Part shown: positions 1 through 64,000 of the stretch, in pieces
Layout of the letters: the number at the start of each line of letters is the position of its first letter
How positions within the stretch are numbered: the stretch's first letter is position 1
Source of the DNA: Solwaraspora sp. WMMD792
GTDB lineage: Bacteria > Actinomycetota > Actinomycetes > Mycobacteriales > Micromonosporaceae
NCBI RefSeq assembly: GCF_029626105.1
Contig: NZ_JARUBH010000009.1
Location: forward strand, 2,914,001-2,978,000
Length of the DNA: 64,000 nt
Reading direction: 5' to 3'
The notes under the pieces: generated by a model
What the model was told of the DNA's origin: nothing
The model's database searches: none
Seen by the model: only the letters and a program-made list of their open reading frames with translations
Made by a program: the position numbers and the translations under genes

Positions 1-417
1 GGACTCTACCCGGGACGGTCCTACCGGTTCACCGTCCGGGCCAGCAACGCGGCCGGCACCGGCACCGCCACCCACAGCCGGGCGACCGCGGACCTGTACG
101 GCACCGCCACCTGCGTCAACGGCCCGGACGGCGAGCAACGCACCTACTGCGACGACGACGTTCCCGGGCGCAACGGCAACGAGATCTTCTCCGTGCCGGA
201 GCAGGACAACAGCCGCCAGGTCGGCTGGGTTCCCGACGGCACCCGACTCACCGCGCTGTGCCGCCGCCAGGGTGGGCACGTCGACGCCTGGATCTACAAC
301 GGCGGGAAGGCCAGCACCTGGTGGATCCGGGTGGAGTACAGCGGGAAGAACTACATCCCGTGGGCCTGGTTGAACCTGGCCGGCGGCGACGACCTGAACC
401 AGCTGCCCACCTGCTGA
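1..417 (+). CDS. C-terminal part of a secreted fibronectin type III protein (5' truncated)
   Basis: The frame is open from the first base, so the N-terminus lies outside the window; 138 residues are visible. The first ~30 residues look like the last strands of a fibronectin type III domain (YRFTVRASNAAGTG). They are followed by a small Cys-containing domain with the pairs ATCVNG / TYCDDD and ALCRRQ / LPTC, which could form disulfides outside the cell. FN3 followed by such a tail is common in actinobacterial extracellular proteins. The stop lies 52 bases before the MoxR gene on the same strand, so the four downstream genes may share its transcript. The function of the missing part cannot be judged. 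Confidence 0.75.
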   Translation, partial: GLYPGRSYRFTVRASNAAGTGTATHSRATADLYGTATCVNGPDGEQRTYCDDDVPGRNGNEIFSVPEQDNSRQVGWVPDGTRLTALCRRQGGHVDAWIYNGGKASTWWIRVEYSGKNYIPWAWLNLAGGDDLNQLPTC

Positions 418-469
418 CACCGCCCACCCGGACAGCCACCGATCCACCCCGGCGAGGAGACCAGCCGCA

Positions 470-1465
470 GTGACCACGACCACCCCGCTGACGTCCCACG
501 AGGTAACCGGCTTCGCCTCGACCGCCGCCCGACTGGCCGGGGAGATCTCCACCGTGGTGCTGGGCAAACCGCAGGTGGTGCGACTGACCCTGACGGCCCT
601 GTTCGCGCAGGGCCACGTCCTGCTGGAGGACGTGCCCGGGGTGGGCAAGACCACGCTGGCACGGGCCGTCGCCGCGACCGTGCACGGCCACTGGCGTCGA
701 ATCCAGTTCACCCCCGACCTGTTGCCCGCCGACGTGTCCGGAGTGACCATCTTCAACCAGTCCACCCAGGGGTTCGAGTTCCATCCCGGCCCGGTGTTCG
801 CCAACATCGTCATCGCCGACGAGATCAACCGCGCCTCGCCGAAGACCCAGTCGGCGCTGCTGGAGGTGATGGAGGAACGCACGGTCACCGTGGACGGCGT
901 CCGGCATCCGGTGCCCCGGCCGTTCCTGGTGGTGGCCACCCAGAACCCGGTCGAGATGGACGGCACCTACCGGTTGCCGGAGGCCCAGCTGGACCGGTTC
1001 CTGGTCCGGTTGTCGGTCGGCTACCCCGATGAGCAGACCGAGATCGAGGTGCTGCGCGGGGCGACCCTGCGGTCCCCCGAGGCGCTCGACCCGGTGACCG
1101 ACACAGCCACCGTCGGCCAGCTCATCCAGCTGGCGCAGCGGGTGCACATCGCCGACCCGTTGTACGGGTACGCGGTGCGGCTGGCGGCCGCGACCAGGAC
1201 ACACCCGCAGATCCGGGTCGGGGTCAGTCCACGCGGGGTGATCGCGCTGACCCGGGCGGCCTGCGCGTACGCGCTGATCGGCGGCCGGGGGTTCGTGCTG
1301 CCCGAGGATCTGAAGGCCCTGCTGGAGCCGGTCTTCGCGCACCGGCTGCTGCTCACCGCGGACGCCCAACTGCGTGGCGTCACGGCAGCCGAGGTGCTCG
1401 CCGACGTGGTCCGGTCGGTCCCGGTGCCGCTGCCGGCCGCCCAGCCGGCAGCGGCCGGGGTCTGA
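470..1465 (+). CDS. MoxR-family AAA+ ATPase
   Basis: 331 residues, the normal length for MoxR ATPases, which act as chaperone-like machines maturing or activating partner proteins. Walker A is visible as PGVGKTT near residue 55, Walker B as VIADEINRA near residue 110, and the sensor-1/arginine-finger region as ATQNPVEMDGTYRLPEAQLD near residue 155. The GTG start follows a purine-rich GAGGAGA about 10 bases upstream. It is the first gene of the classical MoxR / DUF58 / transglutaminase-like set, with 11 bases to the next gene. That conserved arrangement suggests it works on the membrane proteins encoded downstream. Confidence 0.95.
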   Translation: MTTTTPLTSHEVTGFASTAARLAGEISTVVLGKPQVVRLTLTALFAQGHVLLEDVPGVGKTTLARAVAATVHGHWRRIQFTPDLLPADVSGVTIFNQSTQGFEFHPGPVFANIVIADEINRASPKTQSALLEVMEERTVTVDGVRHPVPRPFLVVATQNPVEMDGTYRLPEAQLDRFLVRLSVGYPDEQTEIEVLRGATLRSPEALDPVTDTATVGQLIQLAQRVHIADPLYGYAVRLAAATRTHPQIRVGVSPRGVIALTRAACAYALIGGRGFVLPEDLKALLEPVFAHRLLLTADAQLRGVTAAEVLADVVRSVPVPLPAAQPAAAGV

Positions 1466-1476
1466 GCCGCCGCCCC

Positions 1477-2676
1477 ATGAACGTCACCGCCCGCTGTCTC
1501 GGCCTAGGCGTCACCGCCGCGCTGCTCACCGCCCTCGGGTCCGTGCTCGGCTATCCGGAGCTCGCACTGCTCGGCACCGCCGGGCTGACGGTGGTCGGCT
1601 ACGCGGCCGGCTACGCGCTGTGGCAGCCCCGGCTGTCGGTACGCCGTACCGTCGAACCCGACCGGGTGAACCGGGGCGATGTCTGCACCGTGACGTTGCA
1701 GGTCGGCAACCTGCGGCGGTGGGGCGTGGCGAGCGTCCTCGCCGAGGAGCGGTGCGGCCGGCGGTGGATCCCGGTGCCGCTGGCCCGGTTGCGCTCCGGC
1801 GCCACGACCACGGTGCGCTATCCGGTGCCCACCGATCGCCGGGGCGTGCTCCCGGTCGGCCCGTTGCGGGTGCTCCGCCGCGACCCGTTCGGCCTGGTCG
1901 CCGTCGCGCGCGCGGACGGCGAACCGGTCCGGGTGTGGGTCCGGCCGCAGGTGCATCCGCTGCGCGCGGTGCCGGCCGGGATCGCCCGGAGCCTGGACGG
2001 CCAGATCGACCGGGTGCCGCACGGCAGCATCACCTTCGACTCGTTGCGGGAGTACGTCGTCGGCGACGAACTGCGCCGGGTGCACTGGCGCACCAGCGCC
2101 CGGATCGGCCAGCTGATGGTGCGGGAACACGTCGACACCAGTCTGCCCCGGATGGTGGTGCTGCTGGACAACCGGACGGTCGCGTACCACGACCAGGTTG
2201 ACGGGGCGTCGGCGACGTTCGAGTCGGCCTGTGAGGCGGCGGCGTCGGTGGTCGACGCGGCGACCCGGGCCGACCTTCCGGTGCTGCTGCGGATGGTCGT
2301 CGACCAGCCGCCGCCGGACGGCACGCCAAGTCGGCACCCGCTGGACCGGCTGGCCGAGGTCACGCTGGCCGGCGCCGACCGGCTGACCGGCGGGGACCCG
2401 GTCCGACAGGTCTGCGACCAGCTGCGCCAGCAACGGCCCGGCGACACGCTGGTCTATCTGGCCGGTGCCGGTGATCCGGACGCCGTCGCCCGCATCGGTG
2501 CGCTGCGCGCAGTCTTCGCGACCATCCTGGTAGGCCGGATCACCGGCGCAGCCGACCCGTCGGCAGGCGGGGCACCGGCGGTGGGTGCCCCGACCGGGCT
2601 GGCCGGCGTGCTGTTCGTCGAGGCGGACGACGGTGCCGGCTTCGCCGCCGGGTGGGACGCGGCAGGTGACCGGTGA
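1477..2676 (+). CDS. DUF58 domain-containing protein
   Basis: 399 residues. Two hydrophobic segments occupy the first ~50 residues (LGLGVTAALLTALGSVLG and LALLGTAGLTVVGYAAGYAL). The DUF58 signature follows near residue 190 (LREYVVGDELRRVHWRTSAR), with a von Willebrand-A-like fold expected after it (MVVLLDN). DUF58 proteins are the usual partners of MoxR ATPases; the biochemical role of the family is not settled. It lies between the MoxR gene (11 bases upstream) and the transglutaminase-like gene, with which it overlaps by 4 bases (GTGA), so translational coupling is likely. Confidence 0.93.
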   Translation: MNVTARCLGLGVTAALLTALGSVLGYPELALLGTAGLTVVGYAAGYALWQPRLSVRRTVEPDRVNRGDVCTVTLQVGNLRRWGVASVLAEERCGRRWIPVPLARLRSGATTTVRYPVPTDRRGVLPVGPLRVLRRDPFGLVAVARADGEPVRVWVRPQVHPLRAVPAGIARSLDGQIDRVPHGSITFDSLREYVVGDELRRVHWRTSARIGQLMVREHVDTSLPRMVVLLDNRTVAYHDQVDGASATFESACEAAASVVDAATRADLPVLLRMVVDQPPPDGTPSRHPLDRLAEVTLAGADRLTGGDPVRQVCDQLRQQRPGDTLVYLAGAGDPDAVARIGALRAVFATILVGRITGAADPSAGGAPAVGAPTGLAGVLFVEADDGAGFAAGWDAAGDR

Positions 2677-5033
2677 CCGGTGACCAAACGACCGGGCTGG
2701 CGCGTCTCGGTGCGGTGGCGGCGGCGCTGATCGCGATGACCGGGTCAGCAGCGGTCCTGCTCGGCCGGATCTACGACGGTTCGGCGGCCGGCTGGCTGAT
2801 CGGCGGCGCCGGCGCGGCGGCGGTGCTGGTCGGCACGTTCGCCCGGCGGCTACCGAACTGGCAGGTGGCGCCGCTGTCGGTCGTGCTGATGGCTGGCTAC
2901 CTGCTGGCGGCCGGATGGTGGACGGCGGACCGGGCGGAGCTGACCGGCCCGGTGACCCGGCTACTCGCCGACGCCGCCGCGAACGGGGTGCCCCGACTGC
3001 TGACCGCGATGATTCCGATGGAGGCGGTGCCGGACACGGTGGTGGTTCCGGTCGTGGCCAGCTGGCTCGCCGGCTTCACCGCGACCGAGCTCGCGGTACG
3101 GGCCCGGCGCATGCTGCTCGGCTGCCTACCGCCGCTGCTGCTGTTCGGCGCTGCGGCGTTCGTGGTCGGGCCGAACGCCGAGCCGGCCCGGTGGCCGGCG
3201 CTGCTGTTCGTCGCGGCGGCGGCGGTCGGGCTGCTGGTCACCGCGGCACCGGTGCCCGCTGCCCGGCCGAGCGAGCCGGCGGCAACGGTCGACCAGCCGG
3301 CCGGGCCGGGCGGTGGTGGCGCGCTGACGGCGGTACGGCTGCGGACGGCGGCGGTGTCGTTGGCCGGCGCGGCCACCGTACTGCTGCTGGTGGCGGTGAG
3401 CGCCCCGTGGGTGGTGGCCCGGATCGCGACGACCGACGTCGACCCACGCCGCTACGTCGCACCGCCGCAGGTGGAGATTCTCGACGAGAATCCCCTGATC
3501 AGGATCTCCGGTTGGGCGCTCAATCCCGACCAGCCGCTGTTCGACCTGCAGGTCGACGCGTCCCCGGTCTCGACGGTGGAGGGGCAGCGAGCTGCTGGGG
3601 CCGACCCGCGTCCGACCGGAGACGGTGCGCTGCGGTTGACCCTGGCTGTGCTGCACGACTACGACGGCGTCACCTGGCGGGTCGGCGGGACCTATCGCAA
3701 CGCCGGCCGGGTGCTGCCGCCGGTCGAGGACGCTGCGGCGTCGCGGACCGACGCGTCGTCGACGGACGCCGTACGCCAGGAGATCACCGTGGCCGAGCTG
3801 TCCGGCCGGCTGCTGCCCGCGATCACCGCCCCGGTACGGGTCGACGGCGTCCGGGTGGCGTACGACCGGGCCAGCAGCACCCTGCTGCACCCCGAGGGTC
3901 TCACCCCCGGCGTCACGTACGCCGTCGACTCGGTGCCGCGTCGACCACCGCTGAACGCGCTGACCACCGCAGACGTGCCGGCCGGGGAGTCGGTGGCCCG
4001 GACGCTGCGGGTGGCCGACGGGGTGCCCGCGGAGATCCGTCGGCTCGCCCAGCAGCTCGCCCGGGACAACGGTGCGCCGTACCAGCGGGCGCTGGCCGTC
4101 GAGCAGTTCCTCGCCGACCACTACCAACTTGTCGCCGACGCGCCGAGCGGGCACGCGTACCCGAATCTGGGTTTCTTCCTCTTCGGGCCACGCGACGCCG
4201 GCGGCCAGCGGGGCACCTCCGAGCAGTTCGCCGCCGCCTACGCGCTGCTCGGCCGGCTGATGGGGCTGCCCACCCGGGTGGTCGTCGGGTTCGTGGTGCC
4301 GTCCGGTGACGCGACGGTGCACGGCAGGCACGCGGTGGCCTGGCCGGAGGTGCTCTTCTCCGGTGTCGGTTGGGTGCCGTTCGATCCGCTGCCCCGACCG
4401 GACAGCACGCCGCGCCCGATCGAGGAGGAGTTCCGGCCGGCACCGGACGAGCCGACGCCGTCGGTGGAGCCGTCCGTGCTACCGACGGTCGACCCGCCGC
4501 CGTCGACACCGCCCTCGGCGGCCTCCGCACCGCCGGGCGGTCGGCCGTCCGGCTGGCTGCTCGGCGTCGTCGCGGCAACAGTGGCCGGGCTCGGCGCGGC
4601 CGGATGGGCCGGCGTCGTCCTGCTGCTGCGTCGCCGGCTACGCGACCGGCGACTCGACGGTGGCACGCCCGCGCACCGGATCTGCGGGGCCTGGCTCGAG
4701 GTGGTCGACGCGCTCCGGCTGGCCGGTCACCCGGCCGGGGTGCACATGTCCGCCAGCGAGGTGGCCGGACACGGTCGGGCGCTGCCGGACGGTGCGGCGC
4801 TGCCCCGGCTCGACCCGCTGGCCGAGCTGGTCAACCTCGCCAGCTTCGCACCGGGGCAGACCGACGACGAGCAGGCCCGGCGCGCCGGTGGTTACGCCAC
4901 CGTCTGGGTGGCGGCGCTACGTGCCCGGCGGCCGTGGTGGCAGCGGCTGGTCTGGTCGCTGCACCCCGGTCCGCTGCGCTGGGACGGTCGCCGGCGGACA
5001 GCCGCCACCGCCGACACCACAGGGAGCGGTTAG
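2673..5033 (+). CDS. TgpA-like transglutaminase-domain membrane protein with Cys-to-Ser change
   Basis: 786 residues. Several N-terminal transmembrane segments (about residues 10-250) are followed by an extracytoplasmic domain, a transglutaminase-like core (about 450-590), a Pro/Ser-rich linker, one further membrane helix (LLGVVAATVAGLGAAGW) and a C-terminal DUF4129-like tail. In the core the His and Asp regions are present (GRHAVAWPEVLF and GWVPFDP). The position where the family usually has its catalytic Cys reads GTSEQFAAAYALL, so Ser replaces Cys. The GTG start overlaps the DUF58 stop by 4 bases. The domain order is typical of the MoxR/DUF58/TgpA operon. Whether it acts as an enzyme is doubtful given the substitution. 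Confidence 0.9.
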   Translation: MTGDQTTGLARLGAVAAALIAMTGSAAVLLGRIYDGSAAGWLIGGAGAAAVLVGTFARRLPNWQVAPLSVVLMAGYLLAAGWWTADRAELTGPVTRLLADAAANGVPRLLTAMIPMEAVPDTVVVPVVASWLAGFTATELAVRARRMLLGCLPPLLLFGAAAFVVGPNAEPARWPALLFVAAAAVGLLVTAAPVPAARPSEPAATVDQPAGPGGGGALTAVRLRTAAVSLAGAATVLLLVAVSAPWVVARIATTDVDPRRYVAPPQVEILDENPLIRISGWALNPDQPLFDLQVDASPVSTVEGQRAAGADPRPTGDGALRLTLAVLHDYDGVTWRVGGTYRNAGRVLPPVEDAAASRTDASSTDAVRQEITVAELSGRLLPAITAPVRVDGVRVAYDRASSTLLHPEGLTPGVTYAVDSVPRRPPLNALTTADVPAGESVARTLRVADGVPAEIRRLAQQLARDNGAPYQRALAVEQFLADHYQLVADAPSGHAYPNLGFFLFGPRDAGGQRGTSEQFAAAYALLGRLMGLPTRVVVGFVVPSGDATVHGRHAVAWPEVLFSGVGWVPFDPLPRPDSTPRPIEEEFRPAPDEPTPSVEPSVLPTVDPPPSTPPSAASAPPGGRPSGWLLGVVAATVAGLGAAGWAGVVLLLRRRLRDRRLDGGTPAHRICGAWLEVVDALRLAGHPAGVHMSASEVAGHGRALPDGAALPRLDPLAELVNLASFAPGQTDDEQARRAGGYATVWVAALRARRPWWQRLVWSLHPGPLRWDGRRRTAATADTTGSG

Positions 5034-5043
5034 CCTTACCTAA
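5025..5043. promoter_or_regulatory. possible IdeR/DmdR-type iron box
   Basis: The 19-mer has the core GGTTAGCCTTACCTAA. By my count it matches the DtxR/IdeR/DmdR consensus (TTAGGTTAGSCTAACCTAA) at about 15 of 19 positions; most mismatches lie in the first three bases. It covers the stop codon of the upstream gene and lies 22 bases before the DUF3159 start, a suitable operator position. Binding is inferred only. Confidence 0.4.
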
Positions 5044-5065
5044 GGACGGCGGCGGGAGGCGGACG

Positions 5066-5722
5066 GTGACCGGGACATCGGGCGACACCCAGACGGAGTC
5101 ACTCGCGCAGCTGCTCGGCGGGCGACGAGGCGCTATCGACGCCACGCTGCCGGCGGTGGCGTACGGCGTCGGATGGGTGGCCGGCGGGGAGTCGATCTGG
5201 GTCGGCGTGTGCTGCGCGGTCGCGGTCGGTGTGGTGATCGCCGGGGTACGCCTGTGGCGTCGCGATCGGCCCCGGTCGGTGCTGATCGGGCTGATCGCCG
5301 TCTGCGTCGCCGCGGTGATCGCGCTGCGCACCGGTCGGGCGTCCGATTACTTCCTGCTGCAGCTGCTGTCCAACGCGGCGAGCGCACTGGCCTGGGTGCT
5401 CAGCATCGTCGTCCGGTGGCCGCTGCTCGGCGTGGTGGTGGGCGCGGTGCTGGGCCAACGCACCCGGTGGCGCCGGGATCCGGCGCTGCTGCGCGCGTAC
5501 GGCCGGGCCAGCTGGGTCTGGGTGGGGCAGTACGTGACCCGGGTGGCCGTCTTCGTCCCGCTCTATCTCGCCGACCAGGTGATGGCGCTGGCCGCCTTAC
5601 GGGTCGCGCTGACCTGGCCGCTGGTCGCCGCCTGCCTGGCGGTGAGCTGGTGGGTGCTCCGCCGGTCGCTTCCGGCCGGGCACCCGGGGATACGCCATCC
5701 GGTACCGGCCGACCTACGGTGA
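5066..5722 (+). CDS. DUF3159 family membrane protein
   Basis: 218 residues with five or six hydrophobic helices (for example VCCAVAVGVVIAGVRLW, VLIGLIAVCVAAVIAL, WPLVAACLAVSWWVL), an actinobacterial integral membrane family of unknown function. The GTG start is chosen because GGGAGG (5054-5059) lies 6 bases upstream; longer readings in the same frame run into the preceding gene. Codon 178 (5597-5599) is TTA, very rare in this DNA, so translation may depend on the developmental leucyl tRNA bldA. A possible iron box precedes it. It could be transcribed from its own promoter or by read-through from the TgpA-like gene. Confidence 0.85.
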   Translation: MTGTSGDTQTESLAQLLGGRRGAIDATLPAVAYGVGWVAGGESIWVGVCCAVAVGVVIAGVRLWRRDRPRSVLIGLIAVCVAAVIALRTGRASDYFLLQLLSNAASALAWVLSIVVRWPLLGVVVGAVLGQRTRWRRDPALLRAYGRASWVWVGQYVTRVAVFVPLYLADQVMALAALRVALTWPLVAACLAVSWWVLRRSLPAGHPGIRHPVPADLR

Positions 5723-5815
5723 CGAATCGGCCTCCCGTACGACCCGGGCCGGTACGGATGTGACTAGAGTGACACGCTGTCCCGACCGCATCCGCACAAG
5801 GAGGCAGGCGTTTCC

Positions 5816-6919
5816 GTGGCCGAGAAACCTGCTGACTCCGCTCGCGGCACCAGACGCAGCGACTCCGCTGCGGACAGTGCCCTCACGCAGCCGACCGTCG
5901 AGCTGAACGCGCTGCCCGGTGGCCGGCCGCCGGGCCCGAGGGTTCCGGACGCACCAACGGTCGAGCAGCCAACGGTCGAGCAGCCAACGGTCGAGCAGCC
6001 GGCGATCGAGCAGCCAACGGTCGAGCAGCCGATCGTCCAGCCGTCGAGCGCCACGGCTCGCCGGGGCCGTCGGGCCGCGAACCGCCAGGCCGACGCGTTC
6101 GACGAACCGACGGTCGAGCAGCCGGTGGTCCGCCCTGCGGCCGTCCGTCCCGCTGCCGACGCCGCCGACGCGAACCTGCCCGCCGGCCCGGCACAACCAC
6201 CGGCTGGACCGGCCGGCACCGGGCCGGGACCGACGGGACCACTGCCGGGACCGGTAGCGACCGCGCCAGGGCCGGCCCCGACCGCGCCACCGGACGAGCC
6301 GGACCGGTTCATCGCGCTGGCCCGCCGGTACGGCTGGGTGGTGGCCGCCGGTTCGGTCGCCGCGGTGGCGCTGCTGTGCTCGGCACCGTTCGTCTCCGGC
6401 AACGGACTGTTGTGGAGCCCGGCGAGTTCGACGGGCTCGCCGACCGCGACGGCGGGCAGCGCCCCAACCGCGACCGTCACGCCGGAGGTCACCGACGCCT
6501 CGCCGGCCGCCGGCAACGGCGGGGAGTCACCCGAGGTGCGGCAGGCCGAACCGCCGGCCGTGCCCCCCGAACAGCCGGCGTCCGACCCCGCCCCTCCCCC
6601 GCCCCCGTCGGAGGATCCGCCGGCGTCCAGCGCCGCCCCGCCCGGTGGCGGCGAGCCGGAGCTGCTCGGCCCGGACAACAGCGACGATCTCCGGGGCATG
6701 CTGGACAGCTACTGCAAACAGGAGCACGGCGGCGAGTGGATGGCGTGGCCGCGCGACTGGCCGGGCAACGGCACCGACTGGGAATGCGTCCGGCCCTGGA
6801 CCCATCATGACCGGGATCTCGACGTCCGCCGGGCCTGCGCCAGTCGGTACGGCGAGCCGGTCACCGCCGAGGCCGGCAGTCGTCGGGACGCGTACAGCTG
6901 GCGGTGCTACCGGGGCTGA
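5816..6919 (+). CDS. proline-rich single-pass membrane protein with conserved Cys tail
   Basis: 367 residues; not assigned to a named family. The N-terminal ~170 residues are low-complexity and cytoplasmic, with a run of PTVEQ pentapeptides. One transmembrane helix follows (WVVAAGSVAAVALLCSAPFV, about residues 176-195), then a Pro/Ala/Thr/Ser-rich extracellular stalk. A compact ~85-residue C-terminal domain carries Cys in DSYCKQEHG, DWECVRP, RRACASRY and WRCYRG, suggesting two disulfides. The GTG start has AAGGAGG about 10 bases upstream. The plan (disordered cytoplasmic part, one helix, stalk, small domain) suggests a cell-surface or wall-associated role, which is inference. A strong hairpin follows the stop. 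Confidence 0.75.
   Translation: MAEKPADSARGTRRSDSAADSALTQPTVELNALPGGRPPGPRVPDAPTVEQPTVEQPTVEQPAIEQPTVEQPIVQPSSATARRGRRAANRQADAFDEPTVEQPVVRPAAVRPAADAADANLPAGPAQPPAGPAGTGPGPTGPLPGPVATAPGPAPTAPPDEPDRFIALARRYGWVVAAGSVAAVALLCSAPFVSGNGLLWSPASSTGSPTATAGSAPTATVTPEVTDASPAAGNGGESPEVRQAEPPAVPPEQPASDPAPPPPPSEDPPASSAAPPGGGEPELLGPDNSDDLRGMLDSYCKQEHGGEWMAWPRDWPGNGTDWECVRPWTHHDRDLDVRRACASRYGEPVTAEAGSRRDAYSWRCYRG
5954..6028 (+). repeat. five tandem 15-bp units encoding PTVEQ
   Basis: Units of 15 bases (CCAACGGTCGAGCAG and one variant with GGCGATC) start at 5954, 5969, 5984, 5999 and 6014. A single further copy lies at 6107-6121. They encode PTVEQ/PAIEQ pentapeptides in the cytoplasmic part of the preceding membrane protein. 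Near-identity at DNA level points to recent slippage expansion. Confidence 0.9.
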
Positions 6920-6942
6920 CGTCAGCCGACGAACACAAGGGT

Positions 6943-6994
6943 GTGGTGGGCCGACCGGGATCGCTGCGTTGGCCAATCCCGGCCGACCCACCAC
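6943..6994. terminator. inverted repeat after the proline-rich membrane protein gene
   Basis: The arms 6943-6961 and 6976-6994 are 19 bases each with two mismatches (GTGGTGGG ... CCCACCAC at the ends) and a 14-base loop. It starts 24 bases after the stop and lies between convergent genes. There is no U tract, as is common for actinobacterial terminators. Confidence 0.7.
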
Positions 6995-7114
6995 GGGCGG
7001 GCCTGACCGTGGGAATCAGGCCGTCTGCGGTGGTTCGGCACCGTCAGGCGGTGCCGGACCGTTTGGTGGGACGGTGGTACGTCGGTGTCGGTTCAGGTGA
7101 TGGATCGTGATGAA

Positions 7115-7154
7115 GGTGTCCGGGCGGGCGGGGCCGGCCGCCCACCCGGACACC
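7115..7154. terminator. inverted repeat after the GH48 gene
   Basis: The arms 7115-7131 (GGTGTCCGGGCGGGCGG) and 7138-7154 have one mismatch over 17 bases and a 6-base loop. It lies 4 bases beyond the stop of the leftward GH48 gene and is well placed to end its transcript. Confidence 0.75.
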
Positions 7155-7158
7155 GGTC

Positions 7159-10071
7159 TCAGTTGTCCGGGAACAGGTGACCGAAGTCGGCGTAGGCCAT
7201 CGCCAGGTCAGCCTGTGCCCAGAACCGGTGGTAGCGGAACTCCGGCTCCGGCCCACCGTTGAGGTACGCCTCGACCTTCGGCCAGTCCGGGTCGTCCAGG
7301 TAGAACGACCGGATGTCCAGGAAGCTCGCGCCCGGCTCGATCACGTCGCCGTTGGGCATGGTGCCCGACCAGCCGTTCGGGATGTACAGACCCTGCCCGG
7401 TCGAGGCGTCGTAGACGTCGTCGAAGCGACGGTAGTCGCCCCGAGACTCCACCGTGGAGGAGCCCTGCGCGTCGGCGTTGGCGTACAACGCGTCCAGCAG
7501 GCCCTTGGCGGTGTCGCGGGCCTCGGTGTTGCCGGAGGCGGCCGCGTACCACATCAGGGTCCGGGCGTAGGCCGAGGCCACGCCGACGTCCTGGCCGGTG
7601 CCGACGACCTCGACGTGCAGGTTGTTGTTGGCACCGGGGTTGCTCGGGTTCCAGGTGTCCGGCGCGCCGGTCCACTCCATGGTCGACGGGATCGAGAAGT
7701 CCCCGCCGGTGCCGATCTCGGTGTGCGAGATGGCCCACGGCACCCACTTGTCGAGGATCTGCTTGGCCCGGGCGTCACCGGTCACGTAGTAGACCTCGGC
7801 CACCCGCTGCAGCGACCAGACCTGCATGCCGAACCACTCGTTGCTGCCCGGGTCGTGGTAGACCGGGTGCTCCGTGTAGTACATGCCGTAGAAGGTCGGG
7901 GTTCCCGACGGCGGCTGGGCGTAGGAGCCGTTCCAGCTGTTGGTCGCACCGCCGGCGATGGCGCCTTCAGCGGACTGCAGCCACTGGTAGAACTCCATCT
8001 GCCGGTCGAAGCTCTCGGTCCAGTCCTGCACCGCGGTGGCGCCGCGCGGCTGCAGCTCGGGCACGTTGGTCAGCGCCCAGGCGGCGAACGGGTTCTGGTA
8101 GCCGAAGTGGTTGTGGCTGGAGCCGATCCGCCACGACCAGGCCGCCGAGGTGTCGGTGGCGCCACCCCAGGCGTAGTACCAGGACATCAGGTAGTGCGCC
8201 GAGTCCTTGCCGGTGGCAGCCGGGCAACTGGTCGCGCCGACGCAGTTGCCGATCCGCTTGAAGTACTTGTCGAACATCGCGTACCGCAGGTAGTCACCCA
8301 TCCGGGCGGCCTTGGCGATGGTCTGCGCGATCTCGGCCTCGTTGCCCTGCTCCTCGGCCCAGACCAGCGCCCAGTAGGCGGCCTGGATGGCGCGGGCGTC
8401 GGCGTCCGGCGCGTTGGTGTACTTCCACTGCGACGCCGGCGCGTTGTCCTCGGCCACGAACAGGTCCAGGTAGCCGTTCGGGCCGCCGTGCGCCTTGGTG
8501 TCGCAGGACGGCTGCGGGACGGTCTCCCAGACCGACTCCTGCGGGCCCCGCTGGAAGGTGTTGATGTACGCGGGACGGGTGGTGCCGTCACCGCAGTGGC
8601 CGTAGCCGTAGACGTTGTCCACGTCGAGCAGCCAGTGCATGCCGTAGATCTCGCCGGTGCCGTACGCCGACTGCAGCTCGTTGCGCAGCGGGTCGGTACC
8701 GACCGGGACGTTCTGGTCCAGCCGCGACGGGTACTGGTTGGGCTGCAGGTACTCGGCGGCGTACTGCGGGGTGCCGGCCACACCCGCGGTCGGCTGGTCG
8801 GCGGTGCCCGGGATGATGTACTGCTCCATCACGGTCCAGGCGTTGTTGAACGGCGCCCAGTTCTCGGTGACCCGACCGTAGCTGGCCTCCAGCCAGATCC
8901 AGAAGCTGAACGCCTCCGAGGTGGTCTCGTGACCGTGGTCCGGGGCCTCGACGATCAGCGTCTCGATGGAGTGGTAGGGCACGCCCTCGGGGCTGAAGTA
9001 CCCCGAGTTCTTGATCTTGCCGTACTGCTCCAGGAAGCGCTCGGTGTACTCGTTGTCACCGCCGGGTGAGTCGTTGTCCATCTCGGTGACCACGATGGCC
9101 AGTGGTGCCAGACCACTCGCCGAGGCGGTGATCGTGGCGGTGCCGCTGACCGTGTCACTGTCCTCGGCGGCGGCGACGGTGACCGTCGCGCCGGTGTTCC
9201 AGTTGCTCGGCGTCAGGGTGACCGACGACGGCGACCGGGTGATGCTGGTGTCTCCGGAGATCGCCAGGCTGACCGGCACATTGCTGGTCGGGGCGGAGCT
9301 CAACCGCAGGTTGAAGGTGTTGCTGCCGCCTTCTTCGACGCTCACCGATGACGGCGTGGCGACCAGGGCCGGGCCGGGGTTTGCCTGGCCGACGGTGAAC
9401 GACCGTTCGGCGGTGGCGCTGGCGCCGGCGTTGTCGTACGCCCGGGCCTGCACGGTGTAGCTGCCTGCCGGCAGGTCCTCCATGACGTACTGGTAAGGGC
9501 TGGTCGTGTCGGTGTTGACCAGCAGCCCGTTGCGGTAGAACTCGACCCGGTCGACAGTGCCGTCGGGGTCGCTGGCGGTCGCGGTCAACGGAACGTCGGC
9601 CGGCGCGATGAACGGCCCCGACGGCACCGTCAGACCAACCGTGGGCGGCTGGTTCTCCGCCGCGCCGTTGCAGGTCACACCGTTGATGGAGAACGAGGTA
9701 GGCCGGGGGTTCGAGCCGGTGTGCGAGCCGTTGAAGCCGATGTTGGTGGACTGACCGGTGGCCAGGTTGCCGTTCCAGGCGGCGTTGGTCGCGGTCACCA
9801 CGTTGCCGGACTGGGTCCAGTTGGCCGACCAGCCCTGGGTGACCCGCTGGCCGCCCGGGAACGTGAAGCGCAGGGTCCACCCGGTGAGCGGATCACCGAG
9901 GTTCTCGATGGTCACGTTGGCGGTGAAGCCGTTGTTCCAGTCGTTGGTCGAATAGACGACGTCGCAGGCGGTGGCCGCGTTGGCGACGCCGGGGACGGCG
10001 GCGACACCTCCGACGACCATCACGCCAGCGGCGAACATTGCCAGCCGCCGTCTCGTCGCGGTCAATCTCAT
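7159..10071 (-). CDS. secreted GH48 reducing-end cellobiohydrolase with N-terminal CBM2
   Basis: 970 residues from the ATG at 10071, chosen because GAGGAG lies about 10 bases upstream and the protein then opens with a clean signal peptide (MRLTATRRRLAMFAAGVMVV, cleavage after ANA). Domains in order: a CBM2 cellulose-binding module (about 35-135; WNNGFTANVTIENLG, paired Cys); an Ig/PKD-like module (about 140-230); a Calx-beta-like module (SVSVEEGGSNTFNLRLSSAP, about 235-335); and a GH48 catalytic domain (about 345-970) containing HGHETTSEAFSFWIWLEASY. GH48 enzymes release cellobiose processively from reducing ends and act with GH6 and GH9 enzymes. A GH6 gene and a GH1 gene lie in this window. 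Regulation is probably by the CebR-like box 276 bases upstream. A longer start at 10116 is possible but would put extra residues before the signal peptide. Confidence 0.95.
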   Translation of the reverse strand: MRLTATRRRLAMFAAGVMVVGGVAAVPGVANAATACDVVYSTNDWNNGFTANVTIENLGDPLTGWTLRFTFPGGQRVTQGWSANWTQSGNVVTATNAAWNGNLATGQSTNIGFNGSHTGSNPRPTSFSINGVTCNGAAENQPPTVGLTVPSGPFIAPADVPLTATASDPDGTVDRVEFYRNGLLVNTDTTSPYQYVMEDLPAGSYTVQARAYDNAGASATAERSFTVGQANPGPALVATPSSVSVEEGGSNTFNLRLSSAPTSNVPVSLAISGDTSITRSPSSVTLTPSNWNTGATVTVAAAEDSDTVSGTATITASASGLAPLAIVVTEMDNDSPGGDNEYTERFLEQYGKIKNSGYFSPEGVPYHSIETLIVEAPDHGHETTSEAFSFWIWLEASYGRVTENWAPFNNAWTVMEQYIIPGTADQPTAGVAGTPQYAAEYLQPNQYPSRLDQNVPVGTDPLRNELQSAYGTGEIYGMHWLLDVDNVYGYGHCGDGTTRPAYINTFQRGPQESVWETVPQPSCDTKAHGGPNGYLDLFVAEDNAPASQWKYTNAPDADARAIQAAYWALVWAEEQGNEAEIAQTIAKAARMGDYLRYAMFDKYFKRIGNCVGATSCPAATGKDSAHYLMSWYYAWGGATDTSAAWSWRIGSSHNHFGYQNPFAAWALTNVPELQPRGATAVQDWTESFDRQMEFYQWLQSAEGAIAGGATNSWNGSYAQPPSGTPTFYGMYYTEHPVYHDPGSNEWFGMQVWSLQRVAEVYYVTGDARAKQILDKWVPWAISHTEIGTGGDFSIPSTMEWTGAPDTWNPSNPGANNNLHVEVVGTGQDVGVASAYARTLMWYAAASGNTEARDTAKGLLDALYANADAQGSSTVESRGDYRRFDDVYDASTGQGLYIPNGWSGTMPNGDVIEPGASFLDIRSFYLDDPDWPKVEAYLNGGPEPEFRYHRFWAQADLAMAYADFGHLFPDN

Positions 10072-10346
10072 GTGCGGGGTTCTCCTCGCGAACCAGGCCG
10101 AGGCAGTGAGGTACACCTCGGCTTGGCGCCTTGGGCGCGGTGGGCGATGTCGTGGAGCAGCGCGTCGGACGCCAGGCGCCGGATGGGTGCGACCCGTCCC
10201 GGACCGGGGTCTGCATACGACGGAGGGCGCCGGACCGGCGGCTCCGGTTCACTGCGTGGCGCCGTACCGACACGGAGTCGGATGCCCTCGGCTGCCGCTG
10301 TCGCGTGGTCTGCTGGCTCCCACCTGCGATGGTCGACAGTGTTACA

Positions 10347-10360
10347 TGGGAGCGCTCCCG
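10347..10360. promoter_or_regulatory. CebR-like operator upstream of GH48
   Basis: TGGGAGCGCTCCCG matches the known CebR box TGGGAGCGCTCCCA at 13 of 14 positions. In streptomycetes CebR, a LacI-family repressor, leaves this box on binding cellobiose/cellotriose. A LacI-family gene lies at 47203-48216. Confidence 0.8.
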
Positions 10361-10538
10361 CAGCAAGTGGCAACCTTCGACAACCCACCACGGACCCGAG
10401 ACGAACCCACGCTGAGCAGGCGATTCACCGGGGAAGGTCGGGTGCGGACGAACTCACTCACGCCACCAACATGTTTCGATCTCGTTTTGGGTCTTTCACA
10501 AACCCGTGACGGAGACTACAGTCCAGAACCAACGTCGA

Positions 10539-10552
10539 TGGGAGCGCTTCCA
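10539..10552. promoter_or_regulatory. second CebR-like operator between GH48 and GH1
   Basis: TGGGAGCGCTTCCA matches the CebR box at 13 of 14 positions. It is roughly equidistant from the GH48 start (468 bases) and the GH1 start (436 bases), so it may serve either promoter. Confidence 0.75.
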
Positions 10553-10783
10553 TCGATGGATGTGGCAACACGTGAGAGTACACCGTACCTGCGGTGCTCC
10601 GCCGCCCCGGTGGAGCACACCACTACCGGTCGTACAGCTGACGGCGGGCCAGCCCGGACTCCGCCGGCAGCTGCAGACACCACCCGGGAGAGGAGGTGGA
10701 TCCAGAGCCACTCGCGTGGCCCGGCTCCCGCGCGTCACGCACGACCTGGACGCCAAACCGCTCGTGCGTGAGAGCAACTGATG

Positions 10784-10815
10784 GTGGGGACGGGGGTTGC
10801 CCTCCCCGTCCCCAC
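10784..10815. terminator. perfect 12-bp hairpin upstream of GH1
   Basis: GTGGGGACGGGG (10784-10795) pairs perfectly with CCCCGTCCCCAC (10804-10815) across an 8-base loop. It sits 172 bases before the GH1 start. It could end an unseen transcript or be a 5'-leader structure of the GH1 mRNA; the sequence does not decide between these. Confidence 0.5.
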
Positions 10816-10987
10816 ACTACTTCCCCCCACCCGGCAGGAAATCGGTCGACCCGGCACCCCGTCCGGCCGTCCGGCCGACGCGACCCGGTTCCACCAACGC
10901 CGATCCCCCATCCGCGCCACCTGACCGGCGCACCCGCGCGCCCGTGCCGCACCGCAGTGGATCGGACACCACTGTCAGGAGAGCCCG

Positions 10988-12571
10988 ATGGCCGTACTGT
11001 CCCGCCGGCACCTGCACCGCCGGGCCGAGCGTTCCGCCGTCCGCGCCGCGAACGGCGATCCGAGCGGCGATCCAGGCCGCGCCACCGGCACCGGCCGCAC
11101 CACCGGCGCCGAACCCGGCCGAGCCGTCGCCGACCCGGCCGACCCGGCCGACGCAACCGGTGCCGACCCGGCCGGCGCAACCGGAGCCGAACCAGCCGGC
11201 GCGACCGGAGCCGACCCGGCCATCCGCCACCGCACCGATCCCGAACGTCCGATCGGTCTGCACTTTCCCAACAACTTCCGCTGGGGCGCGGCGACCTCCG
11301 CCTACCAGATCGAAGGTGCCGCCAAAGAGGACGGCCGGGGCGAATCGGTGTGGGACACCTTCAGCCACACCCCCGGTCGGACCCGCGGCGGCGACACCGG
11401 CGACGTCGCGGCCGACCACTACCATCGGTACGGCCACGACCTCGACCTGATGCGTAAGCTCGGGCTGCACAGCTACCGGTTCTCCATCTCCTGGCCACGG
11501 ATCCAGCCCGACGGCACCGGGCAGCCCAACCGGCGCGGGCTGGACTTCTACCGCCGGCTGGTCGCCGGCCTGGTCGAGCGGGGCATCGAGCCGATGGCCA
11601 CCCTGTTCCACTGGGACCTGCCACAGGCGCTGCAGGACCTCGGCGGTTGGGAACAGCGCGACGTCGCGTACCGCTTCGCCGAGTACGCCCAGATCCTGTT
11701 CCACGCCCTCGGTAGCGAGGTCCCGATCTGGCTGACGATCAACGAACCCAAGACCGTGGTACAGAACGGCTATCTCAGCGGGCATCACGCACCGGGCCGA
11801 CCGGACGCGGACGCAGCGTACCTGGTCGCCCACCACCTCCAACTCGCGCACGGCCTGGCCGTACAGGCGCTGCGCGCCGAGCGGGCCGCGTGCCGGATCG
11901 GCCCGGCGCTCAACCTGCATCCCTGCTACCCCGCCGACGGCAGCCCGGCCGCCGCCGCTGCGGCCCGCCTGTACGACGGCTACGAGAACCGGCTGTACCT
12001 GGACCCGATCTTCCTCGCCAGCTACCCGGCGGACGTCCTTGCCGATCTCGGCCCGGCCAGCCGGCTGGCCGGTGGGATCCACGACGGTGACCTCGATGTC
12101 ATCGCCGAGCCGATCGACCTGCTGGCCGTCCAGTACTACACCCCGTTCTACGTCGCCGCAGACGGCAGCACGGTCCGACGCTGGCCGACCTCGGAGGCGG
12201 ACTGGCAGCAGATCCACCCGGACGGCATGTTCGACGTCCTCACCCGGGTGCACCGGGAGTACGGCACCGTGCCGATCACGATCACCGAGAACGGCCTGCC
12301 CACCCCGGACCGGTTGGCGGCGGACGGTTCGGTGGACGACCCTGGCCGGGTCGCCTTCCTCCGTGATCACCTCGCCGCCGTGCATCGGGCGATCAGCACC
12401 GGCGTCAACGTGGAGAGCTACCACGTCTGGTCGCTGCTGGACAACTTCGAATGGGCCGAGGGGTACCAGCAGCGCTGGGGGCTGATCTACGTCGACTACC
12501 CGACGCAACGGCGGATCTTCAAGCGGAGCGCACACTGGTACCGGCGGGTGATCGCGGAGAACGCCATCTGA
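10988..12571 (+). CDS. GH1 family beta-glucosidase with unusual N-terminal extension
   Basis: 527 residues. The GH1 barrel begins near residue 88 (FPNNFRWGAATSAYQIEGA). The acid/base Glu is in TINEP and the nucleophile Glu in ITENG, both intact. GH1 beta-glucosidases hydrolyse cellobiose and short cello-oligosaccharides, so this enzyme probably processes the products of the GH48 and GH6 cellulases. No signal peptide is seen, so it should be cytoplasmic. The first ~85 residues are a low-complexity extension with degenerate GAEPAGATGADPA-type repeats absent from typical GH1 enzymes. The ATG at 10988 has GGAGAG just upstream, so the extension appears to be translated. Confidence 0.93.
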   Translation: MAVLSRRHLHRRAERSAVRAANGDPSGDPGRATGTGRTTGAEPGRAVADPADPADATGADPAGATGAEPAGATGADPAIRHRTDPERPIGLHFPNNFRWGAATSAYQIEGAAKEDGRGESVWDTFSHTPGRTRGGDTGDVAADHYHRYGHDLDLMRKLGLHSYRFSISWPRIQPDGTGQPNRRGLDFYRRLVAGLVERGIEPMATLFHWDLPQALQDLGGWEQRDVAYRFAEYAQILFHALGSEVPIWLTINEPKTVVQNGYLSGHHAPGRPDADAAYLVAHHLQLAHGLAVQALRAERAACRIGPALNLHPCYPADGSPAAAAAARLYDGYENRLYLDPIFLASYPADVLADLGPASRLAGGIHDGDLDVIAEPIDLLAVQYYTPFYVAADGSTVRRWPTSEADWQQIHPDGMFDVLTRVHREYGTVPITITENGLPTPDRLAADGSVDDPGRVAFLRDHLAAVHRAISTGVNVESYHVWSLLDNFEWAEGYQQRWGLIYVDYPTQRRIFKRSAHWYRRVIAENAI

Positions 12572-12688
12572 CAGCGATGAGGCCCCATGGCCGGTCGGGC
12601 GGGAGACGGCCGGGATTACATCCTCCGGTGGAACTCACCGTCGGTAACCAGAAAACCGCACCAAACCACACACGCACCAGGACAGACT

Positions 12689-14227
12689 GTGACCATGGTG
12701 TTCGGTCCTGGGTTGCGTCTCGACCGGAGATACGTATTGGTCGACCGGATCGGGCTGGGTGGGATGTCCGAGGTGTGGCGGGCCAGCGACGAACTGCTCG
12801 GCCGACCGGTCGCGGTGAAGGCGCTCACGCCGCCGATCGCGCCAGCGGTACGGGCCGCCTGTCGGAAGGAGGCCCAGGCCGCAGCCCGGATCACGCATCC
12901 GCACGTCACCCAGGTGTACGACTATGGCGAGGCGGCGATCACCGAAACCGACGTGGTGCCGTTTCTGGTCCTCGAACTGGTCGACGGGGAGAATCTCGCC
13001 GCCCGACTGGCCGGCGGGCCACTGCCCTGGCAGGCTGCGGTCTGGTTGACCGCACAGGTGGCCAGCGGCCTGGCCGCCGCCCACCGGATCGGGGTGGTGC
13101 ATCGGGACATCAAGCCGGGCAACATCATGCTCACCGCAAGTGGCGCCAAGATCCTGGACTTCGGCATCGCCGCGGTGGCCGACGGCCGACCCGCGCCCGA
13201 CGCCGGCTGGTTGCTCGGCACCCCGGCGTACGCCGCACCGGAACGGCTGCACCACTGGCCGGCCCATCCGGCGGCCGACGTCTACGCCCTCGGCGCGCTC
13301 TACTACGAGATGCTGACCGGGGCACCACCCGTGCCCGCCGGCAGTTGGCGGGAGGCGGCCGTCCGACTGCAGCGACCGGACCCGCCGGCGCGGCCCCGCG
13401 CCAACGGACTGCCCGCCCCGGCCGCCGACCTCTGCCTCGCCTGCCTGAGCCGGGATCCGGCCCAGCGACCAGCCGCCGGTGAGGTCGCCGACGCCCTGCA
13501 CACGGTGCTCGGCGTGATGGTCGAGTTCCCGTTGCCCGGCCCGCGCCCGGTCGGCGCTTCGTCCGGCGGCCGGACCTTGGTGGACCGGCTGCCGACGACC
13601 CGGCCGGCCGAGCCGGTGCTGCGGCAGGCCGCGATGGTGGCCCAGCCGCACCGGCCGGCACCGCGGCGGGCCGCGATGGTGGCGCGGTCGGCCGTCCCAG
13701 CGGGCACGGCGGACCGGGCCGGCGCGCGACCGCCCACCGACCGGGCCCGGTTGTCCCCGACGGCGGTCGGTCTTGCCGGGGCCGGAGCGGCAGCGCTGCT
13801 GGCCTTCGCGGTCGTGGCGGCCGCGGTACTCGGCGCACCTCTGCCGGCCGCCGAACACGCGGCAGCGCCCTCGCCGGTTGCGACCGCGCCGGCGGCCGAG
13901 GCGACCGGGCCACCGACCGGGTCGGCCGACACGCCGCCGGAGTTGCTGGCCACGGCGGCGCGGGTGGTGGAGCAGTTCGATCTGCTCGTGGCCGACGGCT
14001 CCACCGACGGGCGGATCCGTGCGGATGCCGCAGCTGACCTACGCGACGCGGCCGACCAGTTGCGCGTCTCGGTGGCGGAAGGTGCCACGCCTGAGCAGCT
14101 ACGACACCGGACCGGCGAGCTGAGGTCGAGACTCGCCGGACACCGACGAGAGGGCACAGTGGACACCAATATCTCCATCCAGCTCGACCTCATGCTCACC
14201 ACGCTCATGGTGGACGTCGCCGACTGA
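12689..14227 (+). CDS. membrane-anchored Ser/Thr protein kinase
   Basis: 512 residues from the GTG at 12689; an ATG two codons later and a longer reading from 12587 are also open. Kinase motifs are all present: glycine loop IGLGGMSEVW, catalytic Lys in AVKAL, HRDIKPGN and LDFGIA. The kinase domain covers about residues 10-270. A Pro/Ala-rich juxtamembrane linker, one transmembrane helix (AALLAFAVVAAAVLG) and a ~130-residue extracellular helical domain follow. There are no PASTA repeats. It follows the beta-glucosidase gene by about 115 bases and is convergent with the roadblock gene, 2 bases away. Its ligand and targets cannot be read from the sequence. Confidence 0.92.
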   Translation: MTMVFGPGLRLDRRYVLVDRIGLGGMSEVWRASDELLGRPVAVKALTPPIAPAVRAACRKEAQAAARITHPHVTQVYDYGEAAITETDVVPFLVLELVDGENLAARLAGGPLPWQAAVWLTAQVASGLAAAHRIGVVHRDIKPGNIMLTASGAKILDFGIAAVADGRPAPDAGWLLGTPAYAAPERLHHWPAHPAADVYALGALYYEMLTGAPPVPAGSWREAAVRLQRPDPPARPRANGLPAPAADLCLACLSRDPAQRPAAGEVADALHTVLGVMVEFPLPGPRPVGASSGGRTLVDRLPTTRPAEPVLRQAAMVAQPHRPAPRRAAMVARSAVPAGTADRAGARPPTDRARLSPTAVGLAGAGAAALLAFAVVAAAVLGAPLPAAEHAAAPSPVATAPAAEATGPPTGSADTPPELLATAARVVEQFDLLVADGSTDGRIRADAAADLRDAADQLRVSVAEGATPEQLRHRTGELRSRLAGHRREGTVDTNISIQLDLMLTTLMVDVAD

Positions 14228-14229
14228 GT

Positions 14230-14652
14230 TCAGCGCGGCAGCGCCTGCTGCAGTTCGGCGCGCAACGCCGGAGTCAGCATCTCACCAGCCTGCTTGGCCA
14301 ACCGCGCCATCTCATAGCCGACGACACCGATGTCCGCGTCGCTTGCGGCAAGCGTGGCGAGGATCGAACCGTCCCGGATGTTCATGATCAAGAAGTAGCC
14401 GCGGCCCATCTCGACCACGGTCTGCTTCACCACGTCATTGTCGAACATCTGGGCCGCGCCGCTGGTGATGCTCATCAGCCCGGAGGTCACCGCCGACAGC
14501 TTGTCGGCGTGGTCCCGGGGCAGATGATCCGAGACCGCGACCAGCAGACCGTCCGACGACACCACGATGGCATGCGCGACACCCGGCACGCGCTCCGCGA
14601 ACGCGCTCACCAACCAGCTGAGGTCGCGGGCCTCCTTGCTCAAGGTCTTCAC
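14230..14652 (-). CDS. roadblock/LC7 domain protein (conservon CvnB-like)
   Basis: 140 residues, one roadblock/LC7 domain with the typical core [19 protein letters not shown] near residue 24. In actinobacterial conservons this protein (CvnB) works with a sensor kinase (CvnA), a DUF742 protein (CvnC) and a small GTPase (CvnD). Here it overlaps the CvnA-like gene by 4 bases (ATGA) and no cvnC or cvnD follows, because the convergent kinase gene ends 2 bases away. This is therefore a two-gene partial conservon, and the missing partners would have to act from elsewhere. Confidence 0.9.
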
Positions 14653-17369
14653 TCTTGCTCCTCCTCACCACGGCGGCCGGCCGGCGCCAGGGTCATTTCG
14701 CTGGTGTCCTCGGACTCAGCCCGCCGCACACCGCCGTAGAAGCGGGACAGCACGCTGCTGACCGCATCCGGATCCGGCTCGTCGACCGGCGCCGGAACGG
14801 GAGCTGCGGGAGATTCGGCGGAAACGGGCAACGACGCCATCGGTACCCGTACCGGCAGTCCCTTGCTGCTGGTCCCGGCGGTCACCGGAACCACCGGCGG
14901 CGCTGGTGTCGGTGGCAGCGGAGCGACCGGTCCACGCTGCCGTTCCCACCAGACGCTGCCGCCACCGGCCGAGGCGGTGCCGGACGCAGCACCGCCGGCC
15001 GAGGCGAGGATGTCCTCGGCCCGCGCCGGGGTGGGTCGACGGCCGCCGCGCCGGACCGCCACGGCCCGGTCACCGGCGGCCGGTCCGGCCGGCAACGCGG
15101 TCATCGGACGCAGCGTCGGTACCGCCCGCGGCTGCTCGATCACAGCTGGTTGCGCCGGCACGACCGGAACCGGTTCGTCCGCCGGGATCGACGGACGAGC
15201 GGCCGGCGGGGCGAACGCCGGCCCACGACCAGCCAGTGCGGCCGGGGGCTGGCCGGCCACCGGGTCACCGGCGCTGGCCCGCACCGCCGCTCCGACGGCA
15301 CGCATCTCCCTGGTCGGGTAGTCGGTGGGACTACGGCCGGCCGACGCGACGTACGGCGAATTTTCGTCCGGGGCGGCCAGCACCGTGCCGGGCAGCCACA
15401 CGTTGGCCACCAGCCCACGTTCGGCCGGCCGCAACTGCACCCGAACCCCGAGCCGGGCGGCCAGGTGGCTGACCACGAACAGCCCCATCCGCTCGGAGGC
15501 GGCGACGTCGGCGGCGGGCGGTTCGGCCAGGGTCACGTTGGCCTGCTCGATCGCCTCGGCGGACATCCCCATCCCCTCGTCGGTGATCTCGATGAGAACC
15601 GACTGGGGCGCGTACTCGTGTCCGGTGACGTGGACGTTGGTGTACGGCGGAGAGAAGGCGGTGGCGTTCTCCAGCAACTCGGCGAGCAGGTGCACCAGGT
15701 CACCGACGGCGTGTCCGACGATCTGCAGCTTGTCCTCGACGTCGTGGCGGATCCGCGGGTACTGCTCGATCTCGGCGGCGGCGGCCAGGGTCACGGCCGA
15801 CAGCGCCACCGGGCGGCTCCACCGGCGGCTCGCCTCGGTGCCGGCCAGCACCAGCAGGCTCTCGTCGTTGCGGCGCATCCGGGCGGCCAGGTGGTCGAGT
15901 TTGAACAGGTTATCCAGCTGGTCCGGGTCACCCTCGTCGCGTTCCAGCTCGTCAAGCAGCTCCAGTTGCCGTTCGACCAGCACCTGGCTGCGGCGGGCCA
16001 GGTTGACGAACATGGCATTGACGTTGCGGCGCATCACCGCCTGCTCCACCGCGACGGTCACCGCGCTACGGTGCACCGCGACGAACGCCTCGGCGACCTC
16101 ACCGACCTCGTCGCGGGTGCGTACCGCCGCCGGAGGAATCTCGATCTGCGGGACCCCGGACTCCACCGAACGGAGCCGTTGCAGTGTGTCCGGCAGGTCG
16201 AGCTGGGCGACCTGCAACGCCTGGCTCCGCAGGACACGCAGCGATCGGGCGATCGACCGCCCGATCGCCACCGAGGTGAACAACGCGATGAACAGCACGC
16301 CGAGCACCGCCCCGGCGACCAGCACGGTCCGTTGCAGCTGCTGGTCGCTGCGGGCGTCGGCGAGGCTCACCGCGCTGCCCAGCACGCTCGACTCGACCTG
16401 GCGCAGCAGCTGGTGCCGGTCCTGGCTGGCGGCCCACCAGGCGTCCGGTTCCAGCACCGCCGGGCTGGCGGCGCCACCGACGATGGTGGTTTCCTCCAGT
16501 TCCACCGCAGCGACGAACCGGGGGTCGGCGGCGGCCTGGCTGTACCGGGCGATCTGGTTGCCGGTCGCGGTCACCCGAAACTCGGCGAGCGCGGTCAGCT
16601 GCTGCGCCCGTAGGTCGGTCAGGCTGACCTGGTCCTCGGGGCCGTACCGGCCGGCCCGGGCGGCGGCGTACAGCTGTGCCCGGATCCGGGAGCCGAGTTC
16701 CTTGACCCGGGCCAGCTGGACGCTGCGCAGCACCGCCTGGGTCAGCTCCGGTCGGTCCTGACCCGGCGACGGTTCGGCGAGTAGCTCCAGCAGAGCGTCG
16801 ATGGCCCGGGTGTAGTTGCCGAAGACGGTGTCGGCTCCGACCGCGCCGCCGGAGATGGACTCACGCAGCGGTGGCAGCTGGTCCAGTGATTCGAGCACCC
16901 GGCTGTAGGCGGTCTGCCAGGCCGCGTCCCCGCCGGACTGCGGACCGGCGGCGGCCAGGAAGTCGGCGATCCGGCGGTCGACCGCGTCGTAGTGCGGCTG
17001 CAGCACCTCGACGCTGCGCTCCGGGTCGAACCCGGCGCCGGCCTGCCGGACCGCGAGCTCGCCGGCGGAGCGGTCGCGTTCCTGCTGCAGCTCGTGTACC
17101 AGGGCGGTGACCTGCTCGCCGATCTGCACCTGTCGGGCGAACTCGTTGAGTGCCGTCGCCTGGCCGACCAGTGAGCCGGTCTGTACCGAGGCGACCACCA
17201 GGAACGCCACCGACGGGACGATCAGAACCGCGGCGAGCTTCGCGCCCATCCGCCAGTCCCGGGGGCGCAGCCGGAGCCGACGACGGTGTGGCGCCACCCC
17301 GTCGTCGTCGGTCAGGCGGCGGCGGGGGTACGGCACCGCGTTGTCGTACGGGCCACCGGGAGCAACCAC
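14649..17369 (-). CDS. CvnA-like sensor histidine kinase with nitrate-sensor-type extracellular domain
   Basis: 906 residues from the GTG at 17369, which has GAGGAG about 5 bases upstream; GTG codons at 17372 and 17435 are alternatives. Order: basic N-terminus, TM1 ([20 protein letters not shown]), an extracellular helical nitrate/nitrite-sensing (NIT) type domain (with [12 protein letters not shown]), TM2 ([20 protein letters not shown]), HAMP, a dimerization helix region ([16 protein letters not shown]) and an HATPase domain ([28 protein letters not shown]). A ~250-residue disordered Pro/Ala-rich tail follows. This is the CvnA plan. It is co-transcribed with the roadblock gene. Confidence 0.9.
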
Positions 17370-17469
17370 CACGCCTCCTCGCAGTTTCCCCGACGCCGGC
17401 CAAGCCGAGGAGCGGAGTCCATCCAACCAGGCCACGTTCCGCTGTCAACGCGGCGACCTGCGGGAAGAC

Positions 17470-18885
17470 TCACGAAGGATACAGTGGCTGACTGGCGGGT
17501 AGCTTACCCGCCGACTCGCCATCGTCCGTCCGGCCGATGTCGCGTGCCGGCCCCGGCCCGTCGAGCCGGCCGAGCGCGACCAGCGCGGCCCCGGTGGCAC
17601 CGACCTCGGGCTCGGCCATGTAGCGCACCTGACGCGGGGCGAGTGCCGCACCGAACGCTCGACGCCACCAGTTGGACGCGGCGAGTGCGCCACCGCCGAG
17701 AACGACCTCGGTCACCGGGCCGGCCATCGTCGACTCGATCTCGTCCAGGTCACCGGCCACCTGCCGGCATACGCCCTCCATCAGCCCGGCGAAGATGTCG
17801 ACCGCCGTGGTGCCGAACCCCAGTCCGCGTAGCTCGCCGGAGCCGGCCGGGGCTCGGCCTGGCGGGCGGTCGCCGCCGAACCGGGGATCCGCCGGTACGC
17901 CCTCACCCGGCTCGATCAGTTCCAGCGCCCGTTCCAGCTCGGCGCCCTGCGGCAGGCGCAGTTCCCGGTTCGCCCAGCTGTAGAGGTTGCCGCCGGCGGA
18001 GTAGGCCCGGCCGGTGACGATCCGGGTGTGGTCGACCCGGTAGCGCCACAGGTGCGCCGGCAACGGCGGCAACGGGACCCCCGGCGCGGCCAACTGGACC
18101 ACTCGTACCGCCGCTGAGGTGCCGACGGTGACCGCGGCCCGACTGGGGTCCAGGCATCCGGAGCCGATGTTGGAGGCGGCGCCGTCGCCGATCGTCGGGG
18201 TCCACGGCACGCCGGCCAACGCCGGCCAACGCCGGGCGAACTCGGCCCGCAGCTGCCCACGCCAGTCCGCCGGGGCCAGCTCCGGAAGCTCACCGGGACG
18301 CACCGCGGCCAACTGCACGGCCTCGGGGTCCCACTGCATGGTCACCAGGTCGAGCATGCCGGTGCCGGATGCCTGGGACACCGACATCGGCGCAGACCCG
18401 AGCAGACCGGTCAGCACATACTCCGGCAGGCCGACGAAGCACGCCGGCCGGCCGCCGCAGTGGCGGCGCAGCCACGGCAGTCGCACCGTCCAGTAGAAGC
18501 GGTGCCACCAGGTGCCGGTGCGCTGGTGGAAATCGGCCTCGTCGGCCGGCGCGGCCGCACCGGGCAACGCGGCCGGCCGGGTGTCCAACCAGGTCATCAG
18601 GGGGCCGATCGGGGCACCGGCAGGATCCAGCGGCAACACCGAGTGCCACTGGGCCGCCGAGGCAACCAACTCGACACCGTCGAGCCGGCCGGCCGAGTCG
18701 AGCTCGTCGACGCAGTCGATGAGAGCGGCCAGGTAGTCGGCCGGGTCGAGGGTCGCGGCGCCGTCCCGGTCGACCGCCAACGCAACCTTGCGGCGGGCCA
18801 ACGCGTCCTGCTGCGGCGCGGCCGCGTTGTCGAGGATCAGGCCGCGCACCGAGGAGGTGCCGAGATCGAGGGCGAGGATGCTCAT
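17470..18885 (-). CDS. FGGY-family carbohydrate kinase (gluconokinase/xylulokinase-like)
   Basis: 471 residues, near the usual FGGY length. The N-terminal ATPase motif is LALDLGTSSVRGLI, the phosphate-2 region is GDGAASNIGSG / VTVGTSAAVR, and the adenosine motif is VLGGGALAASNWWRRAFG near residue 395. It phosphorylates a sugar or sugar acid; the closest resemblance is to gluconokinase-type members, but the substrate is not certain. It is divergent from the trp leader gene, with starts only 48 bases apart, and stands alone without an obvious sugar operon. Confidence 0.88.
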   Translation of the reverse strand: MSILALDLGTSSVRGLILDNAAAPQQDALARRKVALAVDRDGAATLDPADYLAALIDCVDELDSAGRLDGVELVASAAQWHSVLPLDPAGAPIGPLMTWLDTRPAALPGAAAPADEADFHQRTGTWWHRFYWTVRLPWLRRHCGGRPACFVGLPEYVLTGLLGSAPMSVSQASGTGMLDLVTMQWDPEAVQLAAVRPGELPELAPADWRGQLRAEFARRWPALAGVPWTPTIGDGAASNIGSGCLDPSRAAVTVGTSAAVRVVQLAAPGVPLPPLPAHLWRYRVDHTRIVTGRAYSAGGNLYSWANRELRLPQGAELERALELIEPGEGVPADPRFGGDRPPGRAPAGSGELRGLGFGTTAVDIFAGLMEGVCRQVAGDLDEIESTMAGPVTEVVLGGGALAASNWWRRAFGAALAPRQVRYMAEPEVGATGAALVALGRLDGPGPARDIGRTDDGESAGKLPASQPLYPS

Positions 18886-18933
18886 CGTCGATCACCGTAC
18901 CCAGCCATGGGCCTGGACCGGTATGCTGTCGCC

Positions 18934-18993
18934 ATGCTCGCGCTCACTCGTTGCTGGTGGCCCGCCGACCTGGCGGCCCCGCCGCGCGTCTAG
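18934..18993 (+). CDS. trpL: tryptophan leader peptide
   Basis: 19 residues, MLALTRCWWPADLAAPPRV, with tandem Trp codons (TGG TGG) at positions 8 and 9. It ends 90 bases before the fused anthranilate synthase gene. A TATGCT hexamer at 18922-18927 ends 6 bases before the ATG with no Shine-Dalgarno sequence, so the mRNA is probably leaderless. The leader stem sequences that follow support ribosome-mediated attenuation: stalling at the Trp codons when charged Trp-tRNA is scarce would change downstream folding. Confidence 0.88.
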   Translation: MLALTRCWWPADLAAPPRV

Positions 18994-19078
18994 CGCGAAA
19001 CCATCCGGCCGCCCGTCGAGGCGGCCACCGGGTTCCCACCCGGGCAGTTCCTCGCCGGGCCGCCCGAAGCCCGGAGGG
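18972..19078 (+). promoter_or_regulatory. trp attenuator: competing RNA stems and SD-masking hairpin
   Basis: GGCGGCC inside the leader ORF (18972-18978) can pair with GGCCGCC (19007-19013). That same segment can instead pair with GGCGGCC (19020-19026) around a 6-base loop, so the two folds exclude each other. A further hairpin CCGGGT/ACCCGG (19028-19033 with 19038-19043) follows. A last one, CCGGGC/GCCCGG (19055-19060 with 19069-19074), overlaps the first two bases of the SD GGAGGGA (19073-19079). There is no U run, so control could be at termination, at translation, or both. Confidence 0.7.
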
Positions 19079-19083
19079 ACCCG

Positions 19084-21183
19084 ATGACCGACCACCTTTC
19101 CAGCCTGCTGCGAGCCGTGCACGACGGCGTCGACCCAGGTCCGTTCGCGCTGCTGCGCCGCGACGGCGCCGACGTCGTCGAACTGCTTCGCGGCACACCG
19201 CACCGCGCCGACCGGCTGGCGGACATCCCGCTGCCGCCGGGACCGGCGAACCAGCCGGGGCCGGCGAACCAGCCGGCGACGCTGGCGGTGGTCCCGTACC
19301 GGCAGATCGCCGAACGCGGGTTCGCCCACGTCGACGACGGGCTTCCACTGGAGTGCATCCGGGTGTCGACCTACCGGCAGGTGCCGGTCGCGACGGCGAT
19401 CCGCGACCTGCCCGGCACGCCGGTGGCGACCGAAGGCGGCGGCTTCGACATCGCCGACGACGAGTACGCCGACCTGGTGGCCCAGGTGTTGCGGGACGAG
19501 ATCGGCAACGGTGCCGGTGCCAACTTCGTGCTGCACCGCACCTACCGGGCCCGGCTGGTGGCACCGGGCGGGTCCGCCGCCGACCGGGTGGGCCGCTCGG
19601 CGGCGCTGGTCGCCGGGCTGAGCGCGCTTCGCCGGCTGCTGCGCGACGAACGCGGGGCCTACTGGACGTTCCTGGTCTACACCGGCGAGCGGGTGCTGGT
19701 CGGCGCGACGCCGGAACGGCACGTCAGCGTCAGCGACGGACTGGCCATGATGAACCCGATCAGCGGCACTCTGCGGCATCCGCAGGGCGAACCGGAGCTC
19801 GCCACCGTGCTGTCGTTCCTCGACGATCGCAAGGAGATCGAGGAGCTCTACATGGTGCTCGACGAGGAGCTCAAGATGATGGCGACGGTCGCCGAGCACG
19901 GCGGCCAGGTGATCGGCCCCTACCTGAAGCGGATGTCCCGGCTGAGCCACACCGAGTACCTGCTCGCCGGACGCAACTGCCACGACGTCCGGGAGGTGCT
20001 CCGGCAGACGATGTTCGCGCCGACCGTCACCGGCAGCCCAATCGAGAGCGCCTGCCGGGTGATCGCCCGGTACAGCCCCGGTGGACGCCGCTACTACGCC
20101 GGGGTGCTCGCACTGCTCGGCCACGACAGCGACGGCGCGCAGACACTGGACGCGCCGATCCTGATCCGGGCCGCCGAGATCGAACTGACCGGGGAGATCC
20201 GGGTGCCGGTCGGCGCGACCCTGGTGCGTCACTCCACACCGTCCGGTGAAGTGGCCGAGACGCACGCGAAGGCGTCGGCGGTCCTCGCGTCGCTCGGGCT
20301 CGCCTCCGGACCGGTGTCCGGACCAGCCTCCGGAAATGTCTCCGGGCTCGCCTCCGTACCCGCACCCGGACCGGCGGTGCCGGCGGACCGGTCGGCGGCC
20401 GACGGTGCCGCCAACTGCGGAATCGGACTGCCGGCCGGGACGCCCGGTACCGGCGTCACCGCCGCGCTCGCCCACCCCGAACACCCCACGGTGGTACGCG
20501 CGTTGGCTGCCCGCAACGACCGGCTGGCCCGCTTCTGGTTGGAGCAGCGGGTTCCCGGTGCGGTGGCCGAGTCCCAGTTGACCGGTCTGGACGTGCTGGT
20601 GCTGGACGCCGAGGACAGCTTCACCGGCATGCTCGCCCACCTGCTGCGGGCGCTCGGCGCGGCGGTCCGGCAGGTCCGCTGGGACCAGATCGCGACGGTC
20701 GACCCGGCCACCGCGGACGTCCTGGTCGCCGGGCCCGGCCCGGGTGACCCGACCGACCCGGCGCAGCCCCGGATGGCGGTGCTGCGCCGGGTCGTGGACG
20801 CCGCGCTGCACCGTGGGCAGCCGCTGCTCGGCATCTGTCTGGGCCACCAGGTGCTGGCCGACCGGCTCGGCCTGGCGGTGACCCGCCGGCCACTGCCCAG
20901 CCAGGGACTGCAGCGGGAGATCGACTTCTTCGGTGTCCCGCGCCGGGTCGGCTTCTACTCAAGTTTCACCGCCAGCAGCGCCACCGCGAGCCTGCCCACC
21001 GCGTACGGGCAGGTCCGGCTCTGCCGGGACGAGACCGACGGCGCGGTGCACGCGCTGGTCGGCCCGCGGTTCGCCGGGGTGCAGTTCCATCCCGAGTCGG
21101 TACTCAGCCCGGACGGCCTGGACGTGCTGCGGGACCTGCTGGTCGATCTGGTCGCGGTCAACCGGCGGCCAGACCGCGTTTGA
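19084..21183 (+). CDS. trpEG: fused anthranilate synthase components I and II (TrpE-TrpG, PhzE-like)
   Basis: 699 residues. A chorismate-binding MST-type domain (about 1-405) with VGATPERHVSVS and NPISGT, then a ~60-residue Ser/Gly/Ala/Pro linker, then a class I glutamine amidotransferase domain (about 495-690). The amidotransferase triad is intact: Cys in LLGICLGHQ, and His and Glu in GVQFHPES. The fusion resembles PhzE and the fused TrpEG of streptomycetes. Because a Trp leader peptide sits directly upstream, anthranilate synthesis for tryptophan is the best reading, but an aminodeoxyisochorismate activity is not excluded. No LLES-type Trp-feedback motif is obvious at the N-terminus. SD GGAGGGA lies before the ATG. 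Confidence 0.88.
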   Translation: MTDHLSSLLRAVHDGVDPGPFALLRRDGADVVELLRGTPHRADRLADIPLPPGPANQPGPANQPATLAVVPYRQIAERGFAHVDDGLPLECIRVSTYRQVPVATAIRDLPGTPVATEGGGFDIADDEYADLVAQVLRDEIGNGAGANFVLHRTYRARLVAPGGSAADRVGRSAALVAGLSALRRLLRDERGAYWTFLVYTGERVLVGATPERHVSVSDGLAMMNPISGTLRHPQGEPELATVLSFLDDRKEIEELYMVLDEELKMMATVAEHGGQVIGPYLKRMSRLSHTEYLLAGRNCHDVREVLRQTMFAPTVTGSPIESACRVIARYSPGGRRYYAGVLALLGHDSDGAQTLDAPILIRAAEIELTGEIRVPVGATLVRHSTPSGEVAETHAKASAVLASLGLASGPVSGPASGNVSGLASVPAPGPAVPADRSAADGAANCGIGLPAGTPGTGVTAALAHPEHPTVVRALAARNDRLARFWLEQRVPGAVAESQLTGLDVLVLDAEDSFTGMLAHLLRALGAAVRQVRWDQIATVDPATADVLVAGPGPGDPTDPAQPRMAVLRRVVDAALHRGQPLLGICLGHQVLADRLGLAVTRRPLPSQGLQREIDFFGVPRRVGFYSSFTASSATASLPTAYGQVRLCRDETDGAVHALVGPRFAGVQFHPESVLSPDGLDVLRDLLVDLVAVNRRPDRV

Positions 21184-21778
21184 CCGCCGCGGCGATGTCG
21201 ACCACCCGCCGGGCGGTCAGGGCGGTCGCGGTCAGCGCCGCCTCGTCCGGCGGGATTTCGCCGTTGTTGCTGGTATGCGAGGCGCCGTACGGGTTGCCGC
21301 CGACGAACTGGCTCGGCTCCACGTAGCCGGGGGTGACCACGATGCCGCCCCAGTGGTAGACGACGTTGTACAGCGACAGCAGCGTCGCCTCCTGTCCGCC
21401 GTGCGCGGTGGCGGTGGAGCAGAACCCGGAGAACACCTTGTTGACCAGGACCCCCTTGGCCCACAGCGGCCCACTGCCGTCGATGAACTGTTTCAGCTGC
21501 GCGGCCATCACCCCGTACCGGGTCGGGGTGCCGAAGATGACCGCGTCCGACCAGGCCAGGTCGTCGATCTCGGCCTCCATCACGTCCTCGGTCTCCAACC
21601 GGTGCGCGTGCCAGCCGGAGTTGGACCGGATCGCCTCCTCCGGGGCGAGTTCGCGGACCTTGCGCAGCCGCACCTGCGCGCCGGCCTTCTCCGCGGCCTC
21701 CACGGCGGCCTGCGCCATCTGGTAGGTGGTCCCGGTGGCGCTGTAGTAGATCACCGACAGGTTGATCGGGTCGTCCAT
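21158..21778 (-). CDS. wrbA: WrbA-type NAD(P)H:quinone oxidoreductase
   Basis: 206 residues. The ATG at 21778 follows AAGGAG in the sequence before the start. The flavodoxin-like FMN loop is YYSATGTTYQMA near residue 10. The motifs GTPTRYGVMAAQLKQFID and PGYVEPSQFVGGNPYGASHT are characteristic of WrbA. It should perform two-electron reduction of quinones in the cytoplasm. Its 3' end overlaps the end of the convergent trpEG gene by 26 bases. Confidence 0.93.
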   Translation of the reverse strand: MDDPINLSVIYYSATGTTYQMAQAAVEAAEKAGAQVRLRKVRELAPEEAIRSNSGWHAHRLETEDVMEAEIDDLAWSDAVIFGTPTRYGVMAAQLKQFIDGSGPLWAKGVLVNKVFSGFCSTATAHGGQEATLLSLYNVVYHWGGIVVTPGYVEPSQFVGGNPYGASHTSNNGEIPPDEAALTATALTARRVVDIAAAVKRGLAAG

Positions 21779-22094
21779 CGATAGCTCCTTCGGTTCTGCT
21801 CGGGTCTGCCCCGGTACCGCGCTACCCGTTCGTTGCGCCGGCAAACACCGGTGCCCGGCACCGGCCCCGACGGTGCCCGCCGATCCGTCCGCCATCGGGA
21901 GTGTGGCGCTCGCGCCGCCGGTCCGCTCACAACGCTGGATCCGGGATTGTGAACGAACGGACCCTGGGCGACGCGTGAACAGGGTAGGTAGTTTTCGTTA
22001 CGACTCGGTCGCCGCCGCCGCCGACCTGCTCTTCCCGCCGGTACGCCCGCCGGCAGCCCGGCGGGCCCCGCCGTCGATCCTCGAGGAGGTCCTG
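21779..22094. other. intergenic region with divergent promoters
   Basis: 316 bases between the wrbA start and the next rightward gene. No RNA gene or convincing ORF is seen. A GTG at 21975 is in frame with the downstream gene and would add 40 residues, but it lacks a good ribosome-binding site. Promoters for both genes should lie here. Confidence 0.4.
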
Positions 22095-22529
22095 ATGCGT
22101 GACCGTCAGGCGCTCGCGTTGGCGTTCGAGGTCCCGGGCCTGCCACCACTGAAGAATCAGACACTGTCCATCTTCACCGCCGGCAATCGGCAGGCAGCGC
22201 GGGTCCGTACCCTGCTGACCGCAGCGTGCGACGCGGCGCAGCGCAGCGGTTGGACGCCGCTGACCGAGCCGGTTGCGCTGGAGGTCGTGGTACGCCGACC
22301 CAGCGAGCACCAGTTCGGCCATGCGACGAACTTCCTCGGCGGCATCGGCGACGTACTGCAGGACAAGCGCCATGAACCGGCCGGTGCCGTCGCCCACCTC
22401 GGCGTCCTCGTCGACGTGGCACTGTTCGTCACCGACCGGCAGATCCAACGGATCTGCTACCGCGAGGAGTACGCCGACGACCCGTCGTACCAGGTGACGG
22501 TCGCCGCGCTCGACCAGCCCGACGCCTGA
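22095..22529 (+). CDS. small protein of unknown function, possibly RusA-like fold
   Basis: 144 residues. The ATG is chosen because of a strong GAGGAGG 5 bases upstream. The order of motifs NFLGGIGDVLQDK (about residue 77), LVDVALFVTDRQIQRICYREE (about 102) and a final beta-strand recalls RusA-like Holliday-junction nucleases (DxDN...K..D.L...D..Q), but the key acidic residues are not all in place. The resemblance is weak and no function is assigned. It stands alone between divergent wrbA and the convergent amino-acid oxidase gene. Confidence 0.55.
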   Translation: MRDRQALALAFEVPGLPPLKNQTLSIFTAGNRQAARVRTLLTAACDAAQRSGWTPLTEPVALEVVVRRPSEHQFGHATNFLGGIGDVLQDKRHEPAGAVAHLGVLVDVALFVTDRQIQRICYREEYADDPSYQVTVAALDQPDA

Positions 22530-22563
22530 GGCCGGCCCGACGTCTCAGGCCAACACGGCACTG

Positions 22564-23550
22564 TCACGCCGCTTCGCTGACCAGCGACGCCACCTCGTCG
22601 GCACAGCCCCAGCTCAGCGTCACGCCGGCGCCGCCGTGGCCGTAGCAGTGGATCAGCCGGGTGACCCCGGCCGGCGGCGCGGGGTCGGCCTCCACCCGGG
22701 CACCGCCGTGCCGCCCGGGCCGCAGCCCGACCCGTTGGGCGAGGACCGCCGCGCCGGCCAGCTCGGGAACGAGGGCGGCGCAACGGGCCCGGATCGCCCG
22801 GCTCGTCGCCGGGTCGGGCAGTTCGCTGTCGACGCCCGGCTCGAACGTGCCGCCGAGCACGACGTCGCGCCGCCGGGGGTGCACGTACGTGGAACCGTCG
22901 GGGTGGTGCTCGTCGCGTACCGAGGTGGCGATGCCGGGATTGGCCACCAGCACCACCTGGCCACGGATCGGATGCACCGCTGGGTCGGCGGCCAGCCGGC
23001 CGGCGGCCAGGCCGGTGGCGTTCACCACCACCGGCGCCAGCTGGCCCGCCTCGGCCAGATTGGACAGGTCACGCTGGCGCAGCACGCCGCCGGCGGCGAC
23101 GAACCGTCGGGTGAGCCAGTCCAGGTACGGCCGCATCTCCACGGTGGGCACCGTGCACCGCCACTCGGCCACCACGCCACCGGCCGGGCCAGTGCCGGCG
23201 GCCGGCATCACCGGGGTGACCGGGCAGTAGCGCAGGTCGGGAACGGCCGCCGCCCACCACGGTGGATCGTTGACCGGGGCACGCAGCAGCATCCGGGTCG
23301 GTCGCATCACCACCCCCGGGACCGGCTGCCGAGCCTGGTCGGCCAGTTCGTCGAAGGTGCGACGGGCCCAGTCGAGCACCCGGGACGTGCCGTCGGTCCG
23401 GGTCGGGTACCAGACCGCGGCGGCCACCGCCGACACGGTCTGCTCGACGGGGTGGGCGGTGACCACGGTCACCCGTAGTCCCTGTTGCTGCAGCCGGACC
23501 GCACAGCTGAGCCCGATGATGCCGGCTCCGACCACCACCGCGTCAGACAC
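22564..23550 (-). CDS. FAD-dependent D-amino-acid oxidase
   Basis: 328 residues, the normal length for D-amino-acid oxidases. The N-terminal dinucleotide-binding motif is VVVGAGIIGLSCAVRLQQQG. Family features include AAVWYPTR near residue 48, the substrate region STYVHPRRRDVVLGGT and the C-terminal LIHCYGHGGAGVTLSWGCA. It should deaminate D-amino acids to 2-oxo acids with H2O2 formation, for example on D-Ala from wall turnover. The ATG has AGGAGAG just upstream. Confidence 0.92.
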   Translation of the reverse strand: MSDAVVVGAGIIGLSCAVRLQQQGLRVTVVTAHPVEQTVSAVAAAVWYPTRTDGTSRVLDWARRTFDELADQARQPVPGVVMRPTRMLLRAPVNDPPWWAAAVPDLRYCPVTPVMPAAGTGPAGGVVAEWRCTVPTVEMRPYLDWLTRRFVAAGGVLRQRDLSNLAEAGQLAPVVVNATGLAAGRLAADPAVHPIRGQVVLVANPGIATSVRDEHHPDGSTYVHPRRRDVVLGGTFEPGVDSELPDPATSRAIRARCAALVPELAGAAVLAQRVGLRPGRHGGARVEADPAPPAGVTRLIHCYGHGGAGVTLSWGCADEVASLVSEAA

Positions 23551-23703
23551 CGTCTCTCCTGTCCGTCCCGTCCGCCCGGCCGGCCCGCTCCGGGCGGTAC
23601 CCGTACCCGCCGGGCCACATCCTGCCGGACCGGGTCACCCTCCCGCGCGACGACCCCAACCGCAGCGGTGCCCGCGCCGGCTCTCAACCGCAGCGGTCGG
23701 CGG

Positions 23704-24441
23704 TCAGTACCCGACATCGACGGCGACGATGAACCGGTCGCCGACGCCGACCTCGGCGACCCGTACCGGCGGCGGCTGGTCCGGCCCGCCGGCCGGGTCG
23801 AGACCGAGACCGTAGGTGACCCGGCCCTCGTAGTCGCCGGCGAACCCGTAGCCACGCAGGCTGCCCAGCCGCAGCTGCGGGCCGGGCGATCGCTGGACCG
23901 ACATCCGGCCGTACGCGTCGTGTGCCTGCGCGGAGACGAACCGGATCTGCAGGAAGCAGTCGCCCGCCAGGTCGACCGGCTCCCCCGTGCCGTCGAAGAC
24001 GATCCGCGGCTGGTAGCCGACCTCGTAGGACGGAAATCCGGACCGGAACACGAACGAGATCCGGCTGTACGCCGGGTCGGTGTCAGCGTGGTCGGTGGCC
24101 TCGATCTCCACCAGATACGGCAGCGGCGGAGCCGGCCGGGGTGCGACCGGCGGACGGACGTCGTTGCGGATGACGACGGTCTGCAACGGCACCGCCCAGC
24201 CGTACCGCACCTGGTATTCGCCCGGGCCGGGGCCGGGCGGTCCGTCCGGGCCGCTGCGGCTGAGGCCCACCACTGGCGACTCCCGCTGGCCCGCTGCCGG
24301 TCCGGGCGGCGCCAGGGTCCCGGCACCGGTTCCGTCCGGTGGCTGGCCGGCGCCGGCTCCCGCCGGTTCGGCCGTTGTGCAGCCGGCGGCGACCAGCAGT
24401 ACGGCGAGGCTGACGATCATCGGTACGCGCAGATGGGTCAT
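23704..24441 (-). CDS. lipoprotein of unknown function
   Basis: 245 residues with a lipoprotein signal peptide: MTHLRVPMIVSLAVLLVAAG then Cys at position 21 in the lipobox LVAAGC. A Pro/Gly/Ala-rich linker (about 22-90) leads to a beta-rich domain (VVIRNDVRPP, YSRISFVFRSGFPSYEVGYQ). The YSRISFVFR...G...Y.V.Y pattern resembles lipoproteins annotated AMIN-like or with related beta-folds in actinobacteria, but the match is loose. It should sit on the outer face of the membrane. The ligand is unknown. Confidence 0.75.
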   Translation of the reverse strand: MTHLRVPMIVSLAVLLVAAGCTTAEPAGAGAGQPPDGTGAGTLAPPGPAAGQRESPVVGLSRSGPDGPPGPGPGEYQVRYGWAVPLQTVVIRNDVRPPVAPRPAPPLPYLVEIEATDHADTDPAYSRISFVFRSGFPSYEVGYQPRIVFDGTGEPVDLAGDCFLQIRFVSAQAHDAYGRMSVQRSPGPQLRLGSLRGYGFAGDYEGRVTYGLGLDPAGGPDQPPPVRVAEVGVGDRFIVAVDVGY

Positions 24442-24510
24442 ACCGGACTGACGCGCGGCTCCCGATCGGGGTTTACCAGCGGCCGGATCCGGCCCACACC
24501 GACGGTCCGG

Positions 24511-25056
24511 TCAGGACCGCCACTTGATCGAGCAACCCATGCTCGGCTGGTGCGGCTCGGGCACCGGCTGCCCGGCCAGCACCAGTTCGATCGCGGCCCG
24601 CAGCGCCGCCCCGGTGACCGGCTTGCCGTTGCCCGGGGTGGAGTCGTCGAACGCGCCCCGGTAGGCCAGGGTGCGGTCGGCGCCGTACAGGAAGAAGTCC
24701 GGAGTGCACACCGCCTGGTAGGCGCGCCCGACCTGCTGGGTGGCGTCGACGAGGTACGGGAACGTCCAGCCGGCCCGCTGGGCCTGCGCGGCGAGCTGCG
24801 CGGGGGCGTCGTCGGGGTACGCCTCGGCGTCGTTGGTGCAGATGCCGACGACAGCCAGGGTCGGAAACTCGGCGAGCACCTTGGCCAGTGCGACCTCGAC
24901 ATGTTTCACGTACGGGCAATGGTTGCAGACAAAGGCGACGAGCAGCGCCGGGGCGTCGGCGAAGTCGTCGCGGCGGATCACGTGACCGGAGACGTCCGCC
25001 AGCGCGAAGTCGGGCGCGGGGGTGCCCAACGGCACCATCTCTGAGGTGACAGCCAT
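24511..25056 (-). CDS. thioredoxin-fold (AhpC/TSA-like) protein
   Basis: 181 residues from the ATG at 25056, which has an AGGGTGG-like site upstream; another ATG three codons earlier is also open. The active site FVCNHCPYVKH (CxxC with N-H inside, about residue 44) and the context CTPDFFLYGADRTLAYRGAFDD match the actinobacterial thioredoxin-family/AhpC-TSA group of about 180 residues. A disulfide reductase or peroxidase role in the cytoplasm is likely. The partner is not known. Confidence 0.88.
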   Translation of the reverse strand: MAVTSEMVPLGTPAPDFALADVSGHVIRRDDFADAPALLVAFVCNHCPYVKHVEVALAKVLAEFPTLAVVGICTNDAEAYPDDAPAQLAAQAQRAGWTFPYLVDATQQVGRAYQAVCTPDFFLYGADRTLAYRGAFDDSTPGNGKPVTGAALRAAIELVLAGQPVPEPHQPSMGCSIKWRS

Positions 25057-25116
25057 GCCCGCCACCCTACCGGCGCTGCCGACGTCGGGATGCGACCGCT
25101 GGCTACCCTCGGCGCC

Positions 25117-25995
25117 ATGCCGTCACGCGTCGTCGCACCGGACCGGCTGTTGACCGGGTTCGGGCTGGCGATGATCGGCGGCACACCGCTGTGGCTGCTC
25201 GCCACCGGGCGTACCGAGGTGACGACCTCGGCGGACGTCGAGGCGTCGCCGGTGACGATCCCTGCGGTCGTGGTGCCGTTGGTCGCCGGGATGCTGCTGG
25301 CCAGGCTGGTGCCGCCGCGACTGCCGGCGTTGCAGCCAGCGGTTGCCGACGCGCGGGCGGCGCTCACCCGGCAGGTGGTCGGCCTGGGCGCGGTCGCGGT
25401 GGCGTTCGCCGGGCTGGCGCTGCTCCTCGGGCCGGGGAGCGTCTGGTACGGCCCGGTGAAGGTCGCGCTGCTACTCGGCGGCGCCTGGTGGGTGCTGCGG
25501 ACCTGGCCGGCGCCGCCGCCCGGCGGTCGGGAGCATCGACGGGCGGTCCCGGGGCGCTGGTACTGGCTGGGGCCGGTGCCGGCGGTCGTCGGCTGGGCCT
25601 GGTTGGCGTACCACAGCCCGCTGACCGGACCGTCCGACCTGTCCGGCTACCGGGCGCACGACCCGATGGTCCTGCTCACGGCGATGCTGCTGACCTTCCT
25701 GACCGCGAGTGTGCTGGAGGAGATCTTCTACCGGCTGCTGCTGCAGACGCGGTTGGAGGCGCTGCTCGGCCGCTGGCCGGCGATCACCGCAACCGCACTG
25801 CTGTACGCGGCGATGCACACCCACCGGGTCGGCACCGGCCCGCTGGCCGACACGGTCGGGGTGGTGCTGATGTTCAACGGCGGACTCGGCCTGTTCCTCG
25901 GCTACCTCTGGTCGCGGTACCGCAACGGGTGGGCGATCGTCGCCGTGCACGGTGCGGTCAACTCACTCACTCTGCTGCCGCTGCTCGTCGGCTGA
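25117..25995 (+). CDS. CPBP family intramembrane metalloprotease
   Basis: 292 residues from the ATG at 25117, with seven or eight hydrophobic segments. The CPBP (Abi/Rce1-like) motifs are complete: LEEIFYRLLLQ (EExxxR, about residue 204), AAMHTHR (His) and HGAVNSLTL (HxxxN, about residue 278). A TACCCT hexamer (25104-25109) ends 7 bases before the ATG and no SD is present, so a leaderless transcript is likely; an upstream in-frame ATG at 25090 is the alternative start. Substrates are unknown. Confidence 0.9.
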   Translation: MPSRVVAPDRLLTGFGLAMIGGTPLWLLATGRTEVTTSADVEASPVTIPAVVVPLVAGMLLARLVPPRLPALQPAVADARAALTRQVVGLGAVAVAFAGLALLLGPGSVWYGPVKVALLLGGAWWVLRTWPAPPPGGREHRRAVPGRWYWLGPVPAVVGWAWLAYHSPLTGPSDLSGYRAHDPMVLLTAMLLTFLTASVLEEIFYRLLLQTRLEALLGRWPAITATALLYAAMHTHRVGTGPLADTVGVVLMFNGGLGLFLGYLWSRYRNGWAIVAVHGAVNSLTLLPLLVG

Positions 25996-26118
25996 CCCGC
26001 CCGCGTTCAGTCGAGCGGTGTCGTTGCCCACACCCGGTCCGGTGGGTCGGACGGATCGCCGTGGTCACGCTATCGTCGATTTATTCAACGCGTGATGAAA
26101 TCGATGGAGGTGGGCGCG

Positions 26119-27360
26119 ATGGACACTGACACTGCCGACTGTGTGGTCGCCGGTGGTGGACCGGCCGGCATGATGCTCGGCCTGCTGCTGGCCCGAGCCG
26201 GGGTGCGGGTCGTCGTCTGTGAGAAGCACGACGACTTCCTACGGGACTTCCGCGGCGACACCGTCCACCCGTCGACGTTGCGGCTGCTCGACGAGCTCGG
26301 CCTCGGCGGCCAGTTCGCAGCCCTGCCGCAGACCCGGATCCACCAGGTCGCCTTTCCGACCGGCGAGGACCGGCAGATCGTCGTCGGGGACCTACGCCGG
26401 TTGCACACCCCGCACCCGTACATCGCGATGGTGCCGCAGTGGGACCTGCTCAACCTGCTCGCCGGGGCGGCGGCGACCGAACCGACGTTCACCCTGCGGA
26501 TGGGGACCGAGGTGACCGGCCTGCTGCACGACGGTGACCGGGTCGCCGGGGTGCGCTACCGGACCACGGACGGCGCGACCGGCGAGATCCGCTCGGCGTT
26601 GACCGTGGCCTGCGACGGACGCTGGTCGGCGGTACGGCGGGCGGCCGGACTGCGGCCCCGCGAGTACCCGGTGCCGATCGACGCCTGGTGGTTCCGGCTG
26701 CCCCGACGGGACACCGACGACCTGTCGGGCCTGGTACCGGCCGCCGGCCACGGCGCGATGGTCGTGGTGTTCCCCCGGGAGGGCCACCTGCAGGTCGCCT
26801 ACATCGCCCGCAAGGGGACCGACGCCGAGCTGCGCAGCCGCGGGCTGGCGGCGTTCCAGCGCCAGGTGGCCACCGTCGCGCCCCGGCTCGCCGACCGGCT
26901 CGACGCGCTGACCAGCATGGACGACGTCAAACATCTGGACGTACGGGTGAACCGGCTGCGCCGCTGGCACCGCGACGGCCTGCTCTGCATCGGCGACGCC
27001 GCGCACGCGATGAGCCCGGTGGGCGGGGTCGGCATCAACCTCGCCGTCGCCGACGCCGTCGCGGCGGCGACCCGGCTGGCCGGACCGCTGCGCCGGGGCC
27101 GGATCACCCCGGCGGAGCTGGCCACGGTACGGGCCCGCCGGGCCCTGCCGACCGTCGTGGTGCAGACCCTGCAGCAGAATCTGCACCGCACCATCGTCCA
27201 GCCGATCCTGGACGGTCGGCGGGTCGGCCCGCCGGCCCCGCTGCTGGCCCTGATGCGCCGGTTCCCACCGGCGTCGCTGCTGCCCGCCTACCTGATCGGC
27301 ATCGGACCGCGTCCCGAGCACGCACCGGAGTACGCCCGCCGGTGGGTTCAGCCCGGCTGA
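26119..27360 (+). CDS. FAD-dependent aromatic-type monooxygenase
   Basis: 413 residues. The ATG at 26119 follows GGAGG at a good distance. The three flavoprotein hydroxylase motifs are present: GGGPAGMMLGLLLARAG at the N-terminus, a DG-type motif CDGRWSAVRRAAG, and the GD motif CIGDAAHAMSPVGGVGINLA near residue 295. It belongs to the PheA/UbiH-like FAD-binding 3 family, which hydroxylates aromatic or polyketide substrates using NAD(P)H. No pathway neighbours indicate the substrate. A lower-GC stretch (26075-26105) upstream could hold the promoter. Confidence 0.9.
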   Translation: MDTDTADCVVAGGGPAGMMLGLLLARAGVRVVVCEKHDDFLRDFRGDTVHPSTLRLLDELGLGGQFAALPQTRIHQVAFPTGEDRQIVVGDLRRLHTPHPYIAMVPQWDLLNLLAGAAATEPTFTLRMGTEVTGLLHDGDRVAGVRYRTTDGATGEIRSALTVACDGRWSAVRRAAGLRPREYPVPIDAWWFRLPRRDTDDLSGLVPAAGHGAMVVVFPREGHLQVAYIARKGTDAELRSRGLAAFQRQVATVAPRLADRLDALTSMDDVKHLDVRVNRLRRWHRDGLLCIGDAAHAMSPVGGVGINLAVADAVAAATRLAGPLRRGRITPAELATVRARRALPTVVVQTLQQNLHRTIVQPILDGRRVGPPAPLLALMRRFPPASLLPAYLIGIGPRPEHAPEYARRWVQPG

Positions 27361-27400
27361 CCCCACCGGTCGGCACCGGACCGGGCCGCCCTGGGCAGGA

Positions 27401-30088
27401 TCAGCGGGTCCGGCCGTCGTCGGGGCGGTCGGCCCGCACGGTCAGGATCAGGTCGGCGACCAGCGCCGTCCAGCCGGTCTGGTGCCAGGCGCCCAGACCG
27501 GCGCCGTTGTCGCCGTGGAAGTACTCCGGGAAGGCGATCAGGTCCCGCCAGTCGGGGTGCTGCTGGAACGTCTCGGCGGCGCCGTAGATCGGCCGCCGAC
27601 CGTACCCGTCGCGCAGGAACAGCGAGATCAGCCGGTGCGACAGGTCGTCGGCGATCGCGTTGAGCGTTCGCTTGGAGCCGGACCGGGTCGGATACTCGAT
27701 CAGCAGGTCGTCGCCGAAGAAGGTGGCGAAGTCCCGCAGCGCGCAGACCAGCAGATAGTTGGTGGGCATCCAGATCGGGCCCCGCCAGTTGGAGTTACCG
27801 CCGAACAGCCCGCTGGCCGACTCGGCCGGCTCGTAGCCGACGGTGAAGTCCTGCCCGCCGAGGGAGACGGTGAACGGTTCGTCGAGGTGCCGCCGGGACA
27901 GGGTGCGCAGCCCGTACGGGGAGAGGAACTCGTCCTCGTCGAGCATCGGGGCGAGGATCCGCACGATCTGCTCCGGGCCGACCATGGACAGCAGCCGGTG
28001 CTGCCGGCCGTCGCCGGCCAGCCGGCGGGCGCCGATCACGTCGGCGTACTCCGGTTTGTTGGTCAGGAACCAGCGCAGCCGGGCCGCCAGCTCCGGCAGC
28101 CTGGCCAGGGTGCCGGAGTGCAGCGTGGTGGTGGCCGCCAACGGCAGCAGGCCGACCACCGACCGCACCTTCAGCGGCAGGGTGTCGCCGTCGGGCAGCC
28201 GCAGCTGGTCGTAGAAGAACGAGTCCTCTTCATCCCACAGCCCCTGGTCGTAGGCGGCGGCGGCGATGTAGGCGAAGTGTTCCAGGAACTTGGTGGCGAT
28301 GTCGGTGTAGGTGTGGTCGTGCACGGCCAGGGTCAACGCCATGTCCAGCATGTTCAGCGCGTACGTCGCCATCCAGCCGGTGCCGTCGGACTGCTCCAGC
28401 ACCCCGGCCACCGGCAGCGCGGCGGACCGGTCGAACGGCCCGACGTTGTCCAGCCCGAGGAAGCCGCCCTCGAAGACGTTGTTGCCGTTGATGTCCTTGC
28501 GGTTGACCCACCAGGTGAAGTTGAGCAGCAGCTTGTGCATGATCCGGGCGAGGAACTCGAAGTCGCGCCGGCCGTCGATGTCGAACACCCGCAGCGCCGC
28601 CCAGGCGTGCACCGGCGGGTTGACGTCGGCGAACGCCCACTCGTACGCCGGGATCTGCCCGTTGGGGTGCATGTACCACTCGCGCAGCAGCAACAGCAGC
28701 TGGTCCTTGGCGAACTGCGGGTCGACCCGGGCCAGCGTGGAGCAGTGGAACGCCAGGTCCCAAGCGGCGTACCAGGGGTATTCCCACGGGTCCGGCATGG
28801 AGATGACGTCGAAGCTGTTCATGTGCCGCCACGCGGCGTTGCGGCCGTGGGCACGCCCGTTCGGCGGCGGCGGGCTGGCCGGGTCGCCGGCCAGCCACTG
28901 GGCGACGTCGAAGTGGTAGAACTGCTTGCCCCAGAGCACGCCGGCGAACGCCCGGCGGGCGACGAGGCGTTCGTCGTCGGTGGCGGCGGCCGGGATGACG
29001 GTGTCGTAGTAGCGGTCGGCCTCGGCGTGCCGGGCGGCCAGCGTCGCGGCATGGCCGGCGCCGAGGTTGAGCCGGGGCGGCGGGTTGTTGCTCGGCGGCG
29101 GCGCGGTCAACGTCAGCCGCAGCCGGATCCGGTCCTCGCCGCCGGCCGGCACGTCCAGCACGTAGTGCAGTGCGCCCTTGGTGCCGGTCAGTTCCGGGTT
29201 GACCGTGTCGGCGCCGTCGACGACGTGGTCGTTGATGCCGTCCTTCGGGTACGGGGTACGCGATGGCAGCCCCCAGAGCCGTTCGGCGTTGCTGTCGTTG
29301 TCGCACAGCAACGCGGTCGGGTTGCCGTCGCCCTGCAGCACCAGCTGCCCGAGCACCCAGTGGTGGCCGATCAGGCGGTCGCCGTCGCCGGTGAGCACCG
29401 GGATCTGGTCGCGGCCGGGCAGCCCCCACGCCCAGGTGTTGCGGAACCACAGGCCGGGTAGGACGTGCAGGCGGGCATCGGTGTCGCCCCGGTTGGCGAC
29501 GGTGATCTCGATGCACATGTCGGTCGGCCCCGCCTTGGCGTAGTCGACGGTTACCGCCCAGTACCGGTCGTCGTCGAAGATGCCGGTGTCGACCAGTTCA
29601 TACTCGGTCTCGTCGCGGCCGCGCATACCGTTGACCGCGACGAGATCGTCGTACGGAAAGGCGGCCTGCGGATAGTGGTAGCGCCAACGCATCCAGGAGT
29701 GGGTGGGCGTGGAATCCTCGTACCACCAGTAGTCCTTCGCGTCCTCGCCGTGGTTGCCGCCGTCGCCGCCCAGGCCGAACATGCGCTCCTTGAGGATCGG
29801 GTCCTCGCCGTTCCACAGCGCCAGGCCGAAGCAGAACGTCTGCCGGTCGTCACAGACGCCGGCCATGCCATCCTCGTTCCAGCGGTACGCCCGGGATCGG
29901 GCATGATCATGCGGAAAGTAGTCCCACGCCGTACCGTGCTCGCTGTAGTCCTCCCGTACCGTTCCCCATGCCCGCTCTGACACGTAGGGCCCCCATGCCC
30001 GCCACGGCTGCTCACCCGCGTCGGCTTCCGCCAACCGGGTGCGCTCCGGATCACGATACGTCCGCCTGGAGTTGACCATGACGGTCAT
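27401..30088 (-). CDS. GH63-like (MGH1-type) glycoside hydrolase
   Basis: 895 residues. An N-terminal beta-sandwich part (about 1-340, with WNEDGMAGVCDDRQ) is followed by an (alpha/alpha)6 domain with WYAAWDLAFHCSTLARVDP near residue 445 and NGQIPAYEWAFADVNPPVHA near 475. These resemble GH63 glucosidases and mannosylglycerate/glucosylglycerate-type hydrolases (MGH1 domain). No signal peptide is seen, so the enzyme should be cytoplasmic. The start at 30088 has AGGAAG just before it; an ATG at 30079 is nearly as good. It is divergent from the debranching enzyme gene, which supports a role in alpha-glucan or glucosylglycerate metabolism. Confidence 0.85.
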   Translation of the reverse strand: MTVMVNSRRTYRDPERTRLAEADAGEQPWRAWGPYVSERAWGTVREDYSEHGTAWDYFPHDHARSRAYRWNEDGMAGVCDDRQTFCFGLALWNGEDPILKERMFGLGGDGGNHGEDAKDYWWYEDSTPTHSWMRWRYHYPQAAFPYDDLVAVNGMRGRDETEYELVDTGIFDDDRYWAVTVDYAKAGPTDMCIEITVANRGDTDARLHVLPGLWFRNTWAWGLPGRDQIPVLTGDGDRLIGHHWVLGQLVLQGDGNPTALLCDNDSNAERLWGLPSRTPYPKDGINDHVVDGADTVNPELTGTKGALHYVLDVPAGGEDRIRLRLTLTAPPPSNNPPPRLNLGAGHAATLAARHAEADRYYDTVIPAAATDDERLVARRAFAGVLWGKQFYHFDVAQWLAGDPASPPPPNGRAHGRNAAWRHMNSFDVISMPDPWEYPWYAAWDLAFHCSTLARVDPQFAKDQLLLLLREWYMHPNGQIPAYEWAFADVNPPVHAWAALRVFDIDGRRDFEFLARIMHKLLLNFTWWVNRKDINGNNVFEGGFLGLDNVGPFDRSAALPVAGVLEQSDGTGWMATYALNMLDMALTLAVHDHTYTDIATKFLEHFAYIAAAAYDQGLWDEEDSFFYDQLRLPDGDTLPLKVRSVVGLLPLAATTTLHSGTLARLPELAARLRWFLTNKPEYADVIGARRLAGDGRQHRLLSMVGPEQIVRILAPMLDEDEFLSPYGLRTLSRRHLDEPFTVSLGGQDFTVGYEPAESASGLFGGNSNWRGPIWMPTNYLLVCALRDFATFFGDDLLIEYPTRSGSKRTLNAIADDLSHRLISLFLRDGYGRRPIYGAAETFQQHPDWRDLIAFPEYFHGDNGAGLGAWHQTGWTALVADLILTVRADRPDDGRTR

Positions 30089-30277
30089 TCTTCCTGGGAC
30101 GTGTTTCCGGCACTTGTCGGACCGTCACCTTGCCGGCACACCAGCGCCGTTTCGCCGGCCCGGAACCGCTCCGCCACCGCCCAGCACCGCCTGCCGTACC
30201 ACCCCGCCACCGCCCAGCCACCGCCCAGCCACCGGCCCGCAGCCCGCTCTCGCCGGTCGACCAGCCATGGAGGAACA

Positions 30278-32209
30278 TTGCTCGACATCAGCTTCGGACC
30301 GCAGGTCTGCGGCGACCTGGCCGCCGGAGCCAGCCGGGAGTGGCTGGTCACCGACGGTCGGGGCGGCTACGCGATGGGCACGGTCAGCGGTCTGCGTACC
30401 CGGCGTTACCACGGCCTGCTGGTGGTCGCCGGGGCCACCCCGGCGGCCCGGCGGGTCGGGCTGGTCAGCCTCGACCCGGCGGTCACCCTGCCGTCCGGCG
30501 CGCAGGTCCGCCTCGGCGTGCACGAATGGGCATCCGGCGTGGTCGACCCGCCCGGCCACACCCTGCTGGAGCGGTTCGACCTGACCGACGGGGTGCCGCG
30601 CTGGCGATGGCGGATCGGCGACGTGGTGATCGAACGGGAGATCGCGATGACGCACGGCTCGCCCTGCGTGGCGGTCACCCACCGGCTGGTCAGCGGCGGG
30701 CCGGTCACCCTCACCCTGGCCGCCGTCACCACCTGGCGGGACGCGCACGGCGAACGGGACGGGCAGGCTCCCCCGCCGCGGATGGACAACGTCGACGGCG
30801 GCACGGTGATCGAGGGCGCGTTCCGGGTGCACGGCCCGGACTGGGTGCCGGCGGGCAACTGGTGGGACGGCGTGTACCACCGCGAGGAGGCGGCGCGCGG
30901 GCTGCGGGCCGAGGAGGACCTGTGGTACGCGGGCAGCTTCACCGCCACCCTCGACGGCCCCGGCGCGGTGGCCGAGGTGACCGCGTGGGCGGAGCAGCTG
31001 GAACAGGTGCCGGCCCCGGCGGCCACGATCGTCGCCGCCGCCCGGACCCGCAACCGGGCCGTGGTGGCGGCCGCGAAACCGGCCGACGCCGTCGACGCCA
31101 CGCTGGCCCTGGCCGCCGACGCGTTCGTGGTGCGCACCGGCACCGGGCCGGACGTGGTGGCCGGCTACCCGTGGTTCGGGGCGTGGTCGCGGGACACGAT
31201 GACGTCGTACGAGGGGTTGTTCCTGGCGACCGGGCGGGCTGACGAGGGCCGGGAGCTGCTGCGCGGCTACGCGGCGACACTGTCCGAGGGGATGCTGGCG
31301 AACACCGCCGACACCGGGCACGTGGAGTACAACACCGTCGACGGCACCCTGTGGTTCCTGCACGCGGTGGACCGGCATGTCACCGCGACCAGCGACATCG
31401 ACCTGGCAGCCGAGTTGCTGCCGGCGCTACGCGAGGTGGTCGCGGCGCACCTGCGCGGCACCCGGTACGGCATCCGGGTGGACGAGGCCGACGGGCTGCT
31501 CACCGGCGGTGCCGGCGGTGAGGCACTGACCTGGATGGACGCCCGGGTGTACGGGGTGCCGATCACCTCCCGGGAAGGCAAGCCGGTCGAGGTGAACGCC
31601 CTGTGGGTCAACGGGCTGGCGGCGGTGAGCGAGCTGGCGCAGCTGGTGGACGGTGACCCGGGGGCGGCGACGAGCGTGTACCCGAAGGCGCAGGAGTCGT
31701 TCCGGGCCCGCTACCCGGCCCCGTCGGGGTGGCTCTACGACGTGCTGGACACCCCGGCGCAGTACCCGTTGGGTGGGGACCCGCACGCCGACGACGACGC
31801 GCTGCGCCCGAACCAGTTGCTCGCCTGGTCGCTGCCGTACGCCCCGTTGGAGCCGGACCCGGCACCGCTGCGGGCGATCGGCGCGGCGCTGCTGACCCCG
31901 CTGGGTCTGCGCAGCCTGGCCCCGGACTCGGCCGGCTACCTCGGGCAGCACCGGGGCGGCCCGGCCCGCCGCGACGGCGCCTATCACCAGGGCACGGTCT
32001 GGCCGTGGCTGATCGGACCGTACGTGTCGGCGGCCCGGCGGGCCGGTCTGGACGTCTCCGACGTGTTCCTCGGGCTGACCGCCCACCTGAGCGAGTACGG
32101 ACTCGGCTCGGTCAGCGAAACGGCTGACGGGGATCCGCCGCACGGCGCCACCGGCTGCCCGTTCCAGGCGTGGTCGGTGGCCGAACTACTCCGGGTCCGA
32201 CAAGTCTGA
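30278..32209 (+). CDS. amylo-alpha-1,6-glucosidase (glycogen debranching enzyme)
   Basis: 643 residues from a TTG at 30278, preceded by GGAGG (30269-30273). This gives the N-terminus MLDISFGPQVCGDLAAGASR, and the conserved part begins there. The longer open reading from 30101 would add 59 Pro/Arg-rich residues encoded by repetitive CCACCGCCCAG DNA. The N-terminal GDE domain has REWLVTDGRGGYAMGTVSG. The C-terminal GH133-type domain has YPWFGAWSRDTMTSYEGLFL near residue 292 and a GHVEYNTVDGTLWF segment near 347. It should release glucose from 1,6-branch points of glycogen. It lies in an alpha-glucan cluster with the GH63-like and GT4 genes. Confidence 0.88.
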   Translation: MLDISFGPQVCGDLAAGASREWLVTDGRGGYAMGTVSGLRTRRYHGLLVVAGATPAARRVGLVSLDPAVTLPSGAQVRLGVHEWASGVVDPPGHTLLERFDLTDGVPRWRWRIGDVVIEREIAMTHGSPCVAVTHRLVSGGPVTLTLAAVTTWRDAHGERDGQAPPPRMDNVDGGTVIEGAFRVHGPDWVPAGNWWDGVYHREEAARGLRAEEDLWYAGSFTATLDGPGAVAEVTAWAEQLEQVPAPAATIVAAARTRNRAVVAAAKPADAVDATLALAADAFVVRTGTGPDVVAGYPWFGAWSRDTMTSYEGLFLATGRADEGRELLRGYAATLSEGMLANTADTGHVEYNTVDGTLWFLHAVDRHVTATSDIDLAAELLPALREVVAAHLRGTRYGIRVDEADGLLTGGAGGEALTWMDARVYGVPITSREGKPVEVNALWVNGLAAVSELAQLVDGDPGAATSVYPKAQESFRARYPAPSGWLYDVLDTPAQYPLGGDPHADDDALRPNQLLAWSLPYAPLEPDPAPLRAIGAALLTPLGLRSLAPDSAGYLGQHRGGPARRDGAYHQGTVWPWLIGPYVSAARRAGLDVSDVFLGLTAHLSEYGLGSVSETADGDPPHGATGCPFQAWSVAELLRVRQV

Positions 32210-32258
32210 TCAGTTGCTGTTACATCAGCGCAACGCGAATGTCTTCCCTGGTTATCCC

Positions 32259-32282
32259 GTTGCCGGCAGTATCGTCGGCAAC
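32259..32282. promoter_or_regulatory. inverted repeat upstream of the GT4 gene
   Basis: GTTGCCG (32259-32265) and CGGCAAC (32276-32282) are perfect 7-base arms with a 10-base spacer, in a lower-GC gap of 151 bases before the GT4 gene. It could be an operator; no regulator is identified. Confidence 0.35.
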
Positions 32283-32360
32283 CCAAAGACGCGTCAGCAC
32301 CCGCAATAGGTGTCTGATCGCGCATGTCCGGTGCCGATTTGAATTGAGGGGGGTCTGTCG

Positions 32361-33695
32361 ATGTCACCTGCCGCCGACGTGATCGACATCCGCGCACCAC
32401 GGTCGCAGCGGATTCTGATGCTGTCCTGGGAGTACCCACCCGTCGTGGTGGGCGGACTGGGCCGACACGTACACGCCCTCTCCGTCGCCCTGGCCAACGC
32501 CGGCCACGAGGTCACCGTCGTCACCCGCCACGCCCCCGGCGCCCCCCTCGAGGAATACGCCGACGGCGTCCGCATCATCCGCGCCGCCGAGGACCCACCC
32601 CTGTTCCCCCTGGCCACCCCCAGCCTCCTCGCCTGGACCATGGCCTTCAACCACACCCTCACCCGCGCCGCCCTGCGCGCCACCCAGACCGCCGAATACG
32701 ACGTCATCCACGCCCACGACTGGCTCGTCACCCACACCGCCATCACCCTCAAGGAACACCTCGACATCCCCCTCGTCGCCACCATCCACGCCACCGAGGC
32801 CGGCCGCCACCAGGGCTGGCTGCCCGACGAGATGAACAAGTCCATCCACTCCATCGAACACTGGCTCGGCCACGAGTCGTGCCGGGTGATCGCCTGCTCC
32901 GGCTACATGCGCTGGGAGGTCAGCCACCTGCTGGAGCTGCCGGCGTCGCGGGTGGACGTGATCGCCAACGGGGTGAACGACCGGGTGTGGCGCTCGTCGA
33001 CGCGGGCGGTGGCGGCGGCCCGCGAGCGGTACGCCGCCGACGGGCCGCTGATCGGCTTCGCCGGCCGGCTGGTCTACGAGAAGGGCGTCCAGCACCTGAT
33101 CGCCGCGCTGCCGTGGCTGCGGCAACGCCATCCCGGGCTGCGGGTGATCGTCGCCGGTGACGGGCCGTACCGGGGTGAGCTGCAGGCGCAGGCCGCGCGG
33201 CTCGGCGTCGCCGATCTGATCGACTTCGCCGGGTTCATGACCGAGTCGCAGCTGCCGGCGGTGCTGGGCGCGACCGACGCCACCGTGGTGCCGAGCCTCT
33301 ACGAGCCGTTCGGCATGGTGGCGCTGGAGGCGGCGGCGGCCGGCGCGCCACTGGCCGTGTCGGCCACCGGCGGGCTCGCCGAGATCGTCGAGCACGGCGT
33401 GACCGGCACGACGTTCCGGCCGCAGGATCCGCACGGGCTGGCCCAGGCGGTGCACACGCTGCTGTCCGACGAGCTGTTCGCCCGGCGGGTGGCCCGCTCG
33501 GCCAGGCAGCTGGTGACCCGGCGGTACGGCTGGGCGACGATCGCGGCGCAGACCGCCGCCACGTACGCCGCCGCGGTCCGCGAGGCGCCGGGCTTCAACA
33601 CCCGGCGGGCGGCCGCCCAGCTGGCCGGCGGGGCGGGCAAGCTCGTCGTGCCGGACGGCAACCTGCTCGCGGCGGTCGGCGGCGCCGTCTCGTAG
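32361..33695 (+). CDS. GT4 glycosyltransferase, glycogen-synthase-like
   Basis: 444 residues. The N-terminal donor/acceptor lobe has SWEYPPVVVGGLGRHVHALS. The C-terminal lobe has FAGRLVYEKGVQHLIAAL and the nucleotide-sugar EX7E region SLYEPFGMVALEAAAAGAPL near residue 312. It resembles actinobacterial GT4 glycogen/maltose-1-phosphate synthases (GlgA/GlgM type) and sits next to a debranching enzyme. The SD is the G-rich GGGGGG before the ATG. Codon use is mosaic: from about 32430 to 32872 nearly every codon ends in C (CGC, CCC, ACC, CTC). After that it switches abruptly to the mixed G/C style of the neighbours. This suggests recombination with a divergent allele within the gene. Confidence 0.88.
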   Translation: MSPAADVIDIRAPRSQRILMLSWEYPPVVVGGLGRHVHALSVALANAGHEVTVVTRHAPGAPLEEYADGVRIIRAAEDPPLFPLATPSLLAWTMAFNHTLTRAALRATQTAEYDVIHAHDWLVTHTAITLKEHLDIPLVATIHATEAGRHQGWLPDEMNKSIHSIEHWLGHESCRVIACSGYMRWEVSHLLELPASRVDVIANGVNDRVWRSSTRAVAAARERYAADGPLIGFAGRLVYEKGVQHLIAALPWLRQRHPGLRVIVAGDGPYRGELQAQAARLGVADLIDFAGFMTESQLPAVLGATDATVVPSLYEPFGMVALEAAAAGAPLAVSATGGLAEIVEHGVTGTTFRPQDPHGLAQAVHTLLSDELFARRVARSARQLVTRRYGWATIAAQTAATYAAAVREAPGFNTRRAAAQLAGGAGKLVVPDGNLLAAVGGAVS

Positions 33696-33765
33696 GCGCA
33701 CTCGGCTGTTAGGCCACCCGGGGCAGCGAAACGGTGGATGATGGCCGCTTCTCCAGCTGATCCGG

Positions 33766-33810
33766 CATCGTCAGCCCGCGACTACTGTATGCAGTCGTGG
33801 GCTGACGATG
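33766..33810. promoter_or_regulatory. 18-bp inverted repeat just upstream of a kinase gene
   Basis: Arms 33766-33783 (CATCGTCAGCCCGCGACT) and 33793-33810 pair with a single mismatch across a 9-base spacer (ACTGTATGC). The right arm ends at the G-rich SD of the kinase gene, 10 bases before its ATG. There is no U tract, so an operator or an SD-proximal RNA structure is more likely than a terminator, although the GT4 gene ends 70 bases upstream. Confidence 0.6.
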
Positions 33811-33820
33811 GGAGACGGTG

Positions 33821-34720
33821 ATGGTGCGACCGCAGCTGATCGCGGACCGCTACCGGCTCGTACGTCCGGTCGGCAGCGGCGGGATGGGACGGGTCTGGCT
33901 GGCCCGCGACGAGGTCCTGCACCGCGACGTCGCGGTCAAGGAGGTGCTGCCCCCGGACTGGATGAACGACGCCGAACGCGAGGCGCTGCGCCGCCGGACG
34001 CTACGGGAGGCGCGCAGCGCCGCCCGGCTCAACCACCCCAACGTGGTCCGCATCTACGACGTGCGACACGTCGCCGGTAGCCCGCTGATCGTGATGGAGT
34101 ACGTCCGGTCCCGCTCGCTGCACCAGGTCGTCGCCGAGGACGGCCCGCTGCCGCCGGTACGGGTCGCCGCGATCGGCCGGCGGGTGCTGGCCGCCCTGCG
34201 GGCCGCGCACGGCCACGGGGTCCTGCACCGCGACGTCAAGCCACACAACGTGCTGATCGGCGACCGGGGCCGGGTGGTACTGACTGATTTCGGACTCGCC
34301 ACCCTGGACGGCGACGGCTCGATCACCCGGACCGGGATGGTGATCGGTTCGCCGCAGTACATCGCGCCGGAACGCGCCCGGGACGGGGTGTCCACCGTGG
34401 CGGCCGACCTGTGGTCACTCGGCGCCACGCTGTACGCCGCCGTCCAGGGCCGTTCCCCGTACGCCCGGTCGACCCCGATGGCGACGCTGACCGCGCTGGC
34501 CACCGCGCCACCGGACCCGGCGACCCGGGCCGGGCCGCTGCGGCCGGTGCTCGCCGGGCTGCTGCGCCGTGACCCGAGGCGACGGCTCGACGTGGACGAG
34601 ACCGACCGGATGCTGCGCCGGGTGACCGCCGGTACCCCACCCGGCACCACCGCCGTGAGCTGGCCCCGGCTGCGCGACGTGGCCGCGCGGTTACGGGTTC
34701 CCGGCGCCCTGACCCGGTAG
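33821..34720 (+). CDS. soluble Ser/Thr protein kinase
   Basis: 299 residues, essentially a bare kinase domain without a membrane helix. Motifs: glycine loop GSGGMGRVWLARD, Lys in VAVKEV, HRDVKPHN near residue 138, TDFGLATL near 158, and the activation-loop end GSPQYIAPERA. The ATG at 33821 has GGAG 7 bases upstream; GTG one codon earlier is also possible. Codon 291 (34691-34693) is TTA, so translation may depend on bldA. A large inverted repeat immediately upstream suggests specific regulation. Targets are unknown; the preceding gene is the GT4 enzyme. Confidence 0.92.
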   Translation: MVRPQLIADRYRLVRPVGSGGMGRVWLARDEVLHRDVAVKEVLPPDWMNDAEREALRRRTLREARSAARLNHPNVVRIYDVRHVAGSPLIVMEYVRSRSLHQVVAEDGPLPPVRVAAIGRRVLAALRAAHGHGVLHRDVKPHNVLIGDRGRVVLTDFGLATLDGDGSITRTGMVIGSPQYIAPERARDGVSTVAADLWSLGATLYAAVQGRSPYARSTPMATLTALATAPPDPATRAGPLRPVLAGLLRRDPRRRLDVDETDRMLRRVTAGTPPGTTAVSWPRLRDVAARLRVPGALTR

Positions 34721-34757
34721 GGTCGGCCGCGACGACCATTCACACCCTGGAGTACGC

Positions 34758-35525
34758 ATGGACGCGTCCGCCCTCGCCAGCGCGCCCGGCCTGGGCATCT
34801 ACCCGGGCGACCCGACGACGCCCCTGCTGACCTGCTACGACGACGCCACCGGCGAGCGGACCGAACTCTCCGCGACCGCGCTGGGCGCCTGGGCGGCCCG
34901 GACCGGGGCGGTGCTGCGCGACGGCTGCGGGCTGGTCGCCGGCGACCGGGCGGCGATCCTGCTGCCGCCGCACTGGCAGACCGCCGCCGTTCTGCTGGGT
35001 GCCTGGTCGATCGGGGTGTCGGTGTCGATCCGGCTGGCCGCCACCGCCGGCCTACCGGTGATCGAGCCGGGTGGCGACGAGCCGTTGGACGCGGTGTTCG
35101 CCGCCCGTGGTCGGATCGACGACTGGTTGGAGGACGTGCCCGGGGCGCGGTACCGCTTCATGCTCGACGTCGGTGCCCGGGCCGCGGCGGGCACCCCGCC
35201 GCCGGAGGGCTACCGCGACTTCCTCGCCGAGGCGTGCCGGTACCCCGGTCAGCCACCGGCGTACGGGCTGGTCCGGCCAGGTGATCTGGCCAGCGTGGAC
35301 GGGACCAGTTACGCCGAGTGGGGTTCACTGGCGCTGGAGATCGCCGCGCAGCAGGACGTCACCGCCGGCGACCGGGTGCTGGTCGACGGCGGCCAGCACG
35401 AGCACCCGCTGTTCTGGCTGCTCGCACCGCTCGCCGTCGGCGCGAGCGTGGTGCTCTGCGTCAACCTGGACCCGGACCGGCTCGATCCCAGGGTGGACAG
35501 CGAAGGAGTCACCCGGGTGCTCTGA
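34758..35525 (+). CDS. TIGR03089 family protein (AMP-binding-like)
   Basis: 255 residues, matching in length and pattern the actinobacterial TIGR03089 family, truncated relatives of AMP-dependent synthetases. Visible features are the N-terminal GIYPGDPTTPLLTCYDDATG, the LLPPHWQTAAVLLGAWSIG segment and a C-terminal VLVDGGQHEHPLFWLLAPLA. Full-length acyl-adenylate motifs are absent, so adenylating activity is doubtful. The family's role is unknown. It starts 37 bases after the kinase stop, with GGAG upstream of the ATG. Confidence 0.82.
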   Translation: MDASALASAPGLGIYPGDPTTPLLTCYDDATGERTELSATALGAWAARTGAVLRDGCGLVAGDRAAILLPPHWQTAAVLLGAWSIGVSVSIRLAATAGLPVIEPGGDEPLDAVFAARGRIDDWLEDVPGARYRFMLDVGARAAAGTPPPEGYRDFLAEACRYPGQPPAYGLVRPGDLASVDGTSYAEWGSLALEIAAQQDVTAGDRVLVDGGQHEHPLFWLLAPLAVGASVVLCVNLDPDRLDPRVDSEGVTRVL

Positions 35526-35607
35526 CCGCCGTACCGGTGTGGACGGTGCCACCACCATCTGACAGAGTTGCCTCCGCCGAGAAGTTGACCTTGGAGGAAG
35601 CTCTGCC

Positions 35608-36414
35608 ATGATGGGTCCGTCCCACGCGCTGTCCGGTGCCACCGTGTGGCTAGCCGGTTCCTGGGCGCTCGACCAGTTCGCCGGCTACGAGCAGTCGCCA
35701 CTGATGATCGCGGTCGGCACCGCCGTCTGCGCCGGCGGCGCGCTCTTCCCGGACCTGGACCTGTCCGGCAAGGTCACCCGCAACCAGGGCGGCGCCACCG
35801 TCGCCCGGACCTTCGGGGTGGCGTCGCTGTTCGTCGCCGAGGTCATCGAGAAGATCTCCCTCGGCGTCTACCACGCGACCAAGCTCAGCAAGGACCCGCA
35901 CCGCAACAACGGGCACCGGACCCTCACCCACACCATCCCGTTCACCGTGCTGGTCGGCTGGGGCACCACCGCGCTGTGCGCCGCGTACGGCAAATGGGCG
36001 GTGATCGCCATCCTGTTCTTCATGATCGGCCTGGCGTTGCGGGGCCTGTTCGACGAGTGGGCCAAACGCGCCGGCTGGGTGATCGTCACCCTGCTGTCGC
36101 TCGGCGCCGCCTACTTCACCTACCTGCACCTGCCCGGTGACCGGGGCTACCCGATGCTCGGCCTGGCGATGGGGGTCGGCTGCTTCGTCCACATCCTCGG
36201 TGACCTGATCACCCGGGCCGGCGTACCGATCCTGTGGCCGATCCCGATCGGCCGGCGGATGTGGCGGATGATCGGCCCGTCGGACCGGTTCTCCATCAAG
36301 GCCGGCAGCAAGTTCGAGGTGGTCGTGCTCCGTGGCGTGTTCACCGTCGTGTCGGTGCTGGCCATCATCGGGCTGGCCATCCCGGCGGTGCACCGGCACT
36401 TCACCGACAGCTGA
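35608..36414 (+). CDS. YdjM/LexA-binding-type membrane-bound metal-dependent hydrolase
   Basis: 268 residues with several transmembrane helices (for example WAVIAILFFMIGLALRGLF, GVFTVVSVLAIIGLAIP). The family motifs are HALSGATVWL at the N-terminus, FPDLDLSGK near residue 48 and GHRTLTHT near residue 105, which give the metal-binding His/Asp set. The ATG follows GGAGGA. Members are inner-membrane proteins; the best studied, YdjM of E. coli, is SOS-regulated. The substrate is not known. Confidence 0.88.
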   Translation: MMGPSHALSGATVWLAGSWALDQFAGYEQSPLMIAVGTAVCAGGALFPDLDLSGKVTRNQGGATVARTFGVASLFVAEVIEKISLGVYHATKLSKDPHRNNGHRTLTHTIPFTVLVGWGTTALCAAYGKWAVIAILFFMIGLALRGLFDEWAKRAGWVIVTLLSLGAAYFTYLHLPGDRGYPMLGLAMGVGCFVHILGDLITRAGVPILWPIPIGRRMWRMIGPSDRFSIKAGSKFEVVVLRGVFTVVSVLAIIGLAIPAVHRHFTDS

Positions 36415-36477
36415 GCCACCGATCAGGTTAGGGCAAGTCGGCTCGGGGCGGGTCGGCTCGGGGCGGGTCGGCCCGGG

Positions 36478-37098
36478 TCACGCCGGGGTGCGCTGCACCG
36501 GCACCGCCAACCCCCACGCCGCGACCGACTCCGGGGTGTCCACCTGCCCGCCTTCGGCGACCCCGTCGCAGGAGATGTCGATCACCTCACCGGTGTGCGC
36601 GAGCAGGTACGGCCGGGCCCCGCCATCGGCGTTGGCCAGGGTCGCGATCGCCGCCCAGTGCCGCCGGCCGAACACCATCGGGTAGCTGCGCGTGCCGGCG
36701 TAGGTGGCGCAGACCAGCACCTCCGGGTACGGCAGCGCGGTCACCCGGCGCAGCGCGTCGGCGGTGATCCCCGGCATGTTGACCGGGAACACCACCACAG
36801 CCTCGGCGTCGCTGTCCTTCAACGCGTCCAGACCGACCCGCAGCGACGAGCCGAGCCCGGTCCCCCAGGCCCGGTTGACCACCACGGTGGCGCCGGTCAG
36901 GTCGGCGGTGTCGCGTACCTGGTCGGCGGCGGCGCCGAGCACCACCACGACCGGATCACAGCCGGTCTCCCCCACGATCCGCAACGCCCGTTCGACCAGC
37001 AGTTGGTCGCCGCGGTACAGCAGGGCCTCCGGCCCGCCGATCCGCCGACCCCCACCAGCCGCGATGATCATCCCCGCGATCCGACTCAGCTGAGCCAC
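36478..37098 (-). CDS. MobA/MocA-like nucleotidyltransferase with changed signature Lys
   Basis: 206 residues from the GTG at 37098, preceded by a G-rich site. The N-terminal nucleotide-binding loop reads IIAAGGGRRIGGPEALL; the family pattern is LAAGxGxRMGxPKALL, so the usual Lys is Glu here. Later motifs are VVVLGAAADQVRD, a NRAWGTGLGSSLRVGL segment and VVFPVNMPGI (usually D-M-P; N here), near residue 108. The fold is that of molybdopterin cytidylyltransferases, but the changed Lys and Asp make normal chemistry uncertain. No molybdoenzyme genes are nearby. Confidence 0.8.
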   Translation of the reverse strand: MAQLSRIAGMIIAAGGGRRIGGPEALLYRGDQLLVERALRIVGETGCDPVVVVLGAAADQVRDTADLTGATVVVNRAWGTGLGSSLRVGLDALKDSDAEAVVVFPVNMPGITADALRRVTALPYPEVLVCATYAGTRSYPMVFGRRHWAAIATLANADGGARPYLLAHTGEVIDISCDGVAEGGQVDTPESVAAWGLAVPVQRTPA

Positions 37099-37205
37099 CC
37101 CCGCAACGTCTGCCCGGCCGGTCCAGCCCGGCCGGCGGTCACAGCGCCCGCCAAACGCTGCCCGATCCGATGGAACGCACAACGGTCCCAACGATCAGGT
37201 GGCGA

Positions 37206-38873
37206 TCAGGTGGCGTCCGCGTAGCAGGTGACGGTGGACACCTCGAGCGGCACCCGGACCGGGGTGTCGCCGAACAGCACCGTGGTGGCCCGACCGGCGC
37301 ACTCCCGCACGGCGGCGGCGACCGCCGCCGCCTGCGTCGCCGGGCAGTGCACCACCACCTCGTCGTGTTGGAAGAAGACCAGCTCGGCGGCGGTGCCGGC
37401 GATCGCCTGACGGACGGTGGCCAGCAGGATCAGCGCCCACTCGGCGGCGGTCGCCTGGGCGACGAAGTTGCGGGTGAACCGCCCCCGGGCCGGGGTGCCG
37501 ACGTCGGACGGTGGACAGGTCCGGCCGAGCCAGGAGCGCACCAGGCCACCGGTCTCCCCGGTCCGGGCCGCCGACTCCAGGTACTCGAACGCGACCGGGT
37601 AGCTGCGGCGCAGCACGGCGAGGGCCGGCACGGCGGCGCCGCCGGTCTGCCCGTACATGGCGCCGAGCAGCGCGACCTTCGCCCGGGCCCGGTCACCGCC
37701 GAACGAGTCGCGGGCCAGCGCGGCGTACAGGTCACCGGCGCCGCCGGCGGCGGCCAGCCGGCGGTCACCGGACATCGCGGCGAGCACCCGTGGCTCCAGC
37801 TGCGCGGCGTCGGCCACCACGAAACACCAGCCGGGATCGGCGACCACCGCCCGGCGGACCGCCTTGGGGATCTGCAACGCCCCGCCGCCCCGGGTGGCCC
37901 ACCGGCCGGACACCACCCCGCCCGGCACGTACTCGGGGCGGAACCGGCCGTCGCGGACCCAGGCCTGCCGCCACGCCCAGCCGTGCGCGGTCCAGATCCG
38001 GTGCAGTTCCTTGTACTCGATGAGCAGCGGAACGGCCGGATGGTCCACGCCGCGCAGCACCCAGGCCCGGGTGTTCGGCAGGCTGATCCCGACCCGGGCG
38101 AAGGCCCGCAGCACCTCTGCCGGTGAGTCGGCGTGCAGCTGCCGGACCCCGAACGCGGCGGCGATCCGACCGGCGAGCTCGGCCAGCCGGCGCGGCGGCC
38201 CACCGACCGGCGACGGTGCGCCGAGCAGCTCGGTGAGCAGCGCGTCGTGCAGGTCGGCCCGTAACGGCAGCCCGGCGGCACCCATCTCGGCGGCGACCAG
38301 CGCACCGGCCGACTCGGCGGCGACCAGCAGTCGGAACCGGTCCGGGCGGGCGGTACCCGCGATGCGGCGCTGCTGGTCGGCGTACACCCGGGTGAGTGCG
38401 TCGATCGGGTCGGCGACCGTCGCCGGGGCCGGCACGTCGTCGAACAGCGCGGCCTGGCCATGCCCGGGTGGCGCGGCACCCGGCGCGGGCGGGTCGGGTG
38501 GCACCGGCGCGCCGGTCAGCCGGGCGTACGCGGCGGCGAGCGACCGCGGCTCGCCCCAGCGTCCGTCGTAGCCGAGCAGCAGCGCCTCGGTCAGCTCGAC
38601 GTCGTGGCACCGCTCGATCCGCACGCCGGCCCGCAGCAGGGCCGGGTAGATCGCCGCGGTGGTCGCCCACAGCCAGCGCGGCTCGGGCACCGGACGCGCC
38701 GCCGGTGGCTGCGATGGTGACGGCCCGGCCGCCGGATGCTGCGACGGTGGTGGCCGGTCGGCATCCGACGCCAGGTCGGGCACGGCCTCGACCGGGCCGG
38801 CGGGCCGCCCGTCGGCGTGCAGCAGCCGCCGCGCGCCACCGCCGCCCGGACCCGCCGCCACCGCCACCAGCAC
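37206..38873 (-). CDS. bifunctional 3'-5' exonuclease/DNA polymerase (family A)
   Basis: About 555 residues from the GTG at 38873. A longer reading to 39017 would begin inside a palindrome and is less likely. This is the short PolA-like protein found across actinobacteria. Polymerase motif A is VVADAAQLEPRVLAAMSGD, motif B is RARAKVALLGAMYGQ, and motif C is FFQHDEVVVH; all look functional. The N-terminal ~200 residues correspond to an exonuclease-like region with few recognisable catalytic acids. A role in repair synthesis is inferred from the family. There is no 5'-nuclease domain. Confidence 0.87.
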   Translation of the reverse strand: MLVAVAAGPGGGGARRLLHADGRPAGPVEAVPDLASDADRPPPSQHPAAGPSPSQPPAARPVPEPRWLWATTAAIYPALLRAGVRIERCHDVELTEALLLGYDGRWGEPRSLAAAYARLTGAPVPPDPPAPGAAPPGHGQAALFDDVPAPATVADPIDALTRVYADQQRRIAGTARPDRFRLLVAAESAGALVAAEMGAAGLPLRADLHDALLTELLGAPSPVGGPPRRLAELAGRIAAAFGVRQLHADSPAEVLRAFARVGISLPNTRAWVLRGVDHPAVPLLIEYKELHRIWTAHGWAWRQAWVRDGRFRPEYVPGGVVSGRWATRGGGALQIPKAVRRAVVADPGWCFVVADAAQLEPRVLAAMSGDRRLAAAGGAGDLYAALARDSFGGDRARAKVALLGAMYGQTGGAAVPALAVLRRSYPVAFEYLESAARTGETGGLVRSWLGRTCPPSDVGTPARGRFTRNFVAQATAAEWALILLATVRQAIAGTAAELVFFQHDEVVVHCPATQAAAVAAAVRECAGRATTVLFGDTPVRVPLEVSTVTCYADAT

Positions 38874-38981
38874 CCGACCATTGTCGCCCCGGCGTACGAC
38901 AACATCCGCCCTGGTCGTGGGTGCTGTCGTACGCCGACCCGGCAGACCCGCGCCCGCCGGGCCGGAGGCAAATGCTCTCCA

Positions 38982-39027
38982 GGTCTGATGCATGTGTGGC
39001 ATCGCGATGCCACACATGCATCAGACC
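38982..39027. repeat. perfect 46-bp palindrome
   Basis: The left arm starts GGTCTGATGCATGTGTGGCA at 38982, and the sequence reads identically on the other strand to 39027, with the centre ATCG|CGAT between 39004 and 39005 and no loop. The bases just outside (A at 38981, C at 39028) do not pair. It lies between the start of the DNA polymerase gene and the secreted-protein gene. Bidirectional operator, dimer-resolution site, cruciform or remnant of a mobile element end are all possible. Confidence 0.95.
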
Positions 39028-39180
39028 CGCGAACACCAGGTGGGCAACCGTGTCGACGGGCAGTGGTCAGGGTCAGGTCAAGAACGCAGAAATGCGTATG
39101 CCGAGAAGACGGTGAAACATTTCTCAGGGTCGATCAGCCGGTTAGATTCGAGATCCGCCTCAATCACCGGGAGGACGATT

Positions 39181-39603
39181 ATGAAAGCACTACGCCGTAC
39201 CCTCGTCGCGTTCAGCGCAATCATCGCCGTCATGTTGCCGGCGAATGCCGCCGAGGCGGCGGTGAGCAACTACATGCGCAATCCGATCGGCGGGGTTCTG
39301 TACCAGACGAACTGGTGGTATGCCAGCAGCACGGTGTCCGGCACCGCGCCGACCGGCGCGCTGATCACCACCGTGCACTGGTCGTACAGCCTGAGCAACC
39401 ACTCAGGGGTCGAGGCGTACCTGTGTATCCCGGTCGGCTGCTCGAAGCTGACCGGAGCGTCCGGCGTCACCACCGCGTTCGTCGGCCAGCCCGCGTCGCA
39501 GAGCTGGACGTTCTACTTCGCGGTGCCCGCGTCGACCACCTATCTGTTGTCGCCGCCGCGCACCGGGGGCGCGCACATGGTCGACGTCACCTACGTGTAC
39601 TGA
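39181..39603 (+). CDS. small secreted protein of unknown function
   Basis: 140 residues. The ATG follows GGGAGGA at a good distance. It has a clear signal peptide (MKALRRTLVAFSAIIAVMLP, cleavage near NAAEAA). The mature ~114 residues are rich in Thr, Ser, Tyr and aromatic residues, with Cys only in YLCIPVGCSK, suggesting one disulfide in a small beta-fold. No family is recognised. The upstream DNA (39070-39180) has lower GC than its surroundings and probably holds its promoter. Confidence 0.8.
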   Translation: MKALRRTLVAFSAIIAVMLPANAAEAAVSNYMRNPIGGVLYQTNWWYASSTVSGTAPTGALITTVHWSYSLSNHSGVEAYLCIPVGCSKLTGASGVTTAFVGQPASQSWTFYFAVPASTTYLLSPPRTGGAHMVDVTYVY

Positions 39604-39630
39604 CCGTCGGCGGCTGTCTAGAGACGCCGC

Positions 39631-40605
39631 CTACTTGGAGACGCTGCCGGTGAGGCCGGACTGCACCTGCCGCTGGAAGACGATGTAGACCAGCAGCACC
39701 GGCAGCATCGCCATGGTCACCCCGGCGAACAGTCCCGACCAGTCGGACTTGTAGCCCTGGTTCACCGACAGGTCGATCAGCCCCTGGGCGATCACCTGGT
39801 TCTTCGCCTCACCGCCGTTGGGCTGCATCAGCAGGTACGGCAGGTACCACTGGTTCCACTGGCCGATCACGTTGAAGATCCCGATGCTGATCAGCCCGGG
39901 TTTCGCCATCGGCAGCATCACCCGGAAGAACAGCGTGCTGTGCGACGCGCCGTCCACCATCGCCGCCTCGGCGACCGTGGTCGGCAGCGTCTTGAAAAAC
40001 GAATGCATGAAGAAGACCGTGAACGCCAGCGACCAGGCCACGTAGACGAGGATCAGCATCACGTGGCTGTTCGGGCCGAGCAGCGGGATGAACACGCCGG
40101 TGTTGTAGACGCCCTTGTACAGCGGCACCGCGGCCATGAACACCGGCAGGGTCAGCCCGGACAGGAACATGTAGTAGATGACCCGGTTGCCGGGGAACTC
40201 GTAGCGGGCCAGCACGTAGGCGGCCATCGAGCCGAGCAGCATGGTCAGGAAGACCCCGCCGCCGACGATGAGGATGGTGTTGACGAAGAAATCGCCGATG
40301 CCGCCGTCGACCCAGGCCCGGGCGAAGTTCTCCCAGTGCAGCTCGTCCGGGATCAGTGACAGCGGCTCCCGGATGATCTGTGCGTCGTCCTTGAACGACG
40401 ACATGATCACCCACAGCAGCGGCAGCACCACCATGGCGCCCCAGATCAGCAGGAACAGGTGGGAGAAGCCGTTGAAGAAGGAGTCGCTGACCGCGCCGGC
40501 CCGCCGGGGCGGCAGCGACCGGGCGGTACGCCGACCGCCGGCGGACTTCGACGGCGGTGGCGGCGGGCTGGCCGCGCTGGTCGGTGGGTTGGTGACAGTG
40601 CTCAT
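39631..40605 (-). CDS. ngcG: sugar ABC transporter permease (NgcG-like)
   Basis: 324 residues. The ATG at 40605 has GGGAGG upstream. A Pro-rich N-terminus is followed by six transmembrane helices (LFLLIWGAMVVLPLLWVIM first) and the permease EAA loop AEAAMVDGASHSTLFFRVML near residue 226. It pairs with the permease gene 13 bases upstream and with the NgcE-like binding protein. No ATPase gene is in the cluster, so it probably shares a multi-use ATPase such as MsiK, as in streptomycetes. Confidence 0.88.
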   Translation of the reverse strand: MSTVTNPPTSAASPPPPPSKSAGGRRTARSLPPRRAGAVSDSFFNGFSHLFLLIWGAMVVLPLLWVIMSSFKDDAQIIREPLSLIPDELHWENFARAWVDGGIGDFFVNTILIVGGGVFLTMLLGSMAAYVLARYEFPGNRVIYYMFLSGLTLPVFMAAVPLYKGVYNTGVFIPLLGPNSHVMLILVYVAWSLAFTVFFMHSFFKTLPTTVAEAAMVDGASHSTLFFRVMLPMAKPGLISIGIFNVIGQWNQWYLPYLLMQPNGGEAKNQVIAQGLIDLSVNQGYKSDWSGLFAGVTMAMLPVLLVYIVFQRQVQSGLTGSVSK

Positions 40606-40618
40606 CGCGCGGCCCTCC

Positions 40619-41560
40619 CTAGAATTCGATCCGCTCACGGCGGGTGATCCGCAACTGCACCGCAGCGAGCAGCAGCGTGAAGATGGCCAGCGCGACCCCG
40701 ATCGCGCAGGCGTAGCCGAACTGGCCCTTGTTGAAGGCGGTGAAGTTGATGACCGACGCGAAGACCTCACTGGCGTGGTCGGGGCCGCCCTGGTTGGGGG
40801 TCATCACGAAGACCAGCGCGTACATGTCCAGGGCGATGAAGCCGAGGTAGACCCAGGCGACCGAGATGCTGTCGCGCAGCAGCGGCAGGGTGATCCGCAG
40901 GAAGCTGGTCACCCGGCTGGCCCCGTCGAGCATCGCCGCCTCGAAGATGTCCTTCGGGATCGACTGCATGGCGGCGGAGAACAGCACCATGTAGAAGCCG
41001 ACCCCGCCCCAGACGGCGATCAGCAGCAGCCACCACAGCACCGCCGGTACGCCGAGGAACGGCGTCGGGTCGGAGACGAACTTCAGCGGCTGCTCCGCGT
41101 CGACCAGACCGATCCTGATCAGGATGCCGTTGAGCAGCCCCTGGCTGTCGCCCCGGTAGATGGCACCCCACATGATGGCGACCAGCACCAGGGACAGCAC
41201 CTGTGGGAAGAAGAAGATCACCTTGTAGACGCCGGAGCCGCGTACGCCCCGCACGCCGGCCCTGTCCCCGCGCCCTCCCACGTTGAGCAGGAAGGCGAGG
41301 AACAGGGCCAGCGCGATGGTGAACAGCGGCAGGGTGACCAGGAAGAAGACGTTGTGCCAGAACGCCGTACGGATCAGTTCGTCGCCGAACATCTGGACGT
41401 AGTTGGCCAGCCCGACGAACTCCTGGGTGTCGGAGTAGCCGCCCCAGTTGGTCAGCGAGTAGCCGGCCGCCTGGGCGTACGGCCAGACGACGTAGAACAC
41501 GTACAGCGCCACCGGCAGTGCCAGGAAGCCCGTCACGAACCGGGCCTTTCCGTGCTGCAT
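40619..41560 (-). CDS. ngcF: sugar ABC transporter permease (NgcF-like)
   Basis: 313 residues with six transmembrane helices (FLALPVALYVFYVVWPYAQA first) and the EAA loop FEAAMLDGASRVTSFLRITL near residue 205. It forms the membrane channel with the permease encoded 13 bases downstream. The order binding protein, NgcF, NgcG matches the N-acetylglucosamine/diacetylchitobiose importer of streptomycetes. The DNA 43 bases upstream is the binding-protein gene. Confidence 0.88.
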   Translation of the reverse strand: MQHGKARFVTGFLALPVALYVFYVVWPYAQAAGYSLTNWGGYSDTQEFVGLANYVQMFGDELIRTAFWHNVFFLVTLPLFTIALALFLAFLLNVGGRGDRAGVRGVRGSGVYKVIFFFPQVLSLVLVAIMWGAIYRGDSQGLLNGILIRIGLVDAEQPLKFVSDPTPFLGVPAVLWWLLLIAVWGGVGFYMVLFSAAMQSIPKDIFEAAMLDGASRVTSFLRITLPLLRDSISVAWVYLGFIALDMYALVFVMTPNQGGPDHASEVFASVINFTAFNKGQFGYACAIGVALAIFTLLLAAVQLRITRRERIEF

Positions 41561-41603
41561 CGTCAGGTCACTTTCTGCTCGGTCGGGTCAGCGGAGCGAC
41601 GAC

Positions 41604-43052
41604 TCAGGACCGGGTGAACTTGTTCACCGCGTCGTCCGCCGCGATCTCGTCGGCCGCCTGCTGCAGGGTGTCCTGGAACTCCTTGGCGGTCATCCGGCCG
41701 GCCATCAGCTCGCCGATCGCGTTCTGCTCCACCTTGTCCAGGTCGGCGTACCAGTCGGGGTGACGGAACGAGACCAGGTCGCCGGGGGCGTTGCTCATCA
41801 GCTCGTTGGCAGAGGTCAGCGCGGTGGAGGTGGTGACGTTGTCGCCGGAGCCCTTGACCGAGGCGAGCGAGCTGGTCAGTTCGGCGAACTTGCCGGCGCC
41901 CTCCTTGGAGAGCATGGCCCGCAGGAACTCCATGCCGCCGGGGGCGTTGGCGGCCTTCTTCGGCACGATCCAGCCCTCGCCGGAGCCGGCCTGCACGGTG
42001 CCGTACGGGGCAGCGTCGTCGGCGCCGACGCTCCACACCGGGGCGATCTTCATCTGGAAGCCGCCCGGGATGGTGGCCCGCATCTCGTTCTCCAGCCAGG
42101 TGCCGCAGGGCAGGAACGCCGCCTTGCCGTCCAGCCAGGCCTGCTGCGACTCGGTGTGGGTCAGGGTGTCGCTGCCGGTGAGGGTGTAGCCGTCGGCGAC
42201 CATCTTCTCGACGGCGCTCATCGCGGCGGTGACCGCGTCGGTCTGCCAGGCACCCGCCTTCAGGTTGTCGATGTCGACGACCGCCTGCCGGCCACCGGCC
42301 AGCCAGATCCAGGTCATGATCGGCCAGCGCATGTAGTACGGGTACTTGCCGGCGAAGGCGAACGGCGCGACACCGGCCGCCTTGATCTTCGGGGCGAGGG
42401 TGAAGAACTCGTCGAAGCTGGTCGGCACCGCCCACCCGTTGCGGTCGAACAACGCCTGGTCGAACCACAGACCGAACACCGTGTACGCGTAGTTGAGCTG
42501 GAAAAACTCGCCGTCGAACGTACCGTCGTCGACGGTGCCGGGCAGCAGCGTGTCGCGGACCTTGACGGCCGGGTCGTCCCAGCTCGGCGCGTCCAGCAGC
42601 GGGGTCAGCTCGGTCAGCGCGCCCTCGTTGATCAGGGTGTCGATCGCCATCAGGTCGGCACCCGAGTTGTTGATCAGGTCGGCCGGGGTGGTGGAGAACT
42701 TCGGCTGCTGCTCGGTCTTGATCTTCTGGGTGGAGCTGAGGTTGACGGTGACGCTGTCGTGCTTGGCCACGAACAGCGTCTTGTCGAACTCGGGGTACTC
42801 GTCGCCGAGGCCGCCGTTGAACACGACGACGTCGACGCTGCTGTCGTCGGCGACACCGAACGGGTTGTCGGCGCTCTTGGTGCCGGTCTCCGTACCCGTG
42901 CCGGGGTCGCTGCCGGCGCAGGCGGAGAGCAGGCCGGCCGCCGGACCGGCCAGCAGCCCGGCGGCGGCCGCGCGGCGCAGCAGGGTCCGCCGGCGCACCG
43001 AGGCGCCGGCGACGGCGGACGGGATCCGCACGGAGTCGGGGTAGATCGACAT
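41604..43052 (-). CDS. ngcE: sugar-binding lipoprotein (NgcE-like)
   Basis: 482 residues. The N-terminus has a twin-arginine-like start (VRRRTLLRRAAAAG) and the lipobox LLSAC, so it should be an exported lipoprotein. The pattern DVVVFNGGLGDEYPEFDK ... STQKIKTEQQPKF ... LINNSGADLMAIDTLINEGA strongly resembles NgcE, the N-acetylglucosamine/chitobiose-binding protein. Because CebR-like boxes lie nearby, other oligosaccharides are possible ligands. The ATG has GAGGAG upstream and lies 12 bases after the RpiR stop, so the four genes form one leftward operon. Confidence 0.88.
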   Translation of the reverse strand: MSIYPDSVRIPSAVAGASVRRRTLLRRAAAAGLLAGPAAGLLSACAGSDPGTGTETGTKSADNPFGVADDSSVDVVVFNGGLGDEYPEFDKTLFVAKHDSVTVNLSSTQKIKTEQQPKFSTTPADLINNSGADLMAIDTLINEGALTELTPLLDAPSWDDPAVKVRDTLLPGTVDDGTFDGEFFQLNYAYTVFGLWFDQALFDRNGWAVPTSFDEFFTLAPKIKAAGVAPFAFAGKYPYYMRWPIMTWIWLAGGRQAVVDIDNLKAGAWQTDAVTAAMSAVEKMVADGYTLTGSDTLTHTESQQAWLDGKAAFLPCGTWLENEMRATIPGGFQMKIAPVWSVGADDAAPYGTVQAGSGEGWIVPKKAANAPGGMEFLRAMLSKEGAGKFAELTSSLASVKGSGDNVTTSTALTSANELMSNAPGDLVSFRHPDWYADLDKVEQNAIGELMAGRMTAKEFQDTLQQAADEIAADDAVNKFTRS

Positions 43053-43064
43053 GATGTGTGCTCC

Positions 43065-44015
43065 TCAGCTGGGATTTTCGGCGGGGCGGATGGTGATCCG
43101 GTCGATGGCCTTGTGACCGTCGACGGCTCGGGCGGTGCGGCGGAACGCCGCGTGCGCGCGGTCGTGGGTCCGTTGCGCGACGGCGACGTAGAGCAGGTCG
43201 AGGACGACGAGCTGCGGGTGCCGGGCGGAGAGCGCGTCCGGCCGGAAGGTGGTCGCCTGGGGGGCGGTGAGCAGGACGATGTCGGCCAGGTCGGCCAGGG
43301 TGGAGCGGGGGAAACTGGTCAGCGCGACGGTGGTCGCGCCGTGGCTGCCGGCCTCGGCGACCATCTCGATGGTCTCCCGGGTCTGGCCGGTGTGCGAGAT
43401 ACCGAGGGCCACATCGCCGTCGCGCATCAGCGCCGCGCTGGCCAGACCGTTGTGCAGGTCGGTCCAGGCCCAGGCCGGTACGCCGATACGGTGCAGGCTG
43501 AACTGCATCTCCTCGCCGACCAGCGCGCTGCCGCTGGCGCCGAAGATGTTGACCCGGCTGGCGGCGGCGACCGCGTCGGCGGCCTGCTCGACCTGGCTGA
43601 GGTCGAGCAGGGCGGCGGTGTCGTGCATGGCCTGGGTGTCGGCGGCCATGATCTGGCCGAGCACCCGGTCGAGCGGGTCACCGGGCTGGATCTCCCGGCC
43701 GATGTCGACGGTCCAGCCGGCGGCGCGGGCCCGGCCGGTCTCGGCGGCGATGCCGAGCCGCAGGTCGGCGTAGCCGTCGAAGCCGAGCGCCCGGCAGAAC
43801 CGGGTGACCGTCGCCGGTGACGTACCGCTGCGTTCGGCCAGCTCGACGATGGTGGCGCGGGCGGCCGCGGCCGGGTCGGTGAGCACCTGGTCGGCGACCC
43901 GGCGCAGCGCACCGGTGAACTCGGTGAGCCGGATCCGGGCGAGCACCGTGTCGGCCGGCCCCGGGGCGTCGACCACCGCGGTCCCCGCGGGGATCTCCAC
44001 CTCGCTGTCAGCCAT
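43065..44015 (-). CDS. MurR/RpiR-type transcriptional regulator with SIS domain
   Basis: 316 residues. The N-terminal RpiR helix-turn-helix is VELAERSGTSPATVTRFCRALG (near residue 55). The SIS phosphosugar-binding domain has VNIFGASGSALVGEEMQ near residue 162 and ALGISHTGQTRETIEM. Such regulators sense sugar phosphates, for example GlcNAc-6-P. It heads the ngcEFG operon, and a palindrome-like site upstream (44048-44072) is a likely auto-operator, so it probably controls uptake of the transported amino sugar. Confidence 0.92.
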   Translation of the reverse strand: MADSEVEIPAGTAVVDAPGPADTVLARIRLTEFTGALRRVADQVLTDPAAAARATIVELAERSGTSPATVTRFCRALGFDGYADLRLGIAAETGRARAAGWTVDIGREIQPGDPLDRVLGQIMAADTQAMHDTAALLDLSQVEQAADAVAAASRVNIFGASGSALVGEEMQFSLHRIGVPAWAWTDLHNGLASAALMRDGDVALGISHTGQTRETIEMVAEAGSHGATTVALTSFPRSTLADLADIVLLTAPQATTFRPDALSARHPQLVVLDLLYVAVAQRTHDRAHAAFRRTARAVDGHKAIDRITIRPAENPS

Positions 44016-44047
44016 CGGCGTCGACCTTTCGGGAAGGACTGTTAACT

Positions 44048-44072
44048 GTTAGTGGTAAAAGTTCTTACTAAC
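44048..44072. promoter_or_regulatory. likely operator of the RpiR-type regulator
   Basis: The arms GTTAGT (44048-44053) and ACTAAC (44067-44072) enclose a low-GC core (GGTAAAAGTTCTT). It lies 33 bases upstream of the regulator start, in the only strongly AT-rich stretch of the gap. Binding by the regulator itself is inferred. Confidence 0.55.
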
Positions 44073-44121
44073 ACCCCCTCCGTGTCAAGACCGTGGGCGA
44101 AGTTTTCAAACCGTTACCGGC

Positions 44122-44135
44122 TGGGAGCGCTACCA
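44122..44135. promoter_or_regulatory. CebR-like operator between rpiR-ngcEFG and the wHTH fusion gene
   Basis: TGGGAGCGCTACCA matches the CebR box at 13 of 14 positions. It is 107 bases upstream of the RpiR start and 61 bases upstream of the divergent wHTH-hydrolase start, so either promoter may be under cellobiose control. Confidence 0.7.
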
Positions 44136-44195
44136 CCTGGCCAACCCCCTCGATCATGATCAGGACCGCGGCATCGATGCCGCTATGCTCCGGCG

Positions 44196-45368
44196 GTGGC
44201 ACACGCACGACTCTGGTTCGGCCAGTACGAGTTGGACCTGGAACACCGGCAACTACGCCACCGGGGCCAGCAGATCCTGCTGGAGCCGCGAGCCGTCGAG
44301 TTGCTGTGCCACCTCGCCGCTCACCGGGACCGGCTGGTCACCAGGCAGGAACTGCTGAACACCCTCTGGTCCGGCCAGCACGTCACCGAGTCCGTCTTCG
44401 CCTCGGCCCTGCGCGCCGTCCGTCACTCGGTCCGCGAGACCGGCGGCCATCAGGAGATCATCCGCACCGTCCACCGACGCGGCTACCAGTTCGTCGCCGA
44501 CGTCACCCCGGTCGCCGAGCCCAAGGACTACGACACCGTCCGGTTCTGCCGGACCAGGGACGGCATCCGACTCGCCTACACCGTCACCGGCGCCGGTCCC
44601 CCGCTGATCTCCACCGCCAACTGGCTGACCCATCTCGGCCTCGACCGGCGCGATCCGATGTGGATCCACTGGTACCGCGATCTGATGCGCGAGAGCCGAC
44701 GCGGGCTGCGCTACGACGAGCGGGGCTGCGGGCTGTCCGACTGGTGCCCGCCATCGGCGTCACCGCAGGTGTGGGTCGAGGACCTCGACACGGTCGCCGA
44801 CGCCGCCGGATACGACACCTTCGCGATCATCGGTACGGCGCAGGCCGCCGCCACCGCGATCGCCTACGCCGCGCTGCGCCCGGACCGGGTCACCCGGATG
44901 GTCCTGATCAGCAGCCACGCCCGGGGCCGGCAGGCCCGCGCCCGCACCGATCTGGACCGCCGGGTCGCCGACGTCGACCTGGACCTGGCCACGGTCGCCT
45001 GGCAGTCCGCCGACCCGAGCTTCCTGCGCGCCTACGCCGCCCAGTTCCTGCCCAACGCCGCCCCGGCCGAGTTGGACGCGTACATCGCCTTCACCCGCCG
45101 CACCACGTCGCTGGAGAACCTGGTCCGCTTCTTCCAGATGATCACTACAATGGACGTGTTCCCGCTGGCGGGGCAGGTCCGCTGCCCCACGCTGATCCTG
45201 CACGCCCGCAACGACCCCCGGGTCCCCGCCTCGAACGCCACGGAACTCGCCGCGCTGATCGACGACAGCCGGTTGGTGCTACTCGACAGCGCCAACCACC
45301 TGTTCACCGCGACCGAACCCGCCTGGGCCGAGCTGATCCGCCACGTCGACGACTTCCTCGACGACTGA
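44196..45368 (+). CDS. OmpR-type winged-helix domain fused to an alpha/beta-hydrolase fold lacking its Ser nucleophile
   Basis: 390 residues. The N-terminal ~105 residues are a trans_reg_C DNA-binding domain (FGQYELDLEHRQLRHRG ... RTVHRRGYQFVADV) without a receiver domain. Residues ~110-390 form an alpha/beta-hydrolase fold (GIRLAYTVTGAGPPL, GRGLRYDERGCGLSD-like strand, PTLILHARNDPRVP, ANHLFTATEPAWAEL). The nucleophile elbow reads IIGTAQAAATAIAYA; relatives have G-x-S-Q-G, so Ser is Ala here and Gly is Ala. It may be a regulator that binds a ligand without hydrolysing it. The GTG start is preceded by TATGCT (44184-44189) with no SD, so a leaderless mRNA is likely. Confidence 0.87.
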   Translation: MAHARLWFGQYELDLEHRQLRHRGQQILLEPRAVELLCHLAAHRDRLVTRQELLNTLWSGQHVTESVFASALRAVRHSVRETGGHQEIIRTVHRRGYQFVADVTPVAEPKDYDTVRFCRTRDGIRLAYTVTGAGPPLISTANWLTHLGLDRRDPMWIHWYRDLMRESRRGLRYDERGCGLSDWCPPSASPQVWVEDLDTVADAAGYDTFAIIGTAQAAATAIAYAALRPDRVTRMVLISSHARGRQARARTDLDRRVADVDLDLATVAWQSADPSFLRAYAAQFLPNAAPAELDAYIAFTRRTTSLENLVRFFQMITTMDVFPLAGQVRCPTLILHARNDPRVPASNATELAALIDDSRLVLLDSANHLFTATEPAWAELIRHVDDFLDD

Positions 45369-45400
45369 TTCAGCGACGCCGGCCGGCGTACCGTGGATCC

Positions 45401-45775
45401 GTGCGACTGAACCACCTCGGCCTGCCGGTGCGCGATCCGCAGCGCAGCATCCAGTTTTACCACCACTACTTCGGCTTCGACCTGGCCACGGCGCAGCGGT
45501 ACCCGGACGGCACGGTCATCATCCGCGACGCCGACGGTTTCGACCTCGCACTCCACCCAGTTGAGGCGGTCGGCGCGTCACCGCCGTTCCTGCACTTCGG
45601 CTTCCGCATGCCACGACCCGAGGCGGTCCGCGCACTGCTCGACCAGATGGGAGCCGACGGCGTCGAGATCATCGAGCGGTACGAGGAACCGGCGTACGCC
45701 GCCTTCAAGTGCCTGGACCCGGACCGTCACCGGGTAGAGATCTACTGGGAGCCTCCGCCGACGGCCGCAGGCTGA
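45401..45775 (+). CDS. VOC family (glyoxalase-fold) protein
   Basis: 124 residues from the GTG at 45401, the normal size for a single glyoxalase/VOC domain. It has RLNHLGLPVRDPQRSIQFYH at the N-terminus and CLDPDRHRVEIYWEPP at the C-terminus; His at position 4 and the late Glu could bind metal. TACCGT (45389-45394) ends 6 bases before the GTG and no SD is seen, suggesting a leaderless transcript, although the wHTH fusion gene ends only 32 bases upstream. The substrate is unknown; antibiotic-resistance and dioxygenase relatives have the same fold. Confidence 0.85.
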   Translation: MRLNHLGLPVRDPQRSIQFYHHYFGFDLATAQRYPDGTVIIRDADGFDLALHPVEAVGASPPFLHFGFRMPRPEAVRALLDQMGADGVEIIERYEEPAYAAFKCLDPDRHRVEIYWEPPPTAAG

Positions 45776-45786
45776 GCAGGGCGGTT

Positions 45787-45831
45787 CCGGTAGATGGTGG
45801 AGCGGCGACGCACCGGCCCACCACCTACCGG
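45787..45831. terminator. inverted repeat between VOC gene and GH6/DUF397 remnant
   Basis: CCGGTAGATGGTGG (45787-45800) pairs with 45818-45831 with one mismatch over 14 bases and a 17-base loop. It lies 11 bases after the VOC stop and just beyond the stop of the leftward DUF397 remnant, so it may end transcription in both directions. Confidence 0.65.
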
Positions 45832-45836
45832 ACAGT

Positions 45837-45966
45837 TCACCGCCGGGCTGCCGCGCCGGCTACGAAGGACCGCCACGTGTCCGGGCCGAACGTCAGCACC
45901 GGACCAGCCGGATCCTTCGAGTCCCGCACCAACACCCGACCGGGCAGGTTGTCGGCAACCCGGCTA
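45837..45966 (-). pseudogene. C-terminal fragment of a DUF397 gene
   Basis: On the minus strand the DNA translates as VADNLPGRVLVRDSKDPAG then PVLTFGPDTWRSFVAGAAAR and stops at 45837. This is the characteristic second half of DUF397 proteins. The first half, including the W..SS.SGG.G.CVEVA part, is missing: its place is taken by the end of the GH6 gene, whose stop codon (45964-45966) lies in the fragment in another frame. The fragment has no start codon of its own and appears to be a remnant left by a rearrangement. An intact DUF397 gene lies at 50261. Confidence 0.75.
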
Positions 45967-46932
45967 GTAACCGTAGATCATCTTGTAGGCGACCTCGGGC
46001 AGGAACTGCCCGGCGCTGGAGCCGCCACCGACTCCACAGTTGCCATCGGACTCGCCCGGTGTCTTGAGCCACAGCAGCATTTCCGCGCCGCCACCCAGCC
46101 GGCTCGGGGTCCCGATCCGGCGGCCGCCGGGGTTGCACCATTGACCGTTGGAGCCGTTGCCGTTGCGACTGGTGTCGATCACGTACGGCTTGCGGTATCC
46201 GAACCTCTGCAGGGCGGAGGCGACCTGATTGCCGTAGTTGGTGTTCTCACCGGTGGTGATGTAGTTCGAGACGTTCAGCGCGAAGCCGCGCGCGTTGGCA
46301 ACCCCGGCCATGTTGAGCCGCTGCGCCATCGTCTGGGCGTCGACCCAGCGAGGATTGCCGGCGTCGATGTAGACCCAGGTGTTGGGCGCCTTGGACCGGA
46401 ACTGGCCGACGGCGCGCGAGAGCATGCCCACCCGGTCGTTGATCTGCGCCTGGCTCATGCAGTTGAAGTCACCCAGGGAGTCCGGTTCGAGGACTACCAC
46501 GGCAGGACGGCCACCGATGGCGGAGGCGAAGGAGGCGGCCCACGCGTCGTAGGCGGCGATGCTACCGGCGCCGCCACCGGAGTGACCGCCACATGCGTCT
46601 CGGCCGGGAAGGTTGTAGGCCACCAGCAGCGGAAGCTTGTCGACAGCGTCTGCGGCTCCCACGTAGCTCCCGACCGCGCTCCAGATGTCGCCGCTCCAGT
46701 TGCCGAACCATCTGGCCATCGGCTTCTGCCCGATCTCACTTCGGATGGCGGCGGCGCGTCCGTCACCCGGGTTCGCGGCCGCCCACCGCGCCGGGCTCGA
46801 ATTGGGGTCGACGTAGAAGCCGCTGGTCTGGCTGATCGGATCCGCGTGCGCAGCAGGTGCCCCGAGCAGGATCGCGGGGATCGCCAACGCCAGGGCGGCG
46901 GCAAATCCCCAAGGACGGGTCCGTCGTGTCAT
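45964..46932 (-). CDS. secreted GH6 cellulase (single domain)
   Basis: 322 residues. The signal peptide is MTRRTRPWGFAAALALAIPA with cleavage near AHA|DP. The GH6 domain has PLLVAYNLPGRDACGGHSGG near residue 101, where the Asp of RDAC is expected to raise the pKa of the acid, and VVVLEPDSLGDF near residue 145 holding the catalytic acid Asp. A C-terminal part has GGAEMLLWLKTPGESDG, where GH6 has its conserved Trp/Lys/Gly-Glu-Ser-Asp. No cellulose-binding module is present. The ATG has GGAGGAG upstream, and a perfect CebR-like palindrome lies 24 bases before the start. It should work with the GH48 and GH1 enzymes. Confidence 0.93.
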   Translation of the reverse strand: MTRRTRPWGFAAALALAIPAILLGAPAAHADPISQTSGFYVDPNSSPARWAAANPGDGRAAAIRSEIGQKPMARWFGNWSGDIWSAVGSYVGAADAVDKLPLLVAYNLPGRDACGGHSGGGAGSIAAYDAWAASFASAIGGRPAVVVLEPDSLGDFNCMSQAQINDRVGMLSRAVGQFRSKAPNTWVYIDAGNPRWVDAQTMAQRLNMAGVANARGFALNVSNYITTGENTNYGNQVASALQRFGYRKPYVIDTSRNGNGSNGQWCNPGGRRIGTPSRLGGGAEMLLWLKTPGESDGNCGVGGGSSAGQFLPEVAYKMIYGY

Positions 46933-46955
46933 GAACTGGTCTCCTCCGGGTAGGA

Positions 46956-46971
46956 CTGGAAGCGCTTCCAG
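46956..46971. promoter_or_regulatory. perfect CebR/LacI-type operator upstream of GH6
   Basis: CTGGAAGCGCTTCCAG is a perfect 16-base palindrome. Its inner 14 bases match the CebR box TGGGAGCGCTCCCA at 12 positions (TGGAAGCGCTTCCA). It lies 24 bases before the GH6 start and about 230 bases before the divergent LacI gene. Confidence 0.8.
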
Positions 46972-47066
46972 TGATGCCCATCCATGTATTGGCCTCGATC
47001 GTCGGAGAACACGAGGCAGATGTCAAGAGTGGCCGCCCCTGTGACGAAGTTGGTGCCGAGGATTTC

Positions 47067-47080
47067 TGGGACCGCTTCCA
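47067..47080. promoter_or_regulatory. half-conserved CebR-like box upstream of the LacI gene
   Basis: TGGGACCGCTTCCA matches the CebR box at 12 of 14 positions and lies 123 bases before the LacI start. It may serve autoregulation. Confidence 0.5.
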
Positions 47081-47202
47081 GACCACGGAGACCACAAGCT
47101 TCCTCGACGCCGTCGATGACGGCCGATACGATCTCAACGACAACGGCACCGGCCGGTGTAGCGGCTGCCCCCAACGTCGGGCGGGAAGGACTCGGCATCG
47201 CG

Positions 47203-48216
47203 ATGGCACCGCAGAGGCTCAGGCGGCAACCGACCCTCGACGAGGTAGCCGAGCGCGCTGGCGTGTCACGGTCCGCCGCGTCCCGAGTCATCAACAAGGC
47301 GCCGTACGTCAGCCACGCCACGCGCGCCGCCGTGGAGCGCGCCATCAAGGAGCTGGGCTATCTCCCCAACCGCACCGCCCGTGCCCTCGCCACCCAACGG
47401 ACGGGGATCGTCGCGCTGGCGGTCTCCCATGACGATCCCGAGCTGTTCGCCGACCCGTTCTTTGCCCAAATCATCGTCGGCGTGTCCGCAGCGCTGGAGG
47501 AAACCGACCTTCACCTGCTGCTGTGCCTTGCCAGTTCCGTACAGGGCCGGTCCCGGCTGACCAACCTGCTGCACACGCGCGGTGTCGACGGCATCATGCT
47601 GATGGCGCTGCACGGCGACGATCCGCTGACGCACATCGTGCGGCGGGCCGGCCTGCCCGCAGTGTACGGCGGCCGGCCATTGAATTTCGAACCACAGTGG
47701 TACGTCGACTCGGACAACCTCGGCGGCGCCCGATTGGCCACCGAACATCTCATCGGCCTCGGCCGCACCCGGATCGTCACCATCACCGGCCCCAGGTCCA
47801 CCGATGTTGGCCGTGCTCGACATCGCGGCTACCAGGAAGCCATGATCATGGCTGGACTGGCCCCGTACGCGACGGCGGAAGGCGACTTCACCGAGGCCGG
47901 CGGTGCCGCAGCGATGAAGTCACTGCTCGACAGCCACCCCGACCTCGACGCCGTCTTCGCCGCCAGCGACAACACCGCAGTGGGCGCCCTACACGTCCTC
48001 ACCGACGCCGGCCGGTCCGTGCCTGCCGACGTGGCGGTGGTGGGCTTCGACAACCTCGGCACAGCCGAACGAACCGATCCGCCGTTGACCACCGTGCACC
48101 AGTCGGTCCAGGCCCTGGGCAGTGAAATGGCCCGGATGCTCGTCGAGCTCATCGCGGGACACGAACCCCCGTCCATCATCCTGCCCACGAAGTTGGTGCT
48201 ACGCGGCTCGGCATGA
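47203..48216 (+). CDS. LacI-family repressor, CebR-like
   Basis: 337 residues from the ATG at 47203 (GGAAGGA upstream); a longer reading from 46984 lacks typical LacI sequence before this point. The helix-turn-helix is TLDEVAERAGVSRSAASRVI, with the hinge LGYLPNRTARALAT. The periplasmic-binding-like effector domain follows (GIVALAVSHDDPELFADPFF ... VFAASDNTAVGALHVLTDAG ... DVAVVGFDN). Divergence from a GH6 gene and the presence of CebR-type boxes at several cellulose genes suggest it represses them until cellobiose or cellotriose binds. The effector is inferred. Confidence 0.88.
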   Translation: MAPQRLRRQPTLDEVAERAGVSRSAASRVINKAPYVSHATRAAVERAIKELGYLPNRTARALATQRTGIVALAVSHDDPELFADPFFAQIIVGVSAALEETDLHLLLCLASSVQGRSRLTNLLHTRGVDGIMLMALHGDDPLTHIVRRAGLPAVYGGRPLNFEPQWYVDSDNLGGARLATEHLIGLGRTRIVTITGPRSTDVGRARHRGYQEAMIMAGLAPYATAEGDFTEAGGAAAMKSLLDSHPDLDAVFAASDNTAVGALHVLTDAGRSVPADVAVVGFDNLGTAERTDPPLTTVHQSVQALGSEMARMLVELIAGHEPPSIILPTKLVLRGSA

Positions 48217-48737
48217 TCCCCGGCCCAGGCCGGCCGATGGGATGCCGACGACGTCATCCGCACCGGCGCTCGACGTCTGGATTCCGTGTTGGCGCGGTAC
48301 GGATCGCACCTCTGTCGATGGACTACGCTCAAGCCCTTTTTCGTGTTGTCGAAAGTGGGTGAAGGGTCGAGCCGTGTCGTGCCGCTCCCATTCGGGTGCC
48401 CCACTATCAGACCGGCCGCGCCGACACCGCGCGGACCAGGGCCACTGTGGATGGTTTACCGTACCCGTTTCCACAGCAGGTCGACCCGGACGGGGTTGAC
48501 CAACGTTCCGGGTCGGATGGTGTGGTTCCAGGCGCGGCTGGTCGGGTGCGGCTTACCGACGACACTCGGCGTCCCCAGCGCACTGCCGCGCGACACACGA
48601 CGCGGCCGGGCTGGGCGGTGCCTGATCCACCACCCGACCAGTCGGCATCTGCGAGAGCGAAAGCTCCCGGCGTCCGTTGCCGGGGGCCGGTACCGTTCGG
48701 GGTGGCACATACCTGACGTTCCGGAGGTGTCATTCCC
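48217..48737. other. 521-bp region without a recognisable gene
   Basis: Both strands were read. Open frames exist (for example 48286-48903) but have no family resemblance, no ribosome-binding site and atypical composition. The DNA is lower in GC than the flanking genes in parts (for example 48310-48360) and may hold the promoter of the following gene or a decayed gene. Confidence 0.4.
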
Positions 48738-49199
48738 ATGGGATCAGGGCGCTACGGTCTACCACCTCGCAAGATCGGATTCCGAGAAGCTGCCGGCGAG
48801 ACTGGAGGAATGGGATACCTGGTCGGAGGAGCCGCCGGCCACATCTTCCTCATTTTCCACATCAAGATCATGGATTGGCCGTTGCTGCCTGGCGTACTCG
48901 TGACGATCGGGTTCGTCCTAGGCGGCTTTCTCATCGGTACGTTCATGGGGATGGAACCCGGCGAGGATCACACCGGATGGGGATCGAGTTCGGCGGCGAG
49001 CACCTCCGTGTCGTGGTCGAGCCTGCCCCCCACCCAGCCGCAGCCCGAGACATTTGACCTGCCGGAACGCGAGACATTTGACCTGTCGCAGCACGTCGAT
49101 GACGTGCCGTCGCCGCCTCCTGCGTTGCCGCTGCCTGCGCCGTCCCCATCGTCGACGTCCGCCGACAGCGGCGGGTACGACGGCGGATCGGACGACTGA
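48738..49199 (+). CDS. small membrane protein with acidic, Pro/Ser-rich tail
   Basis: 153 residues; no family recognised. GGAGG lies 11 bases before the ATG. Residues ~25-75 contain two hydrophobic stretches (GGAAGHIFLIFHIKI and LLPGVLVTIGFVLGGFLIGTF), followed by a disordered acidic, Pro/Ser-rich tail with the repeated element ETFDL (PETFDLPERETFDLSQ). Composition is less GC-rich than most neighbours. The frame and site look real but the function is unknown. Confidence 0.6.
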   Translation: MGSGRYGLPPRKIGFREAAGETGGMGYLVGGAAGHIFLIFHIKIMDWPLLPGVLVTIGFVLGGFLIGTFMGMEPGEDHTGWGSSSAASTSVSWSSLPPTQPQPETFDLPERETFDLSQHVDDVPSPPPALPLPAPSPSSTSADSGGYDGGSDD

Positions 49200-49375
49200 C
49201 GACCTCCGGCCTGCACGGCAGCTCATGGGGCTCCGTCCCACCGCATCGTCTCGCCACCTCCGTCGAATTCACCGTTGTCGCGGACCCCGTTTCCCGCTCC
49301 GATAAGGCAGAATCCGTCGCATACGCCGACCCCGTCACGAGTGCGACGTGGCGATCCGGCGAGCGGCCCGACCAG

Positions 49376-49394
49376 ATGTTTCATTTTGAAACAT
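49376..49394. promoter_or_regulatory. likely operator upstream of the XRE-DUF5753 regulator
   Basis: ATGTTTCA (49376-49383) and TGAAACAT (49387-49394) are perfect 8-base arms with a 3-base spacer, in an otherwise GC-rich gap and 42 bases before the regulator start. Autoregulation by the downstream protein is inferred. Confidence 0.65.
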
Positions 49395-49436
49395 TGGCGC
49401 GGGTGGTGATTTGTCGCGCGAGAGAGAGGTGAAGGG

Positions 49437-50264
49437 ATGCCGGTGACCGGACCGACTGTGGTGCGCCGCCAACTGGGGCGGCGACTGCGCCGACTACGCG
49501 AGGAGGCTTGCCGCACCGAGCAGGAAGTGGAGCGGGCTAAAGTCTGTTCGCGTACGACGTTGTGGCGCATCGAGAACGGCAAGTTCCCGGTCAAGATGAA
49601 CACCGTACGCGGCCTCTGCTGGTTCTACGGAGCGGACCCGGAGACGACGGACGCACTGACCCGGCTCGCCGCCGCGTGTGACGAGCAGGGCTGGTGGGAG
49701 TCGCACGGCGACGCCGTGCCGGACTGGTTCCGCTTGTACCTCGGCCTCGAAGCCGCCGCCACCGAGATCCAGCTTTATGATCCGGAGCTGGTACACGGTT
49801 TACTCCAGACTCCTGACTACATGCGAGCCGTGTTCCGGGCCGCCGACCGGCAGGCGTCCGAGCAGCAGATCGAGCGGCTGGTGTCGCTGCGGCTGGACCG
49901 GCAAATCTCCTACTACGACCGGGCCGAGCCGGCCCGGATAGTCGCGGTCCTCGGTGCCGGTGCCCTCGCCCGTGAGGTGGGCGGCTCGGCGGTGATGGCC
50001 GAGCAACGCGCCCACCTGGCCAGCGTCGGTCGACGGGTGCGGGTGGAGATCCGGGTTTTTCCCTGGTCCGCCGGTGCCCACGCCGCGATGGTCAGCCCGT
50101 TCATCCTGCTCGACTTCGCCGACCCGGACGATCCTGACATCGCGTACGTTGAGTCCCATGTGGGCGCTCGCTACCTGGAGCGTCCGGAGGAGCTGTCGGA
50201 GTACCGTCGGATTTTCCGAGAGGTCCGCGAGCAGTCGATCCCGATCGAGGAGCACCTGCGATGA
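49437..50264 (+). CDS. XRE-family regulator with DUF5753 domain (Scr1/WhiJ-type)
   Basis: 275 residues. The helix-turn-helix (about 10-70) has RLREEACRTEQEVERAKVCS RTTLWRIENGKF in two parts. The DUF5753 domain (about 95-270) has YDPELVHGLLQTPDYMRAVF and a C-terminal AYVESHVGARYLE segment. These regulators pair with DUF397 proteins in actinomycetes, often controlling development or antibiotic production, with features of toxin-antitoxin-like modules. The gene overlaps the DUF397 gene by 4 bases (ATGA). Codon 122 (49800-49802) is TTA, suggesting bldA dependence. A palindromic operator candidate lies upstream. Confidence 0.93.
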   Translation: MPVTGPTVVRRQLGRRLRRLREEACRTEQEVERAKVCSRTTLWRIENGKFPVKMNTVRGLCWFYGADPETTDALTRLAAACDEQGWWESHGDAVPDWFRLYLGLEAAATEIQLYDPELVHGLLQTPDYMRAVFRAADRQASEQQIERLVSLRLDRQISYYDRAEPARIVAVLGAGALAREVGGSAVMAEQRAHLASVGRRVRVEIRVFPWSAGAHAAMVSPFILLDFADPDDPDIAYVESHVGARYLERPEELSEYRRIFREVREQSIPIEEHLR

Positions 50265-50455
50265 AGCCCGACACCCCCTGGTTCACCTCCAGCCGCAGCG
50301 GCGGCAACGGCGGAGCGTGCGTCGAGGCCCGCCGGCACGCCGGCCACGCCGAGGTACGCGACAGCAAGGACCGCACCGGTCCCACCCTGACCTTCAGCAC
50401 CGCCCAGTGGGGCACCTTCACCACCGCCCTGCAGTCCGGCGCACTCCCCCACTGA
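50261..50455 (+). CDS. DUF397 protein, partner of the XRE-DUF5753 regulator
   Basis: 64 residues with the full DUF397 pattern: PWFTSSRSGGNGGACVEA near the N-terminus, then VRDSKDR-like AEVRDSKDRTGPTLTFSTAQ and a final WGTFTTALQSG. It starts inside the stop of the upstream regulator gene (ATGA), so the two are translationally coupled. In known pairs the DUF397 protein antagonises or modulates the regulator. A very stable hairpin follows, directly before the CRISPR array. Confidence 0.93.
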   Translation: MKPDTPWFTSSRSGGNGGACVEARRHAGHAEVRDSKDRTGPTLTFSTAQWGTFTTALQSGALPH

Positions 50456-50465
50456 CCCCACCCAC

Positions 50466-50508
50466 GGCGGTGGGGGCCGCCTCGGGTACCGAGGCGGCCC
50501 CCACCGCC
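50466..50508. terminator. perfect 19-bp hairpin between the DUF397 gene and the CRISPR array
   Basis: Arms 50466-50484 and 50490-50508 pair perfectly (outer GGCGGTGGGGG / CCCCCACCGCC) around a 5-base loop. It begins 10 bases after the DUF397 stop and ends 5 bases before the last CRISPR repeat. It can end transcription both of the rightward DUF397 gene and of the leftward array. Confidence 0.85.
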
Positions 50509-50513
50509 CTGCC

Positions 50514-51413
50514 GCACCAGTGAAGGGCAGCTCCCGAGAGAGCTGCGACCAGACGTTCACTGTGGCCTCAACGCCAGTGAACAGCGTCAGCCTCAATGAA
50601 GGGCAGCTCCCGAGAGAGCTGCGACCGGCCCAGAACGGCCGCGATCTCATCCGGTGCCCACGGGCCTCAATGAAGGGCAGCTCCCGAGAGAGCTGCGACG
50701 GTCGAACGCGGTCTCCCCGCGCAGGCGACGCGAGACGCCTCAATGAAGGGCAGCTCCCGAGAGAGCTGCGACTGCAGCAGGTCGGGATCGGACACGTCCG
50801 GGACGTGGTCGCCTCAATGAAGGGCAGCTCCCGAGAGAGCTGCGACAGTTATCGAACAACCACCAAACATCAACATGCTAATGCCTCAATGAAGGGCAGC
50901 TCCCGAGAGAGCTGCGACCGCCGCGTGTTCGGGCGCGTCCTGCTCGATTCGCCTCAATGAAGGGCAGCTCCCGAGAGAGCTGCGACCGAGCAGGTTCGGC
51001 GCGGCAACCATCCGGCGCTGAAGCCTCAATGAAGGGCAGCTCCCGAGAGAGCTGCGACTGTTCGCCATCGACGCAGACGACCCGCGTCACAGCGAGCCTC
51101 AATGAAGGGCAGCTCCCGAGAGAGCTGCGACGAGCTTGACGCCCTTCTGGCCGGGTGCTGCCCGCCAGCCTCAATGAAGGGCAGCTCCCGAGAGAGCTGC
51201 GACCCGCGTACGGGCTGCGCATGATCCGCAGGGCCGACCTGCCTCAATGAAGGGCAGCTCCCGAGAGAGCTGCGACGGTCGGGTGGTTCACCCTCAGTGT
51301 CGGACTGGGCCTCAATGAAGGGCAGCTCCCGAGAGAGCTGCGACTCGCGTGCCAGAAGGCGCGGACCTTGGGGCCGCGCCTCAATGAAGGGCAGCTCCCG
51401 AGAGAGCTGCGAC
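50514..51413 (-). CRISPR. CRISPR array, 13 repeats of 36 bp and 12 spacers
   Basis: Repeats start at 50514, 50590, 50664, 50737, 50811, 50883, 50951, 51023, 51096, 51168, 51241, 51309 and 51378. On the plus strand each begins GCCTCAATGAAGGGCAG and ends GAGAGAGCTGCGAC; all are identical except the one at 50514, which has three changes in its first seven bases. Spacers are, left to right, 40, 38, 37, 38, 36, 32, 36, 37, 36, 37, 32 and 33 bp. The degenerate left repeat, the lower-GC DNA on the right and the repeat's minus-strand end CTTCATTGAGGC all indicate leftward transcription with the leader to the right. GCAGCTC/GAGCTGC forms a 7-bp stem in the repeat RNA; the expected 8-nt handle would be ATTGAGGC. 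The type III effector operon lies immediately to the right on the same strand. Confidence 0.97.
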
Positions 51414-51735
51414 AGGGTCAAAATTTTACCCCTCCTGACCTGCGCCGGAGCGACCGGTCCGCGAAGGGTCCGCCGGCAGCGGGTCTCGCGACGGCCCCAC
51501 AGCCATCATCGTCCACTACAGAACAGGTGCTGAACAGGGAAAACAGCTCCGCGAAGGGTCCGCGCTCACGGCCGTCATGACGGACCCTTCGCGGCGGGCG
51601 GCGATTGGGCTTCCGGATTTGCCAGAGCACGGCTGGCGATCGAGCGACTACAGCCGATCACGTCGAGAGACCGGCTGATGCTGTCCCGAGCGTACCGAGG
51701 TTGCCGACAAGGATGGTCCCTACCGCTCCCTGTCG
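51414..51735 (-). promoter_or_regulatory. CRISPR leader and intergenic region with repeated 14-mers
   Basis: 322 bases between the array and the end of the cas operon, with no gene. Next to the first repeat is the only AT-rich stretch (TCAAAATTTTACC at 51418-51430). The 14-mer CCGCGAAGGGTCCG occurs at 51459-51472 and 51549-51562, and inverted at 51581-51594. The last two form a hairpin that may end the cas transcript, while the first lies in the putative leader. An array promoter reading leftwards is expected here. Confidence 0.6.
51549..51594. terminator. 14-bp perfect inverted repeat downstream of the cas operon
   Basis: CCGCGAAGGGTCCG (51549-51562) pairs with CGGACCCTTCGCGG (51581-51594) across an 18-base loop. 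It lies 141 bases beyond the last cas stop codon. It probably terminates the cas operon before the array leader. Confidence 0.6.
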
Positions 51736-54129
51736 TCAGCCCTCGCCACTGCCGAGGTACGGCAGCCGTTGGTCGGGGTCGCGTACATGCGGCAACGCCC
51801 ATCCCTCGACGACTGCCTTCTTCTCCAGCCGTTCGTTCGCGACGAACCACTCGTAGCTTTCGGCCTGCGGCTGGCGGGTCATCCGGGGGTAGTGCACCTC
51901 CTCGGTGACGGGCTTGGCGGCGGCCAGGTACGATTCGGTGGCCTCGCGCAGCACCTCGTTGCCCTTGGCGGTGGCGGCGAAGCGGTCGGCGAGGGTGGTC
52001 AGCCGGTCCGGGTCGACCGGGGCGGGGCGGGTCAGCCGTGACCAGCCTGCCCGGACGCCAGCAGCGTCCCACAGCCGGGTCCGGTCCCGGTCGAGCTGGA
52101 CGGTCACGACGCCGAAGCCGTACGGCTTGCCGGCGCCAAGCCGCAAAGGCGTGTCGCCGCCACGGGTGACCAGCCACAGCAGGGCACCGAGTTCGACCTC
52201 CGGCACAGCGTCGAGGAACAGCTCGACCTGGAAGGTCGCACCGGGTCGCACCCAACCTCGGTGGCGGGCCAGCTGTGTGGCGTGGTCCGTGCGCTGCTTG
52301 GGCAGGGCCAGGTAGCCAGGGCCGGGAACGGTGCGGTCGCGGCCGGGCTCCCAGTGGTCCGGGGCTTCCGCCCGCCAGCGGTACATCTTGCGGCCGCGCA
52401 GCCCGCCGTCGGCGGCGTACCCGTCGGCTTTGCGCACCCCACGCCGCAGAGGTGTCCCGGCGTTGTCGGACGCGGCGTAGAAGCGGGACTGGGTGGGTTT
52501 GGGAGTGCTCAGCGGAGCGAGGACGACGCCGTCCGGGGGAAAATCCGTGGGTTTCCAGTCGGGGGTGACGCAGGTGACCGACCGTACCCGCAGCCGGCCA
52601 CGGTAGCCCGAGGCCCCGTCGTTGGCCTCGGAAACGTCGTCGCCGCCACCGGACGGCACCCACCCGAACAGCCGGTCCGCCGGGGAGAGCTGGTCGCGAT
52701 CCTGCGCGGGGCGAAGGCTGGGCGGCAGCAGATCGTCGGGCGCGGCGGCGAACGGCAGCCGGCCGACCATGACCGGGTGGACCTCGGTGATCTCGTCGCG
52801 GGACCTGTCGTACCTGAGGTAGACGAGGGTGCCCACCGGCAGTTCCCGCAACTCGCGGGTGCTGGGCACGTGTTTGGACCGGACGATTCCCTTGGCTGTC
52901 GCGGGATCCCGGCGGTAGGTGGCCTGGGGGTCGTTGTATCCGTGGGCTAGGTCGTAGGCCCGAAGCACCGACTGCCAGTAGCGTTTGTGGTCGTCGGTGA
53001 CCGGCACGTCCCGGCCGGCGGTCTCCACGAACAGCCGTTCGTAGCGCTTGGATTCGATGGTTTTCCCGCTCGCGGAGAGCCAGCCCCACACGATCCGGTG
53101 CCGCTCCTCGGTGGCACGATCCGACGTGAGGCCCTGCTCTGCCAGGCCCGCGTGCAGCTCCTTCTCGGTGCGGGCCAGGTGGGTGACCTGCCAGGCGCGG
53201 CCGCCGTCGCGCCGGAGGACGACCCGGGCATGGACCAGCGTGCCATGGTGGTCCGACAGCGGCGTCCCGTCGAGTTCGCCAAGGAGGCGTACGGCTGGCT
53301 CGGCTCCGTAGGCGGGCACCAAGGCGGCGTACTGGGTCTGGTTGCCGTTGGTCCGTGGCCAGCCGGCGTCTCCCTGGCACAGCCGGAAGGCGGTGCTGCC
53401 GTCGGCGAGCTGGTGGACCCGCGCCGGGATGAGATTCAACGCGGCGTCGGTGGTGGCCCGGTGGGCGAGCCGCTCGTGGTGGTCGAAGAAGACGCCGTAC
53501 CGGCTGGCGGTGATTGTCTCGTAGGCGCTGCGCAGGGCACCTTTGACGGAGGCGCCGTGCATCAGCGGCAGTCCGTTCGGGTCGACCCGGACATCGAACG
53601 TGCGGATGCCGTCGGCAGGCTGCGTCGCTGCGCGCACCGGCAGCAGCAGCGGGGAGACGGTCGTCAAGGTCAGGGCCAGGGTGCCGCTGAACTGTCCGCC
53701 CGTGTGAAAGGCGTGGCTGGTCGGCGCGGCGTCGTCGAGGCCGGTGTCGGCCAGGCGGGTGCCGTCCCGGTCCGTCCGGGGCAGGGTCGGCACGAACGTG
53801 TACGGGTTGACGAAGCCGCCTCCGGAGTCGAGCCGCTTTGTCCGGTCCGGGTCGGTGGTGACCTTCGCCAGCGGGGCGACACCGACAAGCTGGGCGGTCC
53901 GCTTCCCGTTGGCGGCCAGGTCGGTGACGACGGTGACGGTGACGGTGCCGCCCTCGGCCATGGTGTCGACGTGTTCGGTCAGGGCACTGTCCCACTCGGA
54001 CGGCTTAAGGGGTTTCAGCCTTGCCGCCTTGCCTCTGCCGCTGCCGTCGATCACCCCTTCGAGGTGGCCGTCCCGCTTGGTCAGCTCGGCCTGGACCCTG
54101 CGCTTCAGCTTGTCGTTCGACGTACTCAT
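51736..54129 (-). CDS. TIGR03986-type large Cas7 RAMP protein (Cas7-insertion-like)
   Basis: 797 residues. The family hallmark is FVNPYTFVPTLPR (about 106-118). A Cas7/RAMP domain follows with TFDVRVDPNGLPLMHGASVK (about 178-197), where Asp179 occupies the position of the target-RNA-cleaving Asp of Csm3 and GASVKGALRS is the conserved Gly/Arg loop. A glycine-rich loop GAGKPYGFGVVTV lies near residue 685. The long middle part (about 260-600) is an insertion relative to simple Cas7 proteins, as in the Cas7-insertion subunit of type III-Dv. It should form part of the crRNA-binding backbone. It is the last gene of the operon and overlaps csx19 by 4 bases (ATGA). Confidence 0.88.
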   Translation of the reverse strand: MSTSNDKLKRRVQAELTKRDGHLEGVIDGSGRGKAARLKPLKPSEWDSALTEHVDTMAEGGTVTVTVVTDLAANGKRTAQLVGVAPLAKVTTDPDRTKRLDSGGGFVNPYTFVPTLPRTDRDGTRLADTGLDDAAPTSHAFHTGGQFSGTLALTLTTVSPLLLPVRAATQPADGIRTFDVRVDPNGLPLMHGASVKGALRSAYETITASRYGVFFDHHERLAHRATTDAALNLIPARVHQLADGSTAFRLCQGDAGWPRTNGNQTQYAALVPAYGAEPAVRLLGELDGTPLSDHHGTLVHARVVLRRDGGRAWQVTHLARTEKELHAGLAEQGLTSDRATEERHRIVWGWLSASGKTIESKRYERLFVETAGRDVPVTDDHKRYWQSVLRAYDLAHGYNDPQATYRRDPATAKGIVRSKHVPSTRELRELPVGTLVYLRYDRSRDEITEVHPVMVGRLPFAAAPDDLLPPSLRPAQDRDQLSPADRLFGWVPSGGGDDVSEANDGASGYRGRLRVRSVTCVTPDWKPTDFPPDGVVLAPLSTPKPTQSRFYAASDNAGTPLRRGVRKADGYAADGGLRGRKMYRWRAEAPDHWEPGRDRTVPGPGYLALPKQRTDHATQLARHRGWVRPGATFQVELFLDAVPEVELGALLWLVTRGGDTPLRLGAGKPYGFGVVTVQLDRDRTRLWDAAGVRAGWSRLTRPAPVDPDRLTTLADRFAATAKGNEVLREATESYLAAAKPVTEEVHYPRMTRQPQAESYEWFVANERLEKKAVVEGWALPHVRDPDQRLPYLGSGEG

Positions 54130-54749
54130 GCCGTCGTCCTTTCCGGCTCACGCGCGGCCCCGGTGTCCGCGACCGTGGCCCGCAGCGCGACCGTACGGAC
54201 GTCGGCCACATCGAGGTTGCCGTGGATGTCCTCGACGAGGTACTCGACGGTCTCCACGGTGAGCGCCCTGGCACCGACCGCCGTCACCGGCAGGTGCGCG
54301 GCGGCGTACCGGTCGCTGGCCAGCGAGGTCCAGCCTGCTCTGGGATGCTGCTGCGGGGTTCCGGCCAGCAGCCGCCGGTGGGTGTCACCGCGTCGCGGTG
54401 CCGGCTCAGCGGTGACCGGCCGGCCGGGCGGCAGGTCGGCCGGGTCCTCGCCGAGGGCGACCGCAGTGCCGCGTCCGTCGGGTTCGCGCAGCCAGCGCAG
54501 TTCCCGTTCACCGTCGAACAGCAGCAGCTCGTACGCTTCGGCGAGGACGTTGTCGGCATCGCTGACATGCTCGACAGCACCGTCGGGGCCGATCGACAGC
54601 CAGGTGGCGGCACCAGCGGAGAAGGTATAGCCGAGGGTTTGGCCCGCCCCTGCCGGGCGGGCGGTGAACCAGCTGACCGCGTCGGCGGCGGTGAGCGGGG
54701 TGGCGGCACGAACGGCGTGCAAGGTCGCGCCGAGGGCGATTTCTCTCAC
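54126..54749 (-). CDS. csx19: Csx19 (TIGR03984 family)
   Basis: 207 residues from a GTG at 54749 with GGAG 8 bases upstream. It resembles TIGR03984 proteins, with the N-terminal LTAADAVSWFTARPAGAGQT, FSAGAATWLSI, and the central YELLLFDGERELRWLREPDG. Csx19 is found in type III-D systems and is a structural subunit of the III-Dv complex without catalytic function. The gene overlaps both neighbours by 4 bases (GTGA upstream, ATGA downstream), indicating tight co-translation. Confidence 0.85.
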   Translation of the reverse strand: MREIALGATLHAVRAATPLTAADAVSWFTARPAGAGQTLGYTFSAGAATWLSIGPDGAVEHVSDADNVLAEAYELLLFDGERELRWLREPDGRGTAVALGEDPADLPPGRPVTAEPAPRRGDTHRRLLAGTPQQHPRAGWTSLASDRYAAAHLPVTAVGARALTVETVEYLVEDIHGNLDVADVRTVALRATVADTGAAREPERTTA

Positions 54750-56488
54750 GCTGGATTCTCCTGGAACTGGTTCTCCCACCTGGCCATCGCGTCGACGATG
54801 TCCGTGGGTGAGTCGGCGAGGATGGTGTCGAGGGTGCGGCCGGCCAGCGACTGCCACGCACCGGCCAGACCGGCACCCTCGAAGGTCACATCGGTGACCT
54901 CGATCTGACCCCGGCCCCGGGTGCTGCCGTAGCCGAGGGTCAACCAGCCGTCCCGCAGGTCCCGCAGGACGAGCAGCAGCAACGGCAGCGCGGCCGTGGC
55001 CGACGCGTGCCGGGGGTCGGACCGGTCGGGCCCGGCGAAGCGAGCGAGCCGGGCGACGTCGATCTCGATGCGGATCGGCTCCCACCGGACGGTGGGGCTC
55101 GGCTCCAGGACGCTGAACAGTCGGTGGTCGCTGGCTCCTCCGGTCCACCGGTCGATGGCGACATGGTCACTGATCTGGAAGGGCAGCTCCGACGAGATGT
55201 CGTCGAGCTGGCCGTACAGCCGGGTGCGGGCCTGGTCGCGGTCGCTGTTGCGGTCCGCCCGTTCCTGGCGGGGCGCGGCGCCCGGGGTCGTCCGGGCGGT
55301 CGGTGTCGTCCGGGCGGTCGGTGTCGTCTGCGCGGTCGCGGCCCGCGCCTTCGGACTGACGGTGACCACGCTGTTCCAGCTCTGCGCGCTGAGCTGACCG
55401 AGGCTGTGGCAGTCGGCCACGCTCACCGCGCCCCGCCAGCCGGTGGTGTCCTGGCTGGCGGGGCGGCCCTGCCGGTGCCCGACCGGTGCCGCCCCGAACA
55501 GCACGTCGACGCCGACCGGTGGTCGGCGCAGATTTTCACCGAAGCCGTCGCCGTCAGCGTGGTCGGGGGCGTCCTGCCGCAGCAGGGTACGCACGATCCG
55601 TTCGGCGTGGGACCGCATGACACCGCGGATCGACGAGCCGGGCAGCAGTAGCCGCACGATACCGTCCACATCGGTCGCGGTCAGCGGCAGCGTGTCGACC
55701 ACCGTGCCGCTGAGTGAATCGCGTACCAGGACCGGGGTGATCGGCCGCCAGGAGACGGTGATCCGCAGCCGGCCGTCCTGCGGCGGCAGGTCCGCCACCG
55801 GTGGCCGGGTGGGTTCGGCGGTTCCGGTCAGCCAGGTGACCAGGCCGGCCGGTTCGGACAGGTCGGCGCGTCGGACGGTGACGTCGCGCAGCTGCACCCG
55901 CCCGTGGCCACGGCCCCGGCCGGCGCCGATCGGGACTCGGCCGTGGCACAGGCCGGCGATGATGGTCTCGACGGCGTCGTGGATCAGTGCCGGCCACCCG
56001 CCGGGGTACCTGGGTTCGGGCGCGGCGGTCGGGATGTCCGCGACCAGACGCAGCGCGAAGGCGGTGCCGGCCGGGAGCACTTCCCGTGTGTAGAGGTAGG
56101 CGGCTGCGGCACTTGCCGACCGGCGGTCGATACCCACACCGTCGCGGACCGCAGGGGCGACCGTTTCGCCGGTCAGCGGGGCGTCGTCGATCCGGATCCA
56201 GGACGGTGATCCACTGTGCGAGTACGGCGTGACGTGCCCGAAGAGCGCATCCAGCGGTGCGGTTGGTCCCTCGCCGAGCGTCCGGTCGCCGCCGAACCGG
56301 TCGGTGCTGGCGAGGTAGGCCCGGAGGGCTCCGGCGATGGAGGATCCGGGGAGGAAGGGCCGGTCGGTGCCGTCCCGGGCGACACTCAAATCCGCCAGGG
56401 CGGTGGTGTCCCAGCCGCCGACATGGACCGGGCCGAGGCAGGTCAGGGTCCCGCGCACCTCGATGCGGGTGCCGATCGACTGTCCCAT
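54746..56488 (-). CDS. double Cas7 RAMP protein (Cas7-2x)
   Basis: 580 residues with two Csm3-like domains in tandem. The first (about 8-215) has HVGGWDTTALADLSVARD with Asp33 at the Csm3 cleavage position, FLPGSSIAGALRAYL (45-59) and a Gly-rich GAGRGRGHGRVQL. The second (about 240-575) has VLVRDSLSGTVVDTLPL, LLPGSSIRGVMRSHAERI (281-298) and GYGSTRGRGQIEV. Between about residues 375 and 400 is a low-complexity linker of TTPTAR repeats encoded by near-identical 21-bp DNA units. Two RAMPs in one chain match the Cas7-2x subunit of type III-Dv. The start codon shares a base with the csx10 stop (TGATG). Confidence 0.9.
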   Translation of the reverse strand: MGQSIGTRIEVRGTLTCLGPVHVGGWDTTALADLSVARDGTDRPFLPGSSIAGALRAYLASTDRFGGDRTLGEGPTAPLDALFGHVTPYSHSGSPSWIRIDDAPLTGETVAPAVRDGVGIDRRSASAAAAYLYTREVLPAGTAFALRLVADIPTAAPEPRYPGGWPALIHDAVETIIAGLCHGRVPIGAGRGRGHGRVQLRDVTVRRADLSEPAGLVTWLTGTAEPTRPPVADLPPQDGRLRITVSWRPITPVLVRDSLSGTVVDTLPLTATDVDGIVRLLLPGSSIRGVMRSHAERIVRTLLRQDAPDHADGDGFGENLRRPPVGVDVLFGAAPVGHRQGRPASQDTTGWRGAVSVADCHSLGQLSAQSWNSVVTVSPKARAATAQTTPTARTTPTARTTPGAAPRQERADRNSDRDQARTRLYGQLDDISSELPFQISDHVAIDRWTGGASDHRLFSVLEPSPTVRWEPIRIEIDVARLARFAGPDRSDPRHASATAALPLLLLVLRDLRDGWLTLGYGSTRGRGQIEVTDVTFEGAGLAGAWQSLAGRTLDTILADSPTDIVDAMARWENQFQENPA

Positions 56489-58887
56489 CAGGAGGTCTCC
56501 TTCCCAGTGGTGGCGCGGGTGCCGGCGGCCGCTGTGGACGTGGTCCGACCGAGGGAACGCAGTGCGGCGGTGACCGCAGTCAGCAGCGCCTCGGTGTGCA
56601 ACTGTTCCCGCAGCGTGTCCTCCCGCCCGGGGGCGAGGACCAGGGTGGGTTGGGCACCGGCCAGCCCGAACCGCTCCCAGACGAGTCTCCGGTCGGTGAG
56701 CAGCAGCGCGGACAGGTCATCCAGGACGGGCTCGGTCCAGGTCTCCCGGCGGGCCCGGACCGCCCGGGTGCCCGCCAGCCAGTCGCGGACCATGTCCGCC
56801 CCGCCGGGCAGGGTCAGCCGCTCCAGTTGGGCGCGCAGCGACCCGAGCTGTGCCCGTTGGCCGGCCAGCCGGTCAATGCCCTTGATGACCTCTTCTGGCC
56901 GCAGCTCGGCGCTGGCCCGTCGGATCGCCCGCCGCCACGCCTGGAGTTCGATCGGGTGGACCGGCTCGGCCAACCCGGTCGGTCCGTCGGACCCGGTCGG
57001 CGCGGCCCGCGTGGTCGTGGCCCGCGTCGTCGACGGGGTGGAACAGGTTGTGAAGTCGAAGTCGGGTTCGGCGGTGGACAGCTCCGACGGGTTGAACCGG
57101 ATTCGGCCGTACCCCTCGACGGTGCGTTCGCCGATGCCGTCGCGTTCCAGCCGGCTGAGCACGGCCGGGTCCAGCTGGCCGGTCACGGTGAGGCGCACGA
57201 CGCTACCGGCCCGCAACGCCACCTGGCTGGACCGGGGCCGCCCCCAGGCGACGCCGAATCCTTCCCGCCGGACCGCGGCGGCGGTCAGCCGGCCGATCGC
57301 CTCGACCGACACCGGTGCCAATGCCGCAGACAACGCCCGGGCCAGCCCTTGTGGTGACGGATCGGGGGCCAGCCGTTCGTCGCGCAGCAGGACATCGGAG
57401 ACGCACCACACCAGCAGCTGCCCCTCGGTGAGGGTCGGCGGTGGTGGCGTCGGCAGCGGGTCGATCACCCGGACGACCTCGACCAGGCCGAAGTCGTCCT
57501 TACGGGAGCGGCCGAACCGCAACTGTTCTCCCGGGTCCAGCCGCAGCCGGGCCTGCTCCGGCAGCACGATGTCGCTGCAGAGCACGGTCCCGGCGGCGAT
57601 GCCGAGATTGGTGAACAGGCCACCGCTGGCGACAGTCGGGCGGCGCTGCACGTCGTCGACGACGGCGTGAGTGGACACCGTCTTCGCCGGGTCGGCCGGC
57701 CGCCATCCGGTCCCGTTGGGCACCACCCAGCCGGACATGGGTTTGGCCTGTTCCTCAGCTGGCGCGTCACCGCCGAGGATGTTGCGGACGGTGCCGCCCC
57801 GGCCTTTCCCGCTGCGGTGCCACACCATCGGCACCGGGCGGGCGGGGACCACCGAGGCAGGATCACGGGGGTCCTCGATCGCCGGTACCGCGTCGCCGAC
57901 CCGCACGTCGGCCAGGCCGATCCGGGCACGCCCACCACCGTCAGCCGATGGTCCGGGCTGCGTCCGGCGCAGGACAGTGCCGAGCAGCATCGTGCCGGGA
58001 ATGCTGTCATGGCCGCTGATGACGTTTCCCAGCACATCGGCGACGGCCACCACCGGGGTACGGACCCGCAGCACCACCCGCACGACACGGTGCCGGTCCG
58101 GGTGCAGCCGGTCGTACGGGTGCACCTCGACCCGCGGACCGGCCGGCGGTGGCGCTGGCGGGTCGGCGGGCACCCCGCCGGCCAGCAGCTCGACCAGCTG
58201 GCTGTCGGTCACCGTCGCGTGCGGACCGTCGCCGTCCACCTGGGCACCGGGCAGTAGGAAGGCCGCCCGCCCACCGCCACGGTTGCGTCTGCCGCCGACC
58301 GCCTCCACGAGCCGGGCGCCGGCGCGCAACAGCAGCTCCGCCGGTGCGGGAAGCCGGTCGGGATCACCTGGGATCGCGGCGGCGACGCTGACCCGGGCGT
58401 GTAGCAGCATGCCGCGCAGCGCCCGTTCCTCGACCCGGAGGAACCGGTCGGCGGCCGTACCGGTCTCGTCGTCGATCTTCACGCCGGGGCGGAGAACGAC
58501 AGCGGCCTGCGCCAGCGTCGGCTGCCCCCTGACCCCGTCGCGCAGCCAGGCCGGAGCCCGGGCGGGGGTGACCCGCAGGACCGCCGGCGTCGGTTCCTTC
58601 CCGGTACGGGCAGAGTCCCCTTCCTCGGCCGGTGGATGGGTACCGAACAGCCAGTCCACCCATGCCCGCCAGGCCGCCGGCCGGTCGCCGCCCCGGTCGA
58701 AGGTGTCCGCCGCCGTCTCGCAGGCGTCCCGCCAGATTCCGACGATGGTCTTGGCCGGCACGAACGGCAGGTGGTCGCTGTCGCGGCGGACCTCGGCGTC
58801 GACACTGCCCAACCGGCCCTGGCCGGTGCCGATGTGCCAGTCGCTGAGGAACTTCAGGGTGATCTCGAATGTCGTGGGCAGCGTCAT
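56488..58887 (-). CDS. csx10: Csx10-like fusion protein (Cas7-Cas5-Cas11 type)
   Basis: 799 residues from the ATG at 58887; the frame stays open further upstream but that part lies inside cas10. An N-terminal Cas7-like domain has LSDWHIGTGQGRLGSVDAEV with Asp30 at the Csm3-like cleavage position, FVPAKTIVGIWRDACE (42-57) and a Gly-rich GGRRNRGGGRAAFLL. A second RAMP part follows (about 255-630; VVRVVLRVRTPVVAVADV, SIPGTMLLGTVL), the Csx10/Cas5-like portion. The C-terminal ~150 residues are mostly helical (LRPEEVIKGIDRLAGQRAQL) and are the candidate Cas11-like small-subunit part. No separate small-subunit gene exists in the operon, which supports the fusion. It overlaps cas10 by 4 bases (ATGA). 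Confidence 0.87.
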   Translation of the reverse strand: MTLPTTFEITLKFLSDWHIGTGQGRLGSVDAEVRRDSDHLPFVPAKTIVGIWRDACETAADTFDRGGDRPAAWRAWVDWLFGTHPPAEEGDSARTGKEPTPAVLRVTPARAPAWLRDGVRGQPTLAQAAVVLRPGVKIDDETGTAADRFLRVEERALRGMLLHARVSVAAAIPGDPDRLPAPAELLLRAGARLVEAVGGRRNRGGGRAAFLLPGAQVDGDGPHATVTDSQLVELLAGGVPADPPAPPPAGPRVEVHPYDRLHPDRHRVVRVVLRVRTPVVAVADVLGNVISGHDSIPGTMLLGTVLRRTQPGPSADGGGRARIGLADVRVGDAVPAIEDPRDPASVVPARPVPMVWHRSGKGRGGTVRNILGGDAPAEEQAKPMSGWVVPNGTGWRPADPAKTVSTHAVVDDVQRRPTVASGGLFTNLGIAAGTVLCSDIVLPEQARLRLDPGEQLRFGRSRKDDFGLVEVVRVIDPLPTPPPPTLTEGQLLVWCVSDVLLRDERLAPDPSPQGLARALSAALAPVSVEAIGRLTAAAVRREGFGVAWGRPRSSQVALRAGSVVRLTVTGQLDPAVLSRLERDGIGERTVEGYGRIRFNPSELSTAEPDFDFTTCSTPSTTRATTTRAAPTGSDGPTGLAEPVHPIELQAWRRAIRRASAELRPEEVIKGIDRLAGQRAQLGSLRAQLERLTLPGGADMVRDWLAGTRAVRARRETWTEPVLDDLSALLLTDRRLVWERFGLAGAQPTLVLAPGREDTLREQLHTEALLTAVTAALRSLGRTTSTAAAGTRATTGKETS

Positions 58888-60536
58888 CGGATGTCCTTCT
58901 TGGATGCGGACCGGTCGGTCGACGGGGCCGGAGCGAAGGTGTCCAGGCGCAGGCCGTGCAAGTGCATCGCGTCGAACAGCCGCAGGAACGGCGCGTCGGT
59001 GCCGTCCGCCGGAGGCTGCCGCCCGCTGTCGGTGCCCGGGGTGGGCAGCTGGACGTCGAGAAGGGCGCGGGCCCGGTCCGGGTCGGGGGCGCGGGGCACC
59101 GTCAGGCGCAACTGGTGGCGGTATTCGGCAAAGCTGCGGTCTGCGGCCTCGCGGAGGGCGTGGGCCTGGGCGGCCGACAACCACCCCGTACGGTCGAGCC
59201 AGCTGGTGATCTCGTCGAGCAGTTCCACACTGCGGTGACGCAACTCGACGGGCAGGTCCTCGACGGCACCGAGCAGGTAGGGCCCGGCGTAGCGGGCCAC
59301 CCGTGGGCCGCACTTCGCGGCCGGTTCGGTGTGCTCCCGCAGCAGTGTCAGGTCCCGCAGCGTGGCGGCGTGCGCCACGTGCAGGTCGAACGCGGCCGCT
59401 GACCGGAACCGTTTGGCTGACACGGTGAGCGCCTCGGCCAGCTCGTACGCGGCCCCGAAGGGGTGATGGGGCTTGATCACCGCGATCCCGGCGGAGGCGG
59501 TGAGACTACCGCGACCGGTGGCCTTCCGGGCGATGGCCGACAGCCTCGGCTGGACGGCGGTATGCCGGGCGAACCCCTCGGCGAAGGCCCGCACGAACGG
59601 CACGGCGAGCGCCGCGTCGCAGATCAGTGTCACGTCGTCTCCGCCGACGACGATCGGCAGCAGCCGCCCGGTCAGTTCCTCCCCCGCCCGCTGGTCCCGC
59701 AGGGCGGCGATGGCATCCCGTACGGCGTCCCAGGTCGCCTTCTCCAGCTCCGCGGACACCAGCCGCTGGTAGCGCAGATGGGTGGCCAGGTCGACCGAGC
59801 TGGTGCCCTCGACCGCCATGACATGGTCGATGAAGCGACGGAACGGGCCACCGACGCCGTTGCCGTCGGCGTGCACGACCGCCGCCCACCCGCTCTGCCG
59901 CAGGACGTCGGTGTTGGCCGGTACGACATCACCGAGGTCGCCGGGCAGCTGCTCCAGTAGCCGCTGGCTGGCCCGATGTCTGGCATCGGATCGGGCCAGC
60001 ACTCCGGCCGAGGCTGCCACGAGTTCGTCCTCGCCGTACCGTTCCTCGTCGGCGGCCGGTTGGCCGCTGTCCCGGCAGAGTCGGTGCCAGGGGAACACCC
60101 GGTCGCGCAGCAGCGGATCCCGGCGGGCCGCCCGCACCTCGACGTGCAGCCTGTACGTCTTGTCTCGCGCCGGCTCGTGCGCGGCGGGGTCGGTTGCGTC
60201 GAACGGCGGGCCGACCACCCCGGTCACCTGTAGACCGGGAGCCTCCCGCAGCGCCCGGCCGCTGACCTCCCGGATGACGGCCCTGCCGGCCTCGACCGAA
60301 CCCACCAGCAGCAGGGCCTTGCCGGAGGCGGTCATCACCACGGTGGCGTCGGGATCGTCGAGTCGCCCGACCGCGGTCGGCACCCACTCGGTGCCGATCT
60401 CGTGGACGAGCTGCGACGCCCCGACGACGTGCCGCAGCCGGTTGCTGCCGAAGATGTACCGCTGGTTGCCGCCCGTCTCAATCAGCACCCAGTGCCTGCG
60501 CCCGATGTGCTCAGTCGGTGGTGGTACGCCATTCAT
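58884..60536 (-). CDS. cas10: Cas10 (HD-less, GGDD intact), type III-D
   Basis: 550 residues. The N-terminus starts directly with the first Palm region (HWVLIETGGNQRYIFGSNRL, about 15-34), so the HD nuclease domain of many Cas10 proteins is absent. DGNGVGG at 224-230 and the polymerase/cyclase motif VVGGDDVTLI (GGDD at 298-301) indicate an active second Palm that can make cyclic oligoadenylates from ATP. The C-terminal ~170 residues are a helical D4-like domain. No Cys4 zinc finger is obvious. The start at 60536 has only a weak SD and lies 50 bases after the unknown 724-aa gene. It should form the large subunit of the interference complex. Confidence 0.92.
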   Translation of the reverse strand: MNGVPPPTEHIGRRHWVLIETGGNQRYIFGSNRLRHVVGASQLVHEIGTEWVPTAVGRLDDPDATVVMTASGKALLLVGSVEAGRAVIREVSGRALREAPGLQVTGVVGPPFDATDPAAHEPARDKTYRLHVEVRAARRDPLLRDRVFPWHRLCRDSGQPAADEERYGEDELVAASAGVLARSDARHRASQRLLEQLPGDLGDVVPANTDVLRQSGWAAVVHADGNGVGGPFRRFIDHVMAVEGTSSVDLATHLRYQRLVSAELEKATWDAVRDAIAALRDQRAGEELTGRLLPIVVGGDDVTLICDAALAVPFVRAFAEGFARHTAVQPRLSAIARKATGRGSLTASAGIAVIKPHHPFGAAYELAEALTVSAKRFRSAAAFDLHVAHAATLRDLTLLREHTEPAAKCGPRVARYAGPYLLGAVEDLPVELRHRSVELLDEITSWLDRTGWLSAAQAHALREAADRSFAEYRHQLRLTVPRAPDPDRARALLDVQLPTPGTDSGRQPPADGTDAPFLRLFDAMHLHGLRLDTFAPAPSTDRSASKKDIR

Positions 60537-60586
60537 GTCCACGGTCTCGCCGTTCGTCCGGTGGAGGGCTGGGAAGGTGCGGGTCG

Positions 60587-62761
60587 CTACCCGCCGATGG
60601 TGTGGTCGGCGACGGCCGAGAGTGTCGTGTGCCAGTCGTGCCACTGGGTGAGCGGCAACCCGCCCACCCACTGATTGCTCGGCGTCCGGTCCGCCGACGC
60701 CGTGGCGCTGGCGGTGACGCGGTCGAGCAGCGCCACCGCCGCAGCGGCGTCGCGGGGATCCACGGTGATGCCGTTGGCGGCGGCCACGCACAGCGCCCGC
60801 GCCACCACCTGCGCGGTCGAGGCGGACGCCTGCGGCGAGTCACGCCGCACCGTCAGGTCGGACAGCACCGTCCGGGCGTGCCGGACCGCCGTGGCGCAGG
60901 CCCGCGCCCGGGCGGCGTGTTCCCGGTCGGGCGTGGCCAGGGCGAGGTCGGTGGCGATCCGGGCCGCGAGCTGGTGGCTGGAGCGGGCGGCGACGGCCTT
61001 GGCGGCGTATCCGGCTGTTTCCCGGCGGACGACCTCCGTACGCACCGCCGCCACCCGTTCCTGCACCGCGAGGGCCTGACGAAGGTCGCCACGCCGGCCG
61101 GTGCGGGACCGCCAGTCGGCGTAGTGGTGCAGGTGGAACACCTGGGCGTCGCTGAGAGAGTCGATCACGGTTGCCAGATCGGTGTCAGGGTCGATTCCCC
61201 GTGCTGTCAGCGTGGCCGACCACCACGACTTCATCATCGACGCGGGGACCTGGGCTACGGACGCCTCGGTCGGGTCCACCGGGGAGTCCGGGTCGGGCAG
61301 CGCCGCAGGCAGGGAGGTAGCGTCGAGCAACGCGGTGATGCCGATCTCCAGCAGGTACGCCGCCGCGCCGGGGTCCATCCGACCGGACCGCCAGGACTCC
61401 ACGACGTGCTGCTGCGACGCGATCAGCCGCCGCACGGAGGACACCCGGTGGGGATCCGGGTCGGCGTCAGGGCCGGGCAGCTCGCGGGTCGAGTCCCACA
61501 CGTCGAGGTAGGCACCGTACGCGCGAAGCAGCAACGCCACCGGGTCCGTGGGATCGAGCACCTCGCCACTGCGCACGACGGCGAGGGCGACCAGCTCCCG
61601 GGTCTGGTGACGCAGGTCCGGCCGGGTCGTCAGGAGTTCGTCGCGGTAGCGGAGGTAGTTGGTGGCGACGTGGGCGACCAGCAGGTGGGCGCGGCGGTGC
61701 AACAGCGGAAGGCCTGCCAGTTCACCGGCGTCGGGCAACGTCGGCAGCGTCGGTGTCGGGGCGTGGCCGACGCGGGTCACACCGCCGAGGCTGGCTGCCA
61801 CGAACGGAGCCACGACGGCACCGACCCGCACCATGGCCTGGACGTGACGGGAGCCCCGGTCGTCCTCGGTCAGCCACACCACACCCCTGCCGGGACGCCC
61901 GACGTCAAGCAGCCGGTGACACCAGGCCGAGGCGATGTCGTCGAGCGCCTCCGGGGACACCACTCCAACGCCACCGGCCGGGTCGCCGGACTTGTCCACG
62001 GCGAGCCCGATCGCGGGAAGTGTCGCGTCGACCAGATCGAACGACGTCGGCCGCCAGCGGGCGTCGGCCCGCTCCGCGCCGGTGTCGTCGGGGGGCTGCG
62101 GTGCCCACGGACGGATCTCTGACGGGGCGTCGTCACCTGCGACCACCCGTGCCCGGTCGACCTGTCTGCCCCACCGGGCCGACAGCGACCGCTGCACCTG
62201 GCGGGCCTGAACGGCCGCGACGACCAGGGCCGGCTGTGCCCGGTAGACCTCAAGGACCAGCCCTGCCCACACCGCCAAGCGGATCTCGCGATCACAGTCG
62301 CCGGAGGCGAGCCACTGGGCGGCGGCAGCGACGGCGGCCGTCGCGTCACGCAGCAGCCGGTTGGCGGCGGCCAACACCGCTGCTGCCTTTGTGTCAGGGC
62401 CGTACCGGTTCAGCGTGGCGTTGCTCAAGCCGCCAGGCAGGGGTGCCTGCGGACCCGCCCAGACCGCGCGGCCCACCCACGACCAGTCCCGGTCGCCGTC
62501 GGTGGCCGGCACGGCGAACGTGGCGGCGTCCAGACCGGACCGTTGTGCCTTGTCCGGGGCAGGCGCCCCGCGCCCTATCTCGGCCAGCGACAGGGTGGTG
62601 TAGTCGCACACCCAGGACCGGTGGAACGGGGGGAGGTCGCCGTCCACCCCGAACAGCGAGGCGACCTTGCGGGCCACCCGCACCTCCACCACGTCGGCGC
62701 GGCGGGCCTCGGCTGCCGGGATCTCGGCGGGGAAGACGTGCACGGCCGACACCGTACACAC
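60587..62761 (-). CDS. large protein of unknown function at the head of the type III-D operon
   Basis: 724 residues from a GTG at 62761 with GGAG 5 bases upstream. No family is recognised. About the first 60 residues look globular (VFPAEIPAAEARRADVVEV). The rest is dominated by Ala/Arg/Leu-rich helices (YLRYRDELLTTRPDLRHQTR, HYADWRSRTGRRGDLRQALA), suggesting an all-helical or TPR-like repeat fold. There is no transmembrane segment, signal peptide, nuclease motif, P-loop, HEPN RxxxxH with flanking pattern, or CHAT-type His/Cys dyad that I can see. It is the first gene of the leftward operon, 50 bases before cas10, and divergent from the CARF-like gene, so a role in this CRISPR system (effector, inhibitor or scaffold) is inferred from context alone. 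Confidence 0.8.
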   Translation of the reverse strand: MCTVSAVHVFPAEIPAAEARRADVVEVRVARKVASLFGVDGDLPPFHRSWVCDYTTLSLAEIGRGAPAPDKAQRSGLDAATFAVPATDGDRDWSWVGRAVWAGPQAPLPGGLSNATLNRYGPDTKAAAVLAAANRLLRDATAAVAAAAQWLASGDCDREIRLAVWAGLVLEVYRAQPALVVAAVQARQVQRSLSARWGRQVDRARVVAGDDAPSEIRPWAPQPPDDTGAERADARWRPTSFDLVDATLPAIGLAVDKSGDPAGGVGVVSPEALDDIASAWCHRLLDVGRPGRGVVWLTEDDRGSRHVQAMVRVGAVVAPFVAASLGGVTRVGHAPTPTLPTLPDAGELAGLPLLHRRAHLLVAHVATNYLRYRDELLTTRPDLRHQTRELVALAVVRSGEVLDPTDPVALLLRAYGAYLDVWDSTRELPGPDADPDPHRVSSVRRLIASQQHVVESWRSGRMDPGAAAYLLEIGITALLDATSLPAALPDPDSPVDPTEASVAQVPASMMKSWWSATLTARGIDPDTDLATVIDSLSDAQVFHLHHYADWRSRTGRRGDLRQALAVQERVAAVRTEVVRRETAGYAAKAVAARSSHQLAARIATDLALATPDREHAARARACATAVRHARTVLSDLTVRRDSPQASASTAQVVARALCVAAANGITVDPRDAAAAVALLDRVTASATASADRTPSNQWVGGLPLTQWHDWHTTLSAVADHTIGG

Positions 62762-62785
62762 AACTACTCCGATCGATCAACTACT
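62761..62785. repeat. direct repeat in the divergent promoter region
   Basis: CAACTACT occurs at 62761-62768 and 62778-62785 with GATCGATC between. The repeats are in the only AT-rich part of the 128-base gap between the 724-aa gene and the CARF-like gene, at a spacing of 17 bases. A regulator binding site or part of the promoters is possible. Confidence 0.5.
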
Positions 62786-62889
62786 AAAGTTGCCGAAGAT
62801 TCGGTACGGATAGGCTGTTCGAGGCGGGGCCCGGACGGCATTCCGACACTCCGTGGCTACCCGACCCGTCGTCTTCCACAATGGCCCCC

Positions 62890-64000
62890 ATGCGCCTGCT
62901 GGTTCACATCACCGGGGAAGCGGATCTCCTGCTTCGCGCGGACGGCCCCACCCCCAAGACCGTCCGCGCCGACCGGGTCCAAGCCCGCTGCCGACAACTC
63001 GCCGCGACAGCCGCCGGCCCCGCCGGGTCGTCCGCAGCCCGGCGACTACTCATCGACGGCACCTGGGAGGACGACCACCCCCGTACTGCCGCACCCAGCC
63101 CGCTGCTCGGTGCCCTGACCAGACTCACCGAGACCTCGGACCTCGACGTACTGGTGATCGGCACCCGCCAGCAGCCACCCGATGACCTGGACACGGCGCC
63201 GATCGCCCAGACCCTCGCCGAGGCGCTGCGCACCGGGACCGGCGACGCGGCGACCATCCACACCATCGCGGCGGCGACGATCGAAGGTCTGGCGGAAGTG
63301 GACGTCATCCACGCCGTCGCCGCCCACCTCGACCGCTCCCCGCGCTACACCGAGGCGATGGTGACCTGGGGCTCCGGCTCCACCACCCTGGCCATGGGCG
63401 TGCTCACCGCGCTGTCTCAGGCGGGGCTCCCCTGGCGGCTGATCGTCACCAACGGCCGGACCGCGTACGAAATCGTCGACCCACAGGACAGACTCGACCG
63501 TGACCCGGTCGCCGGCGTCCTGGTCCGCTGGCGCATGTTCCAGGCCCTCGCCGACCTCGCCCTCACCGACCCGCCCATGGTCGGGCTCACCGACGACGGA
63601 CACGACCTCGTCCGCCGAGCCGCCGAGCGCCACGACCGAGGGTTCGCCGCGTACGACACCGCGTCGTTGCGCGCGGTACTCGCCGACGCCGTCGTCCGCC
63701 GCGACGGCACCGCCAGCCTCGCCGTCCGCCGCTATGTTGTCAGCCGCTACGAGGAACTGCTGGAACTCGACCAGATCGACCACCCGTGGGCCGAAGACCT
63801 CCTCCGCAGGTACGAGCAGCCCAGCGGCGGCCCGCCGCTCGGCGCGAAGCTTGGCATGATCGCGCACGACCGCCACGACGACCCGATGATCTGCGCCTCC
63901 GTCGACCTGCCGTCCTACCGATGGCTGTACGGATCCGAGGTCGCTTCACTGCAGAACATCGGAAAGGGCAGTCACAACCTCCGCCCGCCCACCGCCTGCG
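62890..64000 (+). CDS. CARF-like Rossmann-fold protein, candidate CRISPR effector (3' truncated)
   Basis: At least 370 residues; the frame stays open to the window edge, so the C-terminal part is missing. An in-frame ATG at 62881 is an alternative start. Residues ~70-175 have a CARF-like layout: a strand LDVLVIGTRQQP with DTAPIAQTLAEAL, then helical parts, then a strand followed by a ligand-loop-like VTWGSGSTTLAMGVLTALSQ (about 152-171) and the strand WRLIVT. CARF domains bind cyclic oligoadenylates made by Cas10. Residues ~190-340 are helical and charged, and a new domain may begin near ICASVDLPSYRWLYG. No effector nuclease motif is visible in the part present. Divergence from an operon with GGDD-type Cas10 supports the reading. 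Confidence 0.7.
   Translation, partial: MRLLVHITGEADLLLRADGPTPKTVRADRVQARCRQLAATAAGPAGSSAARRLLIDGTWEDDHPRTAAPSPLLGALTRLTETSDLDVLVIGTRQQPPDDLDTAPIAQTLAEALRTGTGDAATIHTIAAATIEGLAEVDVIHAVAAHLDRSPRYTEAMVTWGSGSTTLAMGVLTALSQAGLPWRLIVTNGRTAYEIVDPQDRLDRDPVAGVLVRWRMFQALADLALTDPPMVGLTDDGHDLVRRAAERHDRGFAAYDTASLRAVLADAVVRRDGTASLAVRRYVVSRYEELLELDQIDHPWAEDLLRRYEQPSGGPPLGAKLGMIAHDRHDDPMICASVDLPSYRWLYGSEVASLQNIGKGSHNLRPPTAC

What the first reader, a model, noticed from the sequence alone, without database searches (positions are those of the whole stretch)
60587..62761. Unrecognised ~724-aa protein leading the type III operon
The gene is first in the operon, 50 bases from cas10, larger than most accessory CRISPR proteins, and shows no known domain by eye. 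It is mainly helical. Its fixed position would make it a new component or regulator of this type III variant. It is the strongest candidate for an undescribed part of a known kind of system.
Basis: inference. Interest (0 to 1): 0.8.

Follow-up and report, generated by a model that had tools for sequence, protein, structure and literature searches.

The report
Unnamed helper gene of CRISPR III-D
The gene at the head of this bacterial RNA-targeting CRISPR operon is real and belongs to no named protein family; it looks like a helper protein shared with another set of bacterial genes built around a caspase-like protease, and its job is not yet known.

Summary
A 724-codon ORF lies on the minus strand 50 bases before cas10 of a type III-D operon (likely start GTG 62743, 718 aa). 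It matches no family in Pfam, NCBIfam, PADLOC or PDB sequences, and PHROGs only by chance-level hits.

Relatives from sampled genomes form two groups split by one branch (100/100). One group sits at type III-D loci in 10 of 10 genomes, nine Micromonosporaceae and one of another family. The other (8 genomes) lies away from this operon's cas genes, with a CHAT (caspase-like) protease gene nearby in 7. So it is a III-D accessory, probably recruited once, from a family that is not CRISPR-specific.

A second III-D lineage lacks it in 6 of 7 loci, one of them in the same genome, so it is no obligatory core subunit. It stays when the CARF effector differs: Csm6-2 here, a membrane CARF protein in G921. 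A promoter-like element precedes 9 of 10 Micromonosporaceae starts.

The C-terminal half models as a TPR-like superhelix; the most conserved N-terminal 240 residues could not be modelled. Best guess, inferred: an adaptor that docks on the Cas10 complex and relays or gates its activation.

The parts
60587..62743 (-). The unnamed gene (ORF runs to 62761; likely start GTG 62743, 718 aa): conserved N-terminal core about residues 1-240, TPR-like helical C-terminal half
62777..62791 (-). Promoter-like element (AACTTTAGTAGTTGA, 2 mismatches to the consensus TACTTTTGTAGTTGA), upstream of the gene
58884..60536 (-). cas10, GGDD present, no HD dipeptide in the 550-aa protein
56488..58887 (-). Cas7-Cas5 (Csx10-like) fusion; start by analogy with L020
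54746..56488 (-). Cas7 (Csx7-like) RAMP gene
54126..55148 (-). csx19 ORF; the true start probably lies much further in (family match begins at residue 187)
51736..54129 (-). Cas7-type RAMP of family TIGR03986
50514..51445 (.). CRISPR array, 13 repeat copies, about 36-nt repeat
62881..64000 (+). Csm6-2 homolog (CARF and HEPN), divergent; 815 aa, runs past the window end

Best explanation
It is an ancillary protein of one lineage of type III-D CRISPR, of a family shared with CHAT-protease-linked gene cassettes of actinomycetes and probably recruited from them once. SHOWN: position, conservation, purifying selection, one branch between the two contexts, persistence when the neighbouring CARF effector differs, absence from most loci of a second III-D lineage, a conserved promoter-like element. 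INFERRED: it acts as an adaptor. Its C-terminal TPR-like superhelix would dock on the Cas10 complex or on a partner; its conserved N-terminal core (invariant R58-G-A-P, T110-x-N-R-x-G-P-D-T, R168-x-Q-P in 17 members, numbered from GTG 62743) would bind a ligand or partner of the kind used in the CHAT cassettes, so that recognition of target RNA is relayed to, or held in check at, an output beside cyclic-oligoadenylate signalling. No step of this mechanism is shown.
For: 10 of 10 genomes of one clade have it at III-D loci; 8 of 8 lineage-A cas10 loci have it. 4-nt overlap with cas10 in G406 and with the next gene in G921. Kept with Csm6-2 in 8 of 9 Micromonosporaceae and with a membrane CARF protein in G921. 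TPR-type superhelices among the Foldseek neighbours of the modelled C-terminal half. 50 of 68 invariant positions in the first 240 residues. Sister group with a CHAT gene near 7 of 8; tree split 100/100, also without the long branch.
Against: No Foldseek match at E 0.001, and helical repeats match many things. The N-terminal half was not modelled. Lineage B does without it. No dedicated CHAT protease goes with it in Micromonosporaceae: the carrier G329 has no match to the cassette CHAT profile and carriers G406, G558, G473 and G296 only weak ones, while non-carriers G398, G372, G095 and G310 have strong ones. The direction of recruitment rests on a midpoint root.
Confidence: 0.45

Rival explanations
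1. It is a transcriptional regulator of its own operon and of the divergent Csm6-2 gene, binding the conserved upstream element.
For: First gene of the operon beside a divergent promoter region; element at up to 2 mismatches upstream of 9 of 10 Micromonosporaceae starts and nowhere else in the fetched DNA at up to 3; 8 of 12 sites with 0-1 mismatch in 13 genomes are at this gene. In 6 of 8 CHAT cassettes too it is divergent from a neighbour.
Against: No DNA-binding family hit; over 700 aa with a helical-repeat half; no such element found in G921 or in the CHAT-cassette loci scanned. At up to 2 mismatches the genome-wide numbers do not exceed the reversed-pattern control (39 against 54). The element may simply be a strong promoter.
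Confidence: 0.2
2. It is an effector with an enzymatic N-terminal domain (for instance a nuclease or hydrolase) that makes up for the missing HD domain of Cas10.
For: Cluster of invariant polar residues in the N-terminal core in both clades; Cas10 lacks an HD.
Against: No enzyme family recognised; lineage B works with the same kind of Cas10 without it; III-D rarely has HD anyway (3%; PMC11229360, passage read).
Confidence: 0.13
3. It is a structural subunit of this lineage's crRNA complex.
For: First gene of the operon, next to or overlapping cas10 in several loci, and conserved as strongly as the core genes.
Against: Lineage B has the same core genes without it (csx19 not matched in L065). 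Relatives exist without this operon's cas genes.
Confidence: 0.1
4. It is a protease substrate, like Csx30 in type III-E, cut by a CHAT protease acting in trans.
For: The sister clade lies with CHAT proteases.
Against: CHAT genes do not follow the gene in Micromonosporaceae; the carrier G329 has no match to the cassette CHAT profile. The N-terminal core is too conserved for a mere substrate (inference).
Confidence: 0.07
5. It is a passenger gene without a role in CRISPR immunity.
For: Absent from most lineage-B loci; relatives elsewhere.
Against: 10 of 10 genomes of the clade, across two families, keep it at III-D; dN/dS 0.31; 4-nt overlaps.
Confidence: 0.05

Closest known systems
Csm6-2-associated type III-D systems (PMC11229360; PMC13187428)
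   Same: III-D operon with a Csm6-2 homolog beside it: the family profile matches three PDB chains named Csm6, 797 aa; that these are the published Actinomyces procaprae Csm6-2 is inferred from the length.
   Different: The papers' passages that I read describe Csm6-2 and CorA as partners in Actinomyces; none mentions a gene like this one.
TPR-CHAT (Csx29) and Csx30 of type III-E, Craspase (PMC10028731, PMC9729208; listing and start of abstract only)
   Same: Works like, at most: a TPR-type protein attached to a III-D-derived system, and a family link to CHAT proteases.
   Different: No CHAT domain in this protein, no CHAT gene beside this operon in the stretches read, multi-subunit complex with Cas10 here.
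CHAT-protease cassettes of actinomycetes found here (G088, G198, G233, G959, G1065, G1120, G1171); compare the caspase-dependent CATRA conflict systems named in PMC8195603 (one passage read)
   Same: The sister clade of the protein lies in them; multi-gene cassettes with a CHAT gene, in G1171 also tubulin-like and vWA genes.
   Different: The 360-, 330- and 600-aa companions reach no Pfam cut-off, so no tie to CATRA is shown. That Pfam holds CATRA models is recalled.
Cam1-type membrane CARF effectors (PMC11229360, passage read)
   Same: In G921 a 261-aa membrane CARF protein stands between this gene and cas10.
   Different: That is the neighbour, not this protein.

Membership tests
Type III-D accessory (cas-linked) gene | Recurrent place at III-D loci in unrelated genomes | tested here: met
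   10 of 10 genomes of the III-D clade, two families; 8 of 8 lineage-A cas10 loci, 1 of 7 lineage-B loci
Type III-D accessory (cas-linked) gene | Needed for, or modifies, immunity | not testable with these tools
   no experiment
CRISPR-specific protein family | Homologs only at CRISPR loci | tested here: not met
   eight homologs without matches to this operon's cas proteins in the stretches read; two of these contigs are under 10 kb
Type III core subunit (Cas10, Cas7, Cas5, Cas11) | Sequence match to a core family | tested here: not met
   no match in Pfam, NCBIfam or PADLOC
Type III core subunit (Cas10, Cas7, Cas5, Cas11) | Present in every complete operon of the subtype | tested here: not met
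   absent from 6 of 7 lineage-B loci
CARF or SAVED effector | CARF or SAVED domain | tested here: not met
   no match; the fold of the N-terminal half is unknown
TPR-CHAT (Csx29) | CHAT protease domain | tested here: not met
   no CHAT match in 12 members (Pfam: for 6 of them; PADLOC and NCBIfam: for all 12)
TPR-CHAT (Csx29) | TPR-like helical repeats | tested here: inconclusive
   C-terminal helices model well in 20 of 34 ten-residue blocks; Foldseek neighbours TPR-type, none at E 0.001; one Pfam TPR_4 match below cut-off in L030
Csx30 | Cleavage by a CHAT protease of the system | not testable with these tools
   no CHAT protease tied to it in Micromonosporaceae
Transcription regulator | Binds the upstream element | not testable with these tools
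   only conservation of the element was tested
Csm6-2 (the divergent neighbour) | CARF-HEPN-CARF-HEPN protein of about 795 aa with R-x4-6-H in the second HEPN | tested here: met
   815 aa; profile match to Csm6 chains of 797 aa, E 3.9e-24; RAPITH or RLTITH in 6 of the 7 rows that reach that far, L026 has the R two residues earlier. The second HEPN pair was not tested.

The most novel reading that the evidence does not exclude
A previously undescribed two-part adaptor family links two immune systems: in CHAT-protease cassettes it controls a bacterial caspase-like protease, and in type III-D CRISPR the same N-terminal switch is triggered by the Cas10 complex, giving these CRISPR systems a second, non-nucleotide output beside cyclic-oligoadenylate signalling.
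Probability: 0.2. Interest if true: 0.85.

Novelty: new variant of a known kind. Interest (0 to 1): 0.57.

Why it matters
Type III accessory genes have repeatedly turned out to be new immune effectors or protease-signalling parts. This one is conserved, tied to one III-D lineage, kept when the CARF effector differs, and has a sister clade in cassettes with caspase-like proteases. That gives a concrete, testable link between CRISPR and those cassettes and points to a family that the searched libraries do not name.

Tried and rejected
No named family: Pfam for the window protein and five relatives, NCBIfam and PADLOC for 12 members, PDB sequences by profile. PHROGs gave only matches at E 0.029-0.045 to families of unknown function, taken as chance. 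No relatives in plasmids, phages or viral contigs (one scan each). Overlapping plus-strand ORFs were set aside because conservation is in the minus-strand frame. That ordinary CHAT loci of Micromonosporaceae hide a distant relative was tested by profile on 8 stretches from seven genomes: best E 0.63 (its output was cut, but the part for this profile was shown). The weak G525 hit (57 aa, E 5e-4, one stop) has no match to this operon's proteins near it and was dropped from the counts. The 50-aa fragment in M. antibiotica (L023) was not counted as a carrier but was counted as a start in the promoter-element tally. G329 was left out of the tree because its gene is broken. Shah 2019 (PMC6546367) is not held, and supplementary files were not open to me, so the family may sit unnamed in such lists. 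Text searches that found no paper with all terms: Micromonospora + CRISPR + type III-D; CRISPR + Micromonosporaceae + Cas10.

Full report
THE GENE. The ORF lies on the minus strand at 60587-62761 (724 aa). Relatives start at MHVFPA, three of them with ATG, so GTG 62743 is the likely start. My early alignments (A1, A2) began one codon too far upstream, at 62746, which adds one residue. The stop is 50 bases before ATG 60536 of cas10 (sequence). Against G407 (94% identical) dN/dS is 0.31; the six other genes compared give 0.29-0.44. It is a coding gene under the same kind of constraint as its neighbours.

THE LOCUS. Downstream on the same strand lie cas10 with GGDD and no HD dipeptide, a Cas7-Cas5 fusion, a Cas7, csx19 and a TIGR03986 RAMP, then a CRISPR array of 13 repeat copies. 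Divergent from the gene is an 815-aa CARF protein that runs off the window. A single-sequence PDB search finds no Csm6, but the profile of 8 homologs matches chains 9w3u, 9w3w and 9w3v, named Csm6, 797 aa, at E 3.9e-24 to 9.9e-23. Near its C-terminus, 6 of the 7 rows that reach that far hold R-x4-H (RAPITH or RLTITH); L026 keeps only the R two residues earlier, and L025 is cut short. I take it for a homolog of Csm6-2, a CARF-HEPN-CARF-HEPN protein seen in 16 III-D loci (PMC11229360, section 22 read; reported there as cA6-activated) and later reported as preferring cA5 (PMC13187428, three passages read).

RELATIVES AT CRISPR LOCI. A search of 300 genomes of the family found matches in 9. One, G525, is a 57-aa weak hit without matches to this operon's proteins in the 14 kb fetched, and was dropped. 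With M. rosaria, nine Micromonosporaceae genomes carry the gene: G000, G407, G406, G473, G296, G357, G329, G558 (whose contig has the length and place of M. antibiotica's L002) and M. rosaria. In all nine it stands at a III-D cas10 or its remnant. G357 keeps only scraps of cas10, G329 has several broken genes, and in M. antibiotica a cas6 gene separates it from a lineage-B cas10. Csm6-2, whole or broken, is divergent beside it in 8 of 9; M. antibiotica has no match. An order-wide profile search (368 genomes, 7 with matches, 5 of them new) added G921, of another family: its locus runs CRISPR repeats, the gene (49% identical), a 261-aa membrane CARF protein, cas10 and the rest. No Csm6-2 match was seen on that 12-kb stretch, which ends just beyond the repeats. 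The gene overlaps the next one by 4 nt in G921 and overlaps cas10 by 4 nt in G406.

TWO III-D LINEAGES. A cas10 search of the same family (300 genomes, 12 with matches) separates lineage A (mostly 57% or more identity, or a remnant) from lineage B (33-43% over). With M. rosaria there are 8 lineage-A loci, and all 8 have the gene. Of 7 lineage-B loci only M. antibiotica's has it; the six others were read over 11-19 kb without a match. Two weaker cas10-like hits (G384 and a third place in G000) belong to other type III loci and were not counted. G000, G407 and G329 carry both lineages. The six lineage-B loci match this operon's core proteins (csx19 not matched in L065), and 5 of 6 match the CARF protein, two of them only weakly at the stretch's end. 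The gene is an accessory of lineage A, not an obligatory core subunit of III-D.

RELATIVES OUTSIDE CRISPR. A class search (296 genomes, 5 with matches, one the window itself) and the order search found eight relatives without matches to this operon's cas proteins in the stretches read: G088, G198, G233 and G152 (family f19; from genome sizes and genera I take it for Frankiaceae, a guess), and G959, G1171, G1065 and G1120. The G152 and G959 contigs are under 10 kb. A profile search of all 35 held f19 genomes gave the same four. A phylum sample of 346 gave only the window. A CHAT gene lies in the stretches fetched in 7 of 8, up to about 13 kb away (in G959 in pieces of different frames; in G1065 by 47% identity to G1171's). 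The eighth is G152, a 6,976-base contig. Three further proteins recur: one of about 360 aa, divergent from the gene, in 6 of 8; and ones of about 330 and 600 aa in 5 of 8 each. The 600-aa family was found in 3 of 292 class genomes, all three carriers. G1171 also has tubulin-like and vWA genes, and G1065 has ORFs in the corresponding order. These are conserved cassettes; that they are conflict systems is inferred from their content.

ONE SPLIT. A tree of 17 members puts the 9 III-D members and the 8 others on the two sides of one branch, support 100/100, in 100% of 200 bootstrap trees. The tool flagged G1120 as a long branch; without it the split stands, again 100/100 and 100%. One recruitment is therefore not ruled out and is the simplest reading. 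The root is a midpoint, so the direction (CHAT cassette to CRISPR) is inferred.

ANATOMY. In A1 the identity between the two groups is 38-47% over residues 1-200 and 17-32% after, by 40-residue blocks. Of 68 positions invariant in all 17 members, 50 lie in the first 240 residues. No transmembrane stretch stands out (highest 19-residue mean hydropathy 1.73). AlphaFold2 with three sequences gives helices from about residue 350 on; 20 of the 34 ten-residue blocks from residue 381 have pLDDT 70 or more. Foldseek neighbours are mostly TPR-type superhelices and designed helical repeats, none at E 0.001. The N-terminal half was not modelled, in the whole protein or alone.

PROMOTER-LIKE ELEMENT. TACTTTTGTAGTTGA at up to 2 mismatches lies upstream of 9 of 10 Micromonosporaceae starts (the M. 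antibiotica fragment counted as one) and at up to 3 mismatches nowhere else in 775,431 bases of fetched sequence, in which some loci overlap; ten first-order random sequences of 64 kb gave none. G473 has a 4-mismatch version at the same place; G921 has none at 4. In 13 whole genomes the 14-base core at 0-1 mismatch occurs 12 times, 8 of them at this gene; the other four are one variant in genus g1. At up to 2 mismatches the totals do not exceed the reversed-pattern control (39 against 54), so only the close matches mean anything. It overlaps a possible -35 box (my reading). It may be a strong promoter or a regulator's site.

WHAT IT LIKELY DOES. Three facts constrain the role. It stays with lineage-A cas10 while the CARF effector differs. 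A related III-D lineage mostly does without it. Its relatives live near CHAT proteases. A TPR-type adaptor that docks on the Cas10 complex and relays or gates activation fits these best, but no step of that mechanism is shown. A self-regulating transcription factor, an enzyme effector, a subunit, a protease substrate and a passenger remain, in that order. Against a protease partner in this family: CHAT genes matching the cassette profile do not follow the gene in 16 genomes compared, and the carrier G329 has no match.

NOVELTY. None of the four family libraries names the family. The type III effector survey (PMC11229360), the 2025 classification (PMC12669027) and the deep-clustering paper (PMC10910872), of which I read passages found by keyword, do not mention it in the places read. 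Supplementary lists were not open to me and Shah 2019 is not held, so an unnamed entry there is possible.

Noticed in passing
L003:3022-3378, L021:11704-12069, L025:6556-6927, L026:11429-11779, L027:11156-11518, L023:9224-9565: A second unnamed gene of about 120 aa (NLTPHVV... start) lies between Csm6-2 and this gene in five III-D loci and beside the M. antibiotica fragment, with a remnant at L022; it is missing in the whole genomes G000, G407 and G473. No Pfam match.
   Followed up: partly
window:62777-62791: Locus-specific promoter-like element with inverted-repeat character, conserved between genera upstream of this gene.
   Followed up: partly
G000:C9:3459511-3460974 (L066) and G000:C9:1748418-1748852 (L071): The window's genome carries a second III-D locus (lineage B) with a Csm6-2-like match, and a further type III locus.
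   Followed up: partly
L131:1-16740, L133:1-16531: Cassettes holding tubulin-like and vWA genes (Pfam hits in L131), a CHAT gene, a relative of this gene and three unnamed companions.
   Followed up: partly
L026:7931-14032: G357 keeps an intact copy of this gene and most of Csm6-2, while cas10 is reduced to scraps; the ORFs further downstream look like a type I cas operon by eye.
   Followed up: no
L129:8626-9411: A 261-aa membrane CARF protein (PADLOC 'CARF, 2 TMs', E 2.1e-10) sits between the gene and cas10 in G921, where no Csm6-2 match was seen.
   Followed up: partly
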